DNA from: a virus
Strand: one strand, 5' to 3'
Length of the DNA stretch: 32,559 nucleotides
Virus record (IMG/VR): IMGVR_UViG_3300039018_000077
Span: 1-32,559 of that record
The notes beneath the pieces were generated by a model. The model was not told the DNA's origin, did not search any database, and worked only from the letters and a program-made list of their open reading frames with translations. Position 1 is the stretch's first letter. Every line of letters begins with the position of its first letter. The position numbers and the translations under genes were made by a program. Of the stretch, positions 1-32,559 are shown piece by piece.

Positions 1-2
1 AT

Positions 3-170
3 TATGAGTCAACAAGTCTTGTGTGTGATTGTGGTGAGGAGACTCATCGCATTTTATCTGCACCAGCTTTTAAGCTAGAAGGGTGGTCTGGGACGTTTCC
101 ATCAGCGCATGGAAGGTTCGAGAAAAGTCACTTAGATAGATTAAAAGCCGAGCAGAAACTCAACTCATAA
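3..170 (+). CDS. FmdB-like zinc-ribbon protein, C-terminal part only
   Basis: This open frame runs in from the left edge, so its start is missing. The visible 55 residues hold a C-D-C-G half of a zinc ribbon followed by a conserved-looking tail (SAPAFKLEGWSG, then a basic helix ending at a TAA). Small FmdB-type zinc-ribbon proteins with this tail are common between the portal and scaffold genes of podovirus-like phages; their role is not known. The position just before the scaffold gene fits. The other cysteine pair should lie off the window. When the right end is joined to the left end, this frame is in phase with the truncated gene at 32364, but a direct fusion is less likely than a short missing piece. 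Confidence 0.6.
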   Translation, partial: YESTSLVCDCGEETHRILSAPAFKLEGWSGTFPSAHGRFEKSHLDRLKAEQKLNS

Positions 171-228
171 GCAATTATGCCGAGTTGAATCTCCTACAAC
201 CGATTGACGGCAGGAAAAGGAAATAAGT

Positions 229-969
229 ATGTTGATTGATGATGACAAAGAAGAGTTGGGTGAGTTAGAGATTGAACAACAGAAGATCGAGCAAAAGCCT
301 GAACTTCCTGATAAATACAGGGATAAAAGTTTAGACGAGATTGTGCGGATGCACCAAGAAGCTGAAAAGCTAATTGGAAAGCAAGCACAGGAAGTAGGCG
401 AGGTCAGAAAGTTAGCCGATGAACTTATCAAACAGAACCTTGGTTCACGACAACAGACTAGACAGGAAGAGCCTGAAGTAGATTTCTTTGAGAATCCACA
501 GAAGGCAGTTCAAAGGACAGTTGATAATCACCCTGATGTCCAAGCGGCTAAACAAGCCACACTTGAGATGCGAAGGGCACAAGTTCAACAGAGGTTAGCG
601 CAAGAACATCCCGACTTTGGTGAAATAGCCAAAGAACAGGATTTTGCGAATTGGGTGAAGTCTAGCCCTGTTCGCTTAAGAATCTTTGAGCAAGCCGATG
701 CGGGATATGATTACGACTCAGCCAATGAATTGCTATCTACCTATAAACAGCTACGTTCTGTTAAACAGAAGCAAACAAGTGATGATGGCGAGATAACTCG
801 CAAGCAGAACTTAAAAGCAGTAGGTGTTGATGTAGGTGGTTCTGGTGAATCATCAAAGAAGGTATACAGAAGGGCTGACCTTATTCGGCTCAAAATGCAA
901 GACCCAGATCGGTATGATGCTCTAAGTCAAGAAATTATGACGGCATACCAAGAAGGTCGAGTTCGTTAA
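229..969 (+). CDS. capsid scaffolding protein
   Basis: A 246-residue, highly charged protein, very acidic at the N-terminus and rich in Glu, Gln, Lys and Arg, predicted to be mostly helix and coiled coil. The segment around residues 24-70 (LPDKYRDKSLDEIVRMHQEA and on) is typical of scaffold proteins in uncultured podovirus-like phages. It would guide coat protein assembly into the procapsid and leave before DNA packaging. It lies immediately before the coat gene, the standard order. The start follows an AGGAAAAGGA ribosome site. The assignment rests on composition, motif memory and position; the basic C-terminus would contact the coat protein. Confidence 0.8.
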   Translation: MLIDDDKEELGELEIEQQKIEQKPELPDKYRDKSLDEIVRMHQEAEKLIGKQAQEVGEVRKLADELIKQNLGSRQQTRQEEPEVDFFENPQKAVQRTVDNHPDVQAAKQATLEMRRAQVQQRLAQEHPDFGEIAKEQDFANWVKSSPVRLRIFEQADAGYDYDSANELLSTYKQLRSVKQKQTSDDGEITRKQNLKAVGVDVGGSGESSKKVYRRADLIRLKMQDPDRYDALSQEIMTAYQEGRVR

Positions 970-987
970 ACTTTAGGAGATTTAATT

Positions 988-1965
988 ATGGCATATCCAA
1001 CACCAGCGGTAACAGTAACCACCGCAGACAAGTTCATCCCAGAAATCTGGTCAGATGAAATCATAGCCTCTTACAAGAAGAATCTTGTATTGGCTAACAT
1101 CGTAATGAAGATGAATTTCAAGGGTAAGAAGGGTGATGTAGTACACATTCCCGCACCTACCCGTGGTAATGCATCTGCAAAAGCCGCCTCTACTGCTGTC
1201 ACTTTGATTGCAGATACTGAGACAGAAATTCAAGTTGCTATTAACAAGCACTTTGAATATTCACGTTTCATTGAGGACATCGTTGAAGCACAAGCCTTGA
1301 ATAGCCTTCGTCAGTTCTATACTGCTGATGCTGGTTACGCTCTGGCTCGTCAAGTGGATACAAGTTTGATCCAATTGGGTCGTTCTGCCAATGGTGGTAC
1401 TGCTGGTAGCGCACGTTATGACGCTGGTTTTGTTGGTGGCGATGGTACAACAACCTTCGACTACACAGCTAACACCAACACTGGTAACGCTTCTGCTCTG
1501 ACTGATGCGGCTATTCGTCGTACTATTCAGCGTTTGGATGACAACGACACTCCTATGGATGGTCGCTTCTTTATCATTCCTCCTTCAAGCCGTAATACGT
1601 TGATGGGTCTTGCCCGTTACACTGAACAGGCTTTTGTTGGTAATGGTAATGCAATCCGCAATGGTGAAATCGGTCAACTGTATGGTATCCCCGTGTACAC
1701 ATCCAGCAATGCTGACTCTGCATCTGCAACTGTCGCTTTCCCAGCAAGCGGTACTGCTATTGCTCGTGTCTGCTTGATGGGTCACAAGGACGCTATGGTT
1801 TTGGTTGAGCAAGTGGGCATCCGTTCACAGACTCAGTACAAGCAAGACTACTTGGCTACTTTGTTCACATCGGACACTTTGTATGGCGTTGCCGCATTGC
1901 GTAGTGCCGCTACAACTGGTGCAGCTTTGTCTTCTTCCATGTTTGCCTTGGTTGTTCCTTCTTAA
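988..1965 (+). CDS. major capsid protein
   Basis: A 325-residue coat protein with the HK97-type fold expected from its family. The early segment with GDVVHIPAPTRG and the later HFEYSRFIEDIVEAQAL are hallmarks of the coat proteins of T7-like/HTVC010P-like and related uncultured podoviruses. It builds the icosahedral shell around the scaffold. A good ribosome site (TTTAGGAGA) precedes the ATG, and codon use is rich in strongly translated codons, as expected for the most abundant virion protein. A strong intrinsic terminator follows 15 bases after the stop, so the coat message can end here. Confidence 0.92.
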   Translation: MAYPTPAVTVTTADKFIPEIWSDEIIASYKKNLVLANIVMKMNFKGKKGDVVHIPAPTRGNASAKAASTAVTLIADTETEIQVAINKHFEYSRFIEDIVEAQALNSLRQFYTADAGYALARQVDTSLIQLGRSANGGTAGSARYDAGFVGGDGTTTFDYTANTNTGNASALTDAAIRRTIQRLDDNDTPMDGRFFIIPPSSRNTLMGLARYTEQAFVGNGNAIRNGEIGQLYGIPVYTSSNADSASATVAFPASGTAIARVCLMGHKDAMVLVEQVGIRSQTQYKQDYLATLFTSDTLYGVAALRSAATTGAALSSSMFALVVPS

Positions 1966-1980
1966 TCGATAACAACCTTT

Positions 1981-2008
1981 CCCCTCGCCTTCGGGTGGGG
2001 GGTTTTTT
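1981..2008 (+). terminator. intrinsic terminator after the coat gene
   Basis: A 9-bp GC-rich stem starting CCCCTC at 1981 is closed by a C(TTCG)G tetraloop and followed directly by six T residues. This is a textbook rho-independent terminator in the coat gene direction. Confidence 0.92.
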
Positions 2009-2026
2009 ACATTAAGGAGATTTATT

Positions 2027-2350
2027 ATGGCAGCAGCAACAGCAGTTACCTCACGTAGGGGTAATGACCAGTTCCGTGGTCTATTTACAGACACTTGGGA
2101 CGTTACCTGTACTCTTGATAGCGCATCAGTTCTTACGACTGCAACCGCTACAGATACAGTTACAGTTCCAGGCGTAAAATTAGGCGATATGGTTATCGGT
2201 ATGTCTGTTGGCGTTGATGAGGCAGGTTTGGTTCGTAGAGCCTATGTTTCAGCCGCTAATACAGTTACTATCGCAACCTACAACCCTACAGCAGGTACTG
2301 TAGACTTAGCAACAACCACATTGACCTTGATTATTGGTCGTGCGGTTTAA
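2027..2350 (+). CDS. small structural protein, possible capsid decoration protein
   Basis: A 107-residue Thr/Val/Ala-rich protein with alternating beta-strand pattern and no catalytic motif. It sits in its own transcriptional unit between two intrinsic terminators, directly behind the coat gene, with a clear AAGGAGA ribosome site. That position and the beta-rich composition suggest a head decoration or fibre protein, but I do not recognise the family with certainty. Confidence 0.6.
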   Translation: MAAATAVTSRRGNDQFRGLFTDTWDVTCTLDSASVLTTATATDTVTVPGVKLGDMVIGMSVGVDEAGLVRRAYVSAANTVTIATYNPTAGTVDLATTTLTLIIGRAV

Positions 2351-2352
2351 TT

Positions 2353-2379
2353 AAAGGGGGCTAATACCCCCCTTTTTTT
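2353..2379 (+). terminator. intrinsic terminator
   Basis: The stem AAAGGGGG/CCCCCTTT (5 GC pairs plus AT pairs) with a 7-nt loop (CTAATAC) is followed by a run of T. It ends the unit of the gene at 2027. Confidence 0.85.
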
Positions 2380-2388
2380 GGAGTTTTT

Positions 2389-2571
2389 ATGGCTACTTTC
2401 CGTTGTTTACAGTCAGGTAACACAGTAACTTTCACCTATCAACACGATATTGATAGCATGAAAGGTCATCAGGGATACGTCCTTGTTGAGGAAACTCCAA
2501 AGGAAGTTGAAGAAAAACCTAAATCCCGTGGTGGAAGACCTAGAAAAGAGGTTGCAAATGTCGGAAATTGA
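2389..2571 (+). CDS. small hypothetical protein with AT-hook-like tail
   Basis: A 60-residue protein. The N-terminal half (MATFRCLQSGNTVTF) is beta-like, the middle is acidic, and the C-terminus carries a basic RGGRPRKE segment that resembles an AT hook. Similar short proteins are common near phage head genes; the function is unknown. The ATG follows TGGAG. The end overlaps the next gene by 14 bases. Confidence 0.6.
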   Translation: MATFRCLQSGNTVTFTYQHDIDSMKGHQGYVLVEETPKEVEEKPKSRGGRPRKEVANVGN

Positions 2572-2761
2572 TCCAAGAGAATTTGGTAAGCTAGAAGCTC
2601 AAGTTGAGGCTTTACAAATAGAAGTCCATGCACTTCGCCAAGATATAAAAACCCTTTTAGAGATGGCAAACAAATCTAAAGGCGGTTTTTTCGTAGGAAT
2701 GGCTATCGCCTCTATTGTGGGTGGTATCATTTCTTTCATTGCAACCAAGCTAGTTCGATAA
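2558..2761 (+). CDS. coiled-coil protein with one C-terminal membrane segment (XhlA-like layout)
   Basis: The start chosen is the ATG at 2558, which gives 67 residues (MSEIDPREFGKLEAQ); a longer open frame upstream overlaps the previous gene too far. Residues 10-40 form a heptad-like coiled coil and residues 47-63 form a hydrophobic, glycine-containing membrane segment ending in KLVR. This is the layout of hemolysin XhlA-type phage proteins, which sit in the inner membrane and sometimes help holins. Here it lies in the head region rather than the lysis cassette, so a lysis role is only a possibility. Confidence 0.7.
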   Translation: MSEIDPREFGKLEAQVEALQIEVHALRQDIKTLLEMANKSKGGFFVGMAIASIVGGIISFIATKLVR

Positions 2762-2769
2762 GGATTTAT

Positions 2770-2955
2770 ATGCCACAAGTAGGAAACAAGAAATTCCCAT
2801 ATACAGAAAAAGGCGAGAAAGAAGCCAAAGAGTATGGCAAGAAGAAATCTATGCCTGTTACTGTAATGATTGCTATTGGCAAGCCTAAAGCTATGCCTAC
2901 CCGTGGTGGTCGTACTGCTACTAACATGATGAAGAAATCTGGAAGAGGTAAATAA
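2770..2955 (+). CDS. small basic protein
   Basis: A 61-residue, lysine-rich protein (about one residue in five is Lys) with the opening MPQVGNKKFPYTEKG. Short basic proteins with this opening are found in several phage head modules and may bind DNA or RNA, but no function is established. AAGGA precedes the ATG. The stop overlaps the next start (TAATG). Confidence 0.55.
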   Translation: MPQVGNKKFPYTEKGEKEAKEYGKKKSMPVTVMIAIGKPKAMPTRGGRTATNMMKKSGRGK

Positions 2956-3239
2956 TGTCATCTTTAACTGCTCCCGTTACCCTTCTTAGTGCTGTTGTTG
3001 CCACAGGCGCATCAAAAGCAGTTCAAGCCGATGCTGGTCAACCCGCATTCCTTCAAGTTTCAGGCATTACAAGTGCTACTGTTGCTTTGCAAGGAAGTTT
3101 GGATGGCACAACATACTCAACGATTGGTACAGCCTTAACTGGTGATGGCATTATTACTGTGGCAAATGCGCCTAAGTATCTAAGAGCCAATTGCACAGTT
3201 TATGTAACTGGCACAATCACAGCCAAGATCATGTATTGA
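2955..3239 (+). CDS. small beta-rich virion-type protein
   Basis: A 94-residue protein made almost entirely of Thr, Ser, Val, Ala and Gly in alternating strands, ending in TGTITAKIMY. It looks like a single beta-sandwich domain such as a head decoration or minor virion protein. There is no catalytic motif, and I do not recognise the family. It is joined to the gene before it by a TAATG overlap. Confidence 0.55.
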   Translation: MSSLTAPVTLLSAVVATGASKAVQADAGQPAFLQVSGITSATVALQGSLDGTTYSTIGTALTGDGIITVANAPKYLRANCTVYVTGTITAKIMY

Positions 3240-3240
3240 T

Positions 3241-3399
3241 ATGCAAAAGACTAAAGCTGAAGCTAAGATTAGCAAGGTCTACAAAGAATTCAAAGCAGGA
3301 ACTCTCCACTCTGGTAAGGGTGGCCCTGTGGTCAAGAAGCCTAAACAAGCTATTGCTATTGCTTTATCCGAAGCAGGTATGTCAAGGAAGAAGAAATGA
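3241..3399 (+). CDS. DUF6496-like small protein
   Basis: A 52-residue basic protein starting one base after the previous stop. The sequence KVYKEFKAGTLHSG followed by GPVVKKPKQAIAIALSEAG matches what I know of DUF6496, a family widespread in phages and bacteria with no known function. Its stop overlaps the next start as ATGA. It pairs with the DUF6321-like gene behind it, a combination that appears repeatedly in phage genomes. Confidence 0.75.
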   Translation: MQKTKAEAKISKVYKEFKAGTLHSGKGGPVVKKPKQAIAIALSEAGMSRKKK

Positions 3400-3686
3400 A
3401 ATCTTCTGCTTGGCAAACAAAAGAAGGAAAAAACCCCAAGGGGGGCTTGAATGCCAAAGGAAGAGCATCGTATAATGCAGAAACGGGTGGTAATTTAAAG
3501 CCACCAGTAAAGTCGGGAGATAACCCTCGTAGGGCATCCTTTTTAGCACGAATGGGCAATATGCCTGGCGCTGAGATGAAAGATGGGAAGCCTACCCGAC
3601 TCCTATTATCTCTTAGAGCTTGGGGCGCAACGTCCAAAGAAAACGCTAAAGCGAAGGCTAAAGCGATCTCTAAGAGGAATAAATGA
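3396..3686 (+). CDS. DUF6321-like basic protein
   Basis: A 96-residue basic protein. SAWQTKEGKNPKGGLNAKGR near the start, then TGGNLKPPV, ARMGNMPG and a Lys/Ala-rich tail, match the DUF6321 family pattern. Its role is unknown; the composition fits a nucleic-acid or virion-associated protein. The start overlaps the stop of the DUF6496-like gene (ATGA), and its own stop overlaps the next gene. Confidence 0.75.
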   Translation: MKSSAWQTKEGKNPKGGLNAKGRASYNAETGGNLKPPVKSGDNPRRASFLARMGNMPGAEMKDGKPTRLLLSLRAWGATSKENAKAKAKAISKRNK

Positions 3687-4018
3687 GACCTGTATCTGTC
3701 GGAATTAGCCCAGCAGCCAATACGCTGACAACTGTTTACACAGTACCTACGGGTTATTACGCCAAATTTACTGTCATGTATATCCACAATACTGGTGGAT
3801 CGACTAAGCACATCACAGTCCAATGGTATGACGCAAGTACAGCAACGACTTTAGACATCCTTACTAATTACGACTTTAGTACAAAGGAATATCTACAGTT
3901 TGATGGCAATGCTTATATCGTTTTGGAAGAAGGCGATAGGATTCAGATTACAACTCAAAGTGCAAGTACATTCAGTTTTATTGCAACATTTGAGGTTCAA
4001 GGAGCGCAACGAACATGA
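3683..4018 (+). CDS. beta-sandwich virion-type protein
   Basis: A 111-residue protein with alternating strands and aromatic residues: TVYTVPTGYYAKFTVMYIHN, then a turn-rich middle and LEEGDRIQI. Proteins of this kind are frequent just before the tail adaptor gene in podovirus-like phages and resemble small receptor-binding or decoration domains. No catalytic residues are visible. The frame is set by ATGA overlaps at both ends. Confidence 0.6.
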   Translation: MRPVSVGISPAANTLTTVYTVPTGYYAKFTVMYIHNTGGSTKHITVQWYDASTATTLDILTNYDFSTKEYLQFDGNAYIVLEEGDRIQITTQSASTFSFIATFEVQGAQRT

Positions 4019-4659
4019 CCTACTTAGAACTTGTTAACGATGTGTTAATTCGCTTGCGTGAAAGCTCAGTCTCTACTGTTGGCGAAACAGCCTATTCTGC
4101 TTTGATTGGCAAGTTTGTCAATGATGCCAAGCGTCAGATTGAGGACTCTTACAGTTGGAATTGTTTGTCAACTGTTGTAACAGTTACTACTGCTGCCAAC
4201 ACAAGTTCATACTCTCTTACTGGTGCGGGTCAGAAGTTCAGAGTTAATGATGTTATCAATACAACCAGTTTGATTGGCATGAACAACATCACGTTTGTGG
4301 AAATGAACCGCAGACTGAACTTTACACCTACGGCAACCTCAATACCCTATGAGTTTACCTTTAGCGGTGTAGATGGTAGTGGAGACACCAAAGTAGACCT
4401 TTTCCCTGTTCCTTCTGGTGTGTTTACCATTCTGTTTGACTTAATTGTTCCACAAGCAAATCTAAGTTCCGATTCAACATCTGTAAAAGTTCTTGATTAC
4501 TTGGTGACTCAGAGTGCCTATGCTCGTGCTTTGATTGAGCGTGGTGAAGATGGTGGAACAAACTCTAATGAGGCTTATGCCTTGTTTAGAGGGATGCTCT
4601 CTGATGCTATTGCATTGGAGTCCACTCGTTATCCTGAAGACAACTTTGTGGCGGTCTAA
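4015..4659 (+). CDS. tail tubular protein A-like head-tail adaptor (T7 gp11-like)
   Basis: A 214-residue protein that starts with a helical segment (YLELVNDVLIRLRE) and the characteristic AKRQIEDSYSWNCL, followed by a beta-rich middle and a helical C-terminus ending near RYPEDNF. These are the signs of the T7 gp11/P22 gp4-type adaptor family, which forms a ring under the portal and starts the short tail. It lies next to the nozzle protein gene, as in T7 gene 11-12 order. The length is close to the T7 protein (196 residues). Confidence 0.85.
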   Translation: MTYLELVNDVLIRLRESSVSTVGETAYSALIGKFVNDAKRQIEDSYSWNCLSTVVTVTTAANTSSYSLTGAGQKFRVNDVINTTSLIGMNNITFVEMNRRLNFTPTATSIPYEFTFSGVDGSGDTKVDLFPVPSGVFTILFDLIVPQANLSSDSTSVKVLDYLVTQSAYARALIERGEDGGTNSNEAYALFRGMLSDAIALESTRYPEDNFVAV

Positions 4660-6203
4660 TGGCAGCACAACTCCAAAGTTACAGTCTCTCAGCACCAGGC
4701 TTTTTTGGTCTGAATACTGAAGATTCGCCTCTTAGTTTAGAGTCGGGCTTTGCTTTAGTTGCGACTAACTGCATCTTGGATCAGTACGGCAGACTTGGTG
4801 CTAGAAAAGGTTGGTCAAGGGTTAACTCCTCATCTGGCAATCTTGGTGCTAATGACGTTGGTGTTATCCATGAGTTAGTCCAGACTGACGGGACTCTGAC
4901 AATTCTCTTTGCTGGCAACAATAAGTTATTCAAACTTGGTACTTCTAACGTAGTTACTGAGTTGACTTATGGTGGTGGCGGTACTGCTCCTACCATTACT
5001 GCATCTAACTGGCAAACTGCCTCTTTGAATGGGATTGCCTATTTCTTTCAAACAGGTCACGATCCTCTGATTTATGACCCCGCTGTAAGTATTACTACAT
5101 TTAGACGAGTTTCTGAGAAGTCAGGTTATGCAGGAACAGTTCCTTTAGCCAACATTGCTATCTCAGCATTTGGTCGTCTGTGGGTGGCTAATACATCTTC
5201 TGACAAAGTAACTGTTACTTTCTCTGATCTGATTGCAGGTCATGTATGGTCTGGTGGTACTTCAGGAAATTTAGATGTTTCACGAGTCTGGCCCAATGGT
5301 GCTGATGAAGTTATGGGCTTGGCAGCTCACAATGATTTCTTGTTTATCTTTGGTAAACGACAGATTCTTGTCTATTCTGGAGCTTCTACACCAGCATCCT
5401 TAGTTCTGAGCGACACAATTGGCTCAATTGGATGTATAGCAAGAGATACCATTCAAAGCGTTGGCTCTGACGTTATTTTCTTGTCAGATTCAGGTGTTCG
5501 TTCATTGATGAGGACTATTCAAGAGAAGTCTGCTCCTTTGCGAGACTTGTCTAAGAATGTGCGTTTTGACCTAAATTCATCATTGGCAAGCGAAACATTG
5601 GCTAATTTGAAGTCTGTTTACTCAGAAAAAGAAGCCTTTTATTTGCTTGTTTTACCTACAACATTACAAGTTTATTGTTTCGATACCAAGCAATCCTTGC
5701 AAGATGGTGCATCCCGTGTAACCAAGTGGGACTCAATTGCTCCTACTTCCTTGCGTTCTTTGCGTAATGGCGACTTGTACATTGGTAAGAATGGGTATAT
5801 CGGTAAGTATGGAACTTATCTTGATGACGCATCCACATATCGTTTTTTGTATTACACAAACAATGCTGACTTAGGAAACCCTAATCAGATTTCTATTCTG
5901 AAAAATGTTACTGCCATTGTGATTGGTGGGTCTAATCAGTTCTTAACAATCAAGTGGGGCTTTGACTATTCTGGTGCTTATCAATCAGAGAATGTCTATA
6001 TTCCTACACAAGTAAGTTATGAGTATGGCATTGCTGAGTACAACATTGCTGAATACACAAGTGGCGTTCCAATTAAAACTTTGACCGCAAATGCTTCAGG
6101 TGCGGGAAAGATTGTTCAAACTGGTTATGAAACAACGATCAATAATGTTTCATTTTCTCTGCAAAAGATTGAAATTCAAGCCAAAGATGGCAAAATAGGG
6201 TAA
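4659..6203 (+). CDS. tail nozzle/hub protein (P22 gp10-like stabilisation protein)
   Basis: A 514-residue beta-rich protein with repeated blade-like segments (LFIFGKRQILVYSG, VIFLSDSGVRSLMR), consistent with a beta-propeller core. The opening PGFFGLNTEDSPLSLESGFA is typical of the podovirus tail nozzle/packaged-DNA stabilisation proteins. It would sit below the adaptor ring and close the tail channel. It is shorter than T7 gp12 (794) and near P22 gp10 (472). Its ATG overlaps the adaptor gene stop. The first approximately 30 residues and the gene position are the main evidence. Confidence 0.82.
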   Translation: MAAQLQSYSLSAPGFFGLNTEDSPLSLESGFALVATNCILDQYGRLGARKGWSRVNSSSGNLGANDVGVIHELVQTDGTLTILFAGNNKLFKLGTSNVVTELTYGGGGTAPTITASNWQTASLNGIAYFFQTGHDPLIYDPAVSITTFRRVSEKSGYAGTVPLANIAISAFGRLWVANTSSDKVTVTFSDLIAGHVWSGGTSGNLDVSRVWPNGADEVMGLAAHNDFLFIFGKRQILVYSGASTPASLVLSDTIGSIGCIARDTIQSVGSDVIFLSDSGVRSLMRTIQEKSAPLRDLSKNVRFDLNSSLASETLANLKSVYSEKEAFYLLVLPTTLQVYCFDTKQSLQDGASRVTKWDSIAPTSLRSLRNGDLYIGKNGYIGKYGTYLDDASTYRFLYYTNNADLGNPNQISILKNVTAIVIGGSNQFLTIKWGFDYSGAYQSENVYIPTQVSYEYGIAEYNIAEYTSGVPIKTLTANASGAGKIVQTGYETTINNVSFSLQKIEIQAKDGKIG

Positions 6204-6213
6204 GAGGTAAACC

Positions 6214-8256
6214 ATGTCAAATTACACCAAATCAACCAATTTCGCTACCAAAGATAACCTATCTCCTGGCAATCCTTTAAAGATTGTCAAAGGTACTGAG
6301 ATTGATACAGAGTTTAACAATATTGCTACTGCTGTAGCTACTAAGACGGATGGTGCGGCTTCTAGCACCGATAACGCCATTGCTAGATTTGATTCAACCA
6401 CAGGTAAGATCATTCAAAACAGTGTAGTCACAATTGACGACACAACTGGCGATATTGTTGGCACTGCAACACAAGGTGTTTTTAACACTGTATCTACAAC
6501 TGTAAACGCATTTGGTGCGGCTACTACTTTAAATCTTGGTGCGGCTACAGGAACTGCCACAGTATCAAATACTACCTTGGCGGCTAAAGCAATCACTGCA
6601 AGCACAACTTTGGCGGTAACAGGCACTTCAACTTTAACAGGTGCTGTAACAGCTACTGCTGGTGTTACAGGCCCAATCACATCTTCTAGCGTAACCATCA
6701 CTGGTGGCTCAATCTCAGGTATTACCGATTTAGCAGTGGCTGATGGCGGTACAGGTGCTTCTACTGCCGCTGGTGGATTGAATAACCTTTTGCCTAGCCA
6801 AACAGGTAACGCAAACAAGTATCTACAAACTGATGGCACAAATGCTTCATGGGATGCAGTAAGCCTATCTACTGCCGACATTACAGGCACTCTGCCCGTA
6901 GCTAATGGTGGTACAGGTGTAACTTCTTCTACTGGTACAGGTAATGTAGTGTTGTCAAACTCGCCAACACTGTTGACACCCGCCTTGGGTACTCCTTCCG
7001 CTTTGGTTGGAACAAACATCACGGGTACTGCTTCTGGTTTAACTGCGGGTAATGTAACGACTAACGCTAACTTAACAGGTGCGGTTACTTCTGTTGGCAA
7101 TGCAACATCTCTTGGTTCTTTTAGTTCTGCTAACCTTTTAGCGGCTTTGACTGATGAAACTGGAACAGGATCAGCGGTATTTGCCACTTCTCCTACTCTA
7201 GTTACTCCTATCCTTGGTACACCTACTAGCGCAACATTGACCAATGCAACTGGTTTGCCTTTGTCTACTGGTGTGACGGGAACTCTCCCTGTTGCTAATG
7301 GTGGAACTGGAACAGCAACTCCTAGCATTGTTGCGGGAACAAACGTAACTGTTACTGGCACTTGGCCTAATCAAACCATTGCTTCTACAGCAGGTGGAAC
7401 TGGCACAGTAACAAGTGTTGATGTAAGTGGTGGCACAACTGGTTTAACTACTTCTGGTGGGCCAGTTACATCGTCAGGAACAGTAACCTTGGCTGGTACT
7501 CTAGCAGTAGCTAATGGTGGTACAGGACAAACTTCTTACACAGATGGTCAACTGTTAATTGGTAACTCAACAGGCAACACGCTGACTAAGGCGACATTGA
7601 CTGCTGGCTCTGGAATTACCATCACCAATGGCAGTGGCTCAATTAGTATTGCAGCCTCTGGCGGTGGCGATGTGGCTGGCCCTGCATCTTCTACTGACAA
7701 TGCTATTGCTAGGTTTGATAGCACAACTGGCAAGATAATTCAGAATTCTGTAGTTACGATTGCAGACACAACTGGCAATGTAGCAGGGGTTGGCACTCTA
7801 TCTCTAGGAACTACTTTAGGTGTAGGCGGTGCAACCCCCTCTGCATCAGGCTCTGGCATCACATTCCCCGCAACTCAGTCAGATTCATCAAACGCTAATA
7901 CGCTAGATGACTACGAGGAAGGGACTTGGACACCTGCTGTTACTGTAAATAATGGAACTGCAACAACTTATACAATTGCCACAGGAACTTATACAAAGAC
8001 AGGAGGAATGGTTGTTGTTTTAGGTTTTATTACTCCAACCAACGGCACTTTAGGTGCTGCAAATAATTATATAAGAATTACAGGATTACCATTTGGTGTT
8101 GGAACACGGAATGGTATTGGTTCTGGTATGAATATTAGCAATCTCAACAATGGAGTTGCTGTAACAACAGTTTATGGAACAACTCTTGATGCTGGTTTTG
8201 TAACTGCCTCAGCAAATAATGAGGGGTTTGGTTTTGTTGCAACTTATTTTGTTTAA
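6214..8256 (+). CDS. tail fibre protein with VANGGTG repeats
   Basis: A 680-residue protein dominated by Thr, Gly, Ala, Ser and Val. The N-terminal 45 residues (with KGTEIDTEFNNI) are the virion-attachment type seen in many tail fibres. The shaft carries four VA(N/D)GGTG repeats near residues 172, 226, 357 and 430, three of them preceded by T-L. The C-terminus opens with NTLDDYEEGTWTP and is beta-rich, a known trimeric tip domain likely to bind the host surface. A 31-residue segment is present twice (residues 49-79 and 491-521). The ribosome site is AAGAGGT. Confidence 0.88.
   Translation: MSNYTKSTNFATKDNLSPGNPLKIVKGTEIDTEFNNIATAVATKTDGAASSTDNAIARFDSTTGKIIQNSVVTIDDTTGDIVGTATQGVFNTVSTTVNAFGAATTLNLGAATGTATVSNTTLAAKAITASTTLAVTGTSTLTGAVTATAGVTGPITSSSVTITGGSISGITDLAVADGGTGASTAAGGLNNLLPSQTGNANKYLQTDGTNASWDAVSLSTADITGTLPVANGGTGVTSSTGTGNVVLSNSPTLLTPALGTPSALVGTNITGTASGLTAGNVTTNANLTGAVTSVGNATSLGSFSSANLLAALTDETGTGSAVFATSPTLVTPILGTPTSATLTNATGLPLSTGVTGTLPVANGGTGTATPSIVAGTNVTVTGTWPNQTIASTAGGTGTVTSVDVSGGTTGLTTSGGPVTSSGTVTLAGTLAVANGGTGQTSYTDGQLLIGNSTGNTLTKATLTAGSGITITNGSGSISIAASGGGDVAGPASSTDNAIARFDSTTGKIIQNSVVTIADTTGNVAGVGTLSLGTTLGVGGATPSASGSGITFPATQSDSSNANTLDDYEEGTWTPAVTVNNGTATTYTIATGTYTKTGGMVVVLGFITPTNGTLGAANNYIRITGLPFGVGTRNGIGSGMNISNLNNGVAVTTVYGTTLDAGFVTASANNEGFGFVATYFV
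6358..6450 (+). repeat. fibre repeat copy 1 (residues 49-79)
   Basis: This encodes the segment beginning ASSTDNAIARFDSTTG. The same 31 residues return at 7684 with one change (Asp to Ala), while the DNA differs at many third codon positions. The repeat is therefore old and held at protein level. Confidence 0.85.
7684..7776 (+). repeat. fibre repeat copy 2 (residues 491-521)
   Basis: The second copy of the 31-residue segment. The two copies bracket the VANGGTG shaft, so they may mark the two ends of an exchangeable fibre module. Confidence 0.85.
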
Positions 8257-8259
8257 TTA

Positions 8260-8279
8260 ACTAGCATGGATTTGCTAGT
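8260..8279 (+). other. hairpin after the tail fibre gene
   Basis: A perfect 7-bp inverted repeat, ACTAGCA / TGCTAGT, with a 6-nt loop lies three bases after the fibre stop codon. No T run follows, so it is more likely a message-end stabiliser or processing site than a terminator. Confidence 0.5.
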
Positions 8280-8307
8280 CGGACACTTAACTTAAAAGGA
8301 AATTATT

Positions 8308-8565
8308 ATGTCACTTACCAAAACAACTTCAGTAGACCAGATTACTGTTGAAGAAAACGGAATCGTTCTTTATCGTGAAGCAACAAGAATTCTTGAGGAT
8401 GATGTTGAAATTAGCAAGAAGTTTCATCGTTCAAGCCTTACACCTGCTCAAGACCTGACAGGCGTTCCAACGAATGTCGTTGCAATCTGCAATGTGGCTT
8501 GGACAGCAGAGTGTATTGCGGCTTATCAAGCAGCACAGGTTGCGGCTGAAGCGGCACGAGCATAA
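8308..8565 (+). CDS. small fibre-linked protein of unknown function
   Basis: An 85-residue protein (MSLTKTTSVDQITVEENG, then DDVEISKKFHRSSLTP, and an Ala-rich C-terminal helix). Proteins with the central pattern of a conserved phenylalanine-His-Arg after a beta stretch often follow phage fibre genes; they could be fibre assembly helpers or minor tail parts, but no activity is established. AAAGGA precedes the ATG. It stands alone between two hairpins. Confidence 0.6.
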   Translation: MSLTKTTSVDQITVEENGIVLYREATRILEDDVEISKKFHRSSLTPAQDLTGVPTNVVAICNVAWTAECIAAYQAAQVAAEAARA

Positions 8566-8567
8566 AA

Positions 8568-8593
8568 AGTTCTATCTTTAATTAAGTAGAACT
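8568..8593 (+). other. hairpin before the first ejection gene
   Basis: AGTTCTA / TAGAACT form a perfect 7-bp stem, extended inside by CTT/AAG around a TAATT loop with one bulged T. It ends just before the AGGAG ribosome site of the next gene. It has no T run, so a role in message processing or translation is more likely than termination. Confidence 0.5.
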
Positions 8594-8610
8594 ACACAGG
8601 AGAAAAAACA

Positions 8611-11139
8611 ATGCCAACAGTAAATGACATTTATCAGCAGGTGCTAGGTCGCTCAGCAGAGCCAGAAGGATTAGCCTACTGGAAAAGCGTGTTTGGCAAT
8701 GATGTTGACGAAAATGAATTGGCACAGTTTAAAACTGCGGCTGCTCCTGAGTTGGCACAACGTCCGGCAGTTGGATCAGTTGCTGAACTATATCAACAGG
8801 TATTGGGTAGAGCACCTGAATCTCAAGCCGTGGTTGACGAATGGACTAGACAATTTGGTAGCACTATTGATGCTAATGAAGTTGCTCAATTTAGGGATGC
8901 CGCACAACTTGAAATAACTAACCCTAATATTTCTAATATTAAAGGTCAAATCCTAGCCCAAGGTACAACTGCTAATTGGACAGGTCAAGGTCAAGGTTCT
9001 GCGGAAGCCAATGCAACTGATATGGCTACTATTTTGGCTGGTATTGGTATTACTGATATTAGTCAGTTTGGAGTATTGCCAAATGGAAGTTTTGGTAACA
9101 AGGTAACAGGTCAAGCAGTTCCCAATACTTATGCTGAACGTCAGGTTGGTAATTCTTTTGGCGGGACATTTGCTGGTTCAGGAAACACTGGCTATCGTGT
9201 TAATTTTGATGCCGCTGGTAATCCTATTTTTTACACAACTGCTGCTTCTAGCTCAGATGTTCCTGGATGGGTAAAAGCCGCATTAATTGCTACTGCTGCT
9301 TACGTTGGTCTAGATGCTACGGGATTATTGGCTGCGGGCGGTGCGGCTGGTGGTGCTGGTACAACAGGTTTAACACTAGCTCAATTGGGTGGTACTGCGG
9401 GTGCGACTGCTCTGACTGCGGCTGAAACTGCGGCTTTATATGGTACTGGTGCGGCTGCTGCTGGTGGTGTGGCTGGCATGGGTGCTGGTACAGGCATTAC
9501 AGCGGCAGGTGCGGGAGGTCTTGGCGGTGCAACTAGTGTAGCGGGTCTTGGTACTGGTGTGGGAACAGGACTTACAACGGCTGGCGCAGGTGGACTTGGT
9601 GGAGCAACTGGAGCAGTAGGTCTTGGCGGTGCAACTGGCGCAGGACTTACAACGGCAGGTGGATTGACAGGAACTGGAGTTTTGACAGGATCAACTCTTG
9701 GGGCTGGCTTACTTGGTGCAACGGGTACTACCGCATTAACTGGCACTGGCGTATTAACAGGCTCTACACTTGGCACACAACTACTTGGAACTGGTGCTGG
9801 AACAGCAGCAACTGTTGGTGGCGTTACTGGATTAACCAATGCTGCTAATTTAGGTGCTGGCGCATTAACAACAGGTGTAGGTGCGGGTCTTGGAACGGCA
9901 GCAGGAGCTGCGGCAGGGACTGCGGCAGGAGCAGCAACAGGAGCAACTCTTGCGGGTTTAACACCTGCTCAACTAGGTGCTTTGATTTCTACTGGATTAA
10001 ACACTGGTGCGGGTCTTCTGCAACAACAGACATCTCGTGAAGCGGCTCTTGCAGCGCAAGCGATGATTGAAAGAGAGACTGCTGCGGCTAAATTAGGTGC
10101 TCAGTTTAGACCCATTGGGATGACTACTAGGTTTGGTACATCTAACTTTGCGTTTGATCCTGTAACAGGAAAATTAATTGATGCTAATTACAACCTAAGT
10201 CCAGAAGCTAAAGCCCAACAAGACAGGCTTATGGCTTTGTCAAATGCGGGTTTAACGCAAGCAGAAGCAGCGCAAGCACAATTTGCTCCTCTACAAGCTG
10301 GCGCACAGCAGATGTTTAATCTAGGCCAAGGTTATTTGGGTGGCACAACTGATCCTCGCCTAGCTGAAATTGCTTCTCAATATTTAGCCTTGTCTCCAGA
10401 AAGTCAGCGTTTAACTGCTCTTGGAGGTCAGTACATTGCTCAATCTCCTGAACAAGTAGCTCAAAACTACTTAAATCAACAGATGGCTTTGTTGCAACCA
10501 GGCAGAGAGTTGGAGTTAGCTAATCTGCAAAACAAACTGCAACAACAAGGCCGTGGCGGTCTTTCTGTGGCGCAAGGTGGCTCTTATGGTGCTACCACTC
10601 CTGAACTACAGGCTTTGTTTAACGCTCGTGCTAAACAAGAAGCTGAATTGGCGGCTTCTGCTCAACAAGCTGGACAAAAAGATGTTTTGTTTGGTGCGGG
10701 ATTGTTTGGTACAGGCCAGAAACTTGGAATTGAAGGCCAACAGTTTGGTATAGATGCACTAGCTAAACAACAAGCACTTGAAAAAGAGAGATTAGCACTT
10801 GGCGGTTCTCTTTTCACCCAAGGAGCTACTAATTTGGGTAGTTATTATGCGGGTCAAAAAGCCGCCTATGATCCTTACACTGCTGCAATGAACCAAGTTT
10901 CAGCTTTGGAACTTGCTGCTCAACAACCATTTACATTAAGCACTGGTCTTGCAGAAAAGATGTCGGCAGCAGGGCAAAGAGTTGGCGAATTCGGTTTGAA
11001 AGGTGCGGGTCAAAGCGTACTGTTATCAACAGGCCCTGCGGCAACTACTAATCCATACTCAACATTTTTAAGCGGTTTGGGTGGTTCTCCTGCATTTGGT
11101 ACTGCGGCAGGTAATGCCTTAACTAGCTTATTCTCATAA
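8611..11139 (+). CDS. large internal-virion/ejection protein with two DUF4214-like repeats
   Basis: An 842-residue protein. Residues 4-50 and 56-100 are two copies of a DUF4214-like unit (DIYQQVLGRSAEPEG and ELYQQVLGRAPES, each followed by an aspartate-linked EVAQF/ELAQF). Residues of roughly 220-460 are a very Gly/Ala/Thr-rich, glycine-zipper-like tract with internal repeats. The rest is Gln/Ala-rich helix. Together with the next two genes it forms a trio in the place of T7 14-15-16 and P22 7-20-16, whose products leave the virion and form a channel across the cell envelope. The glycine-zipper tract would suit membrane entry. The ejection role is inferred from order, size and composition; an adhesin-like virion role is the alternative. 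Confidence 0.65.
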   Translation: MPTVNDIYQQVLGRSAEPEGLAYWKSVFGNDVDENELAQFKTAAAPELAQRPAVGSVAELYQQVLGRAPESQAVVDEWTRQFGSTIDANEVAQFRDAAQLEITNPNISNIKGQILAQGTTANWTGQGQGSAEANATDMATILAGIGITDISQFGVLPNGSFGNKVTGQAVPNTYAERQVGNSFGGTFAGSGNTGYRVNFDAAGNPIFYTTAASSSDVPGWVKAALIATAAYVGLDATGLLAAGGAAGGAGTTGLTLAQLGGTAGATALTAAETAALYGTGAAAAGGVAGMGAGTGITAAGAGGLGGATSVAGLGTGVGTGLTTAGAGGLGGATGAVGLGGATGAGLTTAGGLTGTGVLTGSTLGAGLLGATGTTALTGTGVLTGSTLGTQLLGTGAGTAATVGGVTGLTNAANLGAGALTTGVGAGLGTAAGAAAGTAAGAATGATLAGLTPAQLGALISTGLNTGAGLLQQQTSREAALAAQAMIERETAAAKLGAQFRPIGMTTRFGTSNFAFDPVTGKLIDANYNLSPEAKAQQDRLMALSNAGLTQAEAAQAQFAPLQAGAQQMFNLGQGYLGGTTDPRLAEIASQYLALSPESQRLTALGGQYIAQSPEQVAQNYLNQQMALLQPGRELELANLQNKLQQQGRGGLSVAQGGSYGATTPELQALFNARAKQEAELAASAQQAGQKDVLFGAGLFGTGQKLGIEGQQFGIDALAKQQALEKERLALGGSLFTQGATNLGSYYAGQKAAYDPYTAAMNQVSALELAAQQPFTLSTGLAEKMSAAGQRVGEFGLKGAGQSVLLSTGPAATTNPYSTFLSGLGGSPAFGTAAGNALTSLFS
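9672..9772 (+). repeat. tandem repeat in the Gly/Thr-rich tract
   Basis: The segment TGTGVLTGSTLG is encoded twice, 24 codons apart, and is preceded by near-copies of AGAGGLGGAT (around 9505 and 9585). The copies share much of the DNA sequence as well, so this part of the gene grew by recent local duplication. Confidence 0.7.
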
Positions 11140-11148
11140 GGACTCATC

Positions 11149-12549
11149 ATGGCAGACAATATCGTAGCGGGTCTATTTGGACTAAGCCCAGAAATGTATG
11201 GCGAACAACAAAGAACAAGTGCTTTAGCAGAGGGCATTAGGTTGGCTCAACTAGACCCTGCGGCTCGTGGTGCGGCAATGACCTATGCGGGTGCTAGAGG
11301 TCTTGGTACTGCTATTGGTGGTGCTATGGGCATAGAAGACCCTCAGTTGAAGTTAATTAGCCTTAGAAACTCTATTGCTCAACAGATAGATCAAACCAAT
11401 CCTGAGTCGATCCTACAAGGTGCTCAGATGTTGGCACAAGCTGGCGATCAACAAGGTGCTATGGCTATGGCTCAATATGCTCGTCAAGCACAAGTTCAAA
11501 TTGCTGAACAACAACAACGCTTGTTAGCAGGAGAAGCATCTTTAGCTGCAAAGCAAGCATCTTTGGCATCAGCAAGTCGTGAACGATTCCAAGCCGATCC
11601 ATTCCAAAAATTAGTGGAATCAGGTAAATATACCCCTGCAAGTCTTGCAGAGTATCAAAGAACTGGATTACCCGCAGATTTAGTTTTATACGAAAAACCA
11701 GAAAAACCTGAGAAACCAGATTCAAAAACAACTATCCAAAAACTTCAAGAATATGCGGCAACTTTGCCACCTGGTTCTCCTCTCTTAGCTCAAGTACAAG
11801 CAGCAATTAGTGCTGAAGGTCAAAGCCGTGGAACAAAAGTTGAAGTTAAGTTACCAGAATCACAAAAAGCAGAACAAGGCGAACGAGGAAAGTCATTAAC
11901 TAAAGATTTCTTTGAAAATGTTTCTCCAACAGCTAGAAATGCTCAAAAGAATTTACCTGCAATTACATCCAATTTGAATATCTTGGACAAAGGTTTTGAA
12001 ACTGGTTTTGGTACAGAAACAGCCGCTTCTGCCGCAAAAGTTCTGGCGGCTTTAGGGGTTCAAGGTGCTGAAAAGTTTGCTTCAAATTCACAAATATTTT
12101 TAGCCAATGCAAATCAAGCAGTTTTATCAAAACAACTTGAGCAAAAAGGTACGCAAACTAAGACCGATGCCGAGCGTATTGAGCAAACTGGTGCAAGATT
12201 GGGTAACACCAAAGAGGCAAACAAGTTTATTCTTACAGTTGCTAAAGAACAACTTCAGAGAGATATTGAACAACGTGATTTTTATGCCAAATGGTATAGA
12301 ACAAACACAACGTATGATGGTGCAGAAGACGCTTGGTTTGATGGCAAAGGTAGTCAATCTTTGTTTGACAGACCTGCTCTTAAACAATATGGTGTTTCTG
12401 CTTCTAAGCAAATTCCAACCAATGCACCATCTTCATCAACAGTAAGTATTGATCAAGAGAGGCAAAATGCGAAAGCAGCAATTGCCGCAGGTGCATCTGC
12501 TGACAAAGTGCGTGAGCGTTTTAAACAAAAAACTAATCAGGAGTTGTAA
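11149..12549 (+). CDS. second candidate internal-virion/ejection protein
   Basis: A 466-residue helical protein rich in Ala, Gln, Glu and Lys, with a coiled-coil stretch (around residues 110-160) and a charged EKPEKPEKPDSK hinge near residue 185. The first 65 residues have a small hydrophobic, glycine-containing part (RGLGTAIGGAMG). No enzyme motif is visible. It lies between two other large virion-type genes and has the size and composition of a middle ejection protein such as T7 gp15 or P22 gp20. AAGGA precedes the ATG. Confidence 0.6.
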   Translation: MADNIVAGLFGLSPEMYGEQQRTSALAEGIRLAQLDPAARGAAMTYAGARGLGTAIGGAMGIEDPQLKLISLRNSIAQQIDQTNPESILQGAQMLAQAGDQQGAMAMAQYARQAQVQIAEQQQRLLAGEASLAAKQASLASASRERFQADPFQKLVESGKYTPASLAEYQRTGLPADLVLYEKPEKPEKPDSKTTIQKLQEYAATLPPGSPLLAQVQAAISAEGQSRGTKVEVKLPESQKAEQGERGKSLTKDFFENVSPTARNAQKNLPAITSNLNILDKGFETGFGTETAASAAKVLAALGVQGAEKFASNSQIFLANANQAVLSKQLEQKGTQTKTDAERIEQTGARLGNTKEANKFILTVAKEQLQRDIEQRDFYAKWYRTNTTYDGAEDAWFDGKGSQSLFDRPALKQYGVSASKQIPTNAPSSSTVSIDQERQNAKAAIAAGASADKVRERFKQKTNQEL

Positions 12550-15000
12550 ATGGCTACTGGATATGAAGACTTGCTCCCAACTGAAACTGCGGGTGTTTCT
12601 GGATATGAAGACCTTATTGTTACAAAGCCACTATCAAGGCAAGCACCTAGTGCAATAACGCAGTTAGGCCGCACTGCCGCATCTTTAGCTGACGTTACTG
12701 TTGGTGGAGTATTACCTGCTGCCGCACAAATGGTTGGCTATCCTTTGGCACGTTTAGGACGCTCTCCTGAAGAAGCACAAGCGGCTACACAAAGGATTGT
12801 TTCTGCTGTTGACAAACCATTTGGTAAGATGGCTGGTGTTACTGAGACTCCAGAATACCAACAAGAGACTGCTCGTCAGATCATGGACTTTATTGGTGAA
12901 AACTTTCAAAAAGGAGCTAAATGGATTGCTGATAAAACAGGCATTCCTGCTTCAGATGTTGAAAGTTACATGGCTTCATTAGGTGTTGCCGCACCTGCTA
13001 TTGCTAGACCTGTTGCCAGAACAGTTCAAGAAGTATCTGCTCCATTTGTTGAGAAGGCCGTTATTGGTGCAAAGATGCCTTTTGAGCCAATGATGCAAGC
13101 CAAACGTGAAAGAATGTCTTTAGAAGACTACGCTCGTGGGCCACAAATTGATGCTGCTATAGAAGCACAACGTCTTGGTATTGCTTTAAGCCCAGAAAAC
13201 ATTCAATCAACAATTGGGACACGAACACTTTCTACAATTGCTGGCGAACAAGGCTCAAGAGCAATAACTGATGTAAACAAAAATCAAGTGCGTAAAGTTG
13301 CTTTGAATGAATTAGGTTTGCCAGAAACTACGCAATTTGATAGCAAAATACCATTTAATAACGCAAGAATAAAGGTTGCTGAACCATATAACCAAGTTAG
13401 GAAACTACCAACAATGACTGCTGATGCGTCATTGCTTTCATCTTTAAACAAGTTGCGTCCTGACGAAGCTGTTATTGGTTCAGAAAGATACTCAAAAGGT
13501 ATCAATGCAATTATTGATGATGCCGTTATTAAAACAACAAATGGTTTAACTGGTGCAGAAGTTCTTAAAAATGTTCAAACATTGCGCCAACGTGCTCAAA
13601 AGACATACAACAACAAAAATGCAGACCTTGCGGCCTTAGATGTTGCTGACACAAACCTAGCTATTGCCACTGCTTTAGAGTCTATGATTGAAACAAACAT
13701 TTTCAATCCAAAGTTGTTATCTCAGTTTAGAGATGCTAGGCAAAAGATGGCTAAAACTTATGCTTATGAAGCCGCTACAGATTTCAATACAGGCATTATT
13801 GATGTTAACAAACTTAGCCGTATTACCGAAAAAGATAATGCCATGACAGGTGATATTGCTGCACTTGGAAAGATTGCGGGCAATTATCCAGATGCGTTTG
13901 CCGTCAAGCCATCTAAAGGATTTGCTGATACACCTCGCATTGCAAGAGCAAGTATTGGCGGGGCAACGGGTGCAGCAATTGGTAGTCAATTTGGCGTTGG
14001 GGGTGCGGCATTTGGTGGTCTTGTGGGAACTTTGGCTGGCGAAGGCATAGGGTCTTTGGCGGCAAGTCGCATAGCCTCTCCAAGTTATCAAGCGGGATTA
14101 ACTTTGCGTGATGCCCGTATCCCTGTTAGTCAGGTAGCAACAGCGGCACAACCTATTCCTCAGAGTCAGGCTATTGTTCCTTATCAAGCCCCTGTAGAGG
14201 TTTTGATGCCTGGTCAAGGCCCATATCAACCTAATTTTGTTATTCAGCCTAATCAGTATGGCCCTCGTGTTGGGACACCTGGCTTTGCACCTACGCCACC
14301 ACAAATTGCCGCACCTAGTGGGCAAGGAACTCTTTCTGGCTTACGGGCAGAAGATGTTCGCAGATCAGGAATGTCTCGCACTCTTGGTCAACAAGCAGAA
14401 GCACAACAAGCGGCAGCAGAAGCAGCTTCTCGTCAAACAACTCGTGGTGCGGTTGAATTGCAAATAAACCCATTGACAGGTGCGCCTGAGATTTCTACGG
14501 GTGTTCGTGGTGCTACGCCATCTACATTCCAAGACTTTGGTACATCTTTGCAGTCTGCAACAGATAAAGCCGCTTCAGGTCGCACATTTGATTTTACTGC
14601 CGCTGAAAAAGTTGCATTTGATAGAACCCGTGTTGATTTGGCCGAAATAGTGCCAGGCATGAAATCATTGTCAGACAAAACAATTGCGACACGAATCCTT
14701 GACAGAGAGTTTGTGCAAGATGCAATTACAAAGGCAAGAGATAAAGCTGTTGCTTTTGAGCAAATTGCGGCTCGTGCAAAAACTGAAAGATCAAAACAAG
14801 AAGCTATTGCCAACAGAGAGCGAATGTTAGACCTTGCTGAACAAATGGAAAATTCATTGCGGGTTGCAAGACCTGATTTAAGTGGAAAGCAACAAGGGCC
14901 AAAGACTCGTGCGGCTTTCCGTGAAGGCTTACTTACAAACCCACCACTTCCATTTAAGATGGAAATTCGTGGGACTAACAAACTTCTATCTGGCGACTAA
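12550..15000 (+). CDS. third candidate internal-virion/ejection protein
   Basis: An 816-residue protein starting directly after the previous stop. It is mostly helical, with a clear glycine-zipper membrane-type segment near residues 465-510 (IGGATGAAIGSQFGVGGA and GGLVGTLAGEGIGS) followed by a Gln/Pro-rich linker and a charged C-terminal domain. The zipper is typical of proteins that insert in membranes during DNA entry. No lytic transglycosylase active site is visible, unlike T7 gp16. The ejection role is inferred from order and composition. Its stop shares bases with the next start. Confidence 0.6.
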   Translation: MATGYEDLLPTETAGVSGYEDLIVTKPLSRQAPSAITQLGRTAASLADVTVGGVLPAAAQMVGYPLARLGRSPEEAQAATQRIVSAVDKPFGKMAGVTETPEYQQETARQIMDFIGENFQKGAKWIADKTGIPASDVESYMASLGVAAPAIARPVARTVQEVSAPFVEKAVIGAKMPFEPMMQAKRERMSLEDYARGPQIDAAIEAQRLGIALSPENIQSTIGTRTLSTIAGEQGSRAITDVNKNQVRKVALNELGLPETTQFDSKIPFNNARIKVAEPYNQVRKLPTMTADASLLSSLNKLRPDEAVIGSERYSKGINAIIDDAVIKTTNGLTGAEVLKNVQTLRQRAQKTYNNKNADLAALDVADTNLAIATALESMIETNIFNPKLLSQFRDARQKMAKTYAYEAATDFNTGIIDVNKLSRITEKDNAMTGDIAALGKIAGNYPDAFAVKPSKGFADTPRIARASIGGATGAAIGSQFGVGGAAFGGLVGTLAGEGIGSLAASRIASPSYQAGLTLRDARIPVSQVATAAQPIPQSQAIVPYQAPVEVLMPGQGPYQPNFVIQPNQYGPRVGTPGFAPTPPQIAAPSGQGTLSGLRAEDVRRSGMSRTLGQQAEAQQAAAEAASRQTTRGAVELQINPLTGAPEISTGVRGATPSTFQDFGTSLQSATDKAASGRTFDFTAAEKVAFDRTRVDLAEIVPGMKSLSDKTIATRILDREFVQDAITKARDKAVAFEQIAARAKTERSKQEAIANRERMLDLAEQMENSLRVARPDLSGKQQGPKTRAAFREGLLTNPPLPFKMEIRGTNKLLSGD

Positions 15001-15092
15001 TGAAAGATTGGACTGTAGCAATCATTGCGGCAGTCTGTATTACATTATTTGTGGTATTTGGTAGTTACATCATAATTTGGGCGATGCCGTGA
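15000..15092 (+). CDS. 30-residue single-pass membrane protein
   Basis: The ATG at 15000 uses the last base of the preceding TAA, and the frame ends with a TGA that overlaps the next start (GTGA). The product starts MKDWTVAIIAA and is almost wholly one hydrophobic segment (residues 5-28). The tight junctions at both ends argue that it is real. It opens the lysis region and could be a small holin helper, but that is a guess. Confidence 0.6.
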   Translation: MKDWTVAIIAAVCITLFVVFGSYIIIWAMP

Positions 15093-15376
15093 GATGGTTA
15101 ATACCACTTGTTCTTATCCTCTCACTTCAATCTACAGGGAAAGACTTATGTAGTGTGCGTGAGTTTTACTCTATTGCTTGGGGAATACACGATCCGACTG
15201 AGAGACATAGATTGATGGTTGAGTGGCTTACAAAACGTCAACAATTGTGCAGAAGTACCGACTTTAAAGTAATCTGGAATAACTTGGCTGAGTGGGCGGG
15301 AAATGCTGATTCACATCATCTAAGGGCATTAGTGGTTCATGGGTACAAAGAAGCACTTGAGAGGGAGAAGAAATGA
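15089..15376 (+). CDS. hypothetical protein with a signal-peptide-like N-terminus
   Basis: I chose the GTG at 15089, which overlaps the previous TGA (GTGA); a TTG at 15077 would add four residues. The product of 95 residues begins MRWLIPLVLILSLQSTG, a signal sequence or membrane anchor, then a polar domain with two Cys (CSVREFYSIAWG and QLCRST). Secreted domains in this position are often spanin parts or regulators of lysis, but no lipobox is clear, and I do not recognise the family. Confidence 0.6.
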   Translation: MRWLIPLVLILSLQSTGKDLCSVREFYSIAWGIHDPTERHRLMVEWLTKRQQLCRSTDFKVIWNNLAEWAGNADSHHLRALVVHGYKEALEREKK

Positions 15377-15609
15377 TAGACACAATCAAGCTATTCCCGA
15401 CAGTTCAACCTTCTGGGTATCCAGATAGGCATGACCTTGCTCAAGCAAAGCTAGAGAAACAACATGAAATGAACAAGGTAAATGAGATAGCCAAGCAAAA
15501 GAAAACTGAATTACAAGATTTGGCCTTTGAGATTTACACAAAAAAAGTAGTTCAAGAGCGACTCCGTATGGAGATATTTCAGAATCGTAAACTGGATATT
15601 TATGTATGA
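15373..15609 (+). CDS. small charged coiled-coil protein
   Basis: A 78-residue protein with a Pro-containing start and a long charged helix (residues 22-70, rich in Lys, Glu and Gln). It starts by ATGA overlap with the gene before and ends by ATGA overlap with the gene after, so it is firmly part of the lysis operon. The function is unknown. Confidence 0.6.
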   Translation: MIDTIKLFPTVQPSGYPDRHDLAQAKLEKQHEMNKVNEIAKQKKTELQDLAFEIYTKKVVQERLRMEIFQNRKLDIYV

Positions 15610-15878
15610 CCAAGAAACCGATAAGACCCAAGCCTCAGATAGAGGTGAAAGAGAAGCTAACCCTTTGGGTGACACTCATGGTAAGCGCAACCCTGTGCAT
15701 CTCTGTATTGGCTATGGTGGTCAGCTTTATGCTTGGCCTTTGGGCAAAAGAAGTGGACAACGCAGAGATATTCAAGATGATTTCACCCGCTTTTTCTACA
15801 CTTATCGGAGGAATGATTGGATTCCTGAGTGGTATCAAACTCATGCAGAATGAAGATAAATCTAAATGTAAGGACTAA
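15606..15878 (+). CDS. two-pass membrane protein, holin candidate
   Basis: A 90-residue protein with a basic N-terminus, a membrane segment at about 20-44 (LWVTLMVSATLCISVLAMVV), a short loop, a second segment at about 58-80 (STLIGGMIGFLSGIKL) and a charged tail. Size and topology fit a class II holin, which would open the inner membrane to release the endolysin. A second reading frame (15602-15853) overlaps it, but it has no such pattern. Confidence 0.65.
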   Translation: MTKKPIRPKPQIEVKEKLTLWVTLMVSATLCISVLAMVVSFMLGLWAKEVDNAEIFKMISPAFSTLIGGMIGFLSGIKLMQNEDKSKCKD

Positions 15879-15880
15879 AA

Positions 15881-16375
15881 ATGTTTGAAATCTTATCTGG
15901 TGGAATACTAGGCTCTATCTTTGGTGGGGTGTTTCGCCTTGCCCCAGAAGTCCTTAAATGGATGGATAAGAAGAATGAGCGTGAGCATGAACTCAATATG
16001 TTCAAGTTCCAATGTGATCTAGAGGCTCAACGTGGTCAACAGAAACTAGCTGAAATTGGTGCTCAACGAGAAGCCGCTATTGACGTAGGTGTCATGGATG
16101 CCTTCAATAACGCCATTACACAGCAAGCAGAGATGGTTAAAGCCGCAGGTGGATGGGTAGCCTCACTTTCTGCTTCTGTTCGTCCAGTAGTAACATATTG
16201 GGTACTATTCGTTTGGTCATTCATCCATGTGTGGTTTGCTTGGAACGCATGGTTAGGTGGTGCTCCCGCTACTGAAGTCTTCAAAACAATGATGACACCA
16301 GACTTTTCTGCTTTGCTATCAGGAACTATTAACTACTGGTTTCTTGATAGAACTCTCTCTAAGCGTGGAATATGA
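15881..16375 (+). CDS. 3TM-type holin family protein
   Basis: A 164-residue protein. The N-terminal hydrophobic, glycine-rich segment (ILSGGILGSIFGGVF), a long charged helix, the segment VRPVVTYWVLFVWSF and the ending LLSGTINYWFLDRTL are the pattern of the GTA/phage 3TM holin family. It would make the membrane pore used by the endolysin encoded immediately downstream, whose start overlaps its stop (ATGA). TAAGGA is the ribosome site. With the gene at 15606 this gives two membrane proteins of holin type; one could be the antiholin. Confidence 0.8.
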   Translation: MFEILSGGILGSIFGGVFRLAPEVLKWMDKKNEREHELNMFKFQCDLEAQRGQQKLAEIGAQREAAIDVGVMDAFNNAITQQAEMVKAAGGWVASLSASVRPVVTYWVLFVWSFIHVWFAWNAWLGGAPATEVFKTMMTPDFSALLSGTINYWFLDRTLSKRGI

Positions 16376-16815
16376 ACTTAGAGTTGGCAGCAGAACTATG
16401 TAAAAGGTTCGAGGGCTTTCGTTCTAAGCCCTACCTTTGCCCTGCTAACGTAGCCACGATAGGCTATGGGTCTACTTACTATGCCGATAAGCGTAAAGTG
16501 ACCTTAGAAGACCCTCCAATGACTCAGGAAGAGGCTAATCACCTACTAATGATTGAGTTGGAGCATACCTACTTGCCAGGTGTTCTGAGAAACTGCCCAA
16601 TTCTTTTGACAGATGAACGCAAGTGCAATGCCATTGTTGACTTCGTTTATAACTTAGGTATTGGCAGACTTCAAACCTCTACTCTCAAGCGCAAAATCAA
16701 TGCTTCTGATTGGGAAGGCGCTAAAGAACAACTAATGTTGTGGACTAAAGGTGGCGGGAAAGTGTTGCCTGGTCTTCTCAAGCGCAGACAAGCTGAGTGC
16801 TCTTTGTTAAACTAA
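16372..16815 (+). CDS. GH24 lysozyme-type endolysin
   Basis: A 147-residue muramidase that cuts the glycan of peptidoglycan. The catalytic set of T4/P21-type endolysins is present as E14 (FEGF), C23 and T29 in the spacing E-8-C-5-T, followed by IGYG. Further family signs are AIVDFVYNLGIG and the Lys/Arg-rich GLLKRRQAEC end. There is no signal-anchor segment at the N-terminus, so it depends on a holin for release. It is translationally coupled to the holin gene. Confidence 0.95.
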   Translation: MNLELAAELCKRFEGFRSKPYLCPANVATIGYGSTYYADKRKVTLEDPPMTQEEANHLLMIELEHTYLPGVLRNCPILLTDERKCNAIVDFVYNLGIGRLQTSTLKRKINASDWEGAKEQLMLWTKGGGKVLPGLLKRRQAECSLLN

Positions 16816-16845
16816 ACTGTAATAAATATCCTATAAGGTGTTGTA

Positions 16846-17220
16846 ATGCCTAACATTCCTACACCACAAGATGTCGTACACTTCGCACAATGTGTCAAAA
16901 AGTGGCAACAAGTGCTTAGTTTGGGTGATTGGAGAATTGAGAAAGGAAGTAAACCAGCAAAGGCTGCTATGGCTTCTGTGGAGTTTAATTCTGCGGCTAG
17001 ATTGGCTACTTACAGACTAGGCGACTTTGGTGCTGAGAAGATCACACCAGAATCTTTGGATCAGACTGCTTTACACGAGTTACTTCATGTGTTTCTGCAC
17101 GATTTAATGACTGTGGCACAAGACCCCAAATCGTCTGAAGACGAGGTTGAGATGCAAGAGCATAGGGTCATCAATCTGCTAGAAAAGTTACTTTCAAGGG
17201 ATTCCAATGGGCGCTCATAA
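16846..17220 (+). CDS. zinc metallopeptidase-like protein (HExxH)
   Basis: A 124-residue protein. HELLH at residues 77-81 is the HExxH zinc-binding and catalytic motif, and a second acidic/His pair (E105-H106) before a C-terminal helix could supply the third ligand. Small phage proteins of this layout are annotated as putative metallopeptidases (SprT-like or DUF45-like); the target is not known. Its own ribosome site is ATAAGGTG. It overlaps the following gene by 14 bases. Confidence 0.72.
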   Translation: MPNIPTPQDVVHFAQCVKKWQQVLSLGDWRIEKGSKPAKAAMASVEFNSAARLATYRLGDFGAEKITPESLDQTALHELLHVFLHDLMTVAQDPKSSEDEVEMQEHRVINLLEKLLSRDSNGRS

Positions 17221-18193
17221 TGAAACGTGTACGGATATAGAATTCATCCAACTTTGGGAGCAAATGCAATCTGCAACTGAAATAGCCAAACATCTTGGAA
17301 TTCCAAACAGGGCAGTTCATTTGCGTAGAAGGTGGATTGAAGATACCTACAAAGTAACTTTAGTAGCAAAAGACCATCGTGGTGCTAACTATGCCGCTAA
17401 CAAGCCAAAATCCTTCTCTCCTTTAAAACAAATAAACCTTGGCATACTGGACGGAACAGTAATCGTGTTCTCAGATGCCCACTTCATTCCAAGTCAGCGT
17501 ACAACGGCCTTTAAAGGGCTTCTATGGGCTATAGAGCAGTTCAAACCCAAGGCAGTGATATGTAACGGGGATGCTTTCGATGGAGCGTCTATATCTCGCC
17601 ATGATATAACTGACCAACCACAGACTTCTGTCATCCAAGAGCTAAAGGCTTGTCAGGGTGCATTGGGTGAGATAGAAGAAGTCGCTAAAGCAGCGAGGCA
17701 CAATGTAAAGCTCCTGTTTACATGGGGCAATCACGATATTCGGTTTGGCAACAGATTAGCGCAACACGCACCCCAATTTAAGGAAGTTCAGGGCTTTAAG
17801 CTGACAGACCATATCCCAGATTGGGACTTTTGTTGGGCAGTATGGCCTACTGAGAATGTCATCATTAAGCACCGATACAAAGGCGGTGTCCATGCCACAC
17901 ACAACAATACTGTGAACGCTGGTGTGTCGGTGGTTACTGGACATTTACATTCTTTAAAAGTTACACCTTTTTCTGACTATAACGGGGTTCGTTACGGGGT
18001 AGATACAGGGACTTTGGCTGAGACAGATGGGCCACAATTTACTTATGCTGAAATAAATCCTAGCAACCACAGATCAGGATTTGCTGTGCTAAACTTCTTC
18101 AATGGTCAGCTTTTATGGCCTGAACTCGTCCATAAATTTGATGAGGATATGGTTCAGTTCAGAGGCGAAGTAATTGATGTAGGTGCATTTTGA
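17207..18193 (+). CDS. calcineurin-like metallophosphoesterase with an N-terminal helix-turn-helix
   Basis: A 328-residue protein. Residues of about 15-45 form a helix-turn-helix (ATEIAKHLGIPNRAVHLRRR). The rest has the complete metallophosphoesterase set: D90-x-H92 (SDAHF), G121-D122 (NGDAFDG), GNHD at 174-177, H229 and GHLH at 245-248. The enzyme core would bind two metals and cleave phosphoester bonds, possibly in nucleic acid. The DNA-binding-like front end suggests targeting to DNA. AAGGGA lies before the ATG. Confidence 0.88.
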   Translation: MGAHNETCTDIEFIQLWEQMQSATEIAKHLGIPNRAVHLRRRWIEDTYKVTLVAKDHRGANYAANKPKSFSPLKQINLGILDGTVIVFSDAHFIPSQRTTAFKGLLWAIEQFKPKAVICNGDAFDGASISRHDITDQPQTSVIQELKACQGALGEIEEVAKAARHNVKLLFTWGNHDIRFGNRLAQHAPQFKEVQGFKLTDHIPDWDFCWAVWPTENVIIKHRYKGGVHATHNNTVNAGVSVVTGHLHSLKVTPFSDYNGVRYGVDTGTLAETDGPQFTYAEINPSNHRSGFAVLNFFNGQLLWPELVHKFDEDMVQFRGEVIDVGAF

Positions 18194-18333
18194 GTGCCTG
18201 GCTAATCATTCTGACAGGGGCAATCTATGCCTATATTGCTGGTGAGCAGCTTTGGAAAGATAACCCGCAAATGGCTATTGTCTATGCGGGTTATGCGTTT
18301 TCAAATATCGGACTGTACTTATTAGCTAAGTAA
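18190..18333 (+). CDS. 47-residue two-pass membrane protein (TTG start)
   Basis: The TTG at 18190 overlaps the stop of the previous gene as TTGA and opens a frame MSAWLIILTGAIYAYIAG, then a short polar loop and a second hydrophobic segment ending SNIGLYLLAK. Two membrane helices with a short loop are clear. I have seen short phage proteins of this shape. The unusual start codon is needed because no ATG lies early in the frame. It overlaps the convergent MazG-like gene by eight bases. Confidence 0.65.
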   Translation: MSAWLIILTGAIYAYIAGEQLWKDNPQMAIVYAGYAFSNIGLYLLAK

Positions 18334-18634
18334 CTTCCTTTTGGAAGACTCCATTAGGCAATAGTATCCCCTTGCGATTCTTGATCTGATCGTATGCAAC
18401 TTCCATGCAGTCTACCAAATTGAGGTCTTGAAGAGCGCAGTAGTTAATAAGGCAGACCATGACATCACCAACAGAATCAACAATAGCTTCTCGGTCTTTT
18501 TTAATCGTGGCATCGGCTAGTTCTCCTATTTCAGATACCGCTTTGAGTAGCTGAGACTCTGGGTTGCTATTAGGAATAATCTTTCGGGCTTCTGCCCATT
18601 GGATTATGCGAATTTCAATATCAGCGTAACTCAT
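18326..18634 (-). CDS. MazG-like nucleotide pyrophosphohydrolase
   Basis: A 102-residue, all-helical protein. E35-I-G-E38 and D53-S-V-G-D57 form the metal-binding pattern of the MazG/all-alpha NTP pyrophosphohydrolase superfamily. Such enzymes hydrolyse (d)NTPs to the monophosphate and can remove unusual or signalling nucleotides in infected cells. It is the last gene of the minus-strand operon and is coupled to the gene before by an ATGA overlap. Confidence 0.82.
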   Translation of the reverse strand: MSYADIEIRIIQWAEARKIIPNSNPESQLLKAVSEIGELADATIKKDREAIVDSVGDVMVCLINYCALQDLNLVDCMEVAYDQIKNRKGILLPNGVFQKEVT

Positions 18635-18810
18635 CTAACTCTCCTTAATTCCATAACTTTTTCGGGTGGTGGTGGCAGCATCTTCTCGCTTGGGGGACTC
18701 CATCCATGTTTCTTCCAGATTGCCTGAACATCTGATCCAGAAGACCATTTAAAGTCTTTTGTTGGTGTAGATGGATAACTAATCTTGGAATGCGGTGGTT
18801 TTTCTATCAT
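18631..18810 (-). CDS. small hypothetical protein, proline-rich
   Basis: A 59-residue frame (MIEKPPHSKISYPSTPTK, with WSSGSDVQAIWKKHGWSPPS and a PPPP run before the end) that links its neighbours exactly: its ATG overlaps the stop of the winged-helix gene and its TGA overlaps the MazG start, both as ATGA. This tight packing is the main evidence that it is real. The aromatic/basic middle resembles short DNA- or protein-binding segments in phage operons. The function is unknown. Confidence 0.65.
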   Translation of the reverse strand: MIEKPPHSKISYPSTPTKDFKWSSGSDVQAIWKKHGWSPPSEKMLPPPPEKVMELRRVR

Positions 18811-19145
18811 TTAATTACTTTCATAACACGTTGAGAGCGTCCCGTACTGGATTTGCGTCTTTCACCAGTATCTTCAATAAACCCCTTGCGAATTAAAGGC
18901 GCATATCGTGGGCTTATTGTTTGTATGCCATGACTCGGAAAATGTGTCATTACATCATCTGCAATACATCCATTTGGATACTTTGCAATGACCTCATACA
19001 CCATTTGCTCTAACGTGGTTGAATCAATCTTTTCAGCAGCATCTTTGCTTGTGTCTGGGTCTTCTTTTCGTACTAATTTGAAAGGTTCAGTACCAAAGAA
19101 TTTCTCTACTGCACCACCAAACCATGTTTTATCTAATGTCATCAT
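18807..19145 (-). CDS. winged-helix-like DNA-binding protein
   Basis: A 112-residue protein. DPDTSKDAAEKIDSTTLEQM is followed by a helix-turn-helix (GCIADDVMTHFP, ISPRYAPLIRKGFIE) and a basic wing with RRKSSTGRSQRVM. This matches a common small winged-helix family in phage recombination and replication operons. It probably binds DNA; the target is unknown. ATG-ATG at the start leaves two possible first codons; AGGAG lies before them. The structured RNA element at 19161-19216 is directly upstream. Confidence 0.75.
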   Translation of the reverse strand: MMTLDKTWFGGAVEKFFGTEPFKLVRKEDPDTSKDAAEKIDSTTLEQMVYEVIAKYPNGCIADDVMTHFPSHGIQTISPRYAPLIRKGFIEDTGERRKSSTGRSQRVMKVIK

Positions 19146-19160
19146 TAACTCCTATTGGGT

Positions 19161-19216
19161 GAGGGGAAAACTGCTCGTCTGCAAGCTAGGAAAATCCTTT
19201 GCACAGCTCTCCCCTC
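19161..19216 (-). promoter_or_regulatory. 56-nt three-tier hairpin in the recombination operon leader
   Basis: Read as minus-strand RNA, GAGGGGAGAGCUG at the 5' side pairs along all 13 positions with CAGUUUUCCCCUC at the 3' side, using two G-U pairs. Inside lie a 5-bp stem UGCAA/UUGCA and a 4-bp stem AGGA/UCCU with a three-base loop; all unpaired bulges (AGC and GACGAG) are on the 3' side. In plus-sense RNA the two wobble pairs become A-C mismatches, so the structure belongs to the minus transcript. It ends a few bases before the AGGAG site of the winged-helix gene. Confidence 0.7.
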
Positions 19217-19230
19217 GGGTTTATATTAAC

Positions 19231-19467
19231 TCAAAAAGGCAGGTCTTCGTCTTCAAAACTAGCCTTCTTAGGGGCTTGTTTGGGCTGATAGTCTTCTTTG
19301 GGTGATACTGCTAAACCCATGAACTTACCGCTTTTCCCCTCTTTAATCCAAGCAGATAGCCAGTAATCCTGACCATTGACTGTAATATTCCCCTTATATT
19401 GGGGCGCACGTTCGTTTTCTTTTTTGTCATTGACAAACAAAACCCCAGAGTTATCTCTTTTTTCCAT
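19231..19467 (-). CDS. SSB-like single-strand DNA-binding accessory protein
   Basis: A 78-residue beta-rich protein: MEKRDNSGVLFVNDKKE, then YKGNITVNGQDYWLSAWI and GKFMGLAVSPKE, which suggests a small OB-like barrel. The end, FEDEDLPF, copies the acidic, Phe-terminated tail of bacterial SSB that recruits host repair proteins. It starts just before the annealing gene stop, in line with a recombination partner. I cannot tell from sequence alone whether it binds DNA or only borrows the SSB tail. Confidence 0.65.
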   Translation of the reverse strand: MEKRDNSGVLFVNDKKENERAPQYKGNITVNGQDYWLSAWIKEGKSGKFMGLAVSPKEDYQPKQAPKKASFEDEDLPF

Positions 19468-20076
19468 TTACAGCTCCTTAGCCTTTTTTAATGATGTACG
19501 CACTTTGCTTGGCAGAAGTGTCCAGAGGGCAATTTTTTGTTCCCCGTCTAGGTTCTGCTCTTCCAATTTTACCCAAGCTGCCTTGGGATCACCTTGCTCA
19601 CAAATGGCAATCAATTCCATTGCCAATTCTTGCAAGTACTGTAATTCCTCTGGGGGGATATTATCCATTGCACCCTGAGTAGGTGTAATCACTACTGATC
19701 TGCCCTCTTCTGGTAGGTCTTCACCCGCATAGATGTATAGACCCAAGCCATGCAGACTTAAAGCCTTTGTCATGCAACGCATGATTGCAGTGTTTACCGC
19801 AAAAGCATCTGGATTGGGGATGGCCTTGTTTCTGTAGTCCATCACAGGTAGTTGGCAAGTCATTGGTTTGCCAAACATGGTAGCGGTAACGAACACCATT
19901 GCCGTACCATTGATATCCATGAAACACTTGTCGCCAAACATCTCTACCTTATAGGTGGCGGTAGGATCAGCTTTGAGAGCCTCTTGCCATGCCCATGCCC
20001 ATGATAGGTAGGTCAGGTTGTTTTTCTTCTCTGTATGAGAATTGACATCTTTTTTCAGTAACGCTTCTATTGACAT
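19468..20076 (-). CDS. single-strand annealing protein, DUF1071/Sak-like
   Basis: A 202-residue protein. NLTYLSWAWAWQEALK near the start and the block NPDAFAVNTAIMRCMTKALS followed by LGLYIYAGEDLP are hallmarks of the DUF1071 group of phage annealing recombinases. These coat single-stranded DNA and anneal complementary strands during phage recombination and replication. The SSB-like gene follows without a gap, which supports a recombination pair. No partner exonuclease of RecE or lambda Exo type is visible next to it. Confidence 0.85.
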   Translation of the reverse strand: MSIEALLKKDVNSHTEKKNNLTYLSWAWAWQEALKADPTATYKVEMFGDKCFMDINGTAMVFVTATMFGKPMTCQLPVMDYRNKAIPNPDAFAVNTAIMRCMTKALSLHGLGLYIYAGEDLPEEGRSVVITPTQGAMDNIPPEELQYLQELAMELIAICEQGDPKAAWVKLEEQNLDGEQKIALWTLLPSKVRTSLKKAKEL

Positions 20077-20086
20077 ATTAACTCCT

Positions 20087-20383
20087 TTAGGTAATGTCTT
20101 GGTAACCTATCCACTCGTGCTTGGATGGTTCTATTGTTTTCGATTTAGTTGACTTTTTGGGTTTTGGTTTACTTAAATCTTTTACTTGCAACATTGCGTC
20201 AGCCATTAAATATGCTTGTTCAGCAACCAAAGTTGGCGTATTGCCATCTGATATGCTTTTAAATATATGTCCTGATGATACAAACGATGATGCAAAAAAG
20301 TCACGCAAGTCCATTCCTACTCGCACTCTAAGTTTTCCATCTTCCTTGTCTTCAAATGCAAGCGGGAAAGCTGATATATTCAT
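20087..20383 (-). CDS. hypothetical phage protein
   Basis: A 98-residue protein with GMDLRDFFASSFV in the middle, then AEQAYLMADAML and a Lys/Ser-rich tail. The pair of motifs resembles a widespread family of small phage proteins of unknown role that start with a conserved Leu-Arg-Asp-Tyr/Phe-Phe-Ala helix. AGGAG-type ribosome sites occur at both its own start and the start that follows. Confidence 0.55.
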   Translation of the reverse strand: MNISAFPLAFEDKEDGKLRVRVGMDLRDFFASSFVSSGHIFKSISDGNTPTLVAEQAYLMADAMLQVKDLSKPKPKKSTKSKTIEPSKHEWIGYQDIT

Positions 20384-20384
20384 A

Positions 20385-20570
20385 TTAACTCCTGTAAGTA
20401 TCTAACTCTTGTTGAATAATCTCTTTTTGTTGTTCAGGATACAAATCCTTGAACTCGATGAAGTCTGCTTCTTGGCAACAAACTATCTTGTTTCCCTTGA
20501 TTGTCAAACAGTAAGGGCAGTAGTGGATGTCTGAGAAATGTTCAGAATACTGTACAAATACTGATTTCAT
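20385..20570 (-). CDS. small Cys-rich protein, possible zinc binder
   Basis: A 61-residue protein with C18-P-Y-C21 and C31-C32, arranged like a small zinc knuckle, followed by an acidic helix (FKDLYPEQQKEIIQQEL). It starts by ATGA overlap with the gene before. The function is unknown. Confidence 0.55.
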   Translation of the reverse strand: MKSVFVQYSEHFSDIHYCPYCLTIKGNKIVCCQEADFIEFKDLYPEQQKEIIQQELDTYRS

Positions 20571-20767
20571 GTGAGACTCTCAAAAGCCATCTCCCACAGA
20601 ACATCACCAGCCAGATCGGTGAGCTTGTTTAACTCATCTTCTGTCAATCTTGTTCCATCTTCGTAACATCCATCTGAAAAGTAGGCATCAGAGAAGTCTG
20701 GGAAGTCTCTGCTATCCACTCCATCTACTTCTAGGTCAACAACCTTTTTTCCATTAAGAATCGGCAT
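20567..20767 (-). CDS. small acidic hypothetical protein
   Basis: I start it at the ATG at 20767, which has AACAGGAG ahead of it; a frame running 14 codons further upstream lacks a ribosome site. The 66-residue acidic product (VDGVDSRDFPDFSDAYFSDG, then LTEDELNKLTDL) resembles a family of small phage proteins seen at the front of early operons. The function is unknown. It is the first gene of the minus-strand recombination operon. Confidence 0.6.
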   Translation of the reverse strand: MPILNGKKVVDLEVDGVDSRDFPDFSDAYFSDGCYEDGTRLTEDELNKLTDLAGDVLWEMAFESLT

Positions 20768-20890
20768 ATTTACTCCTGTTAAACGTGGGTTACTGTTTGC
20801 CCACACCACTAATGTGCCACATAGATTCCTGAATTTACATAGGGGTTTTCCCTAATTTACGCAACTTTTTTATCATGCTAGGCTACTCGT
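20768..20890. promoter_or_regulatory. divergent control region between the two early operons
   Basis: This 123-base gap separates the minus-strand recombination operon from the plus-strand replication operon, so it should hold promoters for both. On the minus strand, TTGCGT at 20864-20859 is 17 bases ahead of TATGTA, a weak match to a sigma-70 promoter. On the plus strand, TATCAT at 20871 is a possible -10. The inverted repeat TAGGG/CCCTA inside it (20840-20854) is a likely operator. The promoter calls are tentative. Confidence 0.45.
20838..20854 (-). promoter_or_regulatory. copy of the TAGGGwAAAyCCCTATG motif
   Basis: Read on the minus strand this is TAGGGAAAACCCCTATG. Closely related 17-base sites lie at 22482 and 23928, and a shorter form at 28645. 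It sits between the possible -35 and -10 sites of the minus operon. Confidence 0.5.
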
Positions 20891-21070
20891 ATGAAAACTG
20901 AAATACTTGAAAAAAGATGCGCTGAAGCCTTGCATGGGTACGCCCAAACAATGGCAGATGCTTATACAACCGAACCAGAGGATTCCATTGCGGCTGTAAC
21001 AGCTTTGCTTGCTAGGACACTAGAACTTCACCTAAACCGACCAATTAACCTTGAGAACCTTTACAAATGA
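20891..21070 (+). CDS. small helical hypothetical protein
   Basis: A 59-residue frame starting ATG at 20891 (MKTEILEKRCAEALHGYAQ) with an acidic middle and a Leu-rich helix. The stop overlaps the next start as ATGA. It is the first gene of the plus-strand replication operon, and the helical composition suggests a small regulator or adaptor, without further evidence. No strong ribosome site is visible, so the message could have a short leader. Confidence 0.55.
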   Translation: MKTEILEKRCAEALHGYAQTMADAYTTEPEDSIAAVTALLARTLELHLNRPINLENLYK

Positions 21071-21435
21071 CCCAAGAATCCATCATCAAATGTTTGCAAA
21101 ATGGATCGCTTACTTCATACGAAATGGAGAACTTGACAGGCATCCCAAGAACTTCAATTGTTGCTGCTTGCAAGAAGATGTTTCGCAAAAAGCAACTTAC
21201 TGTTGAAAAGATTAAGATAGGTAGGTCTTGGATACAAAAGTACACTTTAGAACCGCACATGATTGAGGCCACAAAAGCCGCCAATGATGCGCCATACAAC
21301 AAGCTAAACCCCTTTGACATACGCAATGCACAGGGTATCTTCTCTAAGGCTGAGTACGCTGTGATGAACTCTCAGGCTAGACGTTTGCTTGGCAGACCAC
21401 AGACAAATGAAATTACCAACAATCAATATATTTGA
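21067..21435 (+). CDS. winged-helix DNA-binding protein
   Basis: A 122-residue protein. Residues of about 14-60 form a helix-turn-helix with a wing (SLTSYEMENLTGIPRTSIVA, then KKMFRKKQLTVEKIKIG). The C-terminal part is polar (ARRLLGRPQ). It could be the regulator that acts on the nearby divergent control region, or a replication accessory protein. It is coupled to the gene before by ATGA. Confidence 0.65.
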   Translation: MTQESIIKCLQNGSLTSYEMENLTGIPRTSIVAACKKMFRKKQLTVEKIKIGRSWIQKYTLEPHMIEATKAANDAPYNKLNPFDIRNAQGIFSKAEYAVMNSQARRLLGRPQTNEITNNQYI

Positions 21436-21458
21436 TACAATGTTTTGAAACACGGCTA

Positions 21459-21480
21459 AATAGGGCTTGATCTCCCTATT
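21459..21480 (+). other. perfect 7-bp hairpin before the replication gene
   Basis: AATAGGG and CCCTATT pair perfectly around an 8-nt loop. GAAAAGAG follows, so it is not an intrinsic terminator. Its outer TAGGG/CCCTA halves match the arms of the 17-base motif elsewhere in the window, so it may be a binding site or a leader hairpin. Confidence 0.5.
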
Positions 21481-21542
21481 GAAAAGAGTTATCCCTTCTC
21501 CTGCCGAGGTTTCTTTATAAGGGTGTTTAAAAAGCGGAAATC

Positions 21543-22385
21543 ATGCACTTTTACAAGTTTCACATCGGTGACTATATGAGTCACACTCGCCACATTTCTT
21601 TGTTGGAAGACTTGGCATATAGAAGACTTTTAGACTTCTATTTTCTCCATGAACAACCTATAAAACACCGAGATGCTGCCCGTCAGATTGGCATGAGAGA
21701 TCACGAAGAGGATGTCTTGACCATCCTAAATGAGTTCTTTTTGTCCACAGAAAATGGGTTTATCAATGTTCGTGCTGACAAAGAAATAGCAGAATTTCGC
21801 AAACATCAGGCTGTTTCTGCTTATGGTGCGTTTATCAGGGACAACCCATCATTGAAGCATTTGGTCAATAAAGAGGACTATATAACTCACTATTTGGCAT
21901 TGTCCATAGATGTTTATATAGGTACATTAAGGGGTGATGATGTACCCATCAAGGGTACGTCAAGGGGTGACGATGCACCATTAACCATTAACCATAACCA
22001 TAACCATATAAATACAAAGGCAACTGTCGTTGCTTTCTGTTTACCAGAATGGATACCAAAAGAAACATGGGATGCGTTTATTCAAATGCGGAAGCGCATT
22101 GGTAAACCTGCAACAGACTACGCCATCAAGCTGATTGTTGCCAAGCTAGAACGATTTAAGAATGCTGGTCAGGATGTAAAGCAAGTTTTAGAGAAATCAA
22201 TTACTTCTAGTTGGCAAGATGTTTTTGAGATAAAGGGAAACCCTGCCGACAACATAAGGCTCACAGTTGCGAGAAGTAATGAGCCTGACCCTGCCTTGTT
22301 GAAGATTGCAGAAGACGCAAAAAAAGCCGCACCCATACCATTTGAGGTATTGGCTAGGATGGCTCAAATAAGGCAAAAAGCATGA
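21543..22385 (+). CDS. replication protein with DUF1376 domain
   Basis: A 280-residue protein. The N-terminal 90 residues (HFYKFHIGDYMSHTRHISLL, LEDLAYRRLLDFYFL) are the DUF1376 domain of phage replication initiators related to YdaU. Then comes a low-complexity linker (around 129-155, with NHNHNHIN), and a C-terminal domain containing LPEWIPKETWDAFIQMRKR, the type found in DnaT/DnaD-like primosomal proteins. It probably starts phage replication by recruiting the host helicase. The linker DNA holds direct and inverted repeats. Confidence 0.82.
   Translation: MHFYKFHIGDYMSHTRHISLLEDLAYRRLLDFYFLHEQPIKHRDAARQIGMRDHEEDVLTILNEFFLSTENGFINVRADKEIAEFRKHQAVSAYGAFIRDNPSLKHLVNKEDYITHYLALSIDVYIGTLRGDDVPIKGTSRGDDAPLTINHNHNHINTKATVVAFCLPEWIPKETWDAFIQMRKRIGKPATDYAIKLIVAKLERFKNAGQDVKQVLEKSITSSWQDVFEIKGNPADNIRLTVARSNEPDPALLKIAEDAKKAAPIPFEVLARMAQIRQKA
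21929..22006 (+). repeat. iteron-like repeat block inside the replication gene, origin candidate
   Basis: AAGGGGTGAyGATGyACC occurs twice (21929 and 21962), with a perfect inverted repeat GTACCC/GGGTAC between (21942-21958). Four tandem units of TTAACCA, TTAACCA, TAACCA, TAACCA follow (21981-22006), and then an AT-rich stretch. This is the layout of a lambda-type origin placed within its initiator gene. The codons encode the low-complexity linker, where constraint on the protein is low. Confidence 0.45.
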
Positions 22386-22489
22386 GCCACTACCAAGCAA
22401 TGCAGTTATTGGACAAGGTGCGTGAAGGCGTACCATTTCCGATACACCTGATAAACAAAGCCTTAGAGCTTACTGGTGACCTAGAGTAA
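22382..22489 (+). CDS. 35-residue protein
   Basis: The ATG overlaps the replication gene stop (ATGA), and the frame encodes MSHYQAMQLLDKVREG, then VPFPIHLINKALELTGDLE. It is short, but I recall closely similar tiny proteins behind phage replication genes, and the tight junction supports translation. The function is unknown. Its stop codon lies inside a copy of the 17-base motif. Confidence 0.6.
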   Translation: MSHYQAMQLLDKVREGVPFPIHLINKALELTGDLE

Positions 22490-22498
22490 ACCCCTATG
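22482..22498 (+). promoter_or_regulatory. copy of the TAGGGwAAAyCCCTATG motif
   Basis: TAGAGTAAACCCCTATG spans the stop codon of the 35-residue gene and the ATG of the next gene. Confidence 0.45.
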
Positions 22499-22708
22499 GC
22501 GTATTCGAGAAAGAACATATCCAATGCAGGAGACAGAGTTATTTTGGAGAAAGCCGAGGCAAGGGAGATATTCCGAACTTGGCAATCCTTGAAAGACAAT
22601 GATTTTGTTCGTGCCAGGCTTGAGCGTTGCGAGAGAATCTATGGTTCAGGAGCGAGAGATCGGGTCAGGTTTTATATGCGTCAAATGAAAGAAGGACAAA
22701 TTGAATGA
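22496..22708 (+). CDS. small basic hypothetical protein
   Basis: A 70-residue protein (SNAGDRVILEKAEAREI, then RARLERCERIYGSGARDR and an Arg/Met-rich end). The Ser-Asn-Ala-Gly-Asp-Arg start and the basic CERIYG segment are shared with small phage proteins of unknown role. The ATG is the last part of the 17-base motif and lacks a normal ribosome site, which is unusual for this genome. Its stop overlaps an ATG at 22705. Confidence 0.6.
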   Translation: MAYSRKNISNAGDRVILEKAEAREIFRTWQSLKDNDFVRARLERCERIYGSGARDRVRFYMRQMKEGQIE

Positions 22709-23672
22709 GTTGGCTTTATTCGCAGGTGCTGGTGGAGGAATACTTGGTGGACACCTCCTTGGTTGGAGAACAGTCTGTGCAGTCGAGTGGGAGCAGTACC
22801 CCGCAAGCGTACTGTGCGCCCGACAAAATGACGGGCTTCTCCCGCCTTTCCCGATTTGGGATGACGTACAAACCTTTAGAGGAGAACCTTGGAGAGGAAT
22901 TGTTGACGTTGTATCTGGCGGCTTTCCATGCACCGACATTTCCGCAGCAGGAAAAGGAGCAGGAATTGATGGAGAAGCCTCTGGAATGTGGCGAGAAATG
23001 GCGAGGATCATTCACGAAGTACGACCAAGATACGTCTTCGTGGAAAACTCACCAATGCTCACTTCTAGGGGACTTGGAAAAGTTCTCGGAGACTTGGCCG
23101 CAATGGGGTTTGATGCGAGATGGGGAGTGTTGGGAGCAGCGGACGTTGGAGCACCACATCAGAGGGATAGGATATGGATTGTCGCCAAATGGCGTGGACA
23201 GCTTCCACACGCCCAACACGACAGGATTAGATGGTGGGAGCAACAGCAGGAGAGCGTTAAAACAACGCATCGAGAAATGGCCAACCCCGACTTCATCGGA
23301 TTGGATGAGTCCAAAACAAAACGGGATCGAACTAAAGAACAACCGATTTGTCAGAACGAGCTTGACTACGGGAGTGAAGTTTGGAGCGAAACTATCGGAT
23401 GCGGTCAATTTGGAGATGAAAAGGAAGTGGCCAACTCCGCAAGTGTCGGACTCCAAGGACAGGGGGAATCTGAGCAACCCATCAATTCAAAGACGTATAG
23501 AGATTGGGAAGCAAGTCAATTTGCAAATGTGCGTGAGTCAAACTTCTGGGCAACTGAGTCCAATGTTTGTCGAGTGGTTAATGGGATGGCCTCAAGGGTG
23601 GACAGAATTAAGGCCCTCGGCAACGGGCAAGTCCCACTCTGTGCTGCAACCGCATGGAGAATCCTAAAATGA
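22701..23672 (+). CDS. C5-cytosine DNA methyltransferase (TTG start)
   Basis: A 323-residue enzyme that transfers a methyl group from SAM to C5 of cytosine in a short target. Motif I is FAGAGG at residues 7-12, the catalytic Cys is C77 in GGFPC, ENS is at 115-117, QRDRIWI at 154-160, and the motif IX-X end is DRIKALGNGQVP at about 301-312. The variable region between 165 and 290 would read the target; it has MANP at 193 and VANS at 243. The TTG start is behind GAAGGAC and gives the usual first residues NELALFAGAGG. The stop overlaps the next ATG. No matching restriction gene is obvious. It is totally overlapped by the ORF at 22705. Confidence 0.93.
   Translation: MNELALFAGAGGGILGGHLLGWRTVCAVEWEQYPASVLCARQNDGLLPPFPIWDDVQTFRGEPWRGIVDVVSGGFPCTDISAAGKGAGIDGEASGMWREMARIIHEVRPRYVFVENSPMLTSRGLGKVLGDLAAMGFDARWGVLGAADVGAPHQRDRIWIVAKWRGQLPHAQHDRIRWWEQQQESVKTTHREMANPDFIGLDESKTKRDRTKEQPICQNELDYGSEVWSETIGCGQFGDEKEVANSASVGLQGQGESEQPINSKTYRDWEASQFANVRESNFWATESNVCRVVNGMASRVDRIKALGNGQVPLCAATAWRILK
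22705..23667 (+). CDS. overprinted ORF in the +1 frame of the methyltransferase gene
   Basis: A 320-residue open frame that starts ATG four bases after the methyltransferase TTG and stops five bases before its end. Both share one GAAGGA ribosome site. Its ATG overlaps the upstream gene's TGA (ATGA). The product has repeats WPTPTSSD (192) and WPTPQVSD (242), a SSWKTHQCSLLGDLE block (111-125), WGLMRDGECWE (134-144) and FVEWLMGWPQGWTELRP near the end. From memory, proteins with exactly these features occur in phage genomes as hypothetical or methyltransferase-linked proteins. Each hallmark lies on a methyltransferase motif in the other frame. It may be a true second gene or a frame held open by codon bias. 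Confidence 0.55.
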   Translation: MSWLYSQVLVEEYLVDTSLVGEQSVQSSGSSTPQAYCAPDKMTGFSRLSRFGMTYKPLEENLGEELLTLYLAAFHAPTFPQQEKEQELMEKPLECGEKWRGSFTKYDQDTSSWKTHQCSLLGDLEKFSETWPQWGLMRDGECWEQRTLEHHIRGIGYGLSPNGVDSFHTPNTTGLDGGSNSRRALKQRIEKWPTPTSSDWMSPKQNGIELKNNRFVRTSLTTGVKFGAKLSDAVNLEMKRKWPTPQVSDSKDRGNLSNPSIQRRIEIGKQVNLQMCVSQTSGQLSPMFVEWLMGWPQGWTELRPSATGKSHSVLQPHGES

Positions 23673-23935
23673 GATATGCCGCTAGGGTAGATGCCAACCA
23701 AGACCAAATCGTTTCAGCGTTGCGAAGCGCAGGGGCTTATGTATGGATTATTGGCTTACCAGTTGACCTATTGGTAGGGTATAAAAACCATACCTTTTTG
23801 GTAGAAATTAAAACAAATTCTAAAAAGAAGTTTACCAAGCTACAAACAGACTTTTTCGAGAATTGGCATGGCGGCACATTGGCGAGAATCGACAACCCTG
23901 AAGCCGCTTTACGAATGATTCAGACATTAGGGTAA
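23669..23935 (+). CDS. PD-(D/E)xK nuclease, VRR-NUC/resolvase-like
   Basis: I start at the ATG at 23669, which overlaps the methyltransferase stop (ATGA), giving 88 residues. D33 in LPVDLLVG and E46-I-K48 in FLVEIKTN form the PD-(D/E)xK catalytic set, and LQTDFFENWHGG follows. This is the layout of small phage VRR-NUC or Holliday-junction-type nucleases acting on replication intermediates. It could also be a restriction partner for the methyltransferase, but its size and motif order fit a resolvase-type nuclease better. Confidence 0.75.
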   Translation: MRYAARVDANQDQIVSALRSAGAYVWIIGLPVDLLVGYKNHTFLVEIKTNSKKKFTKLQTDFFENWHGGTLARIDNPEAALRMIQTLG

Positions 23936-23944
23936 ATCCCTATG
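23928..23944 (+). promoter_or_regulatory. copy of the TAGGGwAAAyCCCTATG motif
   Basis: TAGGGTAAATCCCTATG covers the nuclease stop codon. AGGG and CCCT form an inverted repeat. The ATG within opens only ten codons (MVLRKQLGKI), which I do not count as a gene. Confidence 0.5.
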
Positions 23945-23996
23945 GTATTACGCAAGCAATTAGGTAAGATTTAATTTTTAAACAGGAGTCAACATC

Positions 23997-24233
23997 ATGG
24001 AAAAAACTTGGGAATTTCACACGATAGCAGGTGCTGGTAGCGAAGTAGTAACAGTAGTTTACGAGTATCAGCAAGACGAGGATTCAACCTTTAACGAGTC
24101 AATCAAAGAAGTTTGGTTCGAGGGTCGGGATGTCATTGGGCTATTCTCTGATGAGCAATTCAAAGAGATGGAGTGCGAAGCTGCAATGCGTTTTCAGCAC
24201 CACAAACTCAACTACAAGTTGGAGGATGTATGA
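23997..24233 (+). CDS. small acidic hypothetical protein
   Basis: A 78-residue acidic protein (YEYQQDEDSTFNESIKEVW) with a beta-like front and a helical end. AACAGGAG precedes the ATG, one of the best ribosome sites in this operon. I do not recognise the family. The stop overlaps the following ATG. Confidence 0.55.
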   Translation: MEKTWEFHTIAGAGSEVVTVVYEYQQDEDSTFNESIKEVWFEGRDVIGLFSDEQFKEMECEAAMRFQHHKLNYKLEDV

Positions 24234-24424
24234 CCATAGAGGGCATTATCCGCATGGCAAAACAGGCAGGGTTTGCTGATGAAGAAATTGATATCTGTCA
24301 ACAGATACTTATACACTTTGCTAGACTGGTAGCAGAGCATGAACGCAATGAAATAATCGAAATTTTGGATGCTTCAACTGGTTACGTTCACATGGATGCA
24401 ATTAGGGAAAGGGGGCAAACATGA
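24230..24424 (+). CDS. small hypothetical phage protein
   Basis: I start at the ATG at 24230, which overlaps the previous stop (ATGA); this gives 64 residues beginning MTIEGIIRMAKQAGF. The central HFARLVAEHERNEI helix matches a widespread group of short phage proteins with a FARLVAAxERE-type motif. The function is unknown. Confidence 0.6.
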   Translation: MTIEGIIRMAKQAGFADEEIDICQQILIHFARLVAEHERNEIIEILDASTGYVHMDAIRERGQT

Positions 24425-24591
24425 GAGTACGATTAAGATTTGATGCCCGTAAATATTGGGTTGTAGAAGGTAAACATTGGTATAACTTTAATTGGCATTA
24501 TGAACAATCTTTTTTTGGTGATGATGCCTATGAACAAGCCCACTTTTATGCACGAGCATTAAAGAATCCTCATATTGAGGAAATAGCATGA
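24421..24591 (+). CDS. small aromatic hypothetical protein
   Basis: A 56-residue frame (MRVRLRFDARKYWVVEGK, then HWYNFNWHYEQSFFGD) that is linked by ATGA to its neighbours on both sides. It is strongly aromatic and basic at the front. The function is unknown; the coupled junctions and lack of stops support it. Confidence 0.6.
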   Translation: MRVRLRFDARKYWVVEGKHWYNFNWHYEQSFFGDDAYEQAHFYARALKNPHIEEIA

Positions 24592-24833
24592 CTGATTGGA
24601 CAAAAGAAGAGGATGAGGCATTTAATGCTGTTGAAAAGCAAAGTAACCTTGGTAAACATATCTTAAAAGATATGGGTCAACCCTACCATTTTGATGTGTT
24701 CGTTTCCATCTCTCAAAGAAACCAAGTTATAGAGGAAGTAGCAAAAGAGATTGAGAAAATGGAAGTGTTTGGCAAAGACACAATTTCCAGTTTTACCATT
24801 GTCATAAGAAATATGAAAAGAATAGAGGGCTAA
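24588..24833 (+). CDS. small hypothetical protein
   Basis: An 81-residue charged protein (MTDWTKEEDEAFNAVEKQ) with a helix near VIEEVAKEIEKME. It starts by ATGA overlap. The family is not recognised. Confidence 0.5.
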   Translation: MTDWTKEEDEAFNAVEKQSNLGKHILKDMGQPYHFDVFVSISQRNQVIEEVAKEIEKMEVFGKDTISSFTIVIRNMKRIEG

Positions 24834-24834
24834 C

Positions 24835-25158
24835 ATGAACGAACCTACACTTGCGATAGAGTTCATTATAAAAACAGCCCCTTTATACGCAAAGGCTAAA
24901 TCTGATCGTATGTACTTAGAAGAATTTAGACGATCAAAGCACGCACAACTGAAAAGCCTTGCTGGTACTGAAGTGCTTGGAAAACAGAACACATTTGCTT
25001 ATGCTCACCCTGAATATGTAGAAATATTGGAAGGAATCAGGGCAGCCGTGGAAATAGAAGAACGCTATCGTTGGCTAATGACAGCAGCCCAAGCCAAGGT
25101 CGAATGTTGGAGAACCGCCCAATATTCAGCCCGAATTGAACAAAAAGCCACCCAATGA
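24835..25158 (+). CDS. hypothetical helical protein
   Basis: A 107-residue helical protein (AIEFIIKTAPLYAKAKSDRM, YLEEFRRSKHAQL, then AYAHPEYVEILEGIRAAVE and QAKVECWR). I recall this pattern as a small family of phage proteins often found directly before an HNH or DUF968-type gene, as here. The role is unknown. The coiled-coil like helices suggest a protein-binding adaptor for the nuclease-type protein behind it. Confidence 0.65.
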   Translation: MNEPTLAIEFIIKTAPLYAKAKSDRMYLEEFRRSKHAQLKSLAGTEVLGKQNTFAYAHPEYVEILEGIRAAVEIEERYRWLMTAAQAKVECWRTAQYSARIEQKATQ

Positions 25159-25445
25159 ACAACAAATTGAACGCAAGGGAAAGGCTACACCTTGCAAGGG
25201 TTAAAAGTCTTCCGTGTTCAGTTTGCCAGGCACAAGCCCCAAGCGAAGCGCATCACTACAAACAGGGCTTGCAATATACCTGCATTGCCCTTTGCGTTGA
25301 TTGCCATCGCAACCCATTGCTAGGATGGCACGGGCAACGTAGGGCGTGGTCGATTGCTAAAATGGATCAAATCGAAGCATTGAATGAAACGATCCGCAGA
25401 TTGTGCGAAGAAATGCCCACCAAAGGCTCTAAAAGCCCCTTCTAG
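25155..25445 (+). CDS. HNH-type nuclease-like protein (DUF968/Ref-like)
   Basis: A 96-residue protein. C21-S-V-C24, then EAHHYKQGLQYTC, C47-V-D-C50-H51 and GWHGQRRAW give a zinc site with the histidine pattern of HNH-type recombination nucleases such as those related to P1 Ref. It would nick or cut DNA during phage recombination. It ends the plus operon and is coupled to the helical protein gene by ATGA. Confidence 0.75.
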   Translation: MNNKLNARERLHLARVKSLPCSVCQAQAPSEAHHYKQGLQYTCIALCVDCHRNPLLGWHGQRRAWSIAKMDQIEALNETIRRLCEEMPTKGSKSPF

Positions 25446-25486
25446 GCGTTTTTAAGCATGGGTGCATAGTTGGGTAGCATAGACGT

Positions 25487-25508
25487 AAAAAAACCCTCCT
25501 AAGAGGGC
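25487..25508 (-). terminator. intrinsic terminator of the minus-strand early operon
   Basis: On the minus strand, GCCCTC / GAGGG pair around TTAG and are followed by seven T residues. It lies between two convergent operons and would end the 25530-28019 operon; the plus side has only a weak T tract. Confidence 0.85.
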
Positions 25509-25529
25509 TTAAATTTGGATTGAAATTAG

Positions 25530-25739
25530 TTATTGTGTGATCTCTTCCCACTCCTTGATCCATGCCAAACATTCGGCTTTAGTGTCAAACATTGCACTTT
25601 GACCATCCCCAAGGTATTGCACCCACCAATGGGCTTGAAACGGGTGCATTGTGCCGTACATATCTTTTTGAGTGCGAATATATGCATATTCAAAACCATC
25701 TAGATAATAGATTTTGGATTTTATTTTTGTAATGGTCAT
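25530..25739 (-). CDS. small aromatic hypothetical protein
   Basis: A 69-residue protein (MTITKIKSKIYYLDGFEYAY, then PFQAHWWVQYLGDG and ECLAWIKEW), beta-rich and aromatic. It is the last gene before the operon terminator. AAAGGTTTATT precedes the ATG. The family is not recognised. Confidence 0.55.
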   Translation of the reverse strand: MTITKIKSKIYYLDGFEYAYIRTQKDMYGTMHPFQAHWWVQYLGDGQSAMFDTKAECLAWIKEWEEITQ

Positions 25740-25749
25740 AATAAACCTT

Positions 25750-25803
25750 TCATTTTTTACCAGTTAAAATTTTAAGAATTAATGCCAAGCAAGCATAAAT
25801 CAT
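25750..25803 (-). CDS. possible 17-residue membrane peptide
   Basis: MIYACLALILKILTGKK starts with an ATG that overlaps the preceding TGA and ends ten bases before the next start. One short hydrophobic segment with a basic end is typical of phage micro-peptides. It is too short to separate from chance, and only the ATGA junction supports it. Confidence 0.3.
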   Translation of the reverse strand: MIYACLALILKILTGKK

Positions 25804-26027
25804 AATTGCCCCAAAATTGCTTCATTGTCACGATAGCAACCATCAAGACCAACTTCTATGGCATAGATATCGTTTTCGCAATCCTTCCACCAATCTCTAT
25901 CAATTCCATAATCTCTAGAGTGCTGGATTAATCCTAGTTTTAATGTCATTATGGCTTTGGCTTCGGTTTCACCAAATGCGGTGAATTGAAAATTAATAGA
26001 GTCAAATTTGGCTTGATAAAAGGTCAT
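25800..26027 (-). CDS. small hypothetical protein
   Basis: A 75-residue protein (TFYQAKFDSINFQFTAFGET, then RDWWKDCENDIYAIEVGLDG). AGGTGGC precedes the ATG. The first half has alternating strands and the second a Trp/Asp-rich turn. The family is not recognised. Confidence 0.5.
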   Translation of the reverse strand: MTFYQAKFDSINFQFTAFGETEAKAIMTLKLGLIQHSRDYGIDRDWWKDCENDIYAIEVGLDGCYRDNEAILGQL

Positions 26028-26038
26028 GCTGCCACCTG

Positions 26039-26371
26039 TTAAAACTGTTGAAAAACGAAAGAGCCATTATCGGTTCTGCCAACGAAGAGGGCGTTTTCCT
26101 CAATGTATTCCGAAATAAACTCTTCAATTTGGTCATCTGTCATGCCATCAATTTCCTTTTCTAGGCGGTATTGATAGACAAATTCATGCGGGAAAAGTTC
26201 TAAATATTCGCAACAAATGGCAATTGGATCAAATTCGATTTCCTCGCCTATATCCCTCTCATGTTCCTCGAAATGCTCAAACATCATAATTAGTGCATCA
26301 CGTGAGAAATTCTCGGGGCGCAAAGAATCGAATTGTTTAATGAATTCGTGGCTGTTAATTGTCTGTTTCAT
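26039..26371 (-). CDS. strongly acidic hypothetical protein
   Basis: A 110-residue protein with about thirty Asp/Glu and eight Lys/Arg. HFEEHERDIGEEIEFDPIAI, CCEYLELFP and DDQIEEFISEYIEE are the acidic helices; the end (VGRTDNGSFVFQQF) looks like a strand pair. Acidic proteins of this general shape are common in early phage operons, and some mimic DNA to block host enzymes, but nothing here proves that. Its leader has the same end sequence as that of the gene at 28019. Confidence 0.6.
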   Translation of the reverse strand: MKQTINSHEFIKQFDSLRPENFSRDALIMMFEHFEEHERDIGEEIEFDPIAICCEYLELFPHEFVYQYRLEKEIDGMTDDQIEEFISEYIEENALFVGRTDNGSFVFQQF

Positions 26372-26449
26372 ATTGAAGCCTATTGAGTTAAAAACCTAGG
26401 GAAACACCTAGGCCAATAACCCCCATGTAGAGGGTTATCAGTCTAAGAA
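26372..26449 (-). repeat. two-hairpin intercistronic element, copy A
   Basis: In the minus direction, after the clamp stop codon come TTCTTAGACTG, the stem ATAACCC/GGGTTAT with a 9-base loop, then the self-complementary CCTAGG twice around TGTTTC, then T5 and a ribosome site AGGCTTCA before ATG. Copy B at 27071-27149 has the same order and spacing. The CCTAGG hairpin plus T5 could also be a weak terminator. Confidence 0.75.
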
Positions 26450-27070
26450 TTAAGCCACTTTTTGCTGCACTTGCATAAAATCAGGGTTCAACCCTTGATA
26501 AGTGCCAGGTTCATTTCGCATTGGCATGACCACCACCAAAGCATCATTGCGGTTGTTGTGAATAACGCCCGATTGATCGCCCCTTTGAGACAATGGGAAA
26601 ATCTTACCCTTTTTAGCCCCGTAATACATTGACAATGCCTCATTGCCTCTGACAAGCAAATCAGGTTCAAAATAGCTGGCTTTAAGCTCTGAGAATGCAT
26701 CACGAGCAGGAACTACACGGGAAATATCGGGATAACGTCCATCAATGGCTTGAAAACGGGCATTCCCTAAAAGATAATAATCTTTTGCACCGCCTTCGAT
26801 TGTCTCAAGATCGATAAATTCTGATTTTTTATCAATGGCTTTGATAGTGTCAGATGGAATGATTATTTGAAACCCGTATTCTGTTGGTGCATCTATAACA
26901 ACAATCGGGCATTGACCCACAAACATAATATGTCCGTCAGTGCCGTAAACCATTGCCACTTCTGGGTGATTGATTGAAATGCAAACACCTTGCAAATAAT
27001 AGCGAATGTCTTTTTTTGCAGAGCAGACCAATGCTGCACGAAGAACCGAAGTTTTGAGAGTGATTTTCAT
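26450..27070 (-). CDS. sliding-clamp-like protein (DNA polymerase III beta-like)
   Basis: A 206-residue protein when started at the ATG at 27070, behind AAAAGGCTT; an upstream ATG at 27115 falls inside the repeat element. MKITLKTSVLRAALVCSAKK, YLQGVCISIN, GTDGHIMF, FQIIIPSDTIK, ARFQAIDGRYPDISRVVP and the C-terminal VVVMPMR are beta-clamp-type repeats. It is shorter than bacterial DnaN (about 366), so it likely has two of three domains. It could replace or modify the host clamp during phage replication. No polymerase gene is seen. It is flanked by both copies of the two-hairpin element. Confidence 0.8.
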   Translation of the reverse strand: MKITLKTSVLRAALVCSAKKDIRYYLQGVCISINHPEVAMVYGTDGHIMFVGQCPIVVIDAPTEYGFQIIIPSDTIKAIDKKSEFIDLETIEGGAKDYYLLGNARFQAIDGRYPDISRVVPARDAFSELKASYFEPDLLVRGNEALSMYYGAKKGKIFPLSQRGDQSGVIHNNRNDALVVVMPMRNEPGTYQGLNPDFMQVQQKVA

Positions 27071-27149
27071 TTTGAAGCCTTTTGAAAGTTGAAACCCTAG
27101 GCAAATCCTAGGCAATTGACCCCTAATCTAAGGGTCAACAGTCTAAGAA
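27071..27149 (-). repeat. two-hairpin intercistronic element, copy B
   Basis: Minus strand: stop codon, TTCTTAGACTG, stem TTGACCC/GGGTCAA with a 9-base loop, CCTAGG-ATTTG-CCTAGG, then AAAAGGCTTCAAA and ATG. The first stem differs from copy A at two base pairs, and both sides changed so that pairing is kept (A-T to T-A and A-T to G-C). Confidence 0.78.
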
Positions 27150-27395
27150 TTACAGACCTTCCCACTTATCAATGTCCATATAACCTTCAAATTGGGCGTC
27201 ATCTGTGAACTTCCCGAGGGTACACTTTTCACCAGCAACGGGCGGTTGCTCACCAAATGCATCTGTAATCAAATAATAACCATACTTTTCACGCCCTAGT
27301 GGGTGAGGGAAATACAGGGCATTAAAACCGCCACAAGTTGAAATTGTTTCCAATTCTGTGCTTGGGTCAACGTCTATAAGTTTACTGATTTTCAT
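27150..27395 (-). CDS. small hypothetical protein
   Basis: An 81-residue protein (MKISKLIDVDPSTELETIST, then FPHPLGREKYGYYLITDAFG and DDAQFEGYMDIDKWEGL). The ribosome site is AAAAGGCTTTCACA, like those of the clamp and the gene at 26371. The family is not recognised. Confidence 0.5.
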   Translation of the reverse strand: MKISKLIDVDPSTELETISTCGGFNALYFPHPLGREKYGYYLITDAFGEQPPVAGEKCTLGKFTDDAQFEGYMDIDKWEGL

Positions 27396-27432
27396 TGTGA
27401 AAGCCTTTTAAATATTGATTGAAAGTGAAATT

Positions 27433-27657
27433 TTAGGGCAAATCGATTGCCTGGTGAATTAGGGAATACCCTTGCTGCCAAACTGCATTTTGAATTTGGT
27501 CAGGCAATGGATCATTTAAGGCGAACCATTCGAGAGTGCCATATTTGGCATTACGTTTGCAAATGTCATAAAGCATTACATCTGCATGAGGTGATTTAAA
27601 TTTGACAATTTGCCCTTCAAACAAGGGCTTAGATTGTGCGTTTGTTCCTGTTTTCAT
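27433..27657 (-). CDS. small hypothetical protein
   Basis: A 74-residue protein (MKTGTNAQSKPLFEGQIVKF, then DVMLYDICKRNAKYGTLEWF) with a beta-rich front. TAGGGGTCAACA lies before the ATG. The family is not recognised. It is separated from the gene behind by a 37-base gap without hairpin. Confidence 0.5.
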   Translation of the reverse strand: MKTGTNAQSKPLFEGQIVKFKSPHADVMLYDICKRNAKYGTLEWFALNDPLPDQIQNAVWQQGYSLIHQAIDLP

Positions 27658-27666
27658 TGTTGACCC

Positions 27667-27762
27667 CTATTTAACTAAAATATCAAAGTAAGCAAGCAGA
27701 CCCACGCAAAGCATGAGACCCAACCCGATTGCGGCAAGAATGTCTTTATGGTTGTCGTTCAT
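27667..27762 (-). CDS. 31-residue single-pass membrane protein
   Basis: The ATG at 27762 overlaps the preceding gene's TGA (ATGA). MNDNHKDILAAIGLGLMLCV is followed by GLLAYFDILVK, one membrane segment with polar ends. The tight junction and full hydrophobic pattern support it. The function is unknown; small membrane proteins of early operons sometimes act in exclusion or lysis control. Confidence 0.6.
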   Translation of the reverse strand: MNDNHKDILAAIGLGLMLCVGLLAYFDILVK

Positions 27763-28019
27763 AATTTCACTTTCCAAATGTCAACTACAGTATCAGGGTT
27801 AAACCATCTTTGCTTTGAATCGGGTGCATCTTTATGGGACAAATAAACTGTTTTCTCAGACCTTTCGCGCCATGCAGACCCAACTTCGTCATAAAGGGTT
27901 TTACCCTTCCAAAGTGTAAATTTCCAATCGTCAGGAATTGAACCATTTGTTTCAAGGTCTGCAAGGTCTGTGATTGCCATTGAACAAACCAAATATTTCC
28001 AAGTGTAGTTTTGCTGCAT
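27759..28019 (-). CDS. hypothetical protein, first gene of the early operon
   Basis: An 86-residue protein (MQQNYTWKYLVCSMAITDLA, then DDWKFTLWKGKTLYDEVGSA and KDAPDSKQRWFNPDTVVDIW). It has a strand-rich, Trp-containing sequence. Another overlapping frame (27785-28027) is less likely because this one is coupled to the next gene. The ribosome area TCAATAGGTGTCAATATG resembles the leader of the gene at 26371. The function is unknown. It follows a good promoter. Confidence 0.55.
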   Translation of the reverse strand: MQQNYTWKYLVCSMAITDLADLETNGSIPDDWKFTLWKGKTLYDEVGSAWRERSEKTVYLSHKDAPDSKQRWFNPDTVVDIWKVKL

Positions 28020-28066
28020 ATTGACACCTATTGAGTTAATAAAAGAGAGGAAAATCTGACCCCCTC

Positions 28067-28095
28067 ACTATATAAGCATAAAAGAATCGTGCCAA
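28067..28095 (-). promoter_or_regulatory. sigma-70-type promoter of the minus-strand early operon
   Basis: On the minus strand, TTGGCA (28095-28090) is separated by exactly 17 bases from TATAGT (28072-28067); each differs from consensus at one base. The start point would fall about 40 bases before the gene at 28019. The overlapping inverted repeat CAACT/AGTTG (28093-28107) could be an operator. Confidence 0.75.
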
Positions 28096-28192
28096 CTCTC
28101 GTAAGTTGTTGATTTTATTGACCCCTCCAAAACCCTATCAGTAGAAACCCTTAGAATTAAAGTATGCAATAATTAAATTAATTCAATTTTTA

Positions 28193-28202
28193 GGAATATT
28201 CC
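28193..28202 (+). promoter_or_regulatory. palindrome GGAATATTCC at the start of the 28207 gene
   Basis: A perfect 10-base palindrome overlaps the AGGA ribosome site five bases before the ATG. A protein or structure here could block translation or transcription start. Confidence 0.4.
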
Positions 28203-28206
28203 GACA

Positions 28207-28416
28207 ATGGCGAGACCATCAAGCCCGAACACTAGAAACTTCTTGAGAATCCTCACAGACCCTCAAAGAATCATTTTGTTGTCTGCGGGTCAAGGTGATT
28301 TAACAAAGGGCTTTGAGAACGTCCTAGACCTTTACCAATGGGCATATAACAAAGGGTTTAGACCAAACATGGATTTGGATTCATTAGGAATCTCGGTAAA
28401 CAACAAACAACCCTAA
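28207..28416 (+). CDS. small basic hypothetical protein, possible regulator
   Basis: A 69-residue protein (MARPSSPNTRNFLRILTDPQ, then LLSAGQGDLTKGFENVLDLY and FRPNMDLDSLG). It is helical with a basic, Pro-containing N-terminus. It stands alone between the early operon and the packaging genes, in divergent orientation to the former, which is a common place for a regulator. I recall similar short phage proteins but not their function. Confidence 0.55.
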   Translation: MARPSSPNTRNFLRILTDPQRIILLSAGQGDLTKGFENVLDLYQWAYNKGFRPNMDLDSLGISVNNKQP

Positions 28417-28466
28417 ACAGAGGATGACTAGATAGGGTAAACACTAAGGGAAGGATAAGACAAGGG

Positions 28467-28552
28467 AATGCGAATAGTTCTCAATAAGATTCAAGTAGCC
28501 CTAAAAAGGTGCATCCCTCTCTTACCCAATGCAAATAAGAATCATTCGCATT
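28467..28552. repeat. long inverted repeat of Fur-box-like halves
   Basis: AATGCGAAT at 28467 and ATTCGCATT at 28544 are perfect inverted copies, with partial matching continuing inward (TTCT / AGAA). Each copy resembles a Fur box (AATGAGAATCATT type), which may be chance. Confidence 0.5.
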
Positions 28553-28667
28553 TAGACCTGGTAAGGGTAAACCCTGATCTGTATAGATAAACAGTCCTGG
28601 CTGCTTGTACAGTAGTAGAAACCCTGTCAGGGTAAACGAGTAGGTAGAAACCCTATGCTGTATGGAA

Positions 28668-28697
28668 ACACAGGGGGGGAGGGGGTGGGGTCTGTGT
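28668..28697 (+). other. G-quadruplex motif flanked by an ACACA/TGTGT inverted repeat
   Basis: Runs of 7, 5 and 4 G separated by single A and T give four G3 tracts with one-base loops (16 G in 18 bases, 28673-28690). ACACA ends just before and TGTGT begins just after, so the G-tract can sit in a hairpin loop. It lies about 70 bases before the small terminase gene. Confidence 0.7.
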
Positions 28698-28761
28698 GTA
28701 GATATTTGTGGAGCATCCCACCCTCAGAAAAAGCTAAAATGACCATTCCAGAAAGGACAAA

Positions 28762-29139
28762 ATGGAAACGAAATTAAAAAGAGGTCGTGGTAGACCAAAG
28801 GGTTCAGTGAAGATGACCATACAGAGGTTTGCTGATAACCCACCCCTTGTACTGCCTAAGACAGACCACCAGAGGCTCAAGGAGCTAAAGGAGTTGATGA
28901 TTAGGAGTGGAGGTAAGGATGTGGCTCAGAAGGTGATAGAGATAGCCCTTAATGATGACCATCCACATCAATTAGTTGCTTTAAAGATGTGTCTTGATAG
29001 GACTCTTCCTGTAAGCCTGTTTGAAAAGGATAAGTCTCAGAGAAGTGCCGTAACCATCAATATCACTGGTTTGGGGCAAGAACCGACAATAATCGACTCT
29101 ACTGAACAACCAGAAGATGTAGAGGCAAAGTATGGCTGA
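28762..29139 (+). CDS. terminase small subunit
   Basis: A 125-residue DNA-binding protein that selects the phage DNA for packaging. The N-terminus has an AT-hook-like RGRGRPKGS, then a helical core (QRLKELKELMIRSGGKDVAQ, ALNDDHPHQLVALKMCLDR) with the helix-turn pattern of podovirus small terminases, and an acidic tail. AGAAAGGA precedes the ATG. It overlaps the large-subunit gene by eight bases. The rich non-coding block upstream may hold the packaging start. Confidence 0.85.
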   Translation: METKLKRGRGRPKGSVKMTIQRFADNPPLVLPKTDHQRLKELKELMIRSGGKDVAQKVIEIALNDDHPHQLVALKMCLDRTLPVSLFEKDKSQRSAVTINITGLGQEPTIIDSTEQPEDVEAKYG

Positions 29140-30394
29140 TCTCAATTTCTCTCTATTACCCTGGCAACAAGAGGTATTCAAGGATTCCACAAGGTTCAAG
29201 GTTGTGGCTGCTGGTCGTAGGTGCGGTAAGTCTCGAATGGCGGCAGTTACCCTACTGATAGAAGGACTCAAGTGTCCACAAGGCTCTGCGGTTCTCTATG
29301 TGAGTCCTACTATGGGACAGTCTAGGCAGATTATCTGGGATTTACTGCTAGACCTTGGTAGAGAGGTTATTCAGAATAGCCACGTTAATAACTTGGACAT
29401 TACCCTAATAAACGGAGCAAGAATCTATGTCCGTGGTGCTGATAGACCCGATACCCTTCGTGGTGTCTCTCTAACCTATGCCGTACTGGACGAGGTTGCC
29501 GACATCAAGCCCGAAGCATGGGAACAGGTCATTCGAGCCAGTTTGTCTGATAAACGGGGGAGAGCACTCTTTATCGGCACGCCTAAAGGACGCAATTGGT
29601 TCTATGACACCTTCAAACTAGGCGAGAGTGAGGATGATCCTGATTGGAAGAGTTGGCACTTCACCACTGCTGATAACCCCTTGATTGACGCAAAAGAGAT
29701 AGAAAGTGCTAAAAAGACTCTAAGTACCTTCGCTTTTAAGCAAGAATACATGGCTTCTTTCACCAATGCGGGTTCTGACATCTTCAAGGAAGAGTGGATC
29801 AAATACGGGGTTAAGCCTGAACACGGAAGCTATTACATCGCTGTTGACCTAGCAGGATTTGAGGAAGTTGCCAAACAAGCAGCCAATGCTAAGAAGCGTC
29901 TGGACGAGTCTGCTATCTCAATAGTGAAGGTCACTGACGATGGGAAGTGGTTTGTTGAGAAGATTGAACACGGAAGATGGGACATCCGAGAGACTGCCTC
30001 TAAGATACTGATTGCCATTCGGGACTACAGACCTTTATCCGTAGGGATAGAGAGGGGGGCACTAAAGAACGCTGTTTTGCCCTATCTGAGCGACTTGATG
30101 CGAAAGAACAACACCTATGCCCACATCATAGATTTGACCCACGGGAATAGAAAAAAAGCGGATCGAATCATCTGGGCTTTACAAGGTAGGTTCGAGCATG
30201 GCAGAATTGTGTTAAATTCGGAAGAAGATTGGGATGAGTTCGTAGACCAGTTAATCCTGTTCCCCGCACAAGGGGTTCACGATGACTTGCCCGACTCCCT
30301 TAGTTACATTGACCAACTGGCTGTTACATCTTACATGGAAGAAGATGATGACAGTGAGGATTGGCAACCAGTAGATATTATTAGTGGGGTATAA
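29132..30394 (+). CDS. terminase large subunit
   Basis: A 420-residue packaging ATPase and nuclease. Walker A is AAGRRCGKS at 26-34, Walker B is YAVLDE at 116-121, and the coupling motif is IGTP at 148-151. The C-terminal RNase-H-fold nuclease has D239 (AVDLAG), E307 (GIERG) and the D384/D385/D388 group (HDDLPDSLSY). Length is usual for the family. It moves DNA into the procapsid through the portal encoded immediately behind. All catalytic positions look intact. Confidence 0.95.
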   Translation: MADLNFSLLPWQQEVFKDSTRFKVVAAGRRCGKSRMAAVTLLIEGLKCPQGSAVLYVSPTMGQSRQIIWDLLLDLGREVIQNSHVNNLDITLINGARIYVRGADRPDTLRGVSLTYAVLDEVADIKPEAWEQVIRASLSDKRGRALFIGTPKGRNWFYDTFKLGESEDDPDWKSWHFTTADNPLIDAKEIESAKKTLSTFAFKQEYMASFTNAGSDIFKEEWIKYGVKPEHGSYYIAVDLAGFEEVAKQAANAKKRLDESAISIVKVTDDGKWFVEKIEHGRWDIRETASKILIAIRDYRPLSVGIERGALKNAVLPYLSDLMRKNNTYAHIIDLTHGNRKKADRIIWALQGRFEHGRIVLNSEEDWDEFVDQLILFPAQGVHDDLPDSLSYIDQLAVTSYMEEDDDSEDWQPVDIISGV

Positions 30395-30396
30395 GA

Positions 30397-32367
30397 ATGG
30401 AATTCCAAGAACCTAGCGACTCAGACAAAGAACTAACAAACTTTGTAGTCAACCATTGTGATAGATGGAGGGACTACCGAGACACCAACTTCTTAACTGA
30501 TTGGCTAGAGTACGAGCGAATCTTCAATGGTGAGTGGGATGCCCAAGATAAAACCCGTGAATCAGAGCGTTCAAGAATCGTCACCCCCGCTACCCAACAA
30601 GCCGTAGAGACACGCCATGCTGAGATCATGGAAGCCATCTTTGGTCAGGGTGAGTTCTTTGACATTCAAGACGATATTCGTGATGTCAATGGCAATCCCC
30701 TAGACGTTGAGGCTATCAAAGCACAACTGATGGAAGACTTCAAGGTCGATAAGATTCGCAAGTCTATTGACCAAATTGAACTACTTGCTGAACTGTATGG
30801 TACGGGCATCGGTGAGATTGTTGTCAAAACAGAGAAAGTCTTTGTTCCGTCTACTCAGGCAATACCTGGTCAAATCGGTCAAGCCGCTATCGGAGTGGTA
30901 GAACAAGACCGCATTGCAGTCAAGATTGTTCCTGTTAACCCCCGTAACTTCCTGTTTGACCCTAATGGGACATCTATTGATGACTGTATGGGTGTGGCTA
31001 TTGAGAAATATGTCTCTATCCACAAGGTCGTTAAAGGTCAAGAAGATGGCATCTATCGCAAGGTAAAAGTCGGTACTGACTCTATGGATACGGACTTAGA
31101 GCCTACCCAAGAGATTACTCAGTACGAAGACGACAAGGTAAAACTTCTGACTTACTATGGTTTAGTCCCTAGAGAGTACCTTGACCAAATAGAGAATGAT
31201 GATGCTGAAGTAGAGGACTTGTTCCCTGAAGACAGTATTCAAGATGAGTATTCCGATCTGGTTGAGGCTATCGTGGTGATTGCCAATGATGGTGTTCTTT
31301 TGAAGGCAGAAAAGAACCCATACATGATGAAAGACCGCCCAATCCTTGCTTATCAGGACGATACAGTTCCTAATCGGTTATTGGGTCGTGGCACTGTTGA
31401 GAAGGCTTACAACTCACAAAAAGCCATAGATGCCCAAGTTCGTTCACACTTAGATTCACTAGCCCTGACAACTAGCCCAATGATGGCTATGGATGCTACT
31501 CGTCTTCCAAGGGGTGCTAAGTTTGAAGTCAAGCCAGGCAAGGCAATCCTCACAAACGGCAATCCCAATGAGATTCTGTTCCCATTCAAGTTTGGCAATA
31601 CTGACGGGTCTAACTTGCAAACTGCCAAAGAGTTTGAACGTATGCTTTTGATGGCAACAGGCACTCTTGACTCTCAAGGAATGGTATCTGCCGTTGCTAG
31701 AGATGCTGGTCAGGGCGGTATTTCGATGGCAGTAGCCTCAATTATCAAGAAATACAAGCGTACCTTGGTGAACTTCCAAGAGGATTTTATGATCCCCTTC
31801 ATCACCAAAGCCGCCTACCGCTATATGCAGTTCGATCCCGAGCGTTATCCTACTGTAGACATGAAGTTTATTCCAACTGCTGCCTTGGGAATTATTGCTC
31901 GTGAGCATGAACAACAACAGATGATTGGTTTGCTCCAGACTCTTGGCCCGAATACACCTGTTTTGCCTATCATTTTGAAGGGCATCATGGCTAATTCTTC
32001 TCTGTCAAACAGATATGAGTTGATTGCCATGCTCGACAAGATGTCTACGGCTGATCCACAAGCCCAACAAGCGGCTCAGATGCAACAACAATTGGCTATG
32101 CAACTGGCTCAAGCACAGATTGCTGTCCAAACTACACAAGCAGAGCAGAATAAGGCTGAAGCGCAAAAGTTATTGACTGAAGCGCAATTGATGCCTATTG
32201 AATTGCAAGCAAAGAGTATGGCGGCTAACACCAAGAACCTCCCAACTGATGACGCTTTGGCTTCACGAGAATTTGATAAGCGGGTCAAGGTTGCTGAATT
32301 GATGCTAAAAGAAGCAGATATTCAGAACAAGGCTAAGATTGTTGAAAAACAGATGATGAGACAATGA
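30397..32367 (+). CDS. portal protein
   Basis: A 656-residue protein that forms the ring at the capsid vertex where DNA enters and leaves. The start (WRDYRDTNFLTDWLEYERIF and ESERSRIVTPATQQAVETR) and the region IAVKIVPVNPRNFLFDPNG are typical of podovirus-type portals. The last hundred residues are Gln/Ala-rich helix (AAQMQQQLAMQLAQAQ), as expected for the barrel facing the DNA. It begins two bases after the terminase stop and ends by ATGA with the next gene. Confidence 0.92.
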   Translation: MEFQEPSDSDKELTNFVVNHCDRWRDYRDTNFLTDWLEYERIFNGEWDAQDKTRESERSRIVTPATQQAVETRHAEIMEAIFGQGEFFDIQDDIRDVNGNPLDVEAIKAQLMEDFKVDKIRKSIDQIELLAELYGTGIGEIVVKTEKVFVPSTQAIPGQIGQAAIGVVEQDRIAVKIVPVNPRNFLFDPNGTSIDDCMGVAIEKYVSIHKVVKGQEDGIYRKVKVGTDSMDTDLEPTQEITQYEDDKVKLLTYYGLVPREYLDQIENDDAEVEDLFPEDSIQDEYSDLVEAIVVIANDGVLLKAEKNPYMMKDRPILAYQDDTVPNRLLGRGTVEKAYNSQKAIDAQVRSHLDSLALTTSPMMAMDATRLPRGAKFEVKPGKAILTNGNPNEILFPFKFGNTDGSNLQTAKEFERMLLMATGTLDSQGMVSAVARDAGQGGISMAVASIIKKYKRTLVNFQEDFMIPFITKAAYRYMQFDPERYPTVDMKFIPTAALGIIAREHEQQQMIGLLQTLGPNTPVLPIILKGIMANSSLSNRYELIAMLDKMSTADPQAQQAAQMQQQLAMQLAQAQIAVQTTQAEQNKAEAQKLLTEAQLMPIELQAKSMAANTKNLPTDDALASREFDKRVKVAELMLKEADIQNKAKIVEKQMMRQ

Positions 32368-32559
32368 ATCAGGAACTACAACGCTACTATGAGGAACGCT
32401 TCTCAACAATGTCCACACAAGGGTGGATAGATTTGATGGAAGATGTTGACAAAATGATAGAACCTTTGAATAATATTTCAACAATTGCAGATGAAAAAAG
32501 TCTACAATTCAGAAAAGGTGAGTTATCTATACTTATTTGGCTGAAAAACTTGAAACAAG
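32364..32559 (+). CDS. hypothetical head-module protein, cut by the right edge
   Basis: The ATG overlaps the portal stop (ATGA). The first 65 residues (MNQELQRYYEERFSTMSTQG, DLMEDVDKMIEPLNNIS, then RKGELSILIWLKNLKQ) match a small helical protein often seen between portal and scaffold genes in podovirus-like genomes. The end is missing. If the window is closed to a circle, its frame continues in phase into the zinc-ribbon gene at 3. Confidence 0.75.
   Translation, partial: MNQELQRYYEERFSTMSTQGWIDLMEDVDKMIEPLNNISTIADEKSLQFRKGELSILIWLKNLKQ

Follow-up and report, generated by a model that had tools for sequence, protein, structure and literature searches.

Attenuators of the trp type operate through competition between RNA strands, in which a middle strand pairs either with an upstream strand, giving an antiterminator, or with a downstream strand, giving a hairpin that is followed by a run of U. 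The early mRNA of phage T7 contains RNase III sites, i.e. repeated structured sites between phage genes, which consist of long hairpins with an internal mismatch. In Cluster K mycobacteriophages, extended start-associated sequences (ESAS) have been described as a single pair of imperfect 17-bp repeats on the side of the start codon (PMC3203893). The put elements of HK022 lie downstream of early promoters and bind the beta' zinc-binding domain of RNA polymerase (PMC9378689).

Here we describe an RNA element at gene junctions that is nearest to the trp-type attenuators in its logic and nearest to the Cluster K ESAS in its distribution, and that by test belongs to none of the families compared (attenuators, ESAS, HK022 put). 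Like trp-type attenuators, it has three strands, the upstream one of which directly follows a stop codon and would be blocked by a terminating ribosome. In contrast to them, a whole upstream gene takes the place of the leader peptide, several copies per genome lie between unrelated genes, the hairpin and the U-run are short, and the output is putative. With ESAS it has in common repeated inverted-repeat elements in the gaps between phage non-structural genes of various families (PMC3203893), but it has two hairpins and a competing third strand, is placed on the stop-codon side and occurs in unrelated phages. The spacers studied here contain neither the start-associated consensus GGGATAGGAGCCC nor the single 17-bp repeat by which ESAS/SAS are defined (PMC3203893). 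Like put, it is a cis-acting RNA of about 70 nt with two stem-loops and two copies in the phage genome (PMC9378689), but it resides at gene junctions, after stop codons, rather than downstream of an early promoter, and it has an alternative fold with a shared strand. The likeness to the T7 sites consists in repeated between-gene structure and a long hairpin with internal mismatch; the difference is that here a competing hairpin is conserved, and that cleavage would be a candidate role.

The window, by which we mean the whole stretch of DNA that was analyzed, is the IMG/VR virus record IMGVR_UViG_3300039018_000077 (positions 1 to 32,559; 32,559 nucleotides). Two copies of the element flank the gene for a sliding-clamp-like protein on the minus strand, with the following features in the order of the transcript.

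27150 to 27152, minus strand: TAA stop of the 81-aa ORF that precedes copy A, putative gate of copy A
27139 to 27149, minus strand: copy A, strand A, TTCTTAGACTG, conserved flank able to pair with strand B
27116 to 27138, minus strand: copy A, hairpin 1, TTGACCC/GGGTCAA with a 9-nt loop
27107 to 27115, minus strand: copy A, strand B, TTG plus CCTAGG, the 5' arm of hairpin 2, common to both folds
27096 to 27101, minus strand: copy A, strand C, CCTAGG, the 3' arm of hairpin 2, then GTTT
26453 to 27070, minus strand: sliding-clamp-like gene, 206 aa, shorter than the bacterial beta clamp (profile and predicted fold)
26450 to 26452, minus strand: stop codon TAA of the clamp gene, putative gate of copy B
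26439 to 26449, minus strand: copy B, strand A, TTCTTAGACTG
26416 to 26438, minus strand: copy B, hairpin 1, ATAACCC/GGGTTAT with a 9-nt loop
26407 to 26415, minus strand: copy B, strand B, TGG plus CCTAGG
26395 to 26400, minus strand: copy B, strand C, CCTAGG, then TTTTT
26039 to 26371, minus strand: ORF downstream of copy B, 110 aa, PHROG 9974

Both spacers start directly 3' of a TAA stop codon and run up to the next ATG. Copy A (27149-27071, minus strand, 79 nt) reads TTCTTAGACTG-TTGACCC-TTAGATTAG-GGGTCAA-TTG-CCTAGG-ATTTG-CCTAGG-GTTTC...AAAAGGCTTCAAA-ATG, and copy B (26449-26372, minus strand, 78 nt) reads TTCTTAGACTG-ATAACCC-TCTACATGG-GGGTTAT-TGG-CCTAGG-TGTTTC-CCTAGG-TTTTT...AATAGGCTTCAAT-ATG. 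An initial annotation of the window had noted this common build (stop codon, TTCTTAGACTG, a 7-bp hairpin, then a CCTAGG hairpin) together with two compensatory differences in the first stem, and all of this can be read directly: pair 1 of stem 1 is T-A in copy A and A-T in copy B, pair 3 is G-C and A-T, respectively, and in each case both partners have changed. In the predicted fold, stem 1 reaches into its loop, for a length of about 10-11 bp. The initial annotation considered these two changes in two copies direct evidence of selection for RNA structure, which was overstated on those data; the decisive evidence lies in the relatives, where covariation strongly supports the claim. The two window copies have 72% identity, and on their own their folding is only moderately unusual (z = -2.7 and -2.5 against shuffles, with 2/200 and 3/200 shuffles folding equally well). 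Each of them resembles its positional counterparts in other phages (same side of the clamp gene) more than it resembles the second window copy, and the pair therefore does not stem from a recent duplication.

The gene between the spacers is confirmed as a beta-clamp relative by a PDB profile search (E 5.6e-16 to beta-clamp chains) and by its predicted fold (AlphaFold model with pLDDT 82.5, Foldseek match to beta clamps with E 1.7e-8). The match to Pfam PF02767 (9.6e-5) was below the cut-off. PHROG 3007 labels the clamp "RusA-like Holliday junction resolvase", an identity that we rejected because the profile and fold searches point to a beta clamp. Phage beta-clamp-like proteins commonly carry this annotation (phrog_3007, several GenBank records), which is probably a propagated misannotation.

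A search with the clamp protein yielded 79 viral loci, and the spacers on both sides of their clamp genes were compared. The element is present in many of these phages and absent from others at the same junction. Some of the phages without it (L051-L059, L064) have a GC-rich GCAA-tetraloop hairpin just 3' of the clamp stop codon (GGCCCGC-GCAA-GCGGGCC or near variants), and where it is absent upstream of the clamp gene (L005, L027-L048), the stop-to-start gap is often rich in pyrimidines (TTCTTTTCTTTTCTTTTT) ahead of the ribosome-binding site. A covariance model was applied to the clamp loci and to those retrieved by a degenerate pattern, all of them on IMG/VR contigs, and gave 218 hits with 172 distinct sequences after removal of weak antisense matches (21-24 bits), which were mirror images of the palindromic stems. 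Further copies in related phages, on which the initial annotation had made its proposal depend, are thus abundant. The pattern requires AGACTG, TGGCCT and AGG and so inflates the conservation of these motifs in the loci derived from it; the clamp-derived loci, which are free of that bias, also conserve all three. Long contigs with the element carry 1 to 4 sense copies. The clamp gene is upstream of the element in 99/218 hits and downstream in 54/218. The elements are not clamp-specific, as they are flanked by 54 protein families, and the idea that they set clamp levels is too narrow.

Among cultured phages (INPHARED, searched by DNA similarity) there was no copy, and 369 genomes of one class around a Polaromonas assembly had no match. 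The degenerate pattern matched 24 times in 257 Gb of bacterial and archaeal genomes. None of these matches scored above 15.3 bits with the model, which marks them as chance matches and provides an empirical chance control. Rfam release 15 contained no matching family at gathering or relaxed thresholds, the best hit being mir-345 with 24.5 bits against a cut-off of 65. The element is a previously uncatalogued folded RNA, without Rfam entry, that is widespread in one uncultured phage lineage.

The structure of the element is firmly supported. Among 141 distinct copies analyzed, hairpin 1 has all seven positions paired in 24 different stems, and hairpin 2, mostly 5-7 bp long, is paired in every copy with 32 arm combinations. 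Loss of pairing in homologous spacers, which would have spoken against a selected structure, was not seen. In 47 divergent copies, 100% of stem 1 cells are paired and the covariation is 0.597, compared to a shuffled mean of 0.191 and at most 0.107 when the stem is slid. On the mRNA sense, stem 1 contains 25 G-U and 0 A-C pairs in the 141 copies, which favors RNA of the mRNA strand over DNA or antisense RNA. N4-like hairpin promoters were deemed unlikely, as the stem sequence is free to vary. While the stems vary, AGACUG is kept in 126/141 copies and UGG in 128/141. Hairpin 2 is followed by G or U and then UUU, with U at positions +2, +3 and +4 in 91%, 94% and 87% of copies.

The conserved flank (N)AGACUG is complementary to UGGCCU(N'), i.e. 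to the linker and the 5' arm of hairpin 2. This points to a third strand overlooked in the initial annotation: strand A competes for the 5' arm of hairpin 2, which is likely rather than proven and is supported by covariation. N (before AG) pairs with N' (after CCT) in 131/141 copies (UA 79, CG 31, AU 13, UG 8), compared to a mean of 91 and a maximum of 100 in shuffles. The pair is broken in the other ten copies (5 G/A, 5 A/G), which counts against the A:B helix. Elsewhere in this helix, the inner A.C mismatch is replaced by G-C in eight copies and by C-G in two, and the inner C-G pair by A-U in two. Over the whole helix, 79.6% of cells pair (72.4% shuffled, at most 43.3% slid), with a covariation of 0.234 (0.104 shuffled, 0.091 or less slid). 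The significance of such comparisons is overstated by the kinship among copies, which is why we rate the A:B helix as likely and not as proven. On a tree, the A:B pair underwent 11 paired-to-paired changes versus 3 paired-to-unpaired ones, and both sides changed on 4 branches versus 0.37 expected, though this is only a handful of independent double changes. Cognate flanks are predicted to stabilize A:B more than swapped ones do (-9.9 versus -7.4 kcal/mol).

As strand B is common to both, the long A:B hairpin and hairpin 2 (B:C) are mutually exclusive, and covariation and predicted energy agree on two exclusive helices with one common strand, as in an attenuator. The energy gap between the folds is small (mean 1.0 kcal/mol, sd 2.9). 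When both window copies were folded stepwise, A:B formed first and hairpin 2 once strand C had emerged, and hairpin 2 also formed when the first 14 nt were held single-stranded. In the full fold of copy A, including the ribosome-binding site, A:B is again the most stable, which counts against a switch. Taken together, we consider a three-strand switch likely.

The element is anchored to the gene before it. Between the end of the upstream stop codon and AGACTG lie 2-6 nt in 187/197 copies, although the genes are unrelated, as would suit an attenuator in which the stop of a translated ORF brings the ribosome onto the upstream strand. On the other side, the spacing between hairpin 2 and the next start codon is loose and varies widely. 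The element is thus tied to the point where translation of the upstream gene ends, and a ribosome halted there would, given its footprint, sit on strand A. Stop-codon readthrough was discarded as an explanation, as a second in-frame stop follows within 5-6 codons in each window copy.

Together, these data suggest a model in which a cis-acting, modular RNA fills the gap between two co-transcribed phage genes. In the naked RNA, strand A would pair with strand B and extend hairpin 1 into a long hairpin. Once a ribosome terminates at the upstream stop codon, strand A would be covered and strand B free to pair with strand C, forming hairpin 2 followed by three to five U. B:C with its U-run would cause pausing or weak termination, A:B would be the antiterminator, and translation of one gene would thereby influence how strongly the next is expressed. 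Gating by the ribosome and the transcriptional nature and direction of the effect are inferred, as is an output by attenuation or pausing rather than RNA cleavage. Of the three functions initially put forward (processing sites, attenuators, binding sites for a regulator), the attenuator best matches this anatomy, given that the competing third strand turns two hairpins into an antiterminator/terminator-like switch. We favor an RNA switch that lies at gene junctions and is gated by the ribosome, and that in the AGACUG family most likely acts by attenuation or pausing, but we do so tentatively and with rather less than even confidence. Hairpin 2 and U-run are both short and would make at best a weak terminator, and the elements sit between genes rather than at the ends of operons; both points count against termination. 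A simple terminator scan listed neither window copy.

Should the switch do what its anatomy implies, it would be a portable attenuator without leader peptide or regulator protein, for which any upstream gene could serve as signal. Ordinary gene junctions would then be ribosome-gated valves, which would explain how neighboring genes, here that of a DNA clamp, are separately tuned in compact phage operons. In any case, an RNA family that Rfam lacks, and whose covariation is unusually rich, is found at the junctions of many unrelated small phage genes.

Distant clamp phages have a different element 3' of the clamp stop codon, UAAUGCA-[hairpin]-UUUGCA-UUG-UGCAGGC. A pattern scan found this element, with the sequence TGCA...TCTAAGC...TTAGGGG..TTTGCATTGTGCAG (for example L062:3032-3080, plus strand), in 36 viral contigs (L062, L235-L269), after clamp and other genes. 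It starts 0-1 nt after the stop codon in 34/36, and the stop codon itself is often part of the A:B helix. When the first 8 nt are kept open, B:C replaces A:B. The logic of strand A, hairpin 1, strand B and strand C matches that of the first family, whereas the sequence is unrelated and lacks AGACUG. Strand C is not followed by a U-run in this second family, and termination is thus not the common output, if both families work alike. It is conceivable, and we offer this with more reserve, that uncultured phages have a gene-independent RNA part, represented by at least two families without sequence kinship, in which a terminating ribosome on any upstream gene flips a three-strand RNA and so sets the expression of the next gene.

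The missing U-run is no obstacle to RNA processing, which would fit the second family as well. A:B together with hairpin 1 would form a duplex of about 20 bp with an internal mismatch for RNase III; alternatively, RNase E would cut in the AU-rich sequence that follows hairpin 2. Either cut would separate neighboring mRNAs, and competition by strand C would tune it. The A:B-state helix is long in both families and has an internal mismatch or small internal loop, and the window elements bracket the clamp gene. Nevertheless, the B:C helix is kept in every copy analyzed and would be superfluous for a simple RNase III site, and we regard processing as unlikely, though worth keeping in mind. The placement right after stop codons would also suit a plain stabilizer or barrier, in which two hairpins protect the 3' end of the upstream mRNA or block Rho loading and the third strand is a mere folding aid. 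The unrelated GC-rich hairpins of other clamp phages at the same junction (L051-L059, L064) are in line with this. Such a role leaves the covariation between strands A and B and the invariant AGACUG and UGG unexplained, and appears improbable to us.

The invariance of AGACUG and UGG around hairpin 1, against variable stems, could reflect recognition by RNA polymerase, as in a put-like processive antiterminator, or by a phage or host RNA-binding protein. With two adjacent stem-loops in about 65 nt, the element is similar to HK022 put in length and number of hairpins, but put is located near early promoters (PMC9378689) and not at many stop-anchored gene junctions. AGACUG is, moreover, absent from the second family, and judged from sequence, a binding site of this kind seems quite improbable. 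Similarly doubtful, and if anything more so, is translational coupling, in which a terminating ribosome would refold the spacer and free the next ribosome-binding site. In copy A, the A:B fold does leave GCCU of strand C free to pair with AGGC, the ribosome-binding site. Such masking is beyond most strand C arms (CTAGG, GCAGG, CCAAGG), however, and the variable distance between hairpin 2 and the start codon does not fit. Masking by strand B was also discarded, as the base before the site does not, by eye, track the base after CCT. A DNA-level feature, either a cruciform or a conserved joint at which gene cassettes recombine, would account for one element flanking 54 different gene families, but is very hard to reconcile with G-U pairs that occur without A-C pairs and on the mRNA sense only, or with varying sequence and kept pairing, which does not serve homology-driven recombination.

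Two further observations concern the window itself. At the end of the clamp operon (25491-25510, minus strand), there is a strong intrinsic-terminator-like site, AAGCCCTCTTAGGAGGGTTT plus a T-run, and this T-run is longer than that after hairpin 2 of the elements. On the plus strand, an ORF at 22701-23672 (323 aa) shares nearly its whole length with one in another frame at 22705-23667 (320 aa), and each has a match among the DNA methyltransferase families of PHROG (phrog_363, 1.6e-67; phrog_1008, 9.6e-29). Relatives of the second of these ORFs were found in other phages, and the two are possibly a fully overlapping gene pair.
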